A stretch of 38,882 bases of DNA from positions 1 to 38,882 of IMG/VR virus record IMGVR_UViG_3300027782_000166. The stretch is one strand, 5' to 3'. This DNA is from a virus. This document shows positions 1 through 38,882 of this stretch, piece by piece (position 1 is the stretch's first letter; the number at the start of each line of letters is the position of its first letter). The notes under the pieces were generated by a model. It was not told where the DNA came from. It searched no databases and saw only the letters and a program-made list of their open reading frames with translations. The position numbers and the translations under genes are program-made.

Positions 1-1
1 A

Positions 2-718
2 AACAGATTGTTCACAGCCATGCAATTTCCAAAGAATTACTTTAATGTCGAAGATGCTTCCGTAACCAAAATCACACTATCTGCCCAAGATATTAGAGTT
101 GCAAGACTTATTGAAAGACTTCAAGCTCCTTATGAAGATGCCATGTGGGAAGTAGCCGATAGACACCTAAAACTCCTTGGCTATCCAGAGGAACTTTATT
201 CAGACTTGGCAGTAAAAATGACTCCTCCATCAGAGTGGAGAGAATTAAGCAGAGCCGAAATCACAAGCGCAAGAATTCAAAATGCTGGAGCATTGAAGTC
301 TGGTAATCTTATGTCAGACTATGACATTCTAAACAAGTGGATGGGCTATAGCGAGAATGAAACAAAACTATACATAGCCAGACTCAAAATGCAGAAAATT
401 GAGGATGCCAAGCTTCAAGTTATTGCACAAAACCCAGCACTACTTGGAGTTGGCATACCATCGGCAGAAGATGAAGAAAAAGATAAACCAGAAATTGGAG
501 CAACACCAGAAGGACCAAATCCAGAATTGGCTCCTCCAGAAGCTGGCCCATCACCAGAAGGCATGCCCCCAGAAGCAGCTAGCCCTACGACATCTACAAC
601 TCAGGGCGTACCTTTACCAGAGCCAACACAAGAAGATATATCCAAGTATGACATGTACATACAATCATACTCATCTGACCAAGATGTTGAACCACTTGAT
701 CAGTATGAATATGAATAA
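2..718 (+). CDS. Portal vertex protein, C-terminal part (T4 gp20-like), cut by window edge
   Basis: The reading frame is open to the left edge (frame starting at base 2), so only the last ~239 residues are seen. The visible part reads like the C-terminal region of T4-type portals: a short NRLFTAMQFPKNYF block, then a helical stretch on the pattern of the conserved portal segment (FxxFIxRLR-like, here RVARLIERL) and a segment with a serine and aspartate before a long helix (MSDYDILNKWMGYSENE). The last ~80 residues are a Pro/Glu/Ala-rich tail without obvious fold. Position fits: in T4-like phages gp20 lies just upstream of the core protein, protease, scaffold and capsid genes, which follow here. 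The portal forms the dodecameric ring at the DNA-packaging vertex. The family call rests on these weak motifs plus gene order. Confidence 0.72.
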   Translation, partial: NRLFTAMQFPKNYFNVEDASVTKITLSAQDIRVARLIERLQAPYEDAMWEVADRHLKLLGYPEELYSDLAVKMTPPSEWRELSRAEITSARIQNAGALKSGNLMSDYDILNKWMGYSENETKLYIARLKMQKIEDAKLQVIAQNPALLGVGIPSAEDEEKDKPEIGATPEGPNPELAPPEAGPSPEGMPPEAASPTTSTTQGVPLPEPTQEDISKYDMYIQSYSSDQDVEPLDQYEYE

Positions 719-719
719 T

Positions 720-1223
720 TTATTGTTGATTTGAGCTTATATTGATTGACATGTCAAACTTGTCCACAATGATCTTAGGGGCTCCAACTATTACATTAAC
801 AAGTCTTCCCTTGTCATTGCGATAAACACTTAATCTTCTAACAGTTTTTTGCAGTTTTATTTCATTGTTTTCATAACTTAAATTTACATTGCAAACCAAG
901 TCGTACATTTCGGTTTTTTCGTCATCATTCACGGTAGAAATTACCAGCTTGCCCGACTCGTTGACTATGTCCCTGCTTGTAAGATTTGCTCCCACTTTTA
1001 TTGGGTTCATTTCAAAAGTTTTGTTTGTCTGATCAAAGTACAAGGTTTTTGAATCCAAAAAACCTAATTTTTTTAAAAATTCTTCCTTGTCCTTAATCAA
1101 CACAATATTTTTACCTTTTATTGCCTCAATCATACAACATGATGTTAAACAAAACATGTTGCTCAAACAACATCCAAGGTTACAAAACCAAAACCAACAA
1201 TTTTTAAGTTTTTGTGTAAGCAT
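720..1223 (-). CDS. Hypothetical protein with Cys-rich hydrophobic N-terminus
   Basis: A 167-aa frame, convergent with the portal gene (1-base gap). I do not recognise the family. The N-terminus (residues ~9-31) is rich in Cys, Phe and Trp and could be a membrane anchor or lipoprotein-like signal. The rest is a mixed alpha/beta soluble domain with charged residues. The start ATG overlaps the 3' end of the upstream gene by 20 bases, which suggests translational coupling; an internal ATG at residue 31 would remove the hydrophobic part and give a fully soluble protein. It is probably expressed with the neighbouring minus-strand gene at 1204-1494. Confidence 0.55.
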   Translation of the reverse strand: MLTQKLKNCWFWFCNLGCCLSNMFCLTSCCMIEAIKGKNIVLIKDKEEFLKKLGFLDSKTLYFDQTNKTFEMNPIKVGANLTSRDIVNESGKLVISTVNDDEKTEMYDLVCNVNLSYENNEIKLQKTVRRLSVYRNDKGRLVNVIVGAPKIIVDKFDMSINISSNQQ

Positions 1224-1494
1224 ATCCTAGTCCGTCTTGTTTTGGGTCTTTTTCACTCAACTTTAATTCATACTTCAGGTTATCTATTTCAGATTTAATG
1301 AATTCATTTTTGTGTTTGAAGTTTTCCAAGAACTCAATACACTCTTTTGTGTACTTCGGGAATATTTCACGGAAAAGATCGGCAGCTATATCAGTTATCT
1401 GCCTCTGCTTGTTGGGAGGAATTTCACTATAAAATGACTTCGCTTGAGAGTCTGTTAAGTTTGATTCCTTTATGTAATCAGCAAATCTTTTCAT
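1204..1494 (-). CDS. Small protein with capsid-targeting-like leader
   Basis: A 96-aa frame with a good ribosome-binding site (GAGGG six bases from ATG). It begins MKRFADYIKES, an amphipathic leader ending in IKE, the same layout as the T4 internal-protein capsid-targeting sequence (MKTYQEFIAE in T4 IPIII as I recall it) that the prohead protease cuts after IxE/LxE. The rest is helical and strongly charged, with no domain I recognise. Inference: an internal head protein cleaved after Glu10. It sits on the opposite strand between the portal gene and the large head protein gene. The alternative is a plain hypothetical regulator. Confidence 0.6.
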   Translation of the reverse strand: MKRFADYIKESNLTDSQAKSFYSEIPPNKQRQITDIAADLFREIFPKYTKECIEFLENFKHKNEFIKSEIDNLKYELKLSEKDPKQDGLGYAYTKT

Positions 1495-1629
1495 ATTCCC
1501 TCAATAAATTCGAGTTTGTTGCATAAATACAAATGTTTAATGCTTTTGTTTATCTTATTAAAAATAAAAAGATAAACTCTATTGCTATATAAGCTTGCAA
1601 GTGAAATATAGTTTTTTTTGGAGACTAGC

Positions 1630-3423
1630 ATGAAGAAAAAATTAATAAATTTCGATGTTTTTAAGCAAATCGAAAATAGTTCAATCACCAACGCTGAGAA
1701 GGAGCTTACCGAAGCATCCGAAATGTTAGCCAAGGTGTTAGGCAAAGAGAGGCTAGACCTCCATTGCATCAACGAAAATTTCGTTACCTTCTTAAACCAA
1801 GACGGTAATCTTGTCCACGCTAATTACAGCATGGACGGAGACAAAATTCTTCTTGAAAATATTCAAGAGCTTGTCCTTGACCAAGACAGCGTCAAGAACA
1901 CAACAAAGAACCTCTTAGAAGGAATGGTTGATGCCATCCTTGATGAAAAGAACGAAGAAGCAGCAGCAAAGTTCTCCGAGTACTTCTCAGTACCCCTACT
2001 TCGTGCTTCCCTCCGTGAAGGCGTTGTCCTAGAGGGCAAAAAGCCAAAGAAGGGTGTAATTCCTCCCCAACTCGCAGCTTTTCTCAAGAAGAAAAAGGGT
2101 GAAAAGGCCGAGAAACCCGGAGCCGATAAGGACGAGTGCATGAAGAGTGAATTGGCTTCCAAAAAAGGAATGCTCAAACACTCCAAGGGCCGTATGAAAA
2201 AGGTTGCCGAGAAGATGCACGAAGCTAAGGTCAATTCACTAAAGACCCTAGCTGACAATGTTCTCGAATTCGTTGATTTCCAAGAGAATGGAACCGCTTA
2301 CCAGAACTTCAGAGTTCAAAAAGATAAGAGCGGAAATGTCACAACCGTATCAATTCCAACCGCCCAAGTCCGCAATGAAGGCAAAGTGGTCGCTATGCAC
2401 CACAAAAAGGGTGGCAAGAAGGTTAAGGAAGGTCGCAAAGGCGCTTGGGAATGCACCAAGATGGAATCTACTTGGATTCGTGCCATCAACGACCTAAAGA
2501 GATACAACGCCATAAGCGACAACACAGGCCTGCAAAATTGCTTCGAGAATGTAGCAGCAGCTTGGCCAGACCTACTCTTCCTCACAAAGGACGAGTTGTC
2601 AGCAAGAATTAACGAGACTCTTGAGACTTCAGGAGCCAACAACTACGACAGCGACACCTGTGAGTTCCTAGCTGACGGAATCCTCAGAACAGCCCACAAG
2701 GCTTTCTCTGAGAATGTCTGCAAGATTTACGAAGCTGCCGGAAGAAACCCAGTTGTTGATGACTACAACGACTTTATCAATCTTTCAGAAAAGGTGCTTC
2801 ACATGATCGACGCTCAAGAAGGCAAATTCATGCAAGTATTCTCCGATCTATATCGTGGCCTGACCGAGGTTTATCGTGCAGCCCAACAAGCCGGAGACTC
2901 AGCCACAAGCGCAGAGACAGCTTCCCTATTGGCTGATGTTGAGGAAGTCCTCAACAAGAAGCAACCCGCAAGCATGCGTGTTGCCCTAGAGTCCGCACTC
3001 TATCTGCAAACCTTGGCCGAATCTTCCGATATGGACAGCGATACTTGGCATGTTGCCAAACCACATGTATCCCTATCAGGAGATAACCCCGCTATTCACA
3101 AGTACGCAGATGTCAACGGCTCCCCCGGCGCTCACCCCGGACCTTTCAAGAGCAGCCCAGTTTCCGATGGCAAGAGCGTTCACGCTAATGTCGAGGACTA
3201 CTACACCGCTATGAAGGGCTCCGAAGTGTTCCCCAATGTAAGCAACCCCTATGTGCCAAAAGCCGGTGCTTTCAAGATCAAAGGCGAGAAGAGCGTTGAA
3301 GATGAAAATGAATACACAAACATGTCTGGCGCAGATGTCCTGCCCAACTTGAAGAACCCCTACATCCCTGACCATGGAATGACAATGCAAGACTCACTTA
3401 AGCTCCTAATGGGCAGCGAGTGA
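1630..3423 (+). CDS. Large probable head structural protein (598 aa)
   Basis: Start chosen at ATG 1630 because GGAG lies 6-7 bases upstream; a TTG twelve bases earlier is less likely. Family not recognised. N-terminal ~130 residues are helical; residues ~135-215 are Lys-rich (KKKKGEKAEK); the middle is helical; the C-terminal ~90 residues carry two copies of a motif Y-x-x-M-x-G-(D/E)-V-x-P-N-x-x-N-P-Y-(V/I)-P (around residues 530-580). Codon use is much richer in C-ending codons than nearby accessory genes, like the scaffold and capsid genes, implying high expression. Its place between portal and protease is where T4 has prohead-core genes gp67/gp68, so a head-core or head-structural role is inferred from position only. 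Confidence 0.75.
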   Translation: MKKKLINFDVFKQIENSSITNAEKELTEASEMLAKVLGKERLDLHCINENFVTFLNQDGNLVHANYSMDGDKILLENIQELVLDQDSVKNTTKNLLEGMVDAILDEKNEEAAAKFSEYFSVPLLRASLREGVVLEGKKPKKGVIPPQLAAFLKKKKGEKAEKPGADKDECMKSELASKKGMLKHSKGRMKKVAEKMHEAKVNSLKTLADNVLEFVDFQENGTAYQNFRVQKDKSGNVTTVSIPTAQVRNEGKVVAMHHKKGGKKVKEGRKGAWECTKMESTWIRAINDLKRYNAISDNTGLQNCFENVAAAWPDLLFLTKDELSARINETLETSGANNYDSDTCEFLADGILRTAHKAFSENVCKIYEAAGRNPVVDDYNDFINLSEKVLHMIDAQEGKFMQVFSDLYRGLTEVYRAAQQAGDSATSAETASLLADVEEVLNKKQPASMRVALESALYLQTLAESSDMDSDTWHVAKPHVSLSGDNPAIHKYADVNGSPGAHPGPFKSSPVSDGKSVHANVEDYYTAMKGSEVFPNVSNPYVPKAGAFKIKGEKSVEDENEYTNMSGADVLPNLKNPYIPDHGMTMQDSLKLLMGSE

Positions 3424-3457
3424 ATTTAACCCACTATCAAGTAGTAAAGGATAAAGT

Positions 3458-4123
3458 ATGTCTAATATATTATTAATAGATTGCTGCTTAAATAGTGGAA
3501 TCGAACTGAGCTTGAATGAGTCTTCCGACAGAGGACTCACCAAGTTCAGGGGCAAATTCCAAGAAGCCAACAAAGAAAACAAAAACCGAAGAGTCTATAC
3601 CTACGAGGTTCTAGACGAAAATGTCAGTAAACTCAATGAATGCATTAAAGCCAGAGGTCTCGTCGGTGAACTCGATCACCCCGAAGATTCCATCATTCAC
3701 TTTGAGAAAGCCTCCCATGTAATCACAAAATTATGGTGGGAAGGAAATGTCATGATGGGAGAAGGAGAAATCCTAAACACCCCACACGGCAAAATTCTCA
3801 AAGCTTTAATTAATGATGGTGTCAGAGTTGGCGTTTCTTCAAGAGGCGTTGGCAATGGTAAAGTGAATGAAAACGGCGTTCTAGTTATTAGTGAGTCTTA
3901 CAAGCTAATTACCTTTGATGTCGTTGCCGACCCCTCTACTTACGCTGCCTTCCAGCGTAAAGTTGTAAGTACTAAGGAAAGTAAAGAGAACCTTCCCGAA
4001 GAAAATTACAAAATTCAAGCAAAAAATGAAGTTTTCAAAACTTCTGTAAACAAAGATGCATTAATTGCTTGTTTGGGAAATATGGTAAGTTCAAGGGTTA
4101 AAGACATAACAACTAAACTTTAA
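3458..4123 (+). CDS. Prohead maturation protease, T4 gp21-like
   Basis: 221 aa, close to T4 gp21 length. It carries the family hallmarks: GELDHP with the catalytic histidine (about residue 74), GVSSRG with the catalytic serine (about residue 129), and a following D-V-V-A-D-P-S segment. These are typical of the gp21/herpesvirus-assemblin-fold prohead proteases. The enzyme sits in the prohead core, activates itself, and cuts scaffold, capsid and internal proteins mainly after LxE or IxE, clearing the head before DNA packaging. AAAGGA lies 7 bases upstream of the ATG. Gene order (before scaffold and capsid genes) matches T4. Many proteins in this window carry LxE/IxE sites near their N-termini that could be its substrates. 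Confidence 0.92.
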   Translation: MSNILLIDCCLNSGIELSLNESSDRGLTKFRGKFQEANKENKNRRVYTYEVLDENVSKLNECIKARGLVGELDHPEDSIIHFEKASHVITKLWWEGNVMMGEGEILNTPHGKILKALINDGVRVGVSSRGVGNGKVNENGVLVISESYKLITFDVVADPSTYAAFQRKVVSTKESKENLPEENYKIQAKNEVFKTSVNKDALIACLGNMVSSRVKDITTKL

Positions 4124-4143
4124 AAAATTAAAAAATTAAATTT

Positions 4144-4185
4144 AAACAAGCCTAATTTTATTTATAAATAAAATTAGGCTTGTTT
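4144..4185. terminator. Bidirectional terminator between protease and endonuclease genes
   Basis: A perfect 21+21-base palindrome (arm begins AAACAAGCCTAATTTTATTT) followed by T-runs on both strands. It lies between two convergent genes, and its right arm contains the stop codon and last residues of the minus-strand endonuclease gene, so it serves both transcripts. Confidence 0.88.
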
Positions 4186-5184
4186 TTTAATCTCTTGATA
4201 ACAAGACCACTTTCTCGTCATTCTGGGTATGTCAACAGAGAGTAATTTAGCAATCAAGACTTTTAATCTAATACCAGTAATTGCGTACCTGCACATATAT
4301 TTTTTGACAAAGTTTACATTTGATTCTTTTTTTCCTATAGGTGGAACCCATTTATCAAAATATTTTTTAATCCAATTTAACATTTCTTCAGTACCATATA
4401 TTTTAATACTGTAGTCTGAATTTATTCCTTTGCTACTTAAATATCCATCTCCATCTCCATCTATGTACCCACAGATAAAACTTATAACATTTGAACAGGC
4501 TTTTATGTTTGGAGGCTTAAGTGTATTTGATTTTCTTGGAGTAATGTTGTAAATTAACATTAAATCTTCTGTCCATTTTTCAGCAGAGTGTAAATTAATT
4601 AGGCATTGATTTTCTTTTTTCAAATCAAATATTTTTCCATTGTGGTTTATATCTTTCTGAAACCTACACAAGTGATCTTTATCTTTTCCATGCAATCGAA
4701 CAGAAACCGTATTTTTTTTAGGCAACACACAGCCACCTGCTGCTAAAACTCCAGCCCAATAACAAGTTAAATTGGATATTTTAGAAAAAAATGAATAATT
4801 ATAAATGTTTTTTATACCCTTGCCTTTACGAGCAGACTTGTTAACAAAAGATACATTTCCTTTTAATTTTAGAAATTTAGCTCTTGATTTAATAAAACTT
4901 TTATCAACACCTTTTAATGCTATAGAAATATCGTTTCTTGAAAATTTTCCATACATTCTTTTCAAGATTTCATCCTGATCTTCATTCCAATTATGAGATT
5001 TGCAAAATCTACATCCTTTATTTTTTTGAATTCTTTCTTTAAATTTATTTAAAGAAATAGTAGAAATATTACCACAAAAACACTTGTATTTTAAAGGAAA
5101 AGATGAATGCTCATAAGAATCAAGCAAAAGACAATTATATAATACAAATATTTTTTCAACTTGTACTTGTGTAAGTTTTTTCAT
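4174..5184 (-). CDS. LAGLIDADG homing endonuclease with N-terminal zinc finger and SANT-like region
   Basis: 336 aa. From the N-terminus: a four-cysteine zinc-finger-like module (C-x-C near 34-36 and C-x-x-C near 58-61); a Myb/SANT-like segment beginning WNEDQDEILKRMYGKF; then two LAGLIDADG-type helices, YWAGVLAAGG and FICGYIDGDG, the second with the catalytic acidic residue. Two motifs in one chain imply a monomeric double-strand endonuclease. It is freestanding, opposite in strand to the flanking head genes, and AT-rich compared with them, as expected for an inserted selfish gene. There is no clear ribosome-binding site before ATG 5184. The likely target is a homologous locus lacking the insertion in related phages. 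Confidence 0.88.
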   Translation of the reverse strand: MKKLTQVQVEKIFVLYNCLLLDSYEHSSFPLKYKCFCGNISTISLNKFKERIQKNKGCRFCKSHNWNEDQDEILKRMYGKFSRNDISIALKGVDKSFIKSRAKFLKLKGNVSFVNKSARKGKGIKNIYNYSFFSKISNLTCYWAGVLAAGGCVLPKKNTVSVRLHGKDKDHLCRFQKDINHNGKIFDLKKENQCLINLHSAEKWTEDLMLIYNITPRKSNTLKPPNIKACSNVISFICGYIDGDGDGYLSSKGINSDYSIKIYGTEEMLNWIKKYFDKWVPPIGKKESNVNFVKKYMCRYAITGIRLKVLIAKLLSVDIPRMTRKWSCYQEIKKQA

Positions 5185-5331
5185 AATGTTTTAAAATTTT
5201 TAAATTGATGCATAATTATTATATACAATTAATCTCAAAAGATAAGATGTTTTTGCTCCGATGGGTATAATGACTTTTTTTTTGAGAAAAAATTGACATG
5301 TGTGCATACATAAAAAATACGAGGTCAATAT

Positions 5332-6243
5332 ATGGAAAACAAAATTTTTGAATCATTAAAAAAAATGCTTCCTGAGAATGAAGTTAAGGAAGTTTCCAGC
5401 GTCATTAGCGAGATGATTGAGAACGCTAAGGACGAAATGGAAAAAGAGTATAATAAGAACCTAGAAGAGGCTTATGCTCAGCTTTCCGGTGAACTCGCTT
5501 CTGCTGAGAAGACAGCTTACGAGGGATACCAAGAAGCTTATGAGATCATCAACGATCTCCGCACTCGCCTAGAAGTTCAAAATCAAGAATTCGACGCTCA
5601 ACTAGAAGAAGGTTACGAAGAAGCCTACCAAATGCTTCTAGCTGAACGCAATTCCAAGAGCCAAGTCGAAGTCGATCTCTACGAAGAGTACGACCAAAAG
5701 CTAGCTGAGATGAAAGCCTATATCGTGGAGAAAGTTGATCAATTCCTCCAATACAAGGGCTCCGAAATCTACGAGCAAGCCAAGAAAGACTTGGTTAACG
5801 ATCCCCGCATCCTTGAACACAAGGTTGCCCTAGACAAGATAGTTAATATCACATCCGACTACTTGAGCGACGAAGACAAATCCTTCGCAACCGCCTCAAA
5901 GATAGAAGAAGCCAGCAAGGCTATCGAGGAACTCCGTGGTCAACTACGCATCATGGAAGCCCGCAACATCAGACTCAGCACAGACAACACCCGTCTAACC
6001 GAGTCCGTTCGCAGAGTTTCCCATAATGTCATCACAGAGGCCGCTAAGCCAGCAGCAGCTGCTGCCAAGAAAACAAAAGTCTTGACAGAGCAGAAAGAAA
6101 GAACCCTGAAAGTAAAGAACGCAAGCGGGAGAGGACATGTAGACACCGAAAATGTTCAAGTCATCGCTGAATTCAACGATAACTCAAACGGTGCAGTTAA
6201 CGATTTGCTCGTTCTTTCAGGTGTGAAGAAATCCAAGAATTAA
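5332..6243 (+). CDS. Prohead scaffold/core protein, T4 gp22-like
   Basis: 303 aa, highly charged, mostly Glu/Lys/Gln/Ala with long heptad-like coiled-coil stretches (residues ~20-160 and ~185-225) and an Ala-rich linker near 240. This is the composition and position expected of the T4-type scaffolding core protein, directly upstream of the major capsid protein and downstream of the prohead protease. Sequence similarity cannot be shown by eye, so identity rests on composition plus gene order. It contains LxE/IxE tripeptides (for example VITE, VLTE) suitable for proteolysis during maturation. A GAGG ribosome-binding site precedes the ATG. C-ending codon bias like the capsid gene implies strong expression. 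Confidence 0.82.
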   Translation: MENKIFESLKKMLPENEVKEVSSVISEMIENAKDEMEKEYNKNLEEAYAQLSGELASAEKTAYEGYQEAYEIINDLRTRLEVQNQEFDAQLEEGYEEAYQMLLAERNSKSQVEVDLYEEYDQKLAEMKAYIVEKVDQFLQYKGSEIYEQAKKDLVNDPRILEHKVALDKIVNITSDYLSDEDKSFATASKIEEASKAIEELRGQLRIMEARNIRLSTDNTRLTESVRRVSHNVITEAAKPAAAAAKKTKVLTEQKERTLKVKNASGRGHVDTENVQVIAEFNDNSNGAVNDLLVLSGVKKSKN

Positions 6244-6264
6244 TCATCTTTTTAAGAGGTAACA

Positions 6265-7710
6265 ATGAACGCTAACGCAAGATTTCTAAACGAAGCTAGA
6301 GAAGTAGAAGCAAATTGGTCGAAAACTGGTATTCTCAAGGGCATTGAAGATCCCTTTGTCCGTTCTGCTACAGCAGTTCTTCTTGAGAACCAAAGACTGA
6401 TCAATGAAACTTCCACAGATACTAGCGATGTCGCTCAGTTCAAGAGAATTTCTATTCCTCTTGTTCGTCGTATCTACCCCCAGTTGATCGCAAACAAAAT
6501 TGTTTCCGTTCAACCACTACTCGGACCAACCGGCTTGGTATACTACCTCCGCTTCCGCTATAGCTCCAACAAGGGCTCTATCCGTGGAGCTTCCAACAAC
6601 GGTGGTTTCCCCGGTGATGATGTCAACTCCCTCCAACAGAGAGCATCCGGTGATGCTAATCTTGACATCTTCTACTCCAGCCAGTTCATCCAAAACGAGG
6701 CCACATCAACCTTGGCCCGTGTTGTAAGCGCTGCAACAAACTTCGGTAACCTTGAGCACACCCCAATCCTAGCCGGAACCGTAACCGGAACCGTCTATTA
6801 CAACGGTGTTGCTGCTCAAACCTTCACCGTAAACTCCTCTAGCGTGTTTGTTTTCACAACCATCACCACAGCTTATGCACAAGCTTCCGGCTCCAGCTTG
6901 AACCTCACCACAGGTGAGCTAGTTCTACAGCAAACCGGCACAGCTGGCACAGGCGAGATGTATGTAGTCATAAGCTACGAGTACAACATGGAATGCAACC
7001 AAGATCTCCCCGAAATCAATCTAGTGATTGAATCCGAGGAAATCGCTGCTAAAACCCGTAAGCTCAAGGCTGTATGGTCATATGAGGCTCAACAAGACCT
7101 CCGTAGCCAACACAACCTCGATGCAGAAGCCGAACTAACTGGCGTTCTAGCACAGGAAATTAACCTAGAAATCGACCGTGAAGTTATTCAGGACTTGCGT
7201 AACAACGCCGGTACTGTTGCTGCATGGGATCTAGCCACAGCCCTAGGTGATACAATCAAGGAAAAATACGAAGCTCTATATGTGAAGATCGTTGAGGTCT
7301 CCAATGTAGTCCATCGTAAGACCCTCCGTGGTGGCGCTAACTTCTTGGTCACAAGCCCAGAAGTCGCCTCAATCTTCGAAACAGCCACCGCTGGCTTCGC
7401 TCCCGCTCCTAGCGAGACATTCACCAGCAGCCTAGGCATCCAGTATGTAGGCACCGTAGCTAATCGCTACCGCCTCTATAAAGACCCACTATTCCCAAAT
7501 AACCAAATCCTAATGGGTTACAAGGGCGATAGCTACATGGACAGCGGTTACTTCTACTGCCCATATGTTCCTCTAACACAAACACCAACTGTGCTAGACC
7601 CAGAGAGCTTCTGCCCCCGTAAGGGAATTTTAACTAGGTATGGTAAGAAATTGCTAAGAGAAGGTGCAAAGTTCTATGCAAGGCTATCAATTGCAAATTT
7701 TGTCGTGTGA
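6265..7710 (+). CDS. Major capsid protein, T4 gp23-like
   Basis: 481 aa, 21 bases after the scaffold gene with AAGAGGT before the ATG. Gene order and length fit the HK97-fold major capsid protein of T4-like phages. The N-terminal ~60 residues are helical and include MNANARFLNE and VLLENQ; either LNE or LLE could be the maturation cleavage site (T4 gp23 loses its N-terminal 65 residues at an LxE-type site). Further on, PQLIANKIVSVQPLLGPTG matches the conserved 'IVGVQPMTGPTG' region of gp23 homologues. A Ser/Thr/Gly-rich beta segment (about 165-235) could be an inserted surface domain. Codon use is the most GC-biased in the window, as expected for the most abundant virion protein. Confidence 0.92.
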   Translation: MNANARFLNEAREVEANWSKTGILKGIEDPFVRSATAVLLENQRLINETSTDTSDVAQFKRISIPLVRRIYPQLIANKIVSVQPLLGPTGLVYYLRFRYSSNKGSIRGASNNGGFPGDDVNSLQQRASGDANLDIFYSSQFIQNEATSTLARVVSAATNFGNLEHTPILAGTVTGTVYYNGVAAQTFTVNSSSVFVFTTITTAYAQASGSSLNLTTGELVLQQTGTAGTGEMYVVISYEYNMECNQDLPEINLVIESEEIAAKTRKLKAVWSYEAQQDLRSQHNLDAEAELTGVLAQEINLEIDREVIQDLRNNAGTVAAWDLATALGDTIKEKYEALYVKIVEVSNVVHRKTLRGGANFLVTSPEVASIFETATAGFAPAPSETFTSSLGIQYVGTVANRYRLYKDPLFPNNQILMGYKGDSYMDSGYFYCPYVPLTQTPTVLDPESFCPRKGILTRYGKKLLREGAKFYARLSIANFVV

Positions 7711-7751
7711 CGGAGATACAAATACTCTTTTTATCTCAAGTTAAGTATAAG

Positions 7752-7779
7752 AAAAACCCCGGAGAAATCCGGGGTTTTT
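7752..7779. terminator. Rho-independent terminator after capsid gene
   Basis: The arms AAAAACCCCGG and CCGGGGTTTTT flank a 6-base loop, with a T-run continuing on the plus strand and an A-run before it, so it can stop transcription in both directions. It lies 40 bases after the capsid stop and before the convergent endonuclease gene. Confidence 0.92.
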
Positions 7780-7809
7780 TGTTTTTTAAAAATTATACCT
7801 ATAATATAC

Positions 7810-8976
7810 TTATTTTTTTTGTTCCCAAATTATACCCGGAAAATCTTTTATTATTTCGTAATCAATTTTTACTAAATTGTCAACTTGGTCATCAAACAAC
7901 AGACTATATCTCATGTTGTTTTTATTGCAATAATTTATAGCCGCATCTTGTTTTGCCAAAACAGTAGAATTATCTTTGTCTTTATATGTTTTTGTTTCTT
8001 GGACATGTATTGTATCATCATCAAAATATTTTACTTGAAAATCAGGATAATACAAATGCAAACGACCATCTGCTGGTTTTATGTATTCTATACACAACCC
8101 TTCATAATTATAGAATTCCACAGAAGGATCGTGATTGAGCCAATAATGAAATTTAAGCTCTAAAGATGATAGAAAATATGGCATATCTTTCTTACATTTC
8201 CAAGCTGGAAATCTCCCTCTTGTGTTTGAAAGATATCCACCATTCCATCGCCCATTTGCCATTGCATCTTTAACAGCCTGTCTATTCCTTTCATTCCATT
8301 CTTCCGGTCTTGTTATTCCTTTAGCCCAAGGATTGGCATATGAATCGGCAAGCCATGTGGTGCAATTTTCTCTCAAGTATTCTTTTGCTTCTGGCAGTTG
8401 ATTATAATGTTTAACTCCATATGCATCAAAAGTTGATTGCTGTTGTTTTTCCATCACTTCTGGAATTTGCATTACATTGTTGACACCATGTCGCTCTTGT
8501 ACAGTTTGAAGCATTTTTGCAATTATCTCTGGTGATTGTAAAGGATGTTCAACTCCATATTTTGCAATCATGGCTTCTTTTTGTGCATTTTTTCCTGTAT
8601 CTGTTTTCATATGGTGTTCGGCACCATATCTTTCTATGGAAGTTTTAATTCTTTTTTTATTTCTCTGTTCAACAAAATTAGGATCTTCAAATTGCTGTTT
8701 TCTGGATTCAATTGCTTCTTGCGAATTCATTGGCAAAACGCCACCATATTTTTCATCAATAGTAGCTGCAATTTTCATTTGAACTTCTGGTTTTTTTGAT
8801 GGATTATCGTCGCTTTTTAGCCAACATTTTTTACAAATATGCTTAGAATTATTCTTCGTGAAATTTTTGTTTGCATCAACCCATTTCATTTCCCTTTCAA
8901 TTTTGCAGTCACAATCATACTTGATTTTAACTTTAGTTGTGGTAAAAAGTGTTTCAGGCAATTCTTGCATGTACAT
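7810..8976 (-). CDS. Homing endonuclease with PD-(D/E)XK nuclease domain
   Basis: 388 aa from ATG 8976, chosen because GGAG lies 8-9 bases upstream; a longer frame to 9039 lacks a site. N-terminus: zinc-finger-like C-x-C...C-x-x-C. Middle: about five degenerate repeats of a YGVxHPxQxPEI-type motif, typical of phage homing endonucleases, probably DNA-reading helices. C-terminus: a PD-(D/E)XK-like nuclease core with a preceding Glu (SSLELKFHYWL), then YYPDF, then QETK (Asp and E-x-K active-site residues). It is convergent with the capsid gene and separated by a terminator, a typical freestanding homing-endonuclease position beside a conserved phage gene. Confidence 0.82.
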   Translation of the reverse strand: MYMQELPETLFTTTKVKIKYDCDCKIEREMKWVDANKNFTKNNSKHICKKCWLKSDDNPSKKPEVQMKIAATIDEKYGGVLPMNSQEAIESRKQQFEDPNFVEQRNKKRIKTSIERYGAEHHMKTDTGKNAQKEAMIAKYGVEHPLQSPEIIAKMLQTVQERHGVNNVMQIPEVMEKQQQSTFDAYGVKHYNQLPEAKEYLRENCTTWLADSYANPWAKGITRPEEWNERNRQAVKDAMANGRWNGGYLSNTRGRFPAWKCKKDMPYFLSSLELKFHYWLNHDPSVEFYNYEGLCIEYIKPADGRLHLYYPDFQVKYFDDDTIHVQETKTYKDKDNSTVLAKQDAAINYCNKNNMRYSLLFDDQVDNLVKIDYEIIKDFPGIIWEQKK

Positions 8977-9072
8977 GTGGTATCTCCTTAGTGAATTTAA
9001 TGAATGTATTATTATATAGTAAATCAAACATAAAAACAAACATGAATTTAAATATTATTTGAGTTCAGTTGT

Positions 9073-9165
9073 AAGAATGCCCTTTCAATGGCAGAAAATA
9101 ACATATTCTTGCGTAGAATTTTGCGCTTTCTCTCAAGAATACCCTTTCTAGGGCAGAAAATAACA
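9073..9165. repeat. Two hairpin-forming direct repeats upstream of the tRNA
   Basis: Two 31-base copies, 9073-9103 and 9135-9165, identical at 28 positions, 62 bases apart. Each contains a small inverted repeat (TGCC...GGCA in the first, CCCT...AGGG in the second) followed by an identical CAGAAAATAACA tail. The differences fall in or next to the hairpin. They lie in the 281-base gap between an endonuclease gene and tRNA-Gly. Function unknown. Confidence 0.7.
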
Positions 9166-9257
9166 ATCGAATTTTTTATAATTTTTGCAAATGCAATTAG
9201 GCTTACTGTAATAAAATATGCAGATGATGAATAAGTTATTCATAATCTGTATAAGTT

Positions 9258-9328
9258 GCGGGTATGGTGTAACGGTAGCACGGAATCCTTCCAAGTTTCT
9301 AGTACGAGTCCGAATCTCGTTACCCGCT
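9258..9328 (+). tRNA. tRNA-Gly (anticodon TCC)
   Basis: A full cloverleaf folds by eye. The 7-bp acceptor is GCGGGTA with TACCCGC. The D arm is GTGT/GCAC. The anticodon loop is CTTCCAA, giving anticodon TCC (reads GGA). The anticodon stem has one T-T mismatch. The T stem is ACGAG/CTCGT with loop TCCGAAT. The discriminator is T and no CCA is encoded. It may supplement Gly decoding for an AT-rich phage whose abundant proteins, including the Gly-repeat protein just downstream, use many GGN codons. Confidence 0.93.
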
Positions 9329-9356
9329 TTTTATTTTTTTATTAATCTATTGGGTA

Positions 9357-9647
9357 TTAGTTTTCATAACTGATAACTAACATTTTCATATCTGAAAACC
9401 CGAATGATTCTAGAGTTTTTTTTACATCTTTTTTAGCGGATGCGACTGCTTTTTCAAAAGACTCAGATTCTCTGTAGACATGTAGATTTAGGTTTTTTAA
9501 TTGAATAGATGGTGTCATATCGTGGCAATTATTTTCTTTGAGGACTTTTACAAGCCATTCAGATGTGTTTATAAATATTGGTATTATTAAATCGAATTGA
9601 AATTTTCTAAGATTAGTCTTGGCTTTTGTTGCGACTGTCTCAGACAT
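9357..9647 (-). CDS. Hypothetical protein, 96 aa
   Basis: A small soluble alpha/beta protein; family not recognised. GAGG lies eight bases before ATG 9647. The pattern of two strands (FQFDLIIPIFI, MKMLVISYEN) with a helix rich in Lys and Ala between them is like a small ferredoxin-like or nucleic-acid-binding fold, but that is only an impression. It stands alone between the tRNA and the divergent Gly/Met-rich gene. Confidence 0.6.
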   Translation of the reverse strand: MSETVATKAKTNLRKFQFDLIIPIFINTSEWLVKVLKENNCHDMTPSIQLKNLNLHVYRESESFEKAVASAKKDVKKTLESFGFSDMKMLVISYEN

Positions 9648-9777
9648 ATAGTGGCCTCATTTAGTAAACAATTATAATTTATTTACAAGAAGGATTGAAG
9701 AAAAAACTGCAAAATATTTATTAATTTTTTTAATCGATAAATAATCTTGTGCGTAATTATTATATTGGAGGTGAGTT

Positions 9778-10560
9778 GTGAATAATAATATATTTAGAAT
9801 CATTTTGGTTGTTATATTGATGTTTACTGGGGCGGTAAGTTTGGCTCAGTTTAGACCTACTATGCCTCCTCATCCTCCGCAACCTGCTCCCATGCGTCCT
9901 CCTGTGAGTATAGGAGGGTTTTCTGGTCAAATAGGTGCATCTGGAGCTATGGGAATGGGTGGGATGAGTGGCGGGATGTCCGGTATGGGTGGTGGTATGT
10001 CCGGTATGGGTGGTGGTATGTCCGGTATGGGTGGTGGTATGATGGGTATGGGTGGTGGTATGATGGGTATCGGTGGTGGTATGGGCGGCATGGGTGGTGG
10101 TATGATGGGTATGGGTGGTGGTATGATGGGTATGGGTGGTGGTATGATGGGTATGGGTGGCATGGGTGGTGGAGCAGGTGGAAATAACAATCCGTATGGC
10201 GCATATATTCCGGGGAATGTTATTAGGCCTTCGGGTCCGGGTGGCCCATATTCTATAATTCCAATACAGCCCGGATATATGATTGGACAGCAAGGTGGAG
10301 CGAGTGGATTTGGTTTTAGTGGTGGACAACTTGGCATGAGTGGTATGGGAATGAGTGGTATGGGAATGAGTGGTATGGGAATGGGTGGTGGTATGGGAAT
10401 GAGTGGTATGGGAATGAGCGGTATGGGCATGAGCGGTATGGGCATGAGCGGTATGGGAATGAGTGGTATGGGTGGTGGACAATTTGGTTTAGGTGGGTTT
10501 AGTGGTGGTGGGTTTGGTGGTGCGAAGGGTTTTGGTTTTAATGGAGGTTTTGGTTTGTGA
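9778..10560 (+). CDS. Secreted Gly/Met-repeat protein
   Basis: 260 aa from GTG 9778, preceded by GGAGG at 7 bases. Residues 1-23 are a signal peptide (hydrophobic core RIILVVILMFTGAVSLA, likely cleavage after SLA). A Pro-rich segment follows (about 28-43), then two blocks of short repeats: GMSGMGG / GMMGMGG units (about 60-130) and GMGMSGM units (about 185-240), and a Gly/Phe-rich C-terminus. It has no Cys, so it is not a metallothionein. Met- and Gly-rich low-complexity repeats are unusual for a phage protein; possible roles are a metal-binding, adhesive or phase-separating extracellular protein. It overlaps the next gene by four bases (GTGA), so the pair is translationally coupled. Confidence 0.82.
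   Translation: MNNNIFRIILVVILMFTGAVSLAQFRPTMPPHPPQPAPMRPPVSIGGFSGQIGASGAMGMGGMSGGMSGMGGGMSGMGGGMSGMGGGMMGMGGGMMGIGGGMGGMGGGMMGMGGGMMGMGGGMMGMGGMGGGAGGNNNPYGAYIPGNVIRPSGPGGPYSIIPIQPGYMIGQQGGASGFGFSGGQLGMSGMGMSGMGMSGMGMGGGMGMSGMGMSGMGMSGMGMSGMGMSGMGGGQFGLGGFSGGGFGGAKGFGFNGGFGL
9955..10475 (+). repeat. Short tandem repeats encoding Gly-Met units
   Basis: Two clusters (about 9955-10165 and 10330-10475) of 15-24-base units, such as GGTATGGGTGGTGGTATG and GGTATGGGAATGAGT, separated by unique sequence. They probably expand and contract by slippage or recombination; all changes in multiples of three keep the frame. Confidence 0.85.
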
Positions 10561-11216
10561 ATATAGTTACAGCTGGAATACCAAGGTCAGGAAGTACAAG
10601 GCTTTACAACATCATTCGTTTGGGGATGTTGCAGTTTTTTGACAAGGATCAAATCAATGCTGGTTGGATCAGTAGTTATTCCCATCAGGATAGCAAGCAT
10701 AACATAGTGAAGATTCATGATTACGATCCTATGTGGTTGGATTATGGCAAGCACATATTTACTACCAAGAGAGATGTTAGGTACATAGCCTCATCCGCTT
10801 ACGAGCATAAGCCTTATGATCATTTTACTAGTCCTGAGCAGCTTGTTGGTTCTATGCGTAGTGTTTTAAAGAATTATCATTTATGGAAAGAAGCTTCGCA
10901 TTATGAAGTTGTTTACGAGGATTTTGAAACGAAAAAAGAATCTATAGTTAGTGATATATTTAAGATAATAGGCTTGCCAATTAATGTTACAAAGTTATTG
11001 GATGATTTGACAAAAATAGGAAATTCAAAGAATCATTTTAACGAAGACGGTGAATCTTTAATGCATATTCAGCATTTTAGTCCTAATACTAATAAGCATT
11101 ATAGTGACAGGTTGCCACCAGAATTTGTTTCTGCTATAGAAAGAAATTTTGCTGAGTGGTTAGAAGATAACAACTATGAAATTGGTGTTGATCAGTCTCA
11201 ATCAAAAACTTTTTAA
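10557..11216 (+). CDS. Sulfotransferase-like protein
   Basis: 219 aa, starting at a GTG that overlaps the upstream stop. The N-terminal GIPRSGST matches the 5'-phosphosulfate-binding loop of PAPS-dependent sulfotransferases, and TTKRDVRYIASSAYEH matches the 3'-phosphate-binding RDxxxxxxS motif. The length is at the short end of the family. The family moves a sulfuryl group from PAPS to hydroxyls of sugars, lipids or proteins. With the mutase and glycosyltransferases in this window it could modify a surface glycan; that is inference. It is convergent, by a 4-base overlap, with the phosphoesterase gene. Confidence 0.78.
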   Translation: MNIVTAGIPRSGSTRLYNIIRLGMLQFFDKDQINAGWISSYSHQDSKHNIVKIHDYDPMWLDYGKHIFTTKRDVRYIASSAYEHKPYDHFTSPEQLVGSMRSVLKNYHLWKEASHYEVVYEDFETKKESIVSDIFKIIGLPINVTKLLDDLTKIGNSKNHFNEDGESLMHIQHFSPNTNKHYSDRLPPEFVSAIERNFAEWLEDNNYEIGVDQSQSKTF

Positions 11217-11743
11217 GATGATTGGTCTTTATACATTTTTGCAACTTCGTCAAATGATACTGGAGTGTAATTAATGCATTCAACGGAAACATTAACATAT
11301 TTTGGATCAATGCAGGATTGGTTTTGGAGAACTCTTTTATAATGTAGGTGTCCGTGGACATTTACTTTAACATGTCCTTCGAGGCAGTCTTGGTGAACAG
11401 GGTAATGTGAAAGTAAAAAGTAATCGAGTTTATGGGTTGCTCTTATGTCTCTGAAGTATGTGGTGTAGTCTTTTAATTTGAAAATATCGTGATTTCCTCT
11501 GATAAGTATTTTATCTCCGTTTAATTTTTCAAGAACTTTTATATATTGTCGTTTGATGGCAACATCTCCAAGGTGATAAATTTTATCATTAGGCCTGACG
11601 GTTTTGTTCCAGTTTTCAACTATGACATCATCACATTGATCGGAGTAAAGAAATGGTCTTACTTTTGTGCCATCGCTTCTAAGAAACTGGCACATACCTT
11701 GGTGGCCGAAGTGGGTGTCAGAGATAAAGAAAATATTAGGCAT
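11213..11743 (-). CDS. Calcineurin-like metallophosphoesterase
   Basis: 176 aa with the full set of dimetal motifs in order: ISDTHFGH (D9, H11), LGDVA, RGNHD, a single-residue H near 133 (SHYP), and HGHLH near 150. This is the short YfcE/MJ0936-like class of phosphodiesterases common in phages. The substrate is unknown; cyclic nucleotide or RNA-end phosphates are possible. The start ATG 11743 overlaps the 3' end of the coiled-coil gene by 8 bases, so they form a two-gene unit. Confidence 0.9.
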   Translation of the reverse strand: MPNIFFISDTHFGHQGMCQFLRSDGTKVRPFLYSDQCDDVIVENWNKTVRPNDKIYHLGDVAIKRQYIKVLEKLNGDKILIRGNHDIFKLKDYTTYFRDIRATHKLDYFLLSHYPVHQDCLEGHVKVNVHGHLHYKRVLQNQSCIDPKYVNVSVECINYTPVSFDEVAKMYKDQSS

Positions 11744-11966
11744 CTAAATCTGTCTCCTCAAAAAGTTTATCCCACAGTTTTTCATCATCTTCAGAAATAT
11801 ATTTAACAGATTCTTCTTTGCGAAACTTATGTTCTTTAATGGCAGCTTCAAGTCTGTTGATTCTGTTGCTGAGAAAAGTCATTAGGTTTATGCCTTCATC
11901 TAAATGATATTCGAGTGCGATTGCTTTTTTTTTAAGTTCTTCGTATTTTTTTTGGTAGTTGTTCAT
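11736..11966 (-). CDS. Small coiled-coil protein, 76 aa
   Basis: The start is taken at ATG 11966, with AAGGA 8 bases upstream; a TTG at 11993 would add nine Lys-rich residues. The sequence is almost entirely helical with heptad spacing (residues ~5-50) and an acidic end. It has no recognised family. It is co-transcribed with the phosphoesterase gene, which starts inside its last codons. Confidence 0.6.
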   Translation of the reverse strand: MNNYQKKYEELKKKAIALEYHLDEGINLMTFLSNRINRLEAAIKEHKFRKEESVKYISEDDEKLWDKLFEETDLDA

Positions 11967-11995
11967 GTCTTTGTCCTTTTTGTTCTTTGCCAAGG

Positions 11996-12003
11996 TATAT
12001 AAA
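11996..12003 (+). promoter_or_regulatory. Candidate late promoter box (TATATAAA)
   Basis: This T4-late-like -10 box ends 5 bases before the ATG of the tagged metallopeptidase gene. No ribosome-binding site fits, so a transcript from here would be nearly leaderless. AT-rich chance matches are common, so this is tentative. Confidence 0.35.
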
Positions 12004-12008
12004 GTACT

Positions 12009-12668
12009 ATGAAAAAATTTACTGATTGGTTATTTGAGCAGATTGACATGTCTGTCATAGGGACAGAAAATGTAATTGATAAGATATCTTCTAACTACGA
12101 CAAGGCAAAGATAGCTATAGATTTAGTAAGGAAATATGATCAGACATTACCTCCGCAGTCTAAATTATTGTTAGACATAAGTACGGTAGCGCCTTTAAGC
12201 AAGAATGTCTATGGGCTTTACAATTCAACTGAAAATACCAACATATTAGGACAAGAGGTAGAGCAGAAAATGGCTTTACGATTTGGCAAACAGGTTTGGG
12301 ACAAATATAAAGAGAAGCTAGAGCATTTACCTTTGGCGGTTTTGAAAAAGCAATTAAAAGCTTATCCAGAGATTGACTTAAATAAAATCAAGACATCAAG
12401 TATTATCAATGTTAATATTAATAGAAATAGGCAAGATTGGATGGGGAAGCCGAATGCAGATGTGTTGGCGGTTTTGGAGATAGCAAGTACAATAGTTCAT
12501 GAGGCTACGCATGCTATGGATGTGAAGAATGGGGTGAATCCTACGGAGGACAGGGCTGTAGCAGCTGAAAAGAAGTTCAAGGAATGGGTGTATGCTAACA
12601 TTAAGACATTGGCGACTGATCCTCTGTTAAAGGGATTAGGGATTGAATCAATTGCAGCTGGCCCCTGA
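12009..12668 (+). CDS. Zincin-type metallopeptidase with capsid-targeting-like leader
   Basis: 219 aa. The N-terminus MKKFTDWLFEQ is an amphipathic leader ending in LFE, matching the LxE cut site of T4-type prohead proteases. Residues 160-190 hold the zinc-peptidase motif HEATH (H164, E165, H168), with E180 or E187 placed as a possible third ligand. The middle domain (about 20-150) is not recognised. Inference: an enzyme packed inside the capsid, trimmed after Glu10 and delivered into the host with DNA, where it could cleave a host protein. The upstream region has TATATAAA 5 bases before the ATG and no Shine-Dalgarno. The alternative is a cytoplasmic phage protease whose leader resembles the tag by chance. 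Confidence 0.75.
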   Translation: MKKFTDWLFEQIDMSVIGTENVIDKISSNYDKAKIAIDLVRKYDQTLPPQSKLLLDISTVAPLSKNVYGLYNSTENTNILGQEVEQKMALRFGKQVWDKYKEKLEHLPLAVLKKQLKAYPEIDLNKIKTSSIINVNINRNRQDWMGKPNADVLAVLEIASTIVHEATHAMDVKNGVNPTEDRAVAAEKKFKEWVYANIKTLATDPLLKGLGIESIAAGP

Positions 12669-12730
12669 TTGTGGCGAAACTTATTTTAATTGGTCTTATG
12701 ATTGGATTTCATTCATCTGGAGGATAAAAA

Positions 12731-13075
12731 ATGATAGATTTTATGTTGAATTGTATTTATGTAGGCATTGGTTTATCTGGCCTTGCTGCAATATCTTTTA
12801 TGAGTATGTTGGTTGTTATTGGATGTGTAAGGTGTATTCTTTTTAATATTTGGCTTGTTAAATTTGACAAGTTTTTAGAGGACAAAGGAATTAAGCATTT
12901 GATTGAAGACCAACAAAAGCGTCTTTTGATTAGGAATGCTGTTGATTCTACTTATCAACGAGAACTTGATGCATTCAAATCTCGAAAGACGATTGGTAGA
13001 AAAGTAGAGCCTATCGTTTTGTCTCATGAAGAAGAAGAAGATGATGGTCCGGTAATTTTAAAGTTACATGGGTAA
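12731..13075 (+). CDS. Small membrane-anchored protein, 114 aa
   Basis: GGAGG lies 7 bases before ATG 12731. Residues 5-45 form one long or two short membrane helices (CIYVGIGLSGLAAISF..., LVVIGCVRC). The remaining ~65 residues are charged, helical and probably cytoplasmic, with an acidic EEEEDD stretch near the end. No family is recognised. It follows the metallopeptidase gene by 62 bases and is closed by a strong terminator, so these two could form one transcript. Confidence 0.68.
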   Translation: MIDFMLNCIYVGIGLSGLAAISFMSMLVVIGCVRCILFNIWLVKFDKFLEDKGIKHLIEDQQKRLLIRNAVDSTYQRELDAFKSRKTIGRKVEPIVLSHEEEEDDGPVILKLHG

Positions 13076-13076
13076 T

Positions 13077-13112
13077 AAAAAAAGCCCCCATAAAAATATG
13101 GGGGCTTTTTTT
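13077..13112. terminator. Bidirectional rho-independent terminator
   Basis: A perfect 16-bp stem (AAAAAAAGCCCCCATA and complement) with loop AAAA, GC-rich in the middle and flanked by A- and T-runs, so active both ways. It separates the convergent genes ending at 13075 and 13127. Confidence 0.93.
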
Positions 13113-13126
13113 ATTTATGTGATTGA

Positions 13127-13744
13127 TTAAGCAACCTTATTGCCTCTAGCTCTTAGATCAGCATATAGTCTAGCTTGATCTTCTCTGCTTAGATTTTTCA
13201 TGATATCTTGAATTTGTTGCATAGCACCGCTAACTTGGCCGACTCTTTGTCCAGCCTCTTGTGAGCCGATTCCACCCATGCCTTGTAGTCTTTGGGCAGC
13301 TGCTTTCTCATGTCCGAGAGCAGCCATTTTTTGTCTCATACCTTCACGGCCATGGCCATACTCGTATCCGAGTTCACCAGCTTTGGAAACATCAGAACCG
13401 TATTGAGCAACTTTAGCTGCCTTGTCGGCAACATAATCCATACCTTTACCGGCCACTTTTCCGATAGCGCCCAAGGTATCCTTGGTTACATTGGCAAAGC
13501 TTGATCCGACTTTGCTTGCAGCATCGCTAGCTAGTTTGCCACCTATTGATCTGGCTGCTCCCATGGCTCCACCGGCTTTTCTAGCAAGAGCAGAAACCCA
13601 AGCTGGTGCTAAAATTTCATGGAGTTGTTCTGGGGTGATATGTCCTTGTTCAGAAATTACTGTGTTGATTTGGTTTGCTGCTTCGTTGTAGTCAAAGTTT
13701 TCAACAATTCTGTTTTCTACATATTCTAGAAATGATTTGGCCAT
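13127..13744 (-). CDS. Ala/Gly-rich protein with capsid-targeting-like leader
   Basis: 205 aa from ATG 13744 (GGAG 9 bases upstream). It starts MAKSFLEYVENRIVEN, an amphipathic leader with an IVE site at 13-15 and a second ISE at about 45-47, matching the IxE cut rule. Residues 50-130 are rich in Ala, Gly and Lys with small-residue helices (ALARKAGGAMGAARSIGGK), resembling amphipathic or membrane-active segments. The C-terminus is basic and helical. No family is recognised. It is a candidate internal head protein; a membrane-active ejection protein is an alternative. Confidence 0.72.
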   Translation of the reverse strand: MAKSFLEYVENRIVENFDYNEAANQINTVISEQGHITPEQLHEILAPAWVSALARKAGGAMGAARSIGGKLASDAASKVGSSFANVTKDTLGAIGKVAGKGMDYVADKAAKVAQYGSDVSKAGELGYEYGHGREGMRQKMAALGHEKAAAQRLQGMGGIGSQEAGQRVGQVSGAMQQIQDIMKNLSREDQARLYADLRARGNKVA

Positions 13745-13820
13745 AATTAATATTCTCCATATGGGTTTTAAAATATATATTATCAAAATATTATTTTTAT
13801 GATATTTTTTTACGATTTTC

Positions 13821-13862
13821 GAGTCAAGAAAGCCACGAACTTTAGTCAGGGAAGGATGTCAA
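13821..13862 (+). other. Orphan IS200/IS605-like right-end / omega-RNA-like motif, copy 1
   Basis: The sequence runs GAGTCAAGAAAGCCACG, then AACTTTAGTCAGG, then GAAGGATGTCAA. It shares its layout with copy 2 at 24375-24418: GAG(T/C)CAAGAAA, variable arm, AACTTTAGTCAGG, AGGATGTCAA. This resembles the terminal hairpin (ACTTTAGT loop) and TCAA end of TnpB-associated elements. The stem is imperfect here, so it may be decayed. No TnpB or TnpA gene is visible in the window. The motif overlaps the last codons of the minus-strand deaminase gene. Confidence 0.5.
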
Positions 13863-14318
13863 GAAGCAAGGATTTTCTATATTAAGTTTTTCGTATCCAT
13901 CTAACATAATAATTTTGTGATCATCTTCTGGAAGATTTGTGCTCCAGCTTACTTTGTGAATGTTATAGTGGTCTAAAAGTTTTTGGCAATTGATGCAAGG
14001 TTTACAGAAACGGAATTTGCCATGTCTATTGATTCTTAAGTTGAGTATTTCAAGTTGTTTGTTTAGGTATTTGGGATCGATTTTGGCTATGAGATTGCTT
14101 TCGGAATGGAAGTAAGGATATTGTATCCATTTTTCTATTTTGTATATTTTTGCTAGTCTGCTAACTATTATAGATGGATTATCTGGTTGGGCTTTACCGA
14201 TAGTGAGGATTTTATTTTTGCGAACGGCAAAGGTGTAATGAAAAGTTGGACGACTTTTGTCTCCCGCCCAATCTTTTACAAGAATTTGGGCGCATTTATA
14301 GATGATGTGAGTTTTCAT
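13842..14318 (-). CDS. Cytidine/dCMP deaminase-fold protein
   Basis: 158 aa from ATG 14318; a longer TTG start at 14360 is unlikely. It carries the zinc-deaminase signature: H71-S-E73 (the usual H-A-E), followed at ~108-111 by PCINC (P-C-x-x-C). The family removes the amino group of cytosine bases in free nucleotides or nucleic acid. Phage members are usually dCMP deaminases feeding dTMP synthesis, but the segment around the motif is not close enough to tell. There is no clear ribosome-binding site. The final seven residues are encoded within the IS605-like motif, so the C-terminus may have been replaced by an insertion. Confidence 0.78.
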   Translation of the reverse strand: MKTHIIYKCAQILVKDWAGDKSRPTFHYTFAVRKNKILTIGKAQPDNPSIIVSRLAKIYKIEKWIQYPYFHSESNLIAKIDPKYLNKQLEILNLRINRHGKFRFCKPCINCQKLLDHYNIHKVSWSTNLPEDDHKIIMLDGYEKLNIENPCFLTSFPD

Positions 14319-14382
14319 AAATGTATGGTTTAATTTATTATGAATATAATGCAAAGTCAATTTGTTTTTAGAAGGGACAGCT

Positions 14383-14871
14383 ATGAATAAAAATGCATGT
14401 TTTATGAGATGGTGGTTAATGAACGCTGTGATTGCATTTGTTGCATTTGTTTGTTGGAGATTTGGATTATTTTATGAAATTTACCAGAAAGACTCAAGTT
14501 ATCTTTGTTTAGTAATCATGATGATTTTTTGTTGGATTTCCGGTTACAATGGAAATGTTGCGTACACACTTGATTCAAAAAACAAGATTGAAAGCAAATT
14601 AGATTTATCATGGTTTTTTTCTGAAGTGTGTTTAGCTTTAGGAATGATAGGTACTGTAGTTGGTTTTATCCAGATGCTAGCTGGATTTTCTTCTTTAAAT
14701 GTTTCCAATACTAATAGTATTCAAGGAATGATTGTTTCTATGAGTGGTGGTATGGCAACTGCACTTTATACTACTCTTGCTGGTTTAATTTTCGGCAATT
14801 TAATTAAGCTTCAAGCTTTTGATATTGAAAGATTTGTGAATCGGGAAGAGGAAAAAAATGGTAAGGCATAA
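14383..14871 (+). CDS. MotA/TolQ/ExbB-like membrane protein
   Basis: 162 aa from ATG 14383 (GAAGGGA upstream). Four likely membrane helices are seen: ~9-29, ~40-60, ~80-105 and ~120-145. The last two contain LGMIGTVVGFIQMLAG and GGMATALYTTLAGLIFG, the conserved core of the ExbB/TolQ/MotA proton-channel family (LGLLGTVxG... and ...AL.TTxxGL). The large cytoplasmic loop of cellular ExbB is short here. The next gene overlaps by 14 bases and encodes an ExbD/TolR-like partner, which is the usual gene order of such stator pairs. Inference: an ion-driven inner-membrane complex made by the phage. Confidence 0.82.
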   Translation: MNKNACFMRWWLMNAVIAFVAFVCWRFGLFYEIYQKDSSYLCLVIMMIFCWISGYNGNVAYTLDSKNKIESKLDLSWFFSEVCLALGMIGTVVGFIQMLAGFSSLNVSNTNSIQGMIVSMSGGMATALYTTLAGLIFGNLIKLQAFDIERFVNREEEKNGKA

Positions 14872-15469
14872 AAACTATGGTTCTCAGACATCGTTTCTAG
14901 ATTTGTTATTTAACACATTGTTGGCATTTGTTGCATTTTTTGTTTTATCTTTGATGTTGATTTCTGATAAAAATGATCCTCAACCGAAAGTTAAAAATGT
15001 TGAGTTTATGATTACTGTTGGATGGCCGTATGAGTTTGATGATGATGTTGACACATATGTGATTGATCCTTTGAATAATATAACCTGTTTTAATCGTAGA
15101 GAAGATGGATTGATGCATTTAGACAGAGATGATATTGGGAATATGAATGATACAATTACATTGCCTAATGGAAAAAAAATTGAGTACAAAGAAAATAGAG
15201 AAATAGTTTCAATTCGTGGAATAATGCCGGGGGAATATATTGTAAATGTGCATTGTTATTCCAGAAAGACTACTGAAAAGTCAATACCTGTTAATGTCAA
15301 ATTGGAAAAAATGAATCCTTATAAATTAGTAGCTTTTCGAGATGTTGTTTTGATAGAAGCAGGTTCTGAAGAGACTGTTTTTAGGTTTGGCATCGATAAG
15401 GAAGGAAATGTTTCTTATGTAACGGAAGGACCTAAGCGCAGTCTGATAAAGAAAAAGGGAACACCATGA
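14858..15469 (+). CDS. ExbD/TolR/MotB-like single-pass protein with beta-sandwich periplasmic domain
   Basis: 203 aa. A short cytoplasmic N-terminus is followed by one membrane helix with an aspartate at its start (FLDLLFNTLLAFVAFF, D15), the position of the proton-carrying Asp in ExbD/TolR/MotB. The periplasmic part (about 45-200) contains W-P-Y-E-F-D-D-D-V-D-T-Y-V and later a PGEYIVNVHCYS strand, similar to DUF2135/YfaP-type beta-sandwich domains rather than the OmpA-like or ExbD domain of cellular partners. The start lies inside the ExbB-like gene (14-base overlap), so the two are coupled. The effector domain at the periplasmic side is thus different from known stators. Confidence 0.78.
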   Translation: MVRHKNYGSQTSFLDLLFNTLLAFVAFFVLSLMLISDKNDPQPKVKNVEFMITVGWPYEFDDDVDTYVIDPLNNITCFNRREDGLMHLDRDDIGNMNDTITLPNGKKIEYKENREIVSIRGIMPGEYIVNVHCYSRKTTEKSIPVNVKLEKMNPYKLVAFRDVVLIEAGSEETVFRFGIDKEGNVSYVTEGPKRSLIKKKGTP

Positions 15470-16017
15470 ATACTTTGTTTTTACCTTTAATGTTTCTTCT
15501 CTTAGCAATATTACTTCTATGGATAATAATTGGTTGCAAAGGACATCTGACTGCTAAAATTTGGACAATAAATGTAACAATCTTTTTCACGGCAATTTTA
15601 TGGGTTGGGATCGACTCGTATACAGGGTGGCCTTCAACGAGCCCTATGCCTAATCAGGGCCGTTTAATGAATGTGATCAGCAACGAGCCTGAGAGTATTT
15701 ATGTATTGCTTGAAAACCATGCAGATTGCAATCTATATTATGAAGACTGGCAAGATTTCGTCTATTACAAACCAAATGATACGGCTCGGTTGTTTAAATT
15801 GTCTTATGACAAAAATATACACAGACAGTTAGAAGCAGCTATGGATGAAGTCAAAAAAGGCAGATATGTGATCTTAAGTAGATTTAAAATGAACAAGTAT
15901 GAAGATGGGAAAATAGAAGATAATGCTAAGGAAGGTGACGGCAGTTTAACTAAAAATGCAGATTTTCGTTTTTATATTTTGCCTCCATCAAAGTTTGTAA
16001 GTAAACCGACAAACTGA
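15466..16017 (+). CDS. Third gene of the stator-like cassette: two-helix membrane protein
   Basis: 183 aa, ATG overlapping the upstream stop (ATGA). Two membrane helices at residues ~3-22 and ~30-50, then a ~130-residue domain, probably periplasmic or cytoplasmic depending on topology, without recognised family. The very tight coupling with the ExbB- and ExbD-like genes indicates a joint complex. It has two or three Cys and a mix of aromatic and acidic residues after the second helix. Confidence 0.72.
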   Translation: MNTLFLPLMFLLLAILLLWIIIGCKGHLTAKIWTINVTIFFTAILWVGIDSYTGWPSTSPMPNQGRLMNVISNEPESIYVLLENHADCNLYYEDWQDFVYYKPNDTARLFKLSYDKNIHRQLEAAMDEVKKGRYVILSRFKMNKYEDGKIEDNAKEGDGSLTKNADFRFYILPPSKFVSKPTN

Positions 16018-16018
16018 T

Positions 16019-16204
16019 TTATTTTTTTGGTTTTTTAATTGGTGGATTATCTGTGGTGTAGGGCAGATCAAGTTTTTTCTTGTTTTTACATTTAAAATCA
16101 GACATAGCTCCCCAAACTTGAAAATTTGGATTATTTAAATCTTTGCATCCAACGATGGCGTATCCACCAGCCATTTCTGTTAACCATTTTTTAAATGTTT
16201 TCAT
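16019..16204 (-). CDS. Short protein with capsid-targeting-like leader (61 aa)
   Basis: The start is ATG 16204, giving MKTFKKWLTEMAGG, the clearest match to the T4 tag format (MKTYQEFIAE): leader then LTE. The remainder is a 47-residue Lys-rich segment with two Cys and a Pro-rich end. It is convergent with the stator-cassette gene (1-base gap) and divergent from the gene at 16222 with only 17 bases between the two starts. Both have a TATATA box just upstream of their ATG; no Shine-Dalgarno is seen. It is a candidate internal head protein or a decoy substrate. Confidence 0.65.
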   Translation of the reverse strand: MKTFKKWLTEMAGGYAIVGCKDLNNPNFQVWGAMSDFKCKNKKKLDLPYTTDNPPIKKPKK

Positions 16205-16221
16205 ACTAAGATATATACCAT

Positions 16222-16512
16222 ATGCAATTAAGTTTTTATGATTGGCTTCATATAAAAGAAGCAAGCGGTACGATGGGAACACCGGGAACTGATCCGGCAG
16301 AGCCGACACCAACTGGTTCTGCTCCGAAGAACAAGGTTACATACCCCGGAAATGCTGGTTCAGGGGGTGGAGAGGGCAAAGTAGACCAGCCTAAAGCTGC
16401 TGGATGCTCTGGTGGTCCTTGTCCTCCTAGAAGTCCATCATCTCCTCGACCAAGTGGAGGAGGAGGAACCGCATCTGTTCAAGCTACAACGGCTGGGGCA
16501 CCCGCTAAATAA
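16222..16512 (+). CDS. Low-complexity protein with capsid-targeting-like leader
   Basis: 96 aa. The leader MQLSFYDWLHIKEASG is amphipathic and ends in IKE, fitting IxE cleavage. The rest is Gly/Pro/Ser/Thr/Ala-rich and probably disordered, with a CSGGPC segment. No domain is recognised. Divergent, by 17 bases, from another tagged gene at 16019-16204, so the shared spacer must hold both promoters (a TATATA box is present). It overlaps the 3' end of the convergent gene at 16479-16862 by 34 bases. Confidence 0.6.
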   Translation: MQLSFYDWLHIKEASGTMGTPGTDPAEPTPTGSAPKNKVTYPGNAGSGGGEGKVDQPKAAGCSGGPCPPRSPSSPRPSGGGGTASVQATTAGAPAK

Positions 16513-16862
16513 TAACTTGGTTTAAAAAGTTCAAATTTCATAACTAAATACATTCCAACAAAGTCGATATTTAAACTTGTTGCAAAACATTGTTCATAAG
16601 CTACAAATGATAAGTCTGTTGGATTTGAAACATTGCAACTAATAAGTATATTTTTTTTGTTACAATAAGATATTTCATTATATATTTTTTTAAAAACATC
16701 AGTATTTCCTTCTAGTCCATAGATAGAAAGAATGTGATTTTTTTTATCAATTGTTTGTATTTTGTTATTAATGTATGGAAAATGATATAAAGAAAAATTT
16801 TCATGTAAAAACTCGATTTCTGGTAAAAATAAGTCGTTTAAATATGACATTTTTTCGTACAT
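16479..16862 (-). CDS. Hypothetical protein, 127 aa
   Basis: Start ATG at 16862, or ATG 16850 (MSYLNDLFLPE) giving 123 aa; neither has a strong ribosome-binding site. It looks like a soluble alpha/beta domain with strands such as NILISCNVSNP and FVGMYLVMKFEL; no family recognised. It is divergent from the C39-type peptidase gene, with starts almost touching, and overlaps the convergent tagged gene by 34 bases at its C-terminus. Confidence 0.5.
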   Translation of the reverse strand: MYEKMSYLNDLFLPEIEFLHENFSLYHFPYINNKIQTIDKKNHILSIYGLEGNTDVFKKIYNEISYCNKKNILISCNVSNPTDLSFVAYEQCFATSLNIDFVGMYLVMKFELFKPSYYLAGAPAVVA

Positions 16863-16867
16863 AGTTG

Positions 16868-17452
16868 GTGGGAATAAATAAAGCCAATAAGAAAGAAGTG
16901 TACAAAAAGATCAACCCAGAATCAATTAAAATCTGGTTGCCTGAAGTGCAACAAAAAACGCATTTTAGTTGTGGGGCGGCGGTGGTACATTCTATTTGTG
17001 CTTATTATGGCTTGGGATTGGATTCTCACTATGACTATTTTGCTTATTTAGAGACAGACGAAACTTACGGTACTTCTCCTAATAAAATTGCAACATATTT
17101 TAAATCTGTGGGAATTTTTTGCAAGCTTGAATATGACATGACTATAAGTGTTTTGTGTTCTGAATTACAAAAACGCAGGCCGGTTATTTTGGCATTACAA
17201 GCGTATGGTTTTAGTAAACAATACAAAAATACTGGAAGTGGTCATTATGTTGTAGCCATAGGTTTTGATAAAAAGAACATATTCTTTGAAGACCCTTGGT
17301 TAAATTGTATGCATGGATATATTCCAAAATCTGAGCTTTTGTCAAGGTGGCATGATTTAGATGTTAATGATAAATACCACAATCAACTAGGTATAATTGC
17401 TTGGAAAAATGCCAAGCCTTTTTATCTTAATAGTGCTAAAAAGATACCTTAA
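16868..17452 (+). CDS. C39-type papain-fold peptidase-like protein
   Basis: 194 aa. There is no ATG near the start: GTG 16868 or TTG 16865 opens the frame (an in-frame TAG lies immediately before), or GTG at codon 11. The cysteine-peptidase core is clear: LPEVQQKTHFSCGAA with the catalytic Cys (about 35), SGHYVVAIGFD with His (about 126), and EDPW with Asp (about 142). These match peptidase C39 (as in bacteriocin-processing domains and standalone C39-like proteins). No membrane helix or ABC domain is attached, so this is a standalone domain. It overlaps the endonuclease gene's end by 4 bases. Confidence 0.78.
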   Translation: MGINKANKKEVYKKINPESIKIWLPEVQQKTHFSCGAAVVHSICAYYGLGLDSHYDYFAYLETDETYGTSPNKIATYFKSVGIFCKLEYDMTISVLCSELQKRRPVILALQAYGFSKQYKNTGSGHYVVAIGFDKKNIFFEDPWLNCMHGYIPKSELLSRWHDLDVNDKYHNQLGIIAWKNAKPFYLNSAKKIP

Positions 17453-18039
17453 TTTTTTAAATAATTAGGAAAACACGGTCCAATTAATTTAATTAACTTA
17501 TCACGATTTTCTTGTTCAAAACTTAGAACAGTACTGCCTCCATGTTTTTTTATTGAACATGGTATATCAATTATTTTAAAATATTTAACGAATGTATTCA
17601 AAGATTCTTTATCTAAACGGCTGGCCCGAATGTAACAAGATTTCATTAGCACCTGACCTTTGTCAATAAACCAGACAGCAAGAGCTAAATCCTGTAGTTG
17701 GTCAAGCCATTCGAATGTTATCTTTTTCTTTTTATTTTTATAGCATAATTCGTAAAAATAATCCCAACATGTATTAGTTATTGAATTCCATCTAAAGCTA
17801 TCTTTATCGTAAATGAATGATTTTTGTCTGCTGAATCTTTTTAATTCTTCAGCTTTACAACGAATCCATTTTCCACCTTTTTTAACACTTTCTCTCATTT
17901 GGAGATGGGGGTTTAAAGAATTCTTTGGAAAAATGACGCTTGAATTGCCAAGCAAACCGCCAAGTACGAATTGCTTCTCACGATTGGTGAGATCAATTTT
18001 TCTCAGCTTTTTTCCATCAAACTGCCAGTCGTCTAACAT
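17449..18039 (-). CDS. LAGLIDADG homing endonuclease (single chain, ~196 aa)
   Basis: It has the two motif helices FVLGGLLGNSS (near residue 25) and LALAVWFIDKGQ (near residue 118) of the LAGLIDADG DNA endonuclease family (type with LAIWYMDDGS). The second motif has Asp then Lys where a second acid is usual, so cleavage activity may be altered. The first motif has Asn in place of the usual acidic residue, which also weakens the case for an active nuclease. It is convergent with the C39 peptidase gene. TATAAATA lies one base before the ATG. Confidence 0.8.
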   Translation of the reverse strand: MLDDWQFDGKKLRKIDLTNREKQFVLGGLLGNSSVIFPKNSLNPHLQMRESVKKGGKWIRCKAEELKRFSRQKSFIYDKDSFRWNSITNTCWDYFYELCYKNKKKKITFEWLDQLQDLALAVWFIDKGQVLMKSCYIRASRLDKESLNTFVKYFKIIDIPCSIKKHGGSTVLSFEQENRDKLIKLIGPCFPNYLKN

Positions 18040-18145
18040 ATATTTATATATGCAAATATTTTCTTAATTGTTTCGTACCAAATGTATTTAATAAAATATA
18101 TTTAGAGACATAGCTAGAGTACCTATTTTTTGGAGGTAATTATTC

Positions 18146-18481
18146 ATGGGAGCTACATCAGTATTAGGAACCGGCCCCGGTTCAGCAGAAGGGGCATCTA
18201 AAGGCGCAAGAGAGCGTCAAACACTTGGCGTTGGACATCTAATTGGCCCACACATCGTTAAGGCTGGTAAAGAAGCCTTGGTTTCTGGCGCAGCCTCTGT
18301 TGTTTTTCCACTAGTTGGAAGCACAGCTGACTTTGTTCTATTGGTTAGCAACAATACTGACGGCACCGCCGTCAATGGTACACTTGCTATTAGCAATAAC
18401 ATTTGCACACTAGGACTAGCTGGAAGTGGCACCGATGTTGTTGGTTATGCTGTAATCAAGATTGCCAACTTTGGCCTCTAA
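18146..18481 (+). CDS. Small probable virion decoration or fibre-related protein
   Basis: 111 aa, GGAGG 9 bases before ATG. A Gly/Ser-rich N-terminus (residues 1-25) is followed by a beta-rich domain with many small residues (VLLVSNNTDGTAVNG, AISNNICTLGLAGSG). Such proteins in phages are often head decoration or tail-fibre parts; I do not recognise a family. It is closed by a terminator 22 bases downstream, so probably monocistronic with its own promoter. Confidence 0.65.
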   Translation: MGATSVLGTGPGSAEGASKGARERQTLGVGHLIGPHIVKAGKEALVSGAASVVFPLVGSTADFVLLVSNNTDGTAVNGTLAISNNICTLGLAGSGTDVVGYAVIKIANFGL

Positions 18482-18502
18482 TATCTAACAAAATTTTTAA
18501 TA

Positions 18503-18527
18503 CCTGCTTGGATTGATTCCAAGCAGG
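18503..18527 (+). terminator. Rho-independent terminator after 18146-18481
   Basis: The stem CCTGCTTGG/CCAAGCAGG with a 7-base loop is followed by the T-rich CATTTCTCTTTT. It separates the small structural gene from the mutase gene downstream. Confidence 0.85.
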
Positions 18528-18545
18528 CATTTCTCTTTTAAGTAT

Positions 18546-19655
18546 ATGAAAAGCTACCTTGTCGTTGGCTGTGGATTTTACGGGGCTGTATTTTCTAGGA
18601 TTCTTGCAGAAGCAGGATATAAAGTAGATTTAATTGATAAAAGAAAACATATTGCTGGAAACTGCTATACAGAAAAAATAAGCAACATACCTGTTCACAA
18701 ATATGGACCACATGCATTCCATACTAATTCTCTAGAAGTATGGGATTTCCTCAGAAGATTTTCAAATTTCAACGATTTTAAATTGCAAATTAAAGTCAAC
18801 CATAAAAATAACATTTATTCATTTCCAATAAATTTATTTACTCTGAATCAGCTATACGGAGTCACAACACCATCAGAAGCTAAAAATGTGATCCGTAAAA
18901 TGAAAAAGACATGTAAAAGTAAAAACTTTGCCAGTTACATTTTGTCTAATTTAGGAAGTGAGATTTATAATATTTTTTTTGAAGGATACACAAAAAAACA
19001 ATGGAATATAAATCCATCAGAATTATCTGATACTGTGGCTAAAAGAATTCCGATACGGTATGAATATAACGACTATTATTTTAATGATAAGTATCAAGGT
19101 ATTCCGATAGGTGGATATACCAATTTGTTTGAAAACATGTTAGATCATAAAAACATAAACATAATTTTGAACTGTGATTTTTTTGAAAACAGGAAAGACT
19201 TTGAGAAGTCTTATAAAAAAATTGTTTATAGTGGTAAGATAGACGAATTATTTGATTACAAATATGGTTTATTAGAATACAGGTCTCTTAGGTTTGAAAC
19301 CAAGAAATTTGCAAAAACATTTCAGGGTAATTCAATTATCAATTTTACAGAAGAGAATGTTCCATATACCAGAATTGTAGAGCATAAATATTTTGCACAG
19401 TTAAATCAGGAAAAAACAGTTGTCACATATGAGTTTCCTGATGACTATGATGACAAAAAAATACCTTTTTATCCAATGCCAACAGAAAAAAATAAAATTA
19501 TTTATGCAAAATATAAGAACGATTCTGAATTATTAGATAAGTACATTGTAGGCGGTAGATTAGGTAGATATATTTATTTGAATATGGATCAAGTTGTTGC
19601 GATGTCTTTAAAAGATGCGAAGGAAGAAATATGCAAGAAGAAGAAAAACAAATAG
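18546..19655 (+). CDS. glf: UDP-galactopyranose mutase
   Basis: 369 aa, the normal length. The N-terminal FAD-binding motif is VVGCGFYGAVFSRILAE with the acidic end at the end of strand 2 (DLIDKRKHIAGNCYTE). Further on are HKYGPHAFHT, the conserved EGYTKKQW loop, and the C-terminal GGRLGRYIYLNMDQ typical of this family. The enzyme interconverts UDP-galactopyranose and UDP-galactofuranose, the donor for galactofuranosyl glycans. In a phage it probably supplies or alters a host-type surface glycan or modifies virion glycans; two glycosyltransferase-like genes lie in the same window. ATG 18546 is taken as start because the FAD motif follows at once; the ribosome-binding site is weak. Confidence 0.93.
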   Translation: MKSYLVVGCGFYGAVFSRILAEAGYKVDLIDKRKHIAGNCYTEKISNIPVHKYGPHAFHTNSLEVWDFLRRFSNFNDFKLQIKVNHKNNIYSFPINLFTLNQLYGVTTPSEAKNVIRKMKKTCKSKNFASYILSNLGSEIYNIFFEGYTKKQWNINPSELSDTVAKRIPIRYEYNDYYFNDKYQGIPIGGYTNLFENMLDHKNINIILNCDFFENRKDFEKSYKKIVYSGKIDELFDYKYGLLEYRSLRFETKKFAKTFQGNSIINFTEENVPYTRIVEHKYFAQLNQEKTVVTYEFPDDYDDKKIPFYPMPTEKNKIIYAKYKNDSELLDKYIVGGRLGRYIYLNMDQVVAMSLKDAKEEICKKKKNK

Positions 19656-19963
19656 AAGTACAAAATTCTGAATTATTTTTACCAGAAGACGATCCAATCC
19701 CAGAGGGCAAAGTAAAATTCGAAACCAGAATTAAGTTGCATTCTAATGGCTCTGTGGAGCGGGAAATTTGGATAAGTGATCAAAAATTTGATTGGTCGGT
19801 TGACATCACATCATTCCACGAAGCTGTAAGAATGGGTTCAATGTATAAAAAAGCGGTACAGCAAGATATTGTTAAGCATTTTGTTAATAGTGTTTCTGAT
19901 TTTTTGGGAAGAAAGGTCACTATGAAAGAGGTCAATGAGGCCACTAAGCGTGGTTGGATTTAG
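19631..19963 (+). CDS. Hypothetical protein, 110 aa
   Basis: It overlaps the end of glf by 25 bases and is convergent by 4 bases with the trypsin-like protease gene, which argues for coupled expression with glf. Acidic N-terminus; the central part (FETRIKLHSNGSVEREIWIS) looks like a small beta domain, then a helical C-terminus (KKAVQQDIVKHFVNSVSDFL). No family is recognised. Confidence 0.6.
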   Translation: MQEEEKQIEVQNSELFLPEDDPIPEGKVKFETRIKLHSNGSVEREIWISDQKFDWSVDITSFHEAVRMGSMYKKAVQQDIVKHFVNSVSDFLGRKVTMKEVNEATKRGWI

Positions 19964-20748
19964 TTGACGATCTCAATCATTTTTGACCATAACATGAAGT
20001 TCATGATTTCTGGCACTTTGAAATCTTGATAGTCATCATTATTTATAAATCTATTTCTTAGCATATCTTGCATCAATTCAATCGGTTTATAAAATGATAT
20101 GTCGTATACTGGGAATTTAGTATCACCGTAATTAGCGTTTTTCATGCTATTAGCAATTCCAACTACTTTGTTTTCGTAAAATAAAGGACCACCAGAATCT
20201 CCAAAAACGATATTGATTGATGTCCTGTAAGATAAAATTTGTTTGGTAGTTTCTGACCTTAAAACTCCAGTAAGTTTACCTTCAGCAAATCTGGCTGGTT
20301 CTCCTAGAGCGTGACCTACTGCAAATAAAGCATCTCTTATTTTTGGTTTATATTTTTGATTTAAATCAACGCATCGCATTTGATTTGGGCTTAGAAAAAA
20401 AACAATTGACAAATCATTTGATCCATCTATGGCAGCTACTACGCCTTTGAAATTTTTGTATTTTTCAAAGTTACCTTGATCGTCAAATTCAGAACATTTT
20501 ACTAATAAATCTGTAGATTTTAATATATGCTCGCAAGAAAAAACAACATTGCAATAGCAATTTATAGATTCTATTAGACTTGAATTAACAATAAAACCTG
20601 TACCAGATGCAGGAGATTTTGTAGATTCTATAAGCACAGTCGGTTTCAAACATTTTTGAATAAACTGGTTATTATCATTATTAGCGTTTCCAAGCAGACA
20701 AGACATGGAAATGAAAAAGGTAATTGAAATAGTTAAAAAAGTTTTCAT
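19960..20748 (-). CDS. Secreted trypsin-like (S1 family) serine protease
   Basis: 262 aa. Signal peptide residues 1-23 (MKTFLTISITFFISMSCLLGNA), so export to the periplasm or beyond is expected. Catalytic triad positions: His74 in SCEHIL, Asp112 in NDLSIVFF, Ser185 in FGDSGGPLF, the order of chymotrypsin/HtrA-like S1 proteases. No PDZ domain follows. Cys pairs (about 64, 66, 72, 86) may form disulfides. This is unusual in phages; roles could be virion-independent digestion of a host envelope protein or immunity-protein cleavage. It is convergent with 19631-19963 and divergent from 20781 with about 30 bases between. Confidence 0.86.
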   Translation of the reverse strand: MKTFLTISITFFISMSCLLGNANNDNNQFIQKCLKPTVLIESTKSPASGTGFIVNSSLIESINCYCNVVFSCEHILKSTDLLVKCSEFDDQGNFEKYKNFKGVVAAIDGSNDLSIVFFLSPNQMRCVDLNQKYKPKIRDALFAVGHALGEPARFAEGKLTGVLRSETTKQILSYRTSINIVFGDSGGPLFYENKVVGIANSMKNANYGDTKFPVYDISFYKPIELMQDMLRNRFINNDDYQDFKVPEIMNFMLWSKMIEIVN

Positions 20749-20780
20749 GTAATATAATATGACAAAACTAACTTATATTT

Positions 20781-20981
20781 ATGGATTCCCTTGATTGTTA
20801 TTTTTATTTAGACATGCAAGAGCCAGAAGACACAAGGTTTATGCAGACTTTTTGTGTTGAGTGCATGCAAGAAATGAATTTTCAGGAAGTATTTTTTTGG
20901 CAGGGATCAATAAGAGGCTATGGAGAGTACAAAGTCACCTGCAAGAAATGTCAAAAATTGATTCACGAACAAGAGGAATAA
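20781..20981 (+). CDS. Small zinc-ribbon-like protein, 66 aa
   Basis: It has two CxxC knuckles (CVECM near 25, CKKCQ near 54-58) separated by ~28 residues, the layout of small zinc ribbons. The N-terminus is acidic. Its TAA overlaps the ATG of the next gene (TAATG), so they are coupled. It is likely a nucleic-acid- or protein-binding accessory. The start is preceded by TTATATTT and no Shine-Dalgarno. Confidence 0.6.
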   Translation: MDSLDCYFYLDMQEPEDTRFMQTFCVECMQEMNFQEVFFWQGSIRGYGEYKVTCKKCQKLIHEQEE

Positions 20982-21643
20982 TGATAAAAATAATTGAAAA
21001 AAAAGACCTCAAGAAATTTTCAGTAAAAAAAGTATTTGAAGATATTTTAGACAATATTTTTAATTCTTTTGATTATCTTGAATTTTCTGAAGGCGATACA
21101 TTTTATTTGGCTATTAAGAATAAAAAGAACAAGGAGGTAATTTGTTTGTCGGATGAATCAAAAGGAAACTTTTTAAGAAATGTTCGTGACAGTCATAAAG
21201 AAATTTTGAGTTATGCAAAAAAGAAAAATATTTTGAAAAAAATCTATGAAAACTTAGCCAACAATCCTGATTTGGTGGGCAACAGAATAGCAGAATTGAA
21301 AATAAAAACACAACTTCAACTTAACAATTTCTGTCAAACGGTTCGGCAATTAAACAAGCGTTTGCAGAATGTTTTTATAGTAAATGAGAATTTCAAGAAA
21401 ATAGCCAAGATTTTTGATCATGAAAACAATTTGATAGTATTGCCTGCCCTGTCTGAAGAATTTGAGGAAGTACTCAAGGAGAGCAGACATAGCAAGATTA
21501 TCCTTTTCATAAGAGATAAAAAAGTACCCTATAAAAAACTAAAAATGTTAGGAATGACAAATTTGGCTTTCAAAAAAGATTCAGCAAGGCATATATGGAC
21601 AAGAAATATTAATATAAATGAGTTTGTAAGCAAGCAACCATAA
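20981..21643 (+). CDS. Hypothetical protein, 220 aa
   Basis: ATG 20981 overlaps the upstream stop. The protein is Lys/Glu-rich, mostly helical, with a long helix around residues 85-130 and alternating strands in the last third (SKIILFIRDKKV). Nothing recognisable. Part of a plus-strand operon: zinc ribbon, this gene, tagged short protein, 30-aa peptide, 21963 gene, glycosyltransferase. Confidence 0.6.
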   Translation: MIKIIEKKDLKKFSVKKVFEDILDNIFNSFDYLEFSEGDTFYLAIKNKKNKEVICLSDESKGNFLRNVRDSHKEILSYAKKKNILKKIYENLANNPDLVGNRIAELKIKTQLQLNNFCQTVRQLNKRLQNVFIVNENFKKIAKIFDHENNLIVLPALSEEFEEVLKESRHSKIILFIRDKKVPYKKLKMLGMTNLAFKKDSARHIWTRNININEFVSKQP

Positions 21644-21646
21644 ATA
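21639..21646 (+). promoter_or_regulatory. Candidate late promoter box (CATAAATA)
   Basis: Four bases before the ATG at 21651, at the spacing that would place the +1 near the start codon. It overlaps the stop codon of the previous gene. Similar boxes precede several genes here, but AT-richness makes chance matches common. Confidence 0.3.
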
Positions 21647-21650
21647 GTTT

Positions 21651-21851
21651 ATGATATCTTTCAAGCAATGGTTCCAAGAATCTTATTATGGCCAAGTTGT
21701 TCAAACAAACTATGTGAATGATGAGTTCATGCAGACGAGAGTGAATAGTGGTCGAATGGCAAGGGTTGCCTTGAAAGATATGAGTAATAATAAAGCAGAT
21801 TGCAATTACCTAAAAGTTGGTTGTAAAAAAAGCGACAAAAAGGGTAAATAA
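21651..21851 (+). CDS. Short protein with capsid-targeting-like leader (66 aa)
   Basis: It begins MISFKQWFQESYY, with FQE near the usual cut position (Phe instead of Leu/Ile). The remaining ~55 residues are polar with a basic Cys-containing end (CNYLKVGCKKSDKKGK). No domain is recognised. Seven bases downstream of the previous gene's stop. It is a weaker member of the tagged set because the P3 residue is Phe. Confidence 0.55.
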   Translation: MISFKQWFQESYYGQVVQTNYVNDEFMQTRVNSGRMARVALKDMSNNKADCNYLKVGCKKSDKKGK

Positions 21852-21868
21852 GTCATACGGAGATTACT

Positions 21869-21961
21869 ATGGCAACTACGCATTTTAGAAAAGCCAATAT
21901 GGCAAAGATAATTAAAAAGATTGCATCTATGAGTTCTCTCCCCAACATACTTTTGAGTTAA
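21869..21961 (+). CDS. 30-aa peptide
   Basis: The frame begins ATG GCA ACT with GGAG 7 bases upstream (ACGGAGATTACT). It reads MATTHFRKANMAKIIKKIAS then a short tail; a positively charged amphipathic helix is plausible. It lies in a 111-base gap between two coupled genes and ends 1 base before the next ATG, which supports it being a real coupled micro-gene. Confidence 0.5.
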   Translation: MATTHFRKANMAKIIKKIASMSSLPNILLS

Positions 21962-21962
21962 A

Positions 21963-22286
21963 ATGAGCAACTTTGCAAGACTTTTTGAAAACATGGATTC
22001 TTTCAAGAAAGCTAAGAAAGAACTGGAAGATAGTCTTTCCTTAGATGCTATTAAGATTGGATTTAATTTAGATGAAAATTTTTGGAAAATTTTTATTTTA
22101 CTTTTGAACAATCCAGATGCTCTTGCAAAGTTGCTTGATGTTCCAGCACACAAAGTCACTACATGGTATTCAAAAATTAACAAGTATCTAAACAAGTACT
22201 TAGATAGTGTAGGTTCTGATACGGATTTAAAAGCAAAAAAGAAAAAGAGATTGATAAAGACATCTGATTTTGAGGATTTTGTTTGA
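21963..22286 (+). CDS. Small helical protein, 107 aa, possible tagged leader
   Basis: It starts one base after the 30-aa peptide's stop. The N-terminus MSNFARLFENM resembles the capsid-protein start MNANARFLNEA and has an LFE site. The rest is helical and Lys-rich with FWKIFILLLNNPDALAKLLD, ending in KKKKRL. The TGA overlaps the next ATG (TGATG). No family is recognised. Confidence 0.55.
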   Translation: MSNFARLFENMDSFKKAKKELEDSLSLDAIKIGFNLDENFWKIFILLLNNPDALAKLLDVPAHKVTTWYSKINKYLNKYLDSVGSDTDLKAKKKKRLIKTSDFEDFV

Positions 22287-23368
22287 TGTTTCCTTTTGGT
22301 TTTAGGGAAAACAAAAAGCCCAAAATATATCCTAATCTGATACCTCATAACCTTTCTAATATTGCAAAGAAACCAACTCCGCAAATACAAAGGGTAACAT
22401 CAAAGAGAAAACAGACTATTTTCAATAATGTACAACTGGCAAAAAATCAAATATATGCAAACCAAGCTTTGATGGAAAAGATTAATCATTTTATAGGAAG
22501 TAAAGGAAATGTTTATTTAACATTTGGGGGAGTTGGTGACCTAATACTTCTCTTAGCAGAATGTTACAAAGACCCATCGGCAAAAGTTATATTTTTTGCT
22601 AATGGCGGTAGCGATCAATTTGGGAAAAAGTTTTTAGAACTATTCGGATTAAATTATTTTATTCACCCAAACATCATGGGTGGAAAAATTGCCAATGAAA
22701 TAGTTGATTTTCTAAAAAGCACAGGCAGGTTATCTGTTTCTGCTCACCTTGCAGATGACTTAGATTTTGATGATTATAGAAAAAATCCAGACAAGTATAA
22801 ATCTAGAATGACATTAAAAACAAACTGGAAGAATGAAATAGGGTTTGCAGAAGAATTAAATAAACAAAAACTTTGTATTTTATGTCCTTCTGGTTCTGTT
22901 AGAGCAGCTTGCAAACAAAGATTTTTACATCCAGACGAATACCAATCTGTGGTATCAATTTATCTAAAGAACGGTTATAAAGTCTTTTCGACTGGATCAG
23001 ATAATGACATAAAGTTTTATCCTGAAATTAGAAATGATAATCATTTCTGGCTTACGGCAGATAAAATTATCTGTAAAAATAAGACCGAAAAAATAAGCAA
23101 TTTCAAAAAATTTTTGCAGATTATCAATTCAGCAACTGTGGTTTTCTCAGTTGACACATGGATTAAAACTTACTCTGCTTTGGCGCAAATAAAGACAAGA
23201 GTAGTGCAAAATCGTTTCAACGATATTTACGAGCCTGTGGGACATGATCCGAGTGATTTTATTTTTTTAAATACAGATTTTTATCCTACTATGCAAATCC
23301 ACCCACTACCGAATTTGGTGCTTGAAAACTGTTTTTGCCTTGAGGACGCTGAGTACAAACTGTTTTAG
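22286..23368 (+). CDS. Glycosyltransferase-like protein, GT9/heptosyltransferase type
   Basis: 360 aa from ATG 22286, overlapping the upstream stop. The early region has a glycine-rich turn (LTFGGVGDLILLLAE) like the N-terminal GT-B loop, and the C-terminal half has PSGSVRAACKQRFL, YKVFSTGSDND, and SATVVFSVDTWIKTYSALAQ, the pattern of ADP-heptose:LPS heptosyltransferase-type GT-B folds. The donor and acceptor are unknown. It is the last gene of the 20781-23368 operon. The last 80 bases overlap the convergent gene at 23289-23681. Confidence 0.66.
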   Translation: MFPFGFRENKKPKIYPNLIPHNLSNIAKKPTPQIQRVTSKRKQTIFNNVQLAKNQIYANQALMEKINHFIGSKGNVYLTFGGVGDLILLLAECYKDPSAKVIFFANGGSDQFGKKFLELFGLNYFIHPNIMGGKIANEIVDFLKSTGRLSVSAHLADDLDFDDYRKNPDKYKSRMTLKTNWKNEIGFAEELNKQKLCILCPSGSVRAACKQRFLHPDEYQSVVSIYLKNGYKVFSTGSDNDIKFYPEIRNDNHFWLTADKIICKNKTEKISNFKKFLQIINSATVVFSVDTWIKTYSALAQIKTRVVQNRFNDIYEPVGHDPSDFIFLNTDFYPTMQIHPLPNLVLENCFCLEDAEYKLF

Positions 23369-23681
23369 CGTTAACATTAAGTAAAATTTGGTACTCATAA
23401 TACTGCTTTGCTAAGAGAATGGCTTCTTTTTCTGTTACCAAATCTTCTTCACCATATATTGCATTAAATGTATCAATATACATGAACCTAACAGCACCGT
23501 ATATATAATCGTTGGAAACAACTCGAACTTCTTTAATAACAATCTTTTCCAACTTACCTTTAACTGCTTTGAATTTCAAAAAACATACATCTCCAACCTT
23601 AAATCTATAGGTAAGATTTACATACAGATTTATTACTGTGCATCCTGCGATCACTATAGTTCCTGATCCTGTATAGTTCAT
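23289..23681 (-). CDS. Hypothetical protein with GSGTIVI domain start
   Basis: 130 aa. It starts MNYTGSGTIVIAG and continues with YRFKVGDVCFLKFKAV. The neighbouring protein 23695-24354 has YKGSGTIVISG and RFKVGEYVYDS, so the two share a duplicated beta domain. The remaining part is helical. There is a weak ribosome-binding site (AGCAGG, 8 bases). The last 80 bases run antisense to the glycosyltransferase gene's end; either both are translated there or the true 3' end is shorter. Confidence 0.6.
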   Translation of the reverse strand: MNYTGSGTIVIAGCTVINLYVNLTYRFKVGDVCFLKFKAVKGKLEKIVIKEVRVVSNDYIYGAVRFMYIDTFNAIYGEEDLVTEKEAILLAKQYYEYQILLNVNAKTVCTQRPQGKNSFQAPNSVVGGFA

Positions 23682-23694
23682 GTTTTAACCTGCT

Positions 23695-24354
23695 CTAGTT
23701 ATTATAAAGTTCATTCAAAGTATTTATTATTTTATTGTATTTTGCTATATTGGCATCGTATTGATCATTGCTACCAAAGTCTCCGTTAATTGCAGTTTTA
23801 AGGTATAAGTAATCATTCGTTTCTGGCGTGTTACTTGGCAAGTTATTTTCTATTTGATTTAAAGCAATTATTATATCATTATATTTAATAATATTATTAT
23901 CGTAGTTATCGTTATTTCCAAAGTCTCCATTAATGGCGTTTTTAAGAAATAAATAGTCATTAGTTTCAGGAACGGTGCTAGGTAAATTGTTTTCAATTTG
24001 GGCTAGAACTTGAATGTTGTATTCGTATGCGTTTATGTTTTTTTGATAAATTAGTTCAAATACTTGGTTTTCATTAGTAAACTTCGTAATTTGGTTACCA
24101 TAAAAAGATTTTATTTTTCCATTCTTTTGGGCAACATATGTTGGGTTGTCTGGTTCCCCTTGTATAGCAGCAATTTGCCATACAGTATGTTCAGAATCAT
24201 AAACATACTCTCCAACTTTAAATCGTTGTAAAAAAAGTTCAAAAACTGGATTAAAAACTACTGGAGCGGTCCCTGAAATAACGATTGTACCTGAACCTTT
24301 GTAGGTATAAACCGTATTTGGCCCTAGGTTCAGGATATATTGAAGAATTAACAT
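23695..24354 (-). CDS. Probable structural protein with two internal repeats
   Basis: 219 aa. N-terminal part: YKGSGTIVISG and RFKVGEYVYD, shared with the next gene. C-terminal part: two copies of a ~50-residue unit with IENNLPS, PETNDYL and AINGDFG (about residues 115-160 and 165-210). Tyr/Asn-rich repeats fit a fibre or virion surface protein. There is no Shine-Dalgarno; CATAAATA lies 6 bases before the ATG at 24361-24368. Confidence 0.66.
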   Translation of the reverse strand: MLILQYILNLGPNTVYTYKGSGTIVISGTAPVVFNPVFELFLQRFKVGEYVYDSEHTVWQIAAIQGEPDNPTYVAQKNGKIKSFYGNQITKFTNENQVFELIYQKNINAYEYNIQVLAQIENNLPSTVPETNDYLFLKNAINGDFGNNDNYDNNIIKYNDIIIALNQIENNLPSNTPETNDYLYLKTAINGDFGSNDQYDANIAKYNKIINTLNELYNN

Positions 24355-24360
24355 TTAATT

Positions 24361-24368
24361 TATTTATG
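24361..24368 (-). promoter_or_regulatory. Candidate late promoter box (CATAAATA)
   Basis: On the minus strand, 6 bases before ATG 24354, and a Shine-Dalgarno is absent. It is directly adjacent to the orphan IS605-like motif copy 2. Tentative for the same chance-match reason as the other boxes. Confidence 0.33.
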
Positions 24369-24374
24369 ATCCTT

Positions 24375-24418
24375 GAGCCAAGAAAACCCCTCTAACTTTA
24401 GTCAGGTGAGGATGTCAA
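24375..24418 (+). other. Orphan IS200/IS605-like right-end / omega-RNA-like motif, copy 2
   Basis: It runs GAGCCAAGAAAACC, CCTCTAACTTTAGTCAGG, TGAGGATGTCAA. Same layout as copy 1 at 13821-13862, but with a better stem: CTAACT pairs with AGTCAG (one mismatch) around a TT turn, with further pairing outside. The TCAA end is intact. It lies in the gap between two minus-strand genes, like copy 1. No tnpA or tnpB reading frame is present nearby. Confidence 0.55.
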
Positions 24419-24459
24419 ATATAAAAAATATTATTTGTAAGATAATTCAAAATGTCAAA

Positions 24460-24936
24460 TTACTTATCGTCTTTTGGCTCATGATAATCTATAGTCTTAT
24501 CAGCATGTCTTACAGCCAAATTCAAACCTCTTGTCAACATTCCACACAATGTTGTTGGATTTCCACTTGCCTCAAGAGAAATATTGTCGTATCCTGATTC
24601 CTCAATCCAAATCAAAGCAAATGTTATGTTGTCTCTTTTCTTCAATTCACTAGCCATTTGTCTAATTGTTACCCAAGACAGGTCTGGTACACCTTTTTTA
24701 TTCTCTCCGTACCATATTCTGACAAATTCAGAGTAATCTTTTTGATGCAAACAAAAGCATAATTTTTCTTCAAATTTTTTTATGCTCAATATATGTTGCG
24801 ATTTTTCTGCAACATCTGTTAGTTTAATAACAAGTTTTTCATCAGTACATAAAAATACGACTTTTTCATCATCGTAAGCAACAACCTCTATGTGCTCTAG
24901 CTGAGAAATCCATTCCGCAAATTCTTGAATAGTCAT
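24460..24936 (-). CDS. Hypothetical protein, 158 aa
   Basis: The start ATG overlaps the stop of the upstream gene by one base (TAATG), so it is coupled to the fibre-like gene 24936-25475. The N-terminus MTIQEFAEWISQLEHIE faintly resembles the tagged leaders but lacks a clean LxE/IxE site. The body is a compact alpha/beta fold with Cys and acidic residues; no family recognised. Confidence 0.55.
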   Translation of the reverse strand: MTIQEFAEWISQLEHIEVVAYDDEKVVFLCTDEKLVIKLTDVAEKSQHILSIKKFEEKLCFCLHQKDYSEFVRIWYGENKKGVPDLSWVTIRQMASELKKRDNITFALIWIEESGYDNISLEASGNPTTLCGMLTRGLNLAVRHADKTIDYHEPKDDK

Positions 24937-25475
24937 TACACCGTATATCCTAGTATTGAACCTTCAAACTCCCCGGTAACACCACTTATAAAATGGGTTA
25001 CTTTTAGAGTAACAACAGAAGCTGCTACAGCAGAAAATGGAGGTAAATTAAAAGATTGTGACAGGCAAGGATTACTTGATGTGGTTCTGAAACTTAATTT
25101 GCAAGAACTATCAACATAAATCCTGTAAACAGCTGGCAAATCTCCTTGTGTAACTATCCCAGAGAAGTAAAAATTAGCTCCACCCGGAACTGTGTAACTC
25201 ACTAATGTAGTTTCTGAATTGTCTGAAACGGCATTATTTGTATTGAATTCAAGAACCGAATTTGCAGGAGCAGTAGGCAGAGACCTTACAACCAAACCAT
25301 ATTCAGAACCATCTAAATTTGTATTCTTTACCTGACAAATTTCATCAATGCCTTCTCCAGCTATAATCAATCTTGTTCTTCTTCTTAAAACTGGAGCAGC
25401 ACCATATGTCACTCCGGTTTCGTCCATTATTGAGCCACCGGAACCCGGATTAAGTTCTGTGTATGCATTACTCAT
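24936..25475 (-). CDS. Probable virion structural protein (fibre or capsid-associated)
   Basis: 179 aa, start ATG 25475 with AAAGGTGA upstream. N-terminus: Gly/Ser-rich MDETGVTYGAAPVLRRR, then a segment SEYGLVVRSLPTAPANS followed by a beta-rich domain. The GLVVR segment is echoed in the protein at 37977 ([12 protein letters not shown]), suggesting a shared attachment domain. Proteins of this make-up are typical of phage tails and capsid attachments. Divergent from the subtilisin gene with 28 bases between starts. Confidence 0.66.
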   Translation of the reverse strand: MSNAYTELNPGSGGSIMDETGVTYGAAPVLRRRTRLIIAGEGIDEICQVKNTNLDGSEYGLVVRSLPTAPANSVLEFNTNNAVSDNSETTLVSYTVPGGANFYFSGIVTQGDLPAVYRIYVDSSCKLSFRTTSSNPCLSQSFNLPPFSAVAASVVTLKVTHFISGVTGEFEGSILGYTV

Positions 25476-25503
25476 TTTTATTCACCTTTAACCTATATAT
25501 GTT

Positions 25504-26571
25504 ATGTCACAGCAAGATGAGCCATGTTTTTTGCTTCCATATACGAAAGAAGATGTTCTATCTCCTTTGTCAGTTTCCCAGTATTTAGGATGGCATATAT
25601 CAAGTTTTAAACTTAATGAGGTATGGTCTCTAACAAAAGGTGAAAATGTAACTGTGGCGGTAATTGATACAGGTTGTGATCTCAATCATGTTGATTTAAA
25701 AGAAAATATTGTAGAAGGCAAAAATTTTGTTGAAGATGGCTTACCTCCAGAGGATTCCTCCGAGCATGGAACTCATGTCGCAGGAATTATAGCTGCCTGC
25801 GATAATGATGAAGGAATTGTAGGCATAGCCCCTAAAACTAAAATCATGCCATTAAAAGTATTAAATTCTTTTGGCATGGGGACCAAAGAAGTCGTAGCAA
25901 AAGCTATTGTTTATGCTGTCGATAATGGAGCAGATTTAATCACCATGAGTTTAGGCAGCAGAACTGCCATTGATGCCGTAAGGGAAGCAATTATCTACGC
26001 AAATTCCAAGAAAGTAACATGCTTTGTTGCTGCCGGTAATGCTGGTTCAACTAAACAGCTTTTATATCCAGCAGCATATTCAGAATGTATTTCTATTGGT
26101 GCTGTTGATGAAAATAGCATGAGAGCAGATTTCAGTTGTACTGGTCCAAATTTAGATTTTGTAGCACCCGGAGTAAAAATCTATAGTACAGTTCCTAAAA
26201 ATTCATATGCATTTCTCAGCGGAACATCTATGAGTTGCCCATTTGCTGTAGGAACTGCTGCTTTAGTTTTATCGCAACGAAGGAAAATAGACCCTACAGC
26301 TAAGATTGGCATTGATGAATACAGACAAATCCTAAAATCTAATACATTGACAATAAAAAATTTAGACCTTAATTTGGACCAACAAGGAGCTAGATTTTGG
26401 CAAGGAATGGGAATCATAAACCCATCACAATTTGAAGAATGGGTTCAATATAGAACAGCAGATGGAATAAAACAAAAAATCATAAAAATAAAAGATGAAA
26501 TATCCATGATTAAGGATGAAAAAATAAAAGAAGATATTTATAAATTCATAGAGCTTATTAAATCAAAATAA
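25504..26571 (+). CDS. Subtilisin-like serine protease (S8)
   Basis: 355 aa with the complete catalytic set: Asp55 in VIDTG, His88 in HGTHVAGI, oxyanion Asn179 in AAGNAG, and Ser242 in GTSMSCP. No signal peptide and no recognisable propeptide, so it probably acts in the cytosol or virion, or the catalytic domain is made ready-folded. The C-terminal ~90 residues extend beyond the usual core and end in a Lys-rich coiled helix. The start ATG lies at the end of a TATATA-containing 28-base divergent spacer. It is convergent with the McsA-like gene by 9 bases. A subtilisin free in a phage genome is uncommon. Confidence 0.9.
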   Translation: MSQQDEPCFLLPYTKEDVLSPLSVSQYLGWHISSFKLNEVWSLTKGENVTVAVIDTGCDLNHVDLKENIVEGKNFVEDGLPPEDSSEHGTHVAGIIAACDNDEGIVGIAPKTKIMPLKVLNSFGMGTKEVVAKAIVYAVDNGADLITMSLGSRTAIDAVREAIIYANSKKVTCFVAAGNAGSTKQLLYPAAYSECISIGAVDENSMRADFSCTGPNLDFVAPGVKIYSTVPKNSYAFLSGTSMSCPFAVGTAALVLSQRRKIDPTAKIGIDEYRQILKSNTLTIKNLDLNLDQQGARFWQGMGIINPSQFEEWVQYRTADGIKQKIIKIKDEISMIKDEKIKEDIYKFIELIKSK

Positions 26572-26976
26572 ATCTTCAATTAATTTTTTAAGTTTGTCAC
26601 AATTTAAGGATTCCTCTGGATTTTTTATTTTTTCTCTTTTAATTAACTCTTCAAACAGATAGAACATGATATTTTTACTTTTTTTGCCAACATGTACATT
26701 GTTTCCGCTTTGAGAATTTAAAACTATTGTTTGCAATTCTTCGATGAATATATAACAAAATGAACATCCAACTTTTTGGCTTACAACTATCTCTTCAAGA
26801 GTAGTGTTGCAATACAAACATTTTCTTGAATCTTGCATCAATGGAACTTGTTTCGTTTGGTACAGAAGAGGGCAACGATCACAAACTTTTATTAATTTTT
26901 CTGATGAAGTTCCAACAATTTTTATTTTTTCGCTTTTTGGATATTTGCAATGTTTTTTGAATGGACAATCATTCAT
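26563..26976 (-). CDS. McsA-like zinc protein
   Basis: 137 aa. There are four Cys-pair zinc knuckles: C4/C10, C32/C35, C53/C56 and C71/C74. The second half, KVGCSFCYIFIEEL followed by GNNVHVGKK, matches the McsA domain signature (GRLGCxxCYxxFxxxLxPLLxxIHGxxxHVGK). In Bacillus, McsA is the activator of the arginine kinase McsB. The C-terminus here is short and has no clear UVR motif. No McsB-like kinase is visible. Start overlaps the upstream gene by 8 bases, so this is the third gene of a minus-strand operon 28263-26563. A phage McsA mimic could redirect host protein arginine phosphorylation or Clp degradation; that is inference. Confidence 0.76.
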   Translation of the reverse strand: MNDCPFKKHCKYPKSEKIKIVGTSSEKLIKVCDRCPLLYQTKQVPLMQDSRKCLYCNTTLEEIVVSQKVGCSFCYIFIEELQTIVLNSQSGNNVHVGKKSKNIMFYLFEELIKREKIKNPEESLNCDKLKKLIEDLF

Positions 26977-27436
26977 TGATTTTTTCCAAAAATATTTTAT
27001 CTATAGGATGCAAATTTGATCCATATTCTAAATACAAAAATTTTACTTGTTTGTCAATTGTTGTGTTAATTTTTTCTTGCAATTGTTTTAATTTTTCTTT
27101 TATCAAATCGCTTTGAGTTATATTTTCATTTAGCTCAGCAAGCTTTTTATTGATAGAAATGCACTTTGATAATATTAATGATTTTTTGACTTTTACATCT
27201 AGCTTTTTAAAGGCTGTAATATTGTCAAAAGATTTTATCTTTAGATCATCATAGCTTTTTTCATCTAAATATTTTTCATTGTCTGTAATAAAGTTATCTA
27301 AAATGAATTTGTTTCTTTGGTCAGTTTCATCATGTTTTATTTCTTTGGTAACTTTAGTGACGGGCTTCCCTACAAAAAATGCTAGACATAAAAATACTGG
27401 CAACAGCAAGCTTATCCATAAGGATAAATTTTTCAT
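26969..27436 (-). CDS. Membrane-anchored coiled-coil protein, 155 aa
   Basis: One N-terminal membrane helix (residues ~5-24, LSLWISLLLPVFLCLAFFVG), then a long charged coiled-coil region. It could be an uncleaved signal anchor with a periplasmic body. It overlaps the stop of the upstream gene by 1 base (TGATG), so it is coupled to it, and overlaps the McsA-like start by 8 bases. No family is recognised. Confidence 0.68.
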   Translation of the reverse strand: MKNLSLWISLLLPVFLCLAFFVGKPVTKVTKEIKHDETDQRNKFILDNFITDNEKYLDEKSYDDLKIKSFDNITAFKKLDVKVKKSLILSKCISINKKLAELNENITQSDLIKEKLKQLQEKINTTIDKQVKFLYLEYGSNLHPIDKIFLEKINE

Positions 27437-28263
27437 CAGTTAGGTATCCCTGTAATTTTGAAAACAGCACCAGACTGATTAGATGCATTTGTTTGGGCAG
27501 GAACTACTCTTTTAATCCACACCGGAAAGCCCTCTGTTGCCTTTAACAATCCGAGAAGCTTTTTATTTGTGATTGAGCTTTGAATAAAGTTTATACCTGC
27601 TGGAGCAGACAAGGAGTTTGTAATCAATGGGGCAACAGAATTAATTGGACTACCGTCGATACTTTTTGCAATAGTTGTTCCTATGCCGCTGCCAGTCAAA
27701 TTATTAGAAACAGTTAAAATTGGTTGATATCTATTACCATCATTGCCAGTAAATGTTATTGTATATTGTTGATATGTTGTATAATTAACACCTGTGCATG
27801 TTATCCCACTAAGGGCAGCTAATGCGTTCAAAACGGTTTGAATTGCTGTCGCAAATCCAGAAACTCCGGTTAAAACATTGTAAGCAATTGAAGATGTATT
27901 TGAACCATCGTAATTTAAAACAATATAACCTCCAGTTGGAGTTCCGCTTATTGTTAAAGTTTGCACATCATTAATTATGTTTATTCCCATCGTAAGTTGA
28001 ATGGGTGAATTCAATTGCTCATCGAAATAAATGCTTGTTGATGGTAAATCATCTGTTGCCGAGTCGTTGAAAACATAAAAACAGCGATAGTCTATTCTTC
28101 CTGCGGAAGCATCATCTGTCGTAATGTTTTCGAATAAATTTTCCAAATTAGTTCCAACAGAAACACTTGATGGAGTGTTCCCTAAACTTTTATTAGGGTC
28201 TGAATTTGTCGGAGGGTACGAGCCATTTGACAAAACAAATATAATATCGCTTGGGTTTATCAT
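27436..28263 (-). CDS. Probable virion structural protein, 275 aa
   Basis: N-terminal motif DIIFVLSNGSYPPTNSDPNKSLG, then LFENIT and DYRCFYVFND, matching phage structural proteins that open with an LSGG-PNxSLGG-like segment and a DYRCxYVxN turn. The rest is Ser/Thr/Asn-rich beta sandwich-like. A tail or virion-surface role is inferred. The first gene of a minus-strand operon with a membrane protein and the McsA-like gene. TATAAATA lies 7 bases before the ATG and no Shine-Dalgarno is seen. Confidence 0.7.
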   Translation of the reverse strand: MINPSDIIFVLSNGSYPPTNSDPNKSLGNTPSSVSVGTNLENLFENITTDDASAGRIDYRCFYVFNDSATDDLPSTSIYFDEQLNSPIQLTMGINIINDVQTLTISGTPTGGYIVLNYDGSNTSSIAYNVLTGVSGFATAIQTVLNALAALSGITCTGVNYTTYQQYTITFTGNDGNRYQPILTVSNNLTGSGIGTTIAKSIDGSPINSVAPLITNSLSAPAGINFIQSSITNKKLLGLLKATEGFPVWIKRVVPAQTNASNQSGAVFKITGIPN

Positions 28264-28270
28264 AATATTC

Positions 28271-28278
28271 TATTTATA
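28271..28278 (-). promoter_or_regulatory. Candidate T4-type late promoter box (TATAAATA)
   Basis: An exact T4 late -10 sequence on the minus strand, 7 bases before ATG 28263 of a structural-looking gene. A late phage sigma factor is encoded at 30999-31853. With the usual distance, transcription would begin at about the start codon, giving a leaderless mRNA. Confidence 0.42.
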
Positions 28279-28337
28279 AGTTTGTTTTTAGGATTACTAG
28301 TAATAGAATAATAATATCAACAATTTGCGAGGTATTT

Positions 28338-29258
28338 ATGCTTATTGGCGCAGACCCAGAATTTTTTATTGTTGATAACAAATTTCAAATCATAAATGCT
28401 TTTAGATTAATAAAGAAAAACAAGAAAAATCCATTGAAAATAAAAGATTTCAAATTTTTTTACGACAATGTTGCAATTGAAGCCAATTTTTCACCTGTAA
28501 ATACAAAAGAACAATTTGTGGCAAAAATTGATAATATGTTTTTAGAACTTAGAAAAATAACATCTCCTTATAACTTGTCATTGCAAGCATATGGAGAGCT
28601 TAATGAAATTGAAACAAAATTTCCAAACACCAATGAAATTGGTTGTGAACCTGATTTAAATGCATATAAATTTTGCTATAACAAGCTGCCTATCAAACAG
28701 GTTCGTGAAAACTCTGGTAGAACCATTGGAGGTCATTTGCACATTGGTGGCCTAGGAGAGGATGCCGTTCTAGACCCCTTCATGAAGCCTCTTTTTGTCT
28801 ATATGCTTGACCTGTTTGTAGGTATTCCTTCTGTTCTGATTGACACATCAGTTGACTCATATAAAAGAAGAAAAATTTTTGGAAAAGCTGGTAGCTATAA
28901 AAGCAAGAAGTATGGTTTAGAATACAGAGTTTTATCACCTTTTTGGTTATCAAACCCAAGCTTGGCAGAACTTATTTACAGACTTGTTGAATTCGTTTTT
29001 AATGGTATGAATGAAAAAATTTATACGAAGTTTTGGCAATTTGATGAAACAAAGATGGGTTCAAAAACAAAAGATGCTTACAAATGTTTTGGATATGATT
29101 GTGACGAGGTATCTAATTGTATTAATAATATGGATATTAATTTAGCTAAAAAATACTATAATTTTATACATAATTTTTTGCCAGAGGATATTGCTCATTT
29201 ATTAGATCAAGAAATTGAAAAAAAATGTAATCCAGTAGATTTTTATTGGAATACATGA
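28338..29258 (+). CDS. Phage amidoligase (COOH-NH2 ligase, phiEco32 type 2-like)
   Basis: 306 aa. N-terminal GADPEFFIVD, then VAIEANFSP, GRTIGGHLHIGG and EYRVLSPFW are conserved features of the glutamine-synthetase-like amidoligase family found in phiEco32-type phages, with the expected acidic and His metal/ATP ligands (Glu in PEFF, His in GGHLHIGG). Such enzymes join carboxyl and amine groups with ATP and are thought to modify peptidoglycan or a capsid protein. GAGG lies 8 bases before ATG 28338. Downstream gene overlaps convergently by 16 bases. Confidence 0.84.
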   Translation: MLIGADPEFFIVDNKFQIINAFRLIKKNKKNPLKIKDFKFFYDNVAIEANFSPVNTKEQFVAKIDNMFLELRKITSPYNLSLQAYGELNEIETKFPNTNEIGCEPDLNAYKFCYNKLPIKQVRENSGRTIGGHLHIGGLGEDAVLDPFMKPLFVYMLDLFVGIPSVLIDTSVDSYKRRKIFGKAGSYKSKKYGLEYRVLSPFWLSNPSLAELIYRLVEFVFNGMNEKIYTKFWQFDETKMGSKTKDAYKCFGYDCDEVSNCINNMDINLAKKYYNFIHNFLPEDIAHLLDQEIEKKCNPVDFYWNT

Positions 29259-29935
29259 TTTTTGATTTGCTTTCGGAAATCAAAATTACGACATTTATTG
29301 CAAGACCAATTAAGTCTTGCATCTTTAACAAATACCATTTCTTTTGCAAAACGAGTTTTATTTATGAAAATGTTTTTATCACATTTTGAACATTTTATTG
29401 AAATGTGATTTGGTTTAAGTTTCTTTTTAAATTTTTTACTTTGATCGTTACTGATCTGGTTTCTAATATATTCTTCAATATGTTTTGGAATTATAGGTAT
29501 ATCATTAACATGATAAATTTTGGTTACCCATTCATATTTTTGACCATCTTCATGTGTGCTTGGAGGAACTACGGATTGATGTTTGTGCCCTCTGAATTCA
29601 ACCCCATTAATTACAATTCTGGTAAGGTTTTTTATTGTTGATCGAAATAGATGATGTTTTGATTTTTTGCTTTGAAAACATGGATGGACTATATCTTTAA
29701 GTAATTCATCAATATATTTATTGCTTTCAAAACAATCGCCTTCAATATCAATTACATCACCAAGAAGTAACCCATAGTTTATTTGAGTTTCTTGTTCTTT
29801 TACGAAATTTATAATTAATTCAGAATTATAGTTCGAATTCCAGTTTTTAAATATTGGTGTTTTTGTTTGGAAAAATAATGGAATAATTTTATAGCCAAGG
29901 GAATTATAAAACGAAACAGTTTGAAACGAGTTCAT
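29243..29935 (-). CDS. Prim-pol domain protein (primase/polymerase N-terminal type) with zinc finger
   Basis: 230 aa from ATG 29935. Recognisable blocks of the bifunctional DNA primase/polymerase domain: GYKIIPLFFQTKTP, then YGLLLGDVIDIEGD with metal-binding acids, then HHLFRS, then EFRGHKHQSVVPPSTH followed by a YEW. The C-terminus has two CxxC pairs (KCSKCDKN and CNKCRN) as a zinc finger. There is no helicase domain attached, so it is a stand-alone primase-like enzyme. Its ATG lies 7 bases after a strong terminator, which suggests its own promoter within the T-run (TTTTATATAC). Confidence 0.78.
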   Translation of the reverse strand: MNSFQTVSFYNSLGYKIIPLFFQTKTPIFKNWNSNYNSELIINFVKEQETQINYGLLLGDVIDIEGDCFESNKYIDELLKDIVHPCFQSKKSKHHLFRSTIKNLTRIVINGVEFRGHKHQSVVPPSTHEDGQKYEWVTKIYHVNDIPIIPKHIEEYIRNQISNDQSKKFKKKLKPNHISIKCSKCDKNIFINKTRFAKEMVFVKDARLNWSCNKCRNFDFRKQIKNHVFQ

Positions 29936-29941
29936 GTATAT

Positions 29942-29985
29942 AAAATACAAATCCCGGTTGCATTTGCAACCGGGATTTGTATTTT
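29942..29985. terminator. Terminator between acidic protein and prim-pol genes
   Basis: A perfect 21-bp stem with TT loop (arm begins AAAATACAAATCCCGGTTGC), GC-rich centre, T-runs both ways. It ends minus-strand transcription from the acidic gene 30000-30641 and blocks readthrough into the prim-pol gene. Confidence 0.9.
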
Positions 29986-29999
29986 AATGAACCTTAAAG

Positions 30000-30641
30000 T
30001 TACTTCTTCTTATTTTTATTCATGTTCCTGTAAGTTTCTTCCATAGACATCATTCCTGTGACACTTTTCAAGAAAGATTTGGGCTTTTTATTCGCAACAG
30101 CTTCTCCCATATCCTTAAGCTTTTTAACCATATCGTCTTCGTCTTCCATATCGTCTTCGCCTTCCATGTCTTCTTCATCTTCGTCTTCTTCGTCTTCCAT
30201 GTCTTCCATGTCTTCCATGTCTTCTTCGTCTTCGTCTTCTTCGTCTTCCATGTCTTCTTCGTCTTCCATGTCTTCTTCGTCTTCTTCATCTTCGTCTTCC
30301 ATGTCTTCTTCGTCTTCGTCTTCCATGTCTTCCATGTCTTCCATGTCTTCCATGTCTTCCATGTCTTCCATGTCTTCTTCGTCTTCGTCTTCTTCGTCCT
30401 CCATGTCTTCCATGTCTTCGTCTTCTTCGTCTTCCATATGCTTCATATCGTCTGAGTGATCAGCTGAATCCTTGTCATACGGGGTATCATCATCAGTCTC
30501 TTCGGAATCAACATCTTCTTCAGATGGTAATTCTTCTCCAATAACTGCCCCCTTGATACCTAATGAATGTGGTGTTTTGATACCGAGATTAACTGTACCA
30601 AGTGTTTCATTTAGCATTTTCCACTTTTCATAACTTATCAT
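30000..30641 (-). CDS. Highly acidic protein with capsid-targeting-like leader (prohead-core-like)
   Basis: 213 aa. It starts MISYEKWKMLNET, an amphipathic leader with LNE as the possible cut site. Residues ~45-165 are Asp/Glu runs with regular Met (EDMEDMEDEE units), giving a net charge far below -50. The C-terminal ~45 residues return to a basic, helical segment (KSFLKSVTGMMS...). T4 has an acidic prohead-core protein, gp67, with a similar acidic run; this is an analogy in composition only. GGAG lies 8 bases before ATG 30641. It ends at the strong terminator 29942-29985. Confidence 0.76.
   Translation of the reverse strand: MISYEKWKMLNETLGTVNLGIKTPHSLGIKGAVIGEELPSEEDVDSEETDDDTPYDKDSADHSDDMKHMEDEEDEDMEDMEDEEDEDEEDMEDMEDMEDMEDMEDMEDEDEEDMEDEDEEDEEDMEDEEDMEDEEDEDEEDMEDMEDMEDEEDEDEEDMEGEDDMEDEDDMVKKLKDMGEAVANKKPKSFLKSVTGMMSMEETYRNMNKNKKK
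30130..30440 (-). repeat. Tandem repeat encoding Met-Glu-Asp units
   Basis: Repeats of TCTTCCATG and TCTTCGTCT on the plus strand, nine-base units in varied order. Long low-complexity DNA of this sort is prone to length change, always in frame for 9-base units, and it accounts for open frames on the other strand. Confidence 0.85.
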
Positions 30642-30691
30642 GATAATTCTCCTAATTGATCTTATATTTATTTATCAGCAGCTTAAAAATT

Positions 30692-30946
30692 TCATAGAAA
30701 CTGTTTTTTTAAGGCTTGTTGTATTGCTTCTCTTCTCATTTTTTCAATTCTTAATCTTTGTGGATTCATATATTGTGAGTTATCTGGAGGCCCTGTCATC
30801 CCCAAAGCTGCTGCCCTCTGTGTGTTAACAGGGACAACTGTTTTGTTGGAAGATGGCTGTAAATTAGGGGCAAAATTAGTATTAGGAGCTACTACATTTC
30901 TCTTTGACTGAAAATTCCTATTTGGTTTACCACAACCGCAACCCAT
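30692..30946 (-). CDS. Small protein with Cys-rich N-terminus (MGCGCGK)
   Basis: 84 aa. AGGAGG lies 5 bases from ATG 30946; an upstream GTG at 30952 overlaps the site and is unlikely. It has an N-terminal MGCGCGKPNRN motif, a Gln/Asn/Pro-rich middle and a basic helical C-terminus (LRIEKMRREAIQQALKKQ). No family is recognised; the repeated Cys could bind zinc or form a lipidation-like site. Its upstream region has TATATAAT 3 bases before the ribosome-binding site. Confidence 0.6.
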   Translation of the reverse strand: MGCGCGKPNRNFQSKRNVVAPNTNFAPNLQPSSNKTVVPVNTQRAAALGMTGPPDNSQYMNPQRLRIEKMRREAIQQALKKQFL

Positions 30947-30998
30947 AGACACCTCCTATTATATATAACTATTTACTTGATATGATTTGAATTAAAAA

Positions 30999-31853
30999 TT
31001 ATATCGCAAATTTATTTTTGGGGTCTAAATAATTTGTTTTTCTAATTGTTGAATAAGTTTTCCATAGTTTTCTCTTAACAATATCTAATTTTACATGAAC
31101 ACCCTGCCTAGACAGTTTATTACCTGATTCATTTGGATATTTATCACGATATAATTGGCACCAGTTTGCTGTGCCTTCATTTCTTGTCAAATAGTTTTGA
31201 AGTAAAAAAATCTCATCTTCTTTCAAATTCGTTTTTTCTAAAAGTTGTGCATATATTTCTGCACATTCCTTTTCTTGGATTTGAATATCAAAATCAACAT
31301 TAACGGAACAAATATTATTCAGCTGTCTACTATTGTAGGATGGGTTAAAATAATCTGTTTCTAAGTGCAACTTAATTTTTCTTACTTTGTTAAAGCTTTT
31401 AGCATGTTTAGTTTTTAAACCAAGAATTCTATTGAATACACCATTAAAACAGTAAGTAAACAATGTCGCATTAGTCTTATGAGTGCGGAAATTCCATACA
31501 GCTGATCTCAGGCCCATAAGGCCAATTGCCTGAAAGTCATCTCTTAAATGCTCAGGTATATTTAATTTGGCTAGGCAATGTGCAACACAATGATAATATT
31601 GCTCTACAACTATATTCTCGATTTCATACGCATAAAACATTTTGCTATAATCTTTTGAAAATTGACTTTTATATCTAGAATCCAATAAATCTAGATACTT
31701 TTTCTTATTCTTCATCAAGGCAATCATAAATTTTAAATGACTATTTTTTTTAATGCCAAGCCTTTCTGCCCACTTTTTTCCGAGGTCATTTGATACTCTA
31801 AGTTTTTTTTGGTCTACTTTTTCCTTAAAGTCTGGATGTGCGTATTCGGCCAT
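30999..31853 (-). CDS. Phage sigma factor, T4 gp55-like (sigma-70 region 2 type)
   Basis: 284 aa, longer than T4 gp55 (185 aa). Residues ~106-144 contain a region 2-like segment, DFQAIGLMGLRSAVWNF...LFTYCFNGVFNRIL, matching the sigma-70 pattern DLIQEGxIGLxxAVxxFxxxxGxxFxTYAxxxI. A C-terminal helix-turn-helix-like segment (LSRQGVHVKLDIVKRKL) sits where region 4 would. GGAG precedes the ATG by 7 bases. In T4, gp55 directs host RNA polymerase to TATAAATA late promoters. Such boxes exist upstream of several genes here. Confidence 0.8.
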   Translation of the reverse strand: MAEYAHPDFKEKVDQKKLRVSNDLGKKWAERLGIKKNSHLKFMIALMKNKKKYLDLLDSRYKSQFSKDYSKMFYAYEIENIVVEQYYHCVAHCLAKLNIPEHLRDDFQAIGLMGLRSAVWNFRTHKTNATLFTYCFNGVFNRILGLKTKHAKSFNKVRKIKLHLETDYFNPSYNSRQLNNICSVNVDFDIQIQEKECAEIYAQLLEKTNLKEDEIFLLQNYLTRNEGTANWCQLYRDKYPNESGNKLSRQGVHVKLDIVKRKLWKTYSTIRKTNYLDPKNKFAI

Positions 31854-31921
31854 TAAATTCTCCTTTTTTTTGATTATAAAAAATTTGTTTTGGAATGCAA
31901 GTCGAGAACTAAATTAACATC

Positions 31922-33409
31922 ATGGAAAATCAAATTGTTGTTAATCAAAATTTAGATTCAGACGCTGCTTGTCAAATTGCCATGCACACAATTAAAAAAT
32001 GTATCGCTCAAAATGATTTTTTAAATGCAGAGAAATTAATCGATCAATATTTAATTGTCAAAAGAGATATTGAGTCAAGACAGTTTGCTTCAATGATAAA
32101 GATGAATCTTGGTAAATATGAACAGGCAAAAGAATTGTGTCTAGAAAATTTGCAGTTAAAAAGAAATGCAGAGGATTATACAAATATAGCTCTTATAGAG
32201 CGATCTTTGTATAATTTAGAATCTGCTTATGGATATGCAAAATATGCTTATGAACTTAAGCCAAATAGTGCTGCTATAGCTGCTAATTTCGGAATAATTT
32301 CCAAAGTGATTGGAAAAAACAAACAAGCAAAAAGTTTGATTGATCGGGCTGTTGAATTGGAACCAAATAGCTGGATGTATATTTTTAATAAAGCATCAAT
32401 TTTCTCTGATATGGGGAATCTAAATAAAGCTAAAAATTGTTACGAGCAATCTCTAAAATTAAATCCATTAGAAACAAATGTTAATATTGACTATTTTTAT
32501 TGTTTGGCAAAACTTAAAATGTATAAAAAAGCTTGGCCACATTATGAATATAGATATAAAAAAATAAAATCATTGCAACAGATGATAAGAGAAACTAACA
32601 GGCCTGTTATTCAAATAAAACAAAAAACATATGATCAACATATTTGCATTCTACCAGAACAAGGCATGGGCGATAATTTAATGTTTTTTCGTTTTGTAAA
32701 AAAATTCCAAGAAATTGCCCCTCACAGTTATTACTTTTGTCCAGCTTCACTACTAAAAATAGCTGAGCATTTAGACATAAGGTATAAACCAGATTTTGAT
32801 GAAAGTTGCACTCATGTTTTAAGCATCATGAGTCTGCCTTACCATTTGGGAATTGAAAAAATACCGGAACAAGAAACTGTTTTTACCAAAATTAATAAGC
32901 GTGGACCTAAAATAAAGCTTGGAATTTGCTGGGCTGGGTCTCCCATGCATCCTATGGATAAACAAAGATCTACTTATTTGTCATCTTTTGATAGTTTTCT
33001 TAATGATAATAATTTTGAAGTTTACAGTTTTCAAAAAGATATAAGACCAAGAAGATATTCTTCTAGTAAAAAGATTTATGATTATGCTAAAAATATCGAT
33101 AATTATAACATAATAAATCTTTCTGATAAATTGATTGACGGCTATGAAACAGCAAAACTATTAAATGAAATGGATTTGTTTATTAGCGTTGATAGTTATC
33201 CAATTCACCTTGCTAGTCTAGCCAACATTAAATCTTATGTGTTAGTGGGAGACCAACCAGACTGGAGATGGGGGCTTAAGTCATCAGAAACAGATTGGTA
33301 TAGTAATATAAAAATTATTAGGAAAAAAAAGAATCAATCTTACAAATCGGTTGTTTCTGATCTGCATAAAAAGATAAAGGACGAACTACAAGCTCGTCCT
33401 TTATCCTAA
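31922..33409 (+). CDS. TPR protein with glycosyltransferase-like C-terminus
   Basis: 495 aa. The N-terminal half (about 1-190) has TPR-like helical repeats (LIDQYLIVKRD, NLESAYGYAKYAYELKPNSA, GNLNKAKNCYEQSLKLNP). The C-terminal half begins with LPEQGMGDNLMFFRF and has GICWAGSPMHPMDKQRS, DLFISVDSYPIHLASLA and DWRWGL, the pattern of the GT-B heptosyltransferase-like domain often linked to TPRs. The TPR part probably binds the acceptor. It is monocistronic, with no Shine-Dalgarno, and ends inside a terminator. Confidence 0.82.
   Translation: MENQIVVNQNLDSDAACQIAMHTIKKCIAQNDFLNAEKLIDQYLIVKRDIESRQFASMIKMNLGKYEQAKELCLENLQLKRNAEDYTNIALIERSLYNLESAYGYAKYAYELKPNSAAIAANFGIISKVIGKNKQAKSLIDRAVELEPNSWMYIFNKASIFSDMGNLNKAKNCYEQSLKLNPLETNVNIDYFYCLAKLKMYKKAWPHYEYRYKKIKSLQQMIRETNRPVIQIKQKTYDQHICILPEQGMGDNLMFFRFVKKFQEIAPHSYYFCPASLLKIAEHLDIRYKPDFDESCTHVLSIMSLPYHLGIEKIPEQETVFTKINKRGPKIKLGICWAGSPMHPMDKQRSTYLSSFDSFLNDNNFEVYSFQKDIRPRRYSSSKKIYDYAKNIDNYNIINLSDKLIDGYETAKLLNEMDLFISVDSYPIHLASLANIKSYVLVGDQPDWRWGLKSSETDWYSNIKIIRKKKNQSYKSVVSDLHKKIKDELQARPLS
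33373..33405 (+). terminator. Terminator embedded in the end of the TPR-glycosyltransferase gene
   Basis: The stem GATAAAGGACGA/TCGTCCTTTATC encloses a 9-base loop and lies inside the last codons, stop codon at 33407-33409, with T-rich sequence after it. It would end the gene's transcript right at its stop. Confidence 0.72.
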
Positions 33410-33424
33410 TTTTCACTAAGGAAA

Positions 33425-33748
33425 TTAGCTACGGGTGGCAGCTGGCCTGCTTTTACGAGCCTTGGCCTTAGAACGCTGAACAGGGGTGGTAGTGGTGGTG
33501 GTGCTTGCTTTAGCGGGAGTTGAGGCTGGAACAGCGTACTTAATTACAGGTGTCATACCAAGAGAAACTGCACGATTGTTGCAACCAACAGTAATGGCTG
33601 AACGAGTGCTAAATTGAGTACAACCATTTTCAATCTTTTCTACAGCAGTTGGGCGAAAACCCGGAATTCTTGCGACAGCTTCATATACCGTGTTGCCATT
33701 CTGAACTTTAGCTGTCACATCAAAACGAAGTGTTTGTTGGGTAGACAT
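33425..33748 (-). CDS. Small basic-tailed protein, 107 aa
   Basis: The start is ATG 33748, with AGGAG 7 bases upstream. A ~70-residue beta-type domain (VTAKVQNGNTVYEAVARIPG) is followed by Ala/Thr/Pro linker and a highly basic tail (KAKARKSRPAATRS). The tail looks DNA- or RNA-binding. No family recognised. It is convergent with the TPR protein gene. Confidence 0.66.
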   Translation of the reverse strand: MSTQQTLRFDVTAKVQNGNTVYEAVARIPGFRPTAVEKIENGCTQFSTRSAITVGCNNRAVSLGMTPVIKYAVPASTPAKASTTTTTTPVQRSKAKARKSRPAATRS

Positions 33749-34050
33749 GAGTAATCTCCTTTGAAATAAAAAAGTAACCAATTTAATTGTATCAAGCGTT
33801 TTGAAAGAAATCAAAACTTTGATTCAGTTTTTGTTCTAAACAGTTACGATTAAGAGATAATTGCAGAATATTTTTTTCGTTAATAATTTTGTTGATATCT
33901 TGGTTCAAAAAAGAACATATAGCATAAATATTGTGATTTTATTTGTAAGAATTTTTATTTTTAATGCGAATATTATAGCGCATATAAATATTTTAAATAA
34001 TCGTTACTATATACAAGTAAGACATATGCTCATTTTTATAAAGAGGTACT
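33749..34050. other. 302-base intergenic region with no supported gene
   Basis: It lies between the divergent genes at 33748 (minus) and 34051 (plus). It is very AT-rich and holds an exact TATAAATA at 33983-33990 (plus) and CATAAATA at 33923-33930. A 71-aa plus-strand frame (33861-34076) runs across it but is hydrophobic, overlaps a gene with a good ribosome-binding site and is not supported. Confidence 0.55.
33983..33990 (+). promoter_or_regulatory. Candidate late promoter box (TATAAATA)
   Basis: Exact T4 late consensus, 60 bases upstream of the tagged gene at 34051, which has its own ribosome-binding site. It would give a normal leader of about 50 bases, in contrast to the other close-in boxes. 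Confidence 0.35.
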
Positions 34051-34287
34051 ATGAAATCATTTACACAATGGGCTGAGAGCAAAAGCCTTAATTTGCCTCT
34101 CGCTGAAAAAACCGCCAGAGCAGGAATTGCTAGCTGGGCTTATCCTGATGGTTATGTTAGAAGCCACTATCCCGGAGGCTATTTTATGCCTATAGCTGCC
34201 GATGCTTTGCAGAAAATGGGTAAAAAGGTTGATGACAAGAATGTTGACCATGGCGGCATTGGGCCTAACACGGCTTTGGATGCTTAA
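34051..34287 (+). CDS. Small protein with capsid-targeting-like leader (78 aa)
   Basis: It starts MKSFTQWAESKSLNLPLAEK with AAGAGG 5-6 bases before the ATG. The leader is longer than the others; LAE at 17-19 is the matching LxE site. The rest is a compact Gly/Tyr-rich domain (AYPDGYVRSHYPGGYF) with a His/Gly-rich end; no family recognised. A candidate internal head protein. A TATAAAG lies directly before the ribosome-binding site. Confidence 0.62.
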   Translation: MKSFTQWAESKSLNLPLAEKTARAGIASWAYPDGYVRSHYPGGYFMPIAADALQKMGKKVDDKNVDHGGIGPNTALDA

Positions 34288-34314
34288 GCATTCTTTCTAA
34301 AAAACAAAGGTAAA

Positions 34315-34659
34315 TTAAGATGAACTTGGAAGACCAACGGCTTCCAAGTTCAATCTTTTTTGAATATCTTCAGAACTTACTGAACGATTAGATTTTTTAT
34401 TTAGCATCTCTGGAACATTGGCCCAATATCCCCATTGATCTTCATTTTTAGGATTTTGAAAGACCATATTCTTTTTATAATATTTATATAAAATTTCTTC
34501 AACTCTTTCCTTAGATAGTCCAACTTCCTTAGCGATTGCACTAACACTTCTCCATACCCATTTGGAATTTCTTGCCAAACTAGTAAAAACTTTTTGCTCT
34601 TCATCCCCTTCTTTAGAGCCACGGGGATAGACATCATACCAATTGGCCGGTGTTTTCAT
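34315..34659 (-). CDS. Winged-helix-like DNA-binding protein, 114 aa
   Basis: GAGG lies 6 bases before ATG 34659. Residues ~34-80 have the helix-turn-helix pattern VWRSVSAIAKEVGLSKERVEEILYKYYKKNMVF followed by a wing-like segment (DQWGYWANVPEML). This resembles small MarR/winged-helix regulators. It may regulate phage genes nearby. The 3' end overlaps an inverted repeat. The neighbouring gene at 34726 is divergent. Confidence 0.68.
   Translation of the reverse strand: MKTPANWYDVYPRGSKEGDEEQKVFTSLARNSKWVWRSVSAIAKEVGLSKERVEEILYKYYKKNMVFQNPKNEDQWGYWANVPEMLNKKSNRSVSSEDIQKRLNLEAVGLPSSS
34321..34352 (+). terminator. Inverted repeat, likely terminator for 34051-34287
   Basis: The stem TGAACTTGGAAG/CTTCCAAGTTCA with an 8-base loop is followed by TCTTTTTT on the plus strand. 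It is 34 bases after the plus gene's stop but lies inside the end of the convergent minus-strand gene. Confidence 0.7.
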
Positions 34660-34725
34660 AATTACCTCGAAAATATCAAGTACTATACTATATTAGTAAG
34701 AACCCTTTTCACAAGGCAAAATATT

Positions 34726-35181
34726 ATGAAAAAACATCGAATAGAGAGAATGCAGGAAAGATTGGCTATAGCGCATCAGCGTCCTAGCGATTTTGAAGAT
34801 CAGATTACATATATATTTGAGAATCATCGAAATGCAGACTTTTCCTTACCTAAGAAATCTATCGACGGTAAAAAACTGATACCCCCTAAAGGTAGGTTTC
34901 ATGGAGATGAGTATTTCATAACATTTGTTAAAACAGGTGATTTGAGACTGGCTGATACAATTCATCCAAAACCCAAGCCAATAACCGAGTCAACAGGAGA
35001 AAACATGGAAAAATTAATTTTAGACCAACCTGATAAATTCACACATGAGGGCAAGACAGAACATGTAGTAGCCCCACAAAAAAAAGTTGTCCTTAATGAC
35101 AACAACCAGATTAATAAAATCAACGAAGATGTATTACTTGTTGAAAGTCCAATGGATGGCATTGACATTATAAAAAATTGA
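34726..35181 (+). CDS. Hypothetical protein, 151 aa
   Basis: Start ATG 34726 with AAGG 9 bases upstream; longer frames upstream lack a site. It has a basic N-terminal helix (MKKHRIERMQERLAIAHQR), then a compact region (GRFHGDEYFITFVKTG) and an acidic disordered C-terminus. Not recognised. It ends 12 bases before a terminator shared with the convergent Nudix gene. Confidence 0.6.
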   Translation: MKKHRIERMQERLAIAHQRPSDFEDQITYIFENHRNADFSLPKKSIDGKKLIPPKGRFHGDEYFITFVKTGDLRLADTIHPKPKPITESTGENMEKLILDQPDKFTHEGKTEHVVAPQKKVVLNDNNQINKINEDVLLVESPMDGIDIIKN

Positions 35182-35193
35182 CAAAATAAGAAC

Positions 35194-35228
35194 ATCAAAG
35201 ACAAGGTTTAAAAAACTTTGTCTTTGAT
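35194..35228. terminator. Terminator between 34726 gene and Nudix gene
   Basis: An imperfect 13-bp stem (ATCAAAGACAAGG and CTTTGTCTTTGAT) with an A/T-rich loop between convergent genes. It overlaps the Nudix stop codon. Poly-T tails are short, so a bidirectional terminator is likely but not strong. Confidence 0.62.
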
Positions 35229-35579
35229 ATGTTTAATTAACCTTCTTGATTTCGGACTTAAAACAATTTTTTTTGAATCACACAAAGAAACCCATTTATA
35301 ATCTTTGTGTTCTTTTGATAAATTGCAATAAAATTCTTTATCAACTTTAACAAAAAATAAAATCAATTCATCTGTCTTTGAATCAATTTTTATATTTTCT
35401 GAGTTTTCTAATTCAAATATATAGCCTGTTTCTTCATATGCTTCTCTATAGGCTGCTGTGGCAAAGCTTTCATTTCTATTTTTTTTGCCTCCCGGCAACT
35501 CCCAAAGATTGTTTTTACTTTTTTGAAGTAACAGAAATGAATTTTTTGTGTAAAAAATCACAAATGATTTTTTCCTCAA
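35208..35579 (-). CDS. Nudix hydrolase
   Basis: 123 aa. The Nudix box fits: GGKKNRNESF...REAYEETGY, that is G-x5-E-x7-R-E-x2-E-E-x-G-x (about residues 30-52). The family hydrolyses nucleoside diphosphates linked to another group. Phage members clear oxidised nucleotides, act on RNA caps or ADP-ribose; the substrate cannot be told here. It overlaps the upstream gene by 4 bases, so coupled to 35576-36121. Confidence 0.92.
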   Translation of the reverse strand: MRKKSFVIFYTKNSFLLLQKSKNNLWELPGGKKNRNESFATAAYREAYEETGYIFELENSENIKIDSKTDELILFFVKVDKEFYCNLSKEHKDYKWVSLCDSKKIVLSPKSRRLIKHIKDKVF

Positions 35580-36121
35580 CTTTTTGGCCCTCTTTTCAAA
35601 TTCACTTTTACTTCAGCACTTTTGCGTTCAGGAGCAGACTTGAGTTCATCCATAGATTTTTTTAGCTTCTCAGCCATGTTAGATGCAGAAGAAGGCCCAT
35701 CAATCTTACTTGATGTCATTACGGTTACTGTTTTCTTATTTCTATTGTAATAACCTTTAGACAAAACAAAAAATCCTAAAGATGAATTATACGAAATCAT
35801 TCCAACCCACTCATTATCATCCCAGTTTCTGGATGAAACTATTATTCGTAATGGCTGTTCTGAAAAAACTAACTTTACATGATAATTCATTCTTTTTAGT
35901 GCTGCGCTAACATATCCAAGAGCAATTTTAGCAAAACCAAAATTTGCCTCTTCCATAGTAGTTCTATAATTAACATCAACGGCGTATCTTGATGTTTCTA
36001 CAGCTTCATTAATTAATCCAACTCTTTTGTTGAAGTATTCATTAAAAACTGATGCTAATTCTTCAGGCGACACCTGAACAATTTCATGCACATTAAACAG
36101 AGGATTATTATCGCTGTTCAT
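35576..36121 (-). CDS. Hypothetical protein, 181 aa
   Basis: AAAGGA lies 7 bases before ATG 36121. N-terminal helical region, then strand/helix alternation (MNYHVKLVFSEQPLRIIVSSRNWDDNEW, LGFFVLSKGYYNR), ending in a basic tail rich in Lys and Ser. No family is recognised. Coupled with the Nudix gene. Confidence 0.6.
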   Translation of the reverse strand: MNSDNNPLFNVHEIVQVSPEELASVFNEYFNKRVGLINEAVETSRYAVDVNYRTTMEEANFGFAKIALGYVSAALKRMNYHVKLVFSEQPLRIIVSSRNWDDNEWVGMISYNSSLGFFVLSKGYYNRNKKTVTVMTSSKIDGPSSASNMAEKLKKSMDELKSAPERKSAEVKVNLKRGPKS

Positions 36122-36189
36122 TTTTAGGTCCTTTCTTTTATTTAGTGTTTTGCCTTAAAATATACTATAATGTTTATAAGAGGTGTGCC

Positions 36190-37350
36190 ATGAATGACTT
36201 GATTAAGATTGACGAAAGAATTGACAATGTAATAAAAGCCATCACAGAAATGGAAGATGCTTTCAATGCAATACAACAACCAAGAACATCATATGTTTTA
36301 GAAAGATTTGTAGTAGGCCAACACGATACAGATACACAAAGATATGCACAATGTGTTTTGGAAATGCAGATCAAATACGACAATCTCAGAAGAGCTAAAT
36401 TAAACAAAAGAAAGCTTGAAATAAAAATTGCCGAACTAGAAAAAACAGGCTCGGAAGGTGATCAGATTGATGCCGACTTAATCAAAATCGATTTAGAAGA
36501 ACAGGATCGTGCTGTTCTTGGTGCTATTCGTGAATTTGAGGCTTTATATAAAATCTGGTCAAGGTTTTCCAAGAGATATACAAGGGAAGAGATTGATGCG
36601 AACCAAGAAGAATATTGGAAACTTCGTCTGCAAAGGCAGGCATACCAAGATATGCAGGCAACAGGACGCATCGGAGTCGGTAATCACGAAGCCTTAAGAC
36701 AAATTGGCATGGCTACAACACCTGAAGTAGGTCATGTGCGAGAAGTTGAAAAAAAATATCTTGAAGTTGGAGATTCAAAATGTTTGGTAGTTGTTGCCAC
36801 CCGTGAAAAGGTAACAAGCCTCCCTGTATTGGAAAAGCTAGAGATTCCTTCAGGAACCCAAGTAAAATATTACAATGTTTTTGGACGAAGTGTACATGAG
36901 GCATACAACGATGCTGCCTTGACAGCTTTAAAAGATGAAGCTGAATTTATGCTTACAGTAGAAGACGATACCTTCCCTCCTCCAGACGCATTTGTAAAAC
37001 TAATTAATCATTACAGGAGTATGGGAAATCCGAAACTAATCATCGGTGGATGGTATCCAAAAAAGACAGCAAGCCGAGAAGGAACTCCTATCATTCTTAC
37101 TGGTGGAAAACGACAAGCGTTGGCAGCTGATGGCCAAGTTCATGAAGTTTATACTATTCCAATGGGCTGTACACTTTTCCCAACTAGTGTTTTCCTAGAA
37201 ACAGAATTCCCATATTTTGCAACTACAGAACATCTTACACAAGATAGCTTCTTTAGTCAGAAAGCAAGAGACAAAGGATATAAACTTATATGCGATACAT
37301 CAATCAGATGCAAGCATGTTGATGTAAAAACAGGTGAGGTTTTTGAATAA
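36190..37350 (+). CDS. Glycosyltransferase with N-terminal coiled coil and GT-A domain
   Basis: 386 aa; ATG 36190 has AAGAGGTG 5-6 bases upstream. Residues ~1-170 are helical and charged (coiled-coil, YWKLRLQRQAYQ). From ~195 a GT-A domain: strand KCLVVVATR, then FMLTVEDDTFPPPDAF with the metal-binding D-D motif near 257-262, and a late IIGGWYPKKTA segment and FFSQKARDKGYKLICD near the acceptor end. This is like phage virion-associated or tail-linked glycosyltransferases (GT2-like). Donor and acceptor unknown. Confidence 0.76.
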   Translation: MNDLIKIDERIDNVIKAITEMEDAFNAIQQPRTSYVLERFVVGQHDTDTQRYAQCVLEMQIKYDNLRRAKLNKRKLEIKIAELEKTGSEGDQIDADLIKIDLEEQDRAVLGAIREFEALYKIWSRFSKRYTREEIDANQEEYWKLRLQRQAYQDMQATGRIGVGNHEALRQIGMATTPEVGHVREVEKKYLEVGDSKCLVVVATREKVTSLPVLEKLEIPSGTQVKYYNVFGRSVHEAYNDAALTALKDEAEFMLTVEDDTFPPPDAFVKLINHYRSMGNPKLIIGGWYPKKTASREGTPIILTGGKRQALAADGQVHEVYTIPMGCTLFPTSVFLETEFPYFATTEHLTQDSFFSQKARDKGYKLICDTSIRCKHVDVKTGEVFE

Positions 37351-37590
37351 CTAATCTGTATTGGCATTACCACCAAATTCATCGACTGGAGAGTTGTATG
37401 ACATGGAAATTTTCCATGCTTTTACAACTCTCTTACCATTTTTATAAAGTACTGGGTATGCCTCTCCATTTGATGTTTCTACCCATCTCATAGAATACAG
37501 GCTTGTCAATTTTTGTTCTTGACCATCAATTTCAAGCTTGGTTTCCAACTGGTGCTGCTGCATACGGATTGTTTCCTTTTGCAAGTTCAT
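37351..37590 (-). CDS. Small hypothetical protein, 79 aa (or 70 aa from an internal ATG)
   Basis: The start is either ATG 37590 or ATG 37563 (MQQHQLETKL, AAGGA 11 bases upstream). It overlaps the upstream gene by 59 or 32 bases in a different frame. A short beta-rich domain (TSLYSMRWVETSNGEAYPVLYKNGK) without family. The distal part contains a nested 44-base inverted repeat. Confidence 0.58.
   Translation of the reverse strand: MNLQKETIRMQQHQLETKLEIDGQEQKLTSLYSMRWVETSNGEAYPVLYKNGKRVVKAWKISMSYNSPVDEFGGNANTD
37389..37432. repeat. Nested 44-base inverted repeat inside a coding region
   Basis: The outer stem GAGAGTTGTA/TACAACTCTC (10 bp, perfect) encloses an inner stem CATGGAAA/TTTCCATG (8 bp). 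It lies 38 bases after the glycosyltransferase stop and inside the convergent gene; T-rich sequence follows at 37433 onward. A transcription stop signal or regulatory hairpin is likely. Confidence 0.6.
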
Positions 37591-37750
37591 CCTTTATTTT
37601 AACCAACTCATCATATGATTGGATAAAAAGATTTTTATCAAGTTTTTGAATTTCTATGTTAAACGAATCCTTTTTTTGAATAAAGCTTCCTTCTTCGTCT
37701 AAAGTTCCAAAAACGCATGTAAGCTTAATTTCCAAGGGAATAACTTTCAT
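37532..37750 (-). CDS. Small hypothetical protein, 72 aa
   Basis: GGAG lies 6-7 bases before ATG 37750. It has a beta-strand N-terminus (PLEIKLTCVFGTLDEEG), a helical middle and a short Ala/Pro tail. Not recognised. The next gene starts inside its coding region, suggesting translational coupling. Confidence 0.6.
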   Translation of the reverse strand: MKVIPLEIKLTCVFGTLDEEGSFIQKKDSFNIEIQKLDKNLFIQSYDELVKIKDELAKGNNPYAAAPVGNQA

Positions 37751-37976
37751 AATATCTCCTCAATTGAAAATAATAAAGTAAATCATAAGGTTTTATTTTT
37801 TATTTTTTAACCACTTAAAACAAATTGTACCTCAAAGATTTAATATTATTCTAGTTTTGTCTCCAAAACGCTAAATAAGTAAGACTTGTTTTCAAAGTTT
37901 GTTTGGCATTATTTGTGTCTTATTTCATACTTTGAATGCAACAAAAAACATAAGTTTGACATAGAATGAGGTCGAA

Positions 37977-38480
37977 ATGTCTGATGTAAAAGTAGGATTG
38001 CCAATTAAGATTACTGATGCCAATTTCAATGGCACCACTAATACAAGATCGGCTATCGTATTGGCATCCGATCCATCTGGGTCTGAAAATGGAGTTATTG
38101 TAAGAAACATTCCATCTGGCTTGCAGGCAACGGCAGAAAAGCCAGATAGCACATCCACATACGCACCCAATTCAGATAATTCTTCAGTTTATGAGTCGTC
38201 CAGCATAAGCAAAGCATCTGCTGGAGTCGTTTACGGTCTTAGCGGATACAATTCCAGCGCATCTGGGCAATTCATACAAATACATAATTCTGCCACATTG
38301 CCTTCAGAAGGTGCAGTTCCAACTATTATATTCTATGTTTATCCACAAAGTAATTTTTTCTGGGATGGTGGAAAATTTGGCATTTATCTATCCAACGGAA
38401 TTACTTGGTGTAACAGTTCAACTGGCCCTACTAAAACAATAGGTTCTGCCGACTGTTGGGTCAATTTAATGTATGCATAA
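37977..38480 (+). CDS. Probable virion/tail fibre protein, 167 aa
   Basis: GAGG lies 6-7 bases before the ATG at 37977. Residues 10-45 contain [30 protein letters not shown], echoing the segment in the protein at 24936-25475. The rest is Ser/Asn/Thr/Gly-rich beta structure, ending with W-rich short strands ([16 protein letters not shown]). Directly followed by the collagen-like gene at 38496, so both are probably parts of a host-recognition fibre. Confidence 0.66.
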
Positions 38481-38495
38481 TAAGGATCAAAAACT

Positions 38496-38882
38496 ATGCC
38501 TATTGTAAGCGATAAAGGGGTTCAAGGACCACAGGGTATTCAAGGTGCTGATGGCCAACAAGGCTATCAGGGATTTCAAGGCATTCAGGGTGAACAAGGA
38601 TTCCAAGGAGAACAAGGATTCCAAGGTATTCAAGGTATTCAAGGTATTCAAGGCATTCAAGGAGAACAGGGTTTCCAAGGTATTCAAGGTATTCAGGGTG
38701 AACAAGGTTTCCAAGGTATTCAGGGCATTCAGGGTGAACAAGGCTTTCAAGGAGAACAAGGATTTCAAGGCGTTCAAGGAGAACAAGGGTTCCAAGGGGA
38801 ACAAGGGTTCCAAGGTATTCAGGGCATTCAAGGTATTCAGGGTGAACAAGGATTTCAAGGAGAACAAGGTTTCCAAGGGGAA
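38496..38882 (+). CDS. Collagen-like repeat protein, 5' part (cut by window edge)
   Basis: The frame starts ATG 38496 (AAGGA 11 bases upstream) and is open to the window's end: MPIVSDKGVQGPQGIQG, then at least ~110 residues of G-x-Q triplets (GFQGEQ / GIQG units). Collagen-like G-X-Y repeats occur in phage tail fibres. The DNA is a long near-perfect tandem repeat, prone to slippage; its antisense frames are artefacts. Confidence 0.82.
   Translation, partial: MPIVSDKGVQGPQGIQGADGQQGYQGFQGIQGEQGFQGEQGFQGIQGIQGIQGIQGEQGFQGIQGIQGEQGFQGIQGIQGEQGFQGEQGFQGVQGEQGFQGEQGFQGIQGIQGIQGEQGFQGEQGFQGE
38520..38882 (+). repeat. Tandem Gly-x-Gln coding repeats
   Basis: 9- to 18-base units such as CAAGGTATT and GAACAAGGATTC repeat to the window edge, encoding the collagen-like stretch. 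Length variation between phage isolates is expected. Confidence 0.85.

Follow-up and report, generated by a model that had tools for sequence, protein, structure and literature searches.

The window, a virus record of 38,882 bases, holds at 12009..12668 (+) a gene for a putative packaged mini-zincin metallopeptidase, a 219-aa ORF of a 49-protein family that is under purifying selection in relatives. The family gene product is probably an enzyme carried in the particle and injected with the phage DNA, because this zinc-protease-like family bears a T4-type head-loading label. We put at about 0.6 the probability of a T4-style internal head protein: a stand-alone mini-zincin that, with its tag removed, would be ejected with the genome and act in trans, cutting a protein of the host or one injected alongside it. 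Sequence and structure models support the family, its conservation, the tag, a zincin-like fold and T4-type head genes. The family had no name in any library searched, yet it is found in dozens of environmental phage contigs.

Predicted gene product

The preliminary description picked out a leader (MKKFTDWLFE), a HEATH motif (H164-E165-A166-T167-H168) and the downstream residues E180 and E187 in this ORF, and all are there exactly as claimed. The capsid-targeting-like leader takes up residues 1-10 (12009..12038, +), in the same register as in T4 IpII/IpIII. It is followed by a linker, residues 11-26 (12039..12086, +), that is modeled with low confidence (pLDDT < 50 for residues 12-26), and by a putative catalytic core, residues 27-219 (12087..12665, +). 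The AlphaFold2 model of this core consists of an N-terminal helix, short beta strands and two C-terminal helices, and has zincin structural matches. HEATH (H164-H168; 12498..12512, +) lies in helix 150-173, and E180 (12546..12548, +) starts the second C-terminal helix, 180-196, which also contains E187 (12567..12569, +).

The same description considered neither the leader nor the motif strong alone, which is understated once homologues are counted. The pairing of HEATH and leader goes beyond chance, because HExxH is invariant in all 49 proteins, its close relatives are under purifying selection and leader-like starts are enriched at gene starts.

Family, distribution and selection

The first relative was found in LR756511.1, a 595-kb uncultured phage genome (35% identity, E 9e-17). 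Searching with an I-x-HEATH DNA pattern turned up 33 loci, most of them encoding clear relatives, and an 18-sequence profile gave 56. The family comprises 49 distinct full-length proteins, the window protein included, in 40 clusters at 90% identity; members are 29-99% identical (median 48%) and come from viral contigs and huge-phage genomes of up to 595 kb. There was one copy per genome in 6/6 large genomes tested. Single-sequence scans of viral contigs (IMG/VR) and the first two-sequence profile returned no relative, and neither did the bacterial and archaeal genomes (two scans) or plasmids searched. Sequence searches of Pfam, PHROG, NCBIfam, PADLOC and PDB gave no entry covering the family, the matches being sub-threshold or scattered over few members. 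Among these, Peptidase_M91 (PF14891) resembles the region around HEATH weakly (E 0.058) and was rejected, its 14.2 bits falling below the cut-off of 25 and only 1/18 members matching. For 11/12 close pairs dN/dS was 0.03-0.17, with synonymous sites saturated in the twelfth; purifying selection on close relatives is strong.

In nearly all members the protein stands alone, free of multidomain fusion, so processing in cis does not explain the family. This bears on a rather unlikely alternative, a packaged zincin whose substrates would be other cargo packaged with it and not a host protein, as has been proposed for the MPTase domains of polyvalent proteins. Possible substrates are at hand in the many other tagged proteins of the same contigs, and for polyvalent proteins autoprocessing is a favored function of these domains (PMC5512222). 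Cis processing is nevertheless inapplicable to a protein without fusion partner, and the gene neighborhoods show no constant partner gene adjoining the family gene. The alternative also overlaps our preferred explanation, whose substrate covers either a host or a co-injected protein.

A few members have extra parts. In L003:1931-3079 (same as L046) an additional N-terminal part starts YHGT, and in L030:886-1659 (same as L080) one carries a NNPNFQVWGAMS motif; the tag-like stretch is internal in both. Pfam recognized no domain in either the added N-terminal stretch of the L003 fusion or the extension at the C-terminus of L014. A C-G-x-P-x-GFSQKNYC module is inserted between tag and core in L074:1008-1766 and L078:3873-4634.

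Catalytic signature

HExxH occurs in 49/49 family proteins, while its middle two residues vary (AT, CT, ST, AR, TT). The residue at +3 after the second His is acidic in 49/49 (E 46, D 3). At the E180 position (+12), E or D is found in 48/49, and in L079 the alignment puts a Glu there after an insertion. The E187 position, which precedes an invariant Phe by three residues, holds Glu in 48/49; the sole exception, L072, has Lys with a Glu adjoining. The spacing HExxH-X18-E is that of M1-type Glu-zincins. We favor E187 over E180 as the putative third zinc ligand, because it has this Glu-zincin spacing (H168+19) and is located in the second C-terminal helix, which in the AlphaFold2 model directly follows the active-site helix. 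E180, likewise conserved in kind (E/D), would be a rival third ligand or a helix cap.

Two further positions are nearly invariant in the family: Thr161, at position -3 relative to H164, and Asn136, close to the preceding strand. In Wss1, Thr112 and Asn83 are in similar places, close to the zinc (PMC5557861), and the family residues may be their parallels.

The pattern of conservation also bears on whether the protein is an enzyme at all. A T4-style tag could also bring in a structural protein or one that has lost catalysis, and T4 IPI is noncatalytic, acting through its binding to a restriction enzyme (PMC5512222). It is nonetheless improbable that the packaged protein is non-enzymatic here, a structural component or an inhibitor whose zincin fold is a relic, given that catalytic-type residues are invariant whereas the x-x of HExxH and much else vary.

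Predicted fold

Mean AlphaFold2 pLDDT was 83 for the window protein and 79.5 for a relative, L004. The best VIA-align match was 3e11 (Acel_2062) for the window protein (Z 8.2 over 106 residues) and Wss1 for L004 (Z 7.3 over 104 residues), although Z values of 7-8 are common by chance. Further matches of the window-protein model were TTHA0227 (6.4), the YbeY family (5.7-6.4), selecase (5.2/4.8), IrrE (4.8) and proabylysin (4.4). The top ten rows were all metal enzymes of zincin-like fold, and the rows after them stood at Z 3.9. The L004 model further matched Acel_2062 (7.0), aminopeptidase N (5.6), YbeY (5.4), TTHA0227 (5.3) and selecase (5.0/4.9), and its first unrelated row was Hsp90, at rank eight with Z 4.8. 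Foldseek alone gave no significant match in PDB or BFVD (best E 0.59). A zincin-like fold is thus likely but not proven, since Foldseek was non-significant and such Z values are not rare. The earlier reading of HEATH as a zinc-protease motif agrees with the invariant HExxH and with this predicted fold.

YbeY structures lie just under the top ranks (Z 5.4-6.4), and one member has a marginal match to TIGR04267 (E 0.014), which suggests considering a HExxH metalloenzyme of other chemistry, either a YbeY-like endoribonuclease or an aKG-HExxH peptide hydroxylase. YbeY has a three-His metal motif with the third His after the HxxxH helix. The family alignment contains no conserved downstream His, and acidic residues are conserved instead; YbeY endoribonuclease was rejected on this count, and we regard other chemistry in general as very improbable.

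Capsid-targeting-like leader

T4 IpII and IpIII start with MKTYQEFIAE. The first ten residues of IpIII are enough for head incorporation, with residues 4 and 7 serving targeting and 8 and 10 processing, and gp21 cuts after L/I-X-E (PMC9026906). In MKKFTDWLFE the residues F4, W7, L8 and E10 match these targeting and processing residues in register and are conserved in kind. Its L-F-E fits the cut rule, so that a gp21-type cut is predicted after L8-F9-E10. The tag-like leader of the preliminary description is therefore built like a T4 capsid-targeting sequence, and the phage also encodes a T4-type prohead protease. In the family alignment F4 never varies and W7 hardly ever does. In L005, L050 and L065 no Glu follows the tag core immediately, which makes cleavage a less certain prediction for some members than for others.

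Leader-like starts (pattern M.{1,4}F..W[LIVMFA]) were counted in the family contigs at 101/1134 gene starts and at 14/4668 internal Met residues, and [LI]xE followed the tag core in 41/98 tagged versus 141/1010 untagged genes (p 2e-10), a threefold difference. Because family members sit among the tagged genes, common ancestry contributes in part to these counts. There was no rise of [LI]xD or [LI]xK after the tag core in tagged genes.

Head genes and promoter

The window encodes a series of T4-type head proteins, all on the + strand. These are the C-terminal part of a gp20-type portal protein (14..718; PF07230, E 2.8e-10), a gp21-type prohead protease (3458..4123; PF03420, E 2.8e-26; phrog_207, E 4.6e-50) and a gp23-type major capsid protein (6265..7710; PF07068, E 1e-88). 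The gp21-type protease is expected to be the enzyme that removes the tag. Between the protease and capsid genes, in the place of gp22, is a probable prohead core or scaffold protein (5332..6243); its product had no HMM match, and relatives have a similar-looking Glu-rich protein between the same two genes. Gp23 was matched in 22/42 and the S77 protease in 22/42 family records, among them the records of 458, 527 and 595 kb; fragments make up many of those without a match. In 17 contigs a gp23 homologue is located at most 8 genes from the family gene.

This setting raises the question of an accessory prohead maturation protease, delivered by its tag, that would cut core or capsid proteins during assembly and have no host role. 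Such a protease would bear the same tag and sit in the same head-gene neighborhood, and T4 supplies the precedent of a protease acting within the prohead (PMC9026906). The window, however, already contains a gp21-type protease gene. We know of no need for a second prohead protease in T4-type heads, and consider this assignment unlikely.

The TATATAAA box (11996..12003, +), 6-13 bases 5' of the start codon, looks like a T4 late promoter. A TATA box lies at -18..-6 in front of 31/98 tagged and 87/1010 untagged genes, and such T4-late-like boxes would fit late, virion-destined expression. In the window, boxes very near the ATG are found upstream of 12009 (+), 16204 (-), 16222 (+) and 34051 (+); they are so near that the transcripts would be nearly leaderless.

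Other tagged genes

Seven other window genes have capsid-targeting-like leaders: 1204-1494 (-), 13127-13744 (-), 16019-16204 (-), 16222-16512 (+), 21651-21851 (+), 30000-30641 (-), which is mostly acidic EDMED repeats, and 34051-34287 (+). To judge from these leaders, they probably encode further packaged proteins. Several of the leaders end in (L/I)xE (LTE, LNE, IKE, IVE). A C-K-D-x-x-x-PNFQ motif is common to short tagged proteins, namely that of window gene 16019-16204 (-) and others in L036, L037, L044 and L046, and it appears also at the N-terminus of L030. The NUDIX protein of L041:10592-11017 has a leader, whereas the window NUDIX protein (35208-35579) does not; the tag thus seems to be gained by or lost from enzyme domains.

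The window encodes further peptidases, a subtilase (25504-26571, +), a trypsin-like peptidase (19960-20748, -) and a C39-like peptidase (16865-17452, +), as well as a long Gly/Met repeat protein (9778-10560, +) and UDP-galactopyranose mutase (GLF; 18513-19655, +).

Proposed mechanism

For the preferred internal head protein, we infer tag removal, packaging, ejection, zinc-site geometry, catalysis and target as follows. Residues 1-10 would act as the capsid-targeting sequence and bind the prohead core, and the gp21-type protease would then remove the tag at the predicted site. The mature remainder would be trapped in the head alongside the DNA and enter the host on ejection. Zn would be held by H164, H168 and probably E187, with E165 as the general base that activates water, and the mature mini-zincin would work in trans, on either a host protein or one injected along with it. 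A more specific version is possible but doubtful. In it, these injected proteases would form a widespread, conserved class, huge phages of the T4 type would fill their heads with many different tagged enzymes, and the mini-zincin would cut one particular host protein, such as a defence or regulatory factor, within minutes of the onset of infection.

If the internal head protein is as proposed, huge phages own a protease that is ready before any phage gene expression, and the tag becomes a sequence-based predictor of their remaining injected proteins. The known packaged zincins form part of giant multidomain proteins, for which self-processing is among the main proposals; a packaged zincin that stands alone therefore points to action in trans.

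Comparison with known systems

As proposed, the protein would resemble a T4 internal protein in its delivery and a mini-Glu-zincin in its chemistry, and it has sequence hallmarks of both. Those of T4 internal proteins are a tag of ~10 residues, aromatics at 4 and 7, (L/I)xE and T4-type head genes with a gp21-type protease. With IpI, IpII and IpIII the window protein shares the 10-residue leader in the same register, and its phage shares with T4 the portal, gp21 protease and gp23 types. The T4 internal proteins differ in being unrelated small proteins, while the window cargo is a predicted zincin.

In its likely fold and its core size the family resembles the mini-zincins Acel_2062/TTHA0227 (PF06262), proabylysin/selecase and Wss1. 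With Wss1 (T112, N83) it also appears to share the Thr three before HExxH and the Asn on the preceding strand. It differs from the mini-zincins in the absence of HExxHxxGxxD/H, a likely Glu third ligand and the absence of a sequence-level match. The PF06262 motif, as in Acel_2062, is HEXXHXXGXXD (PMC3890501). An Asp-zincin of this kind was rejected for the window protein, whose HEATHAMDVKNGV has Asp at +3 for Gly and Lys/Asn at +5/+6 for Asp.

Packaged zincin domains are known in N4 vRNAP and P1 DdrB (PMC5512222; PMC12633501), and the zincin domain of injected phage proteins is laid out as an N-terminal helix, a three-stranded sheet, an HExxH helix and a Glu helix (PMC5512222). The HExxH helix and the Glu in the next helix, predicted for our family, are common to these polyvalent-protein MPTase domains, and one phage-type MPTase clade shares the acidic residue three after HExxH, although its strand-2 His was not identified in the family. 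A literature search on injected metalloproteases of jumbo phages yielded nothing relevant. In contrast to the MPTase domains, the family proteins are nearly all stand-alone, ~200 aa long, equipped with a capsid-targeting-like tag and encoded by T4-type huge phages. Packaged zincins have been known as domains; judging by its sequence, the family would add a further form of this known type, a stand-alone, capsid-targeted zincin in T4-type huge phages.
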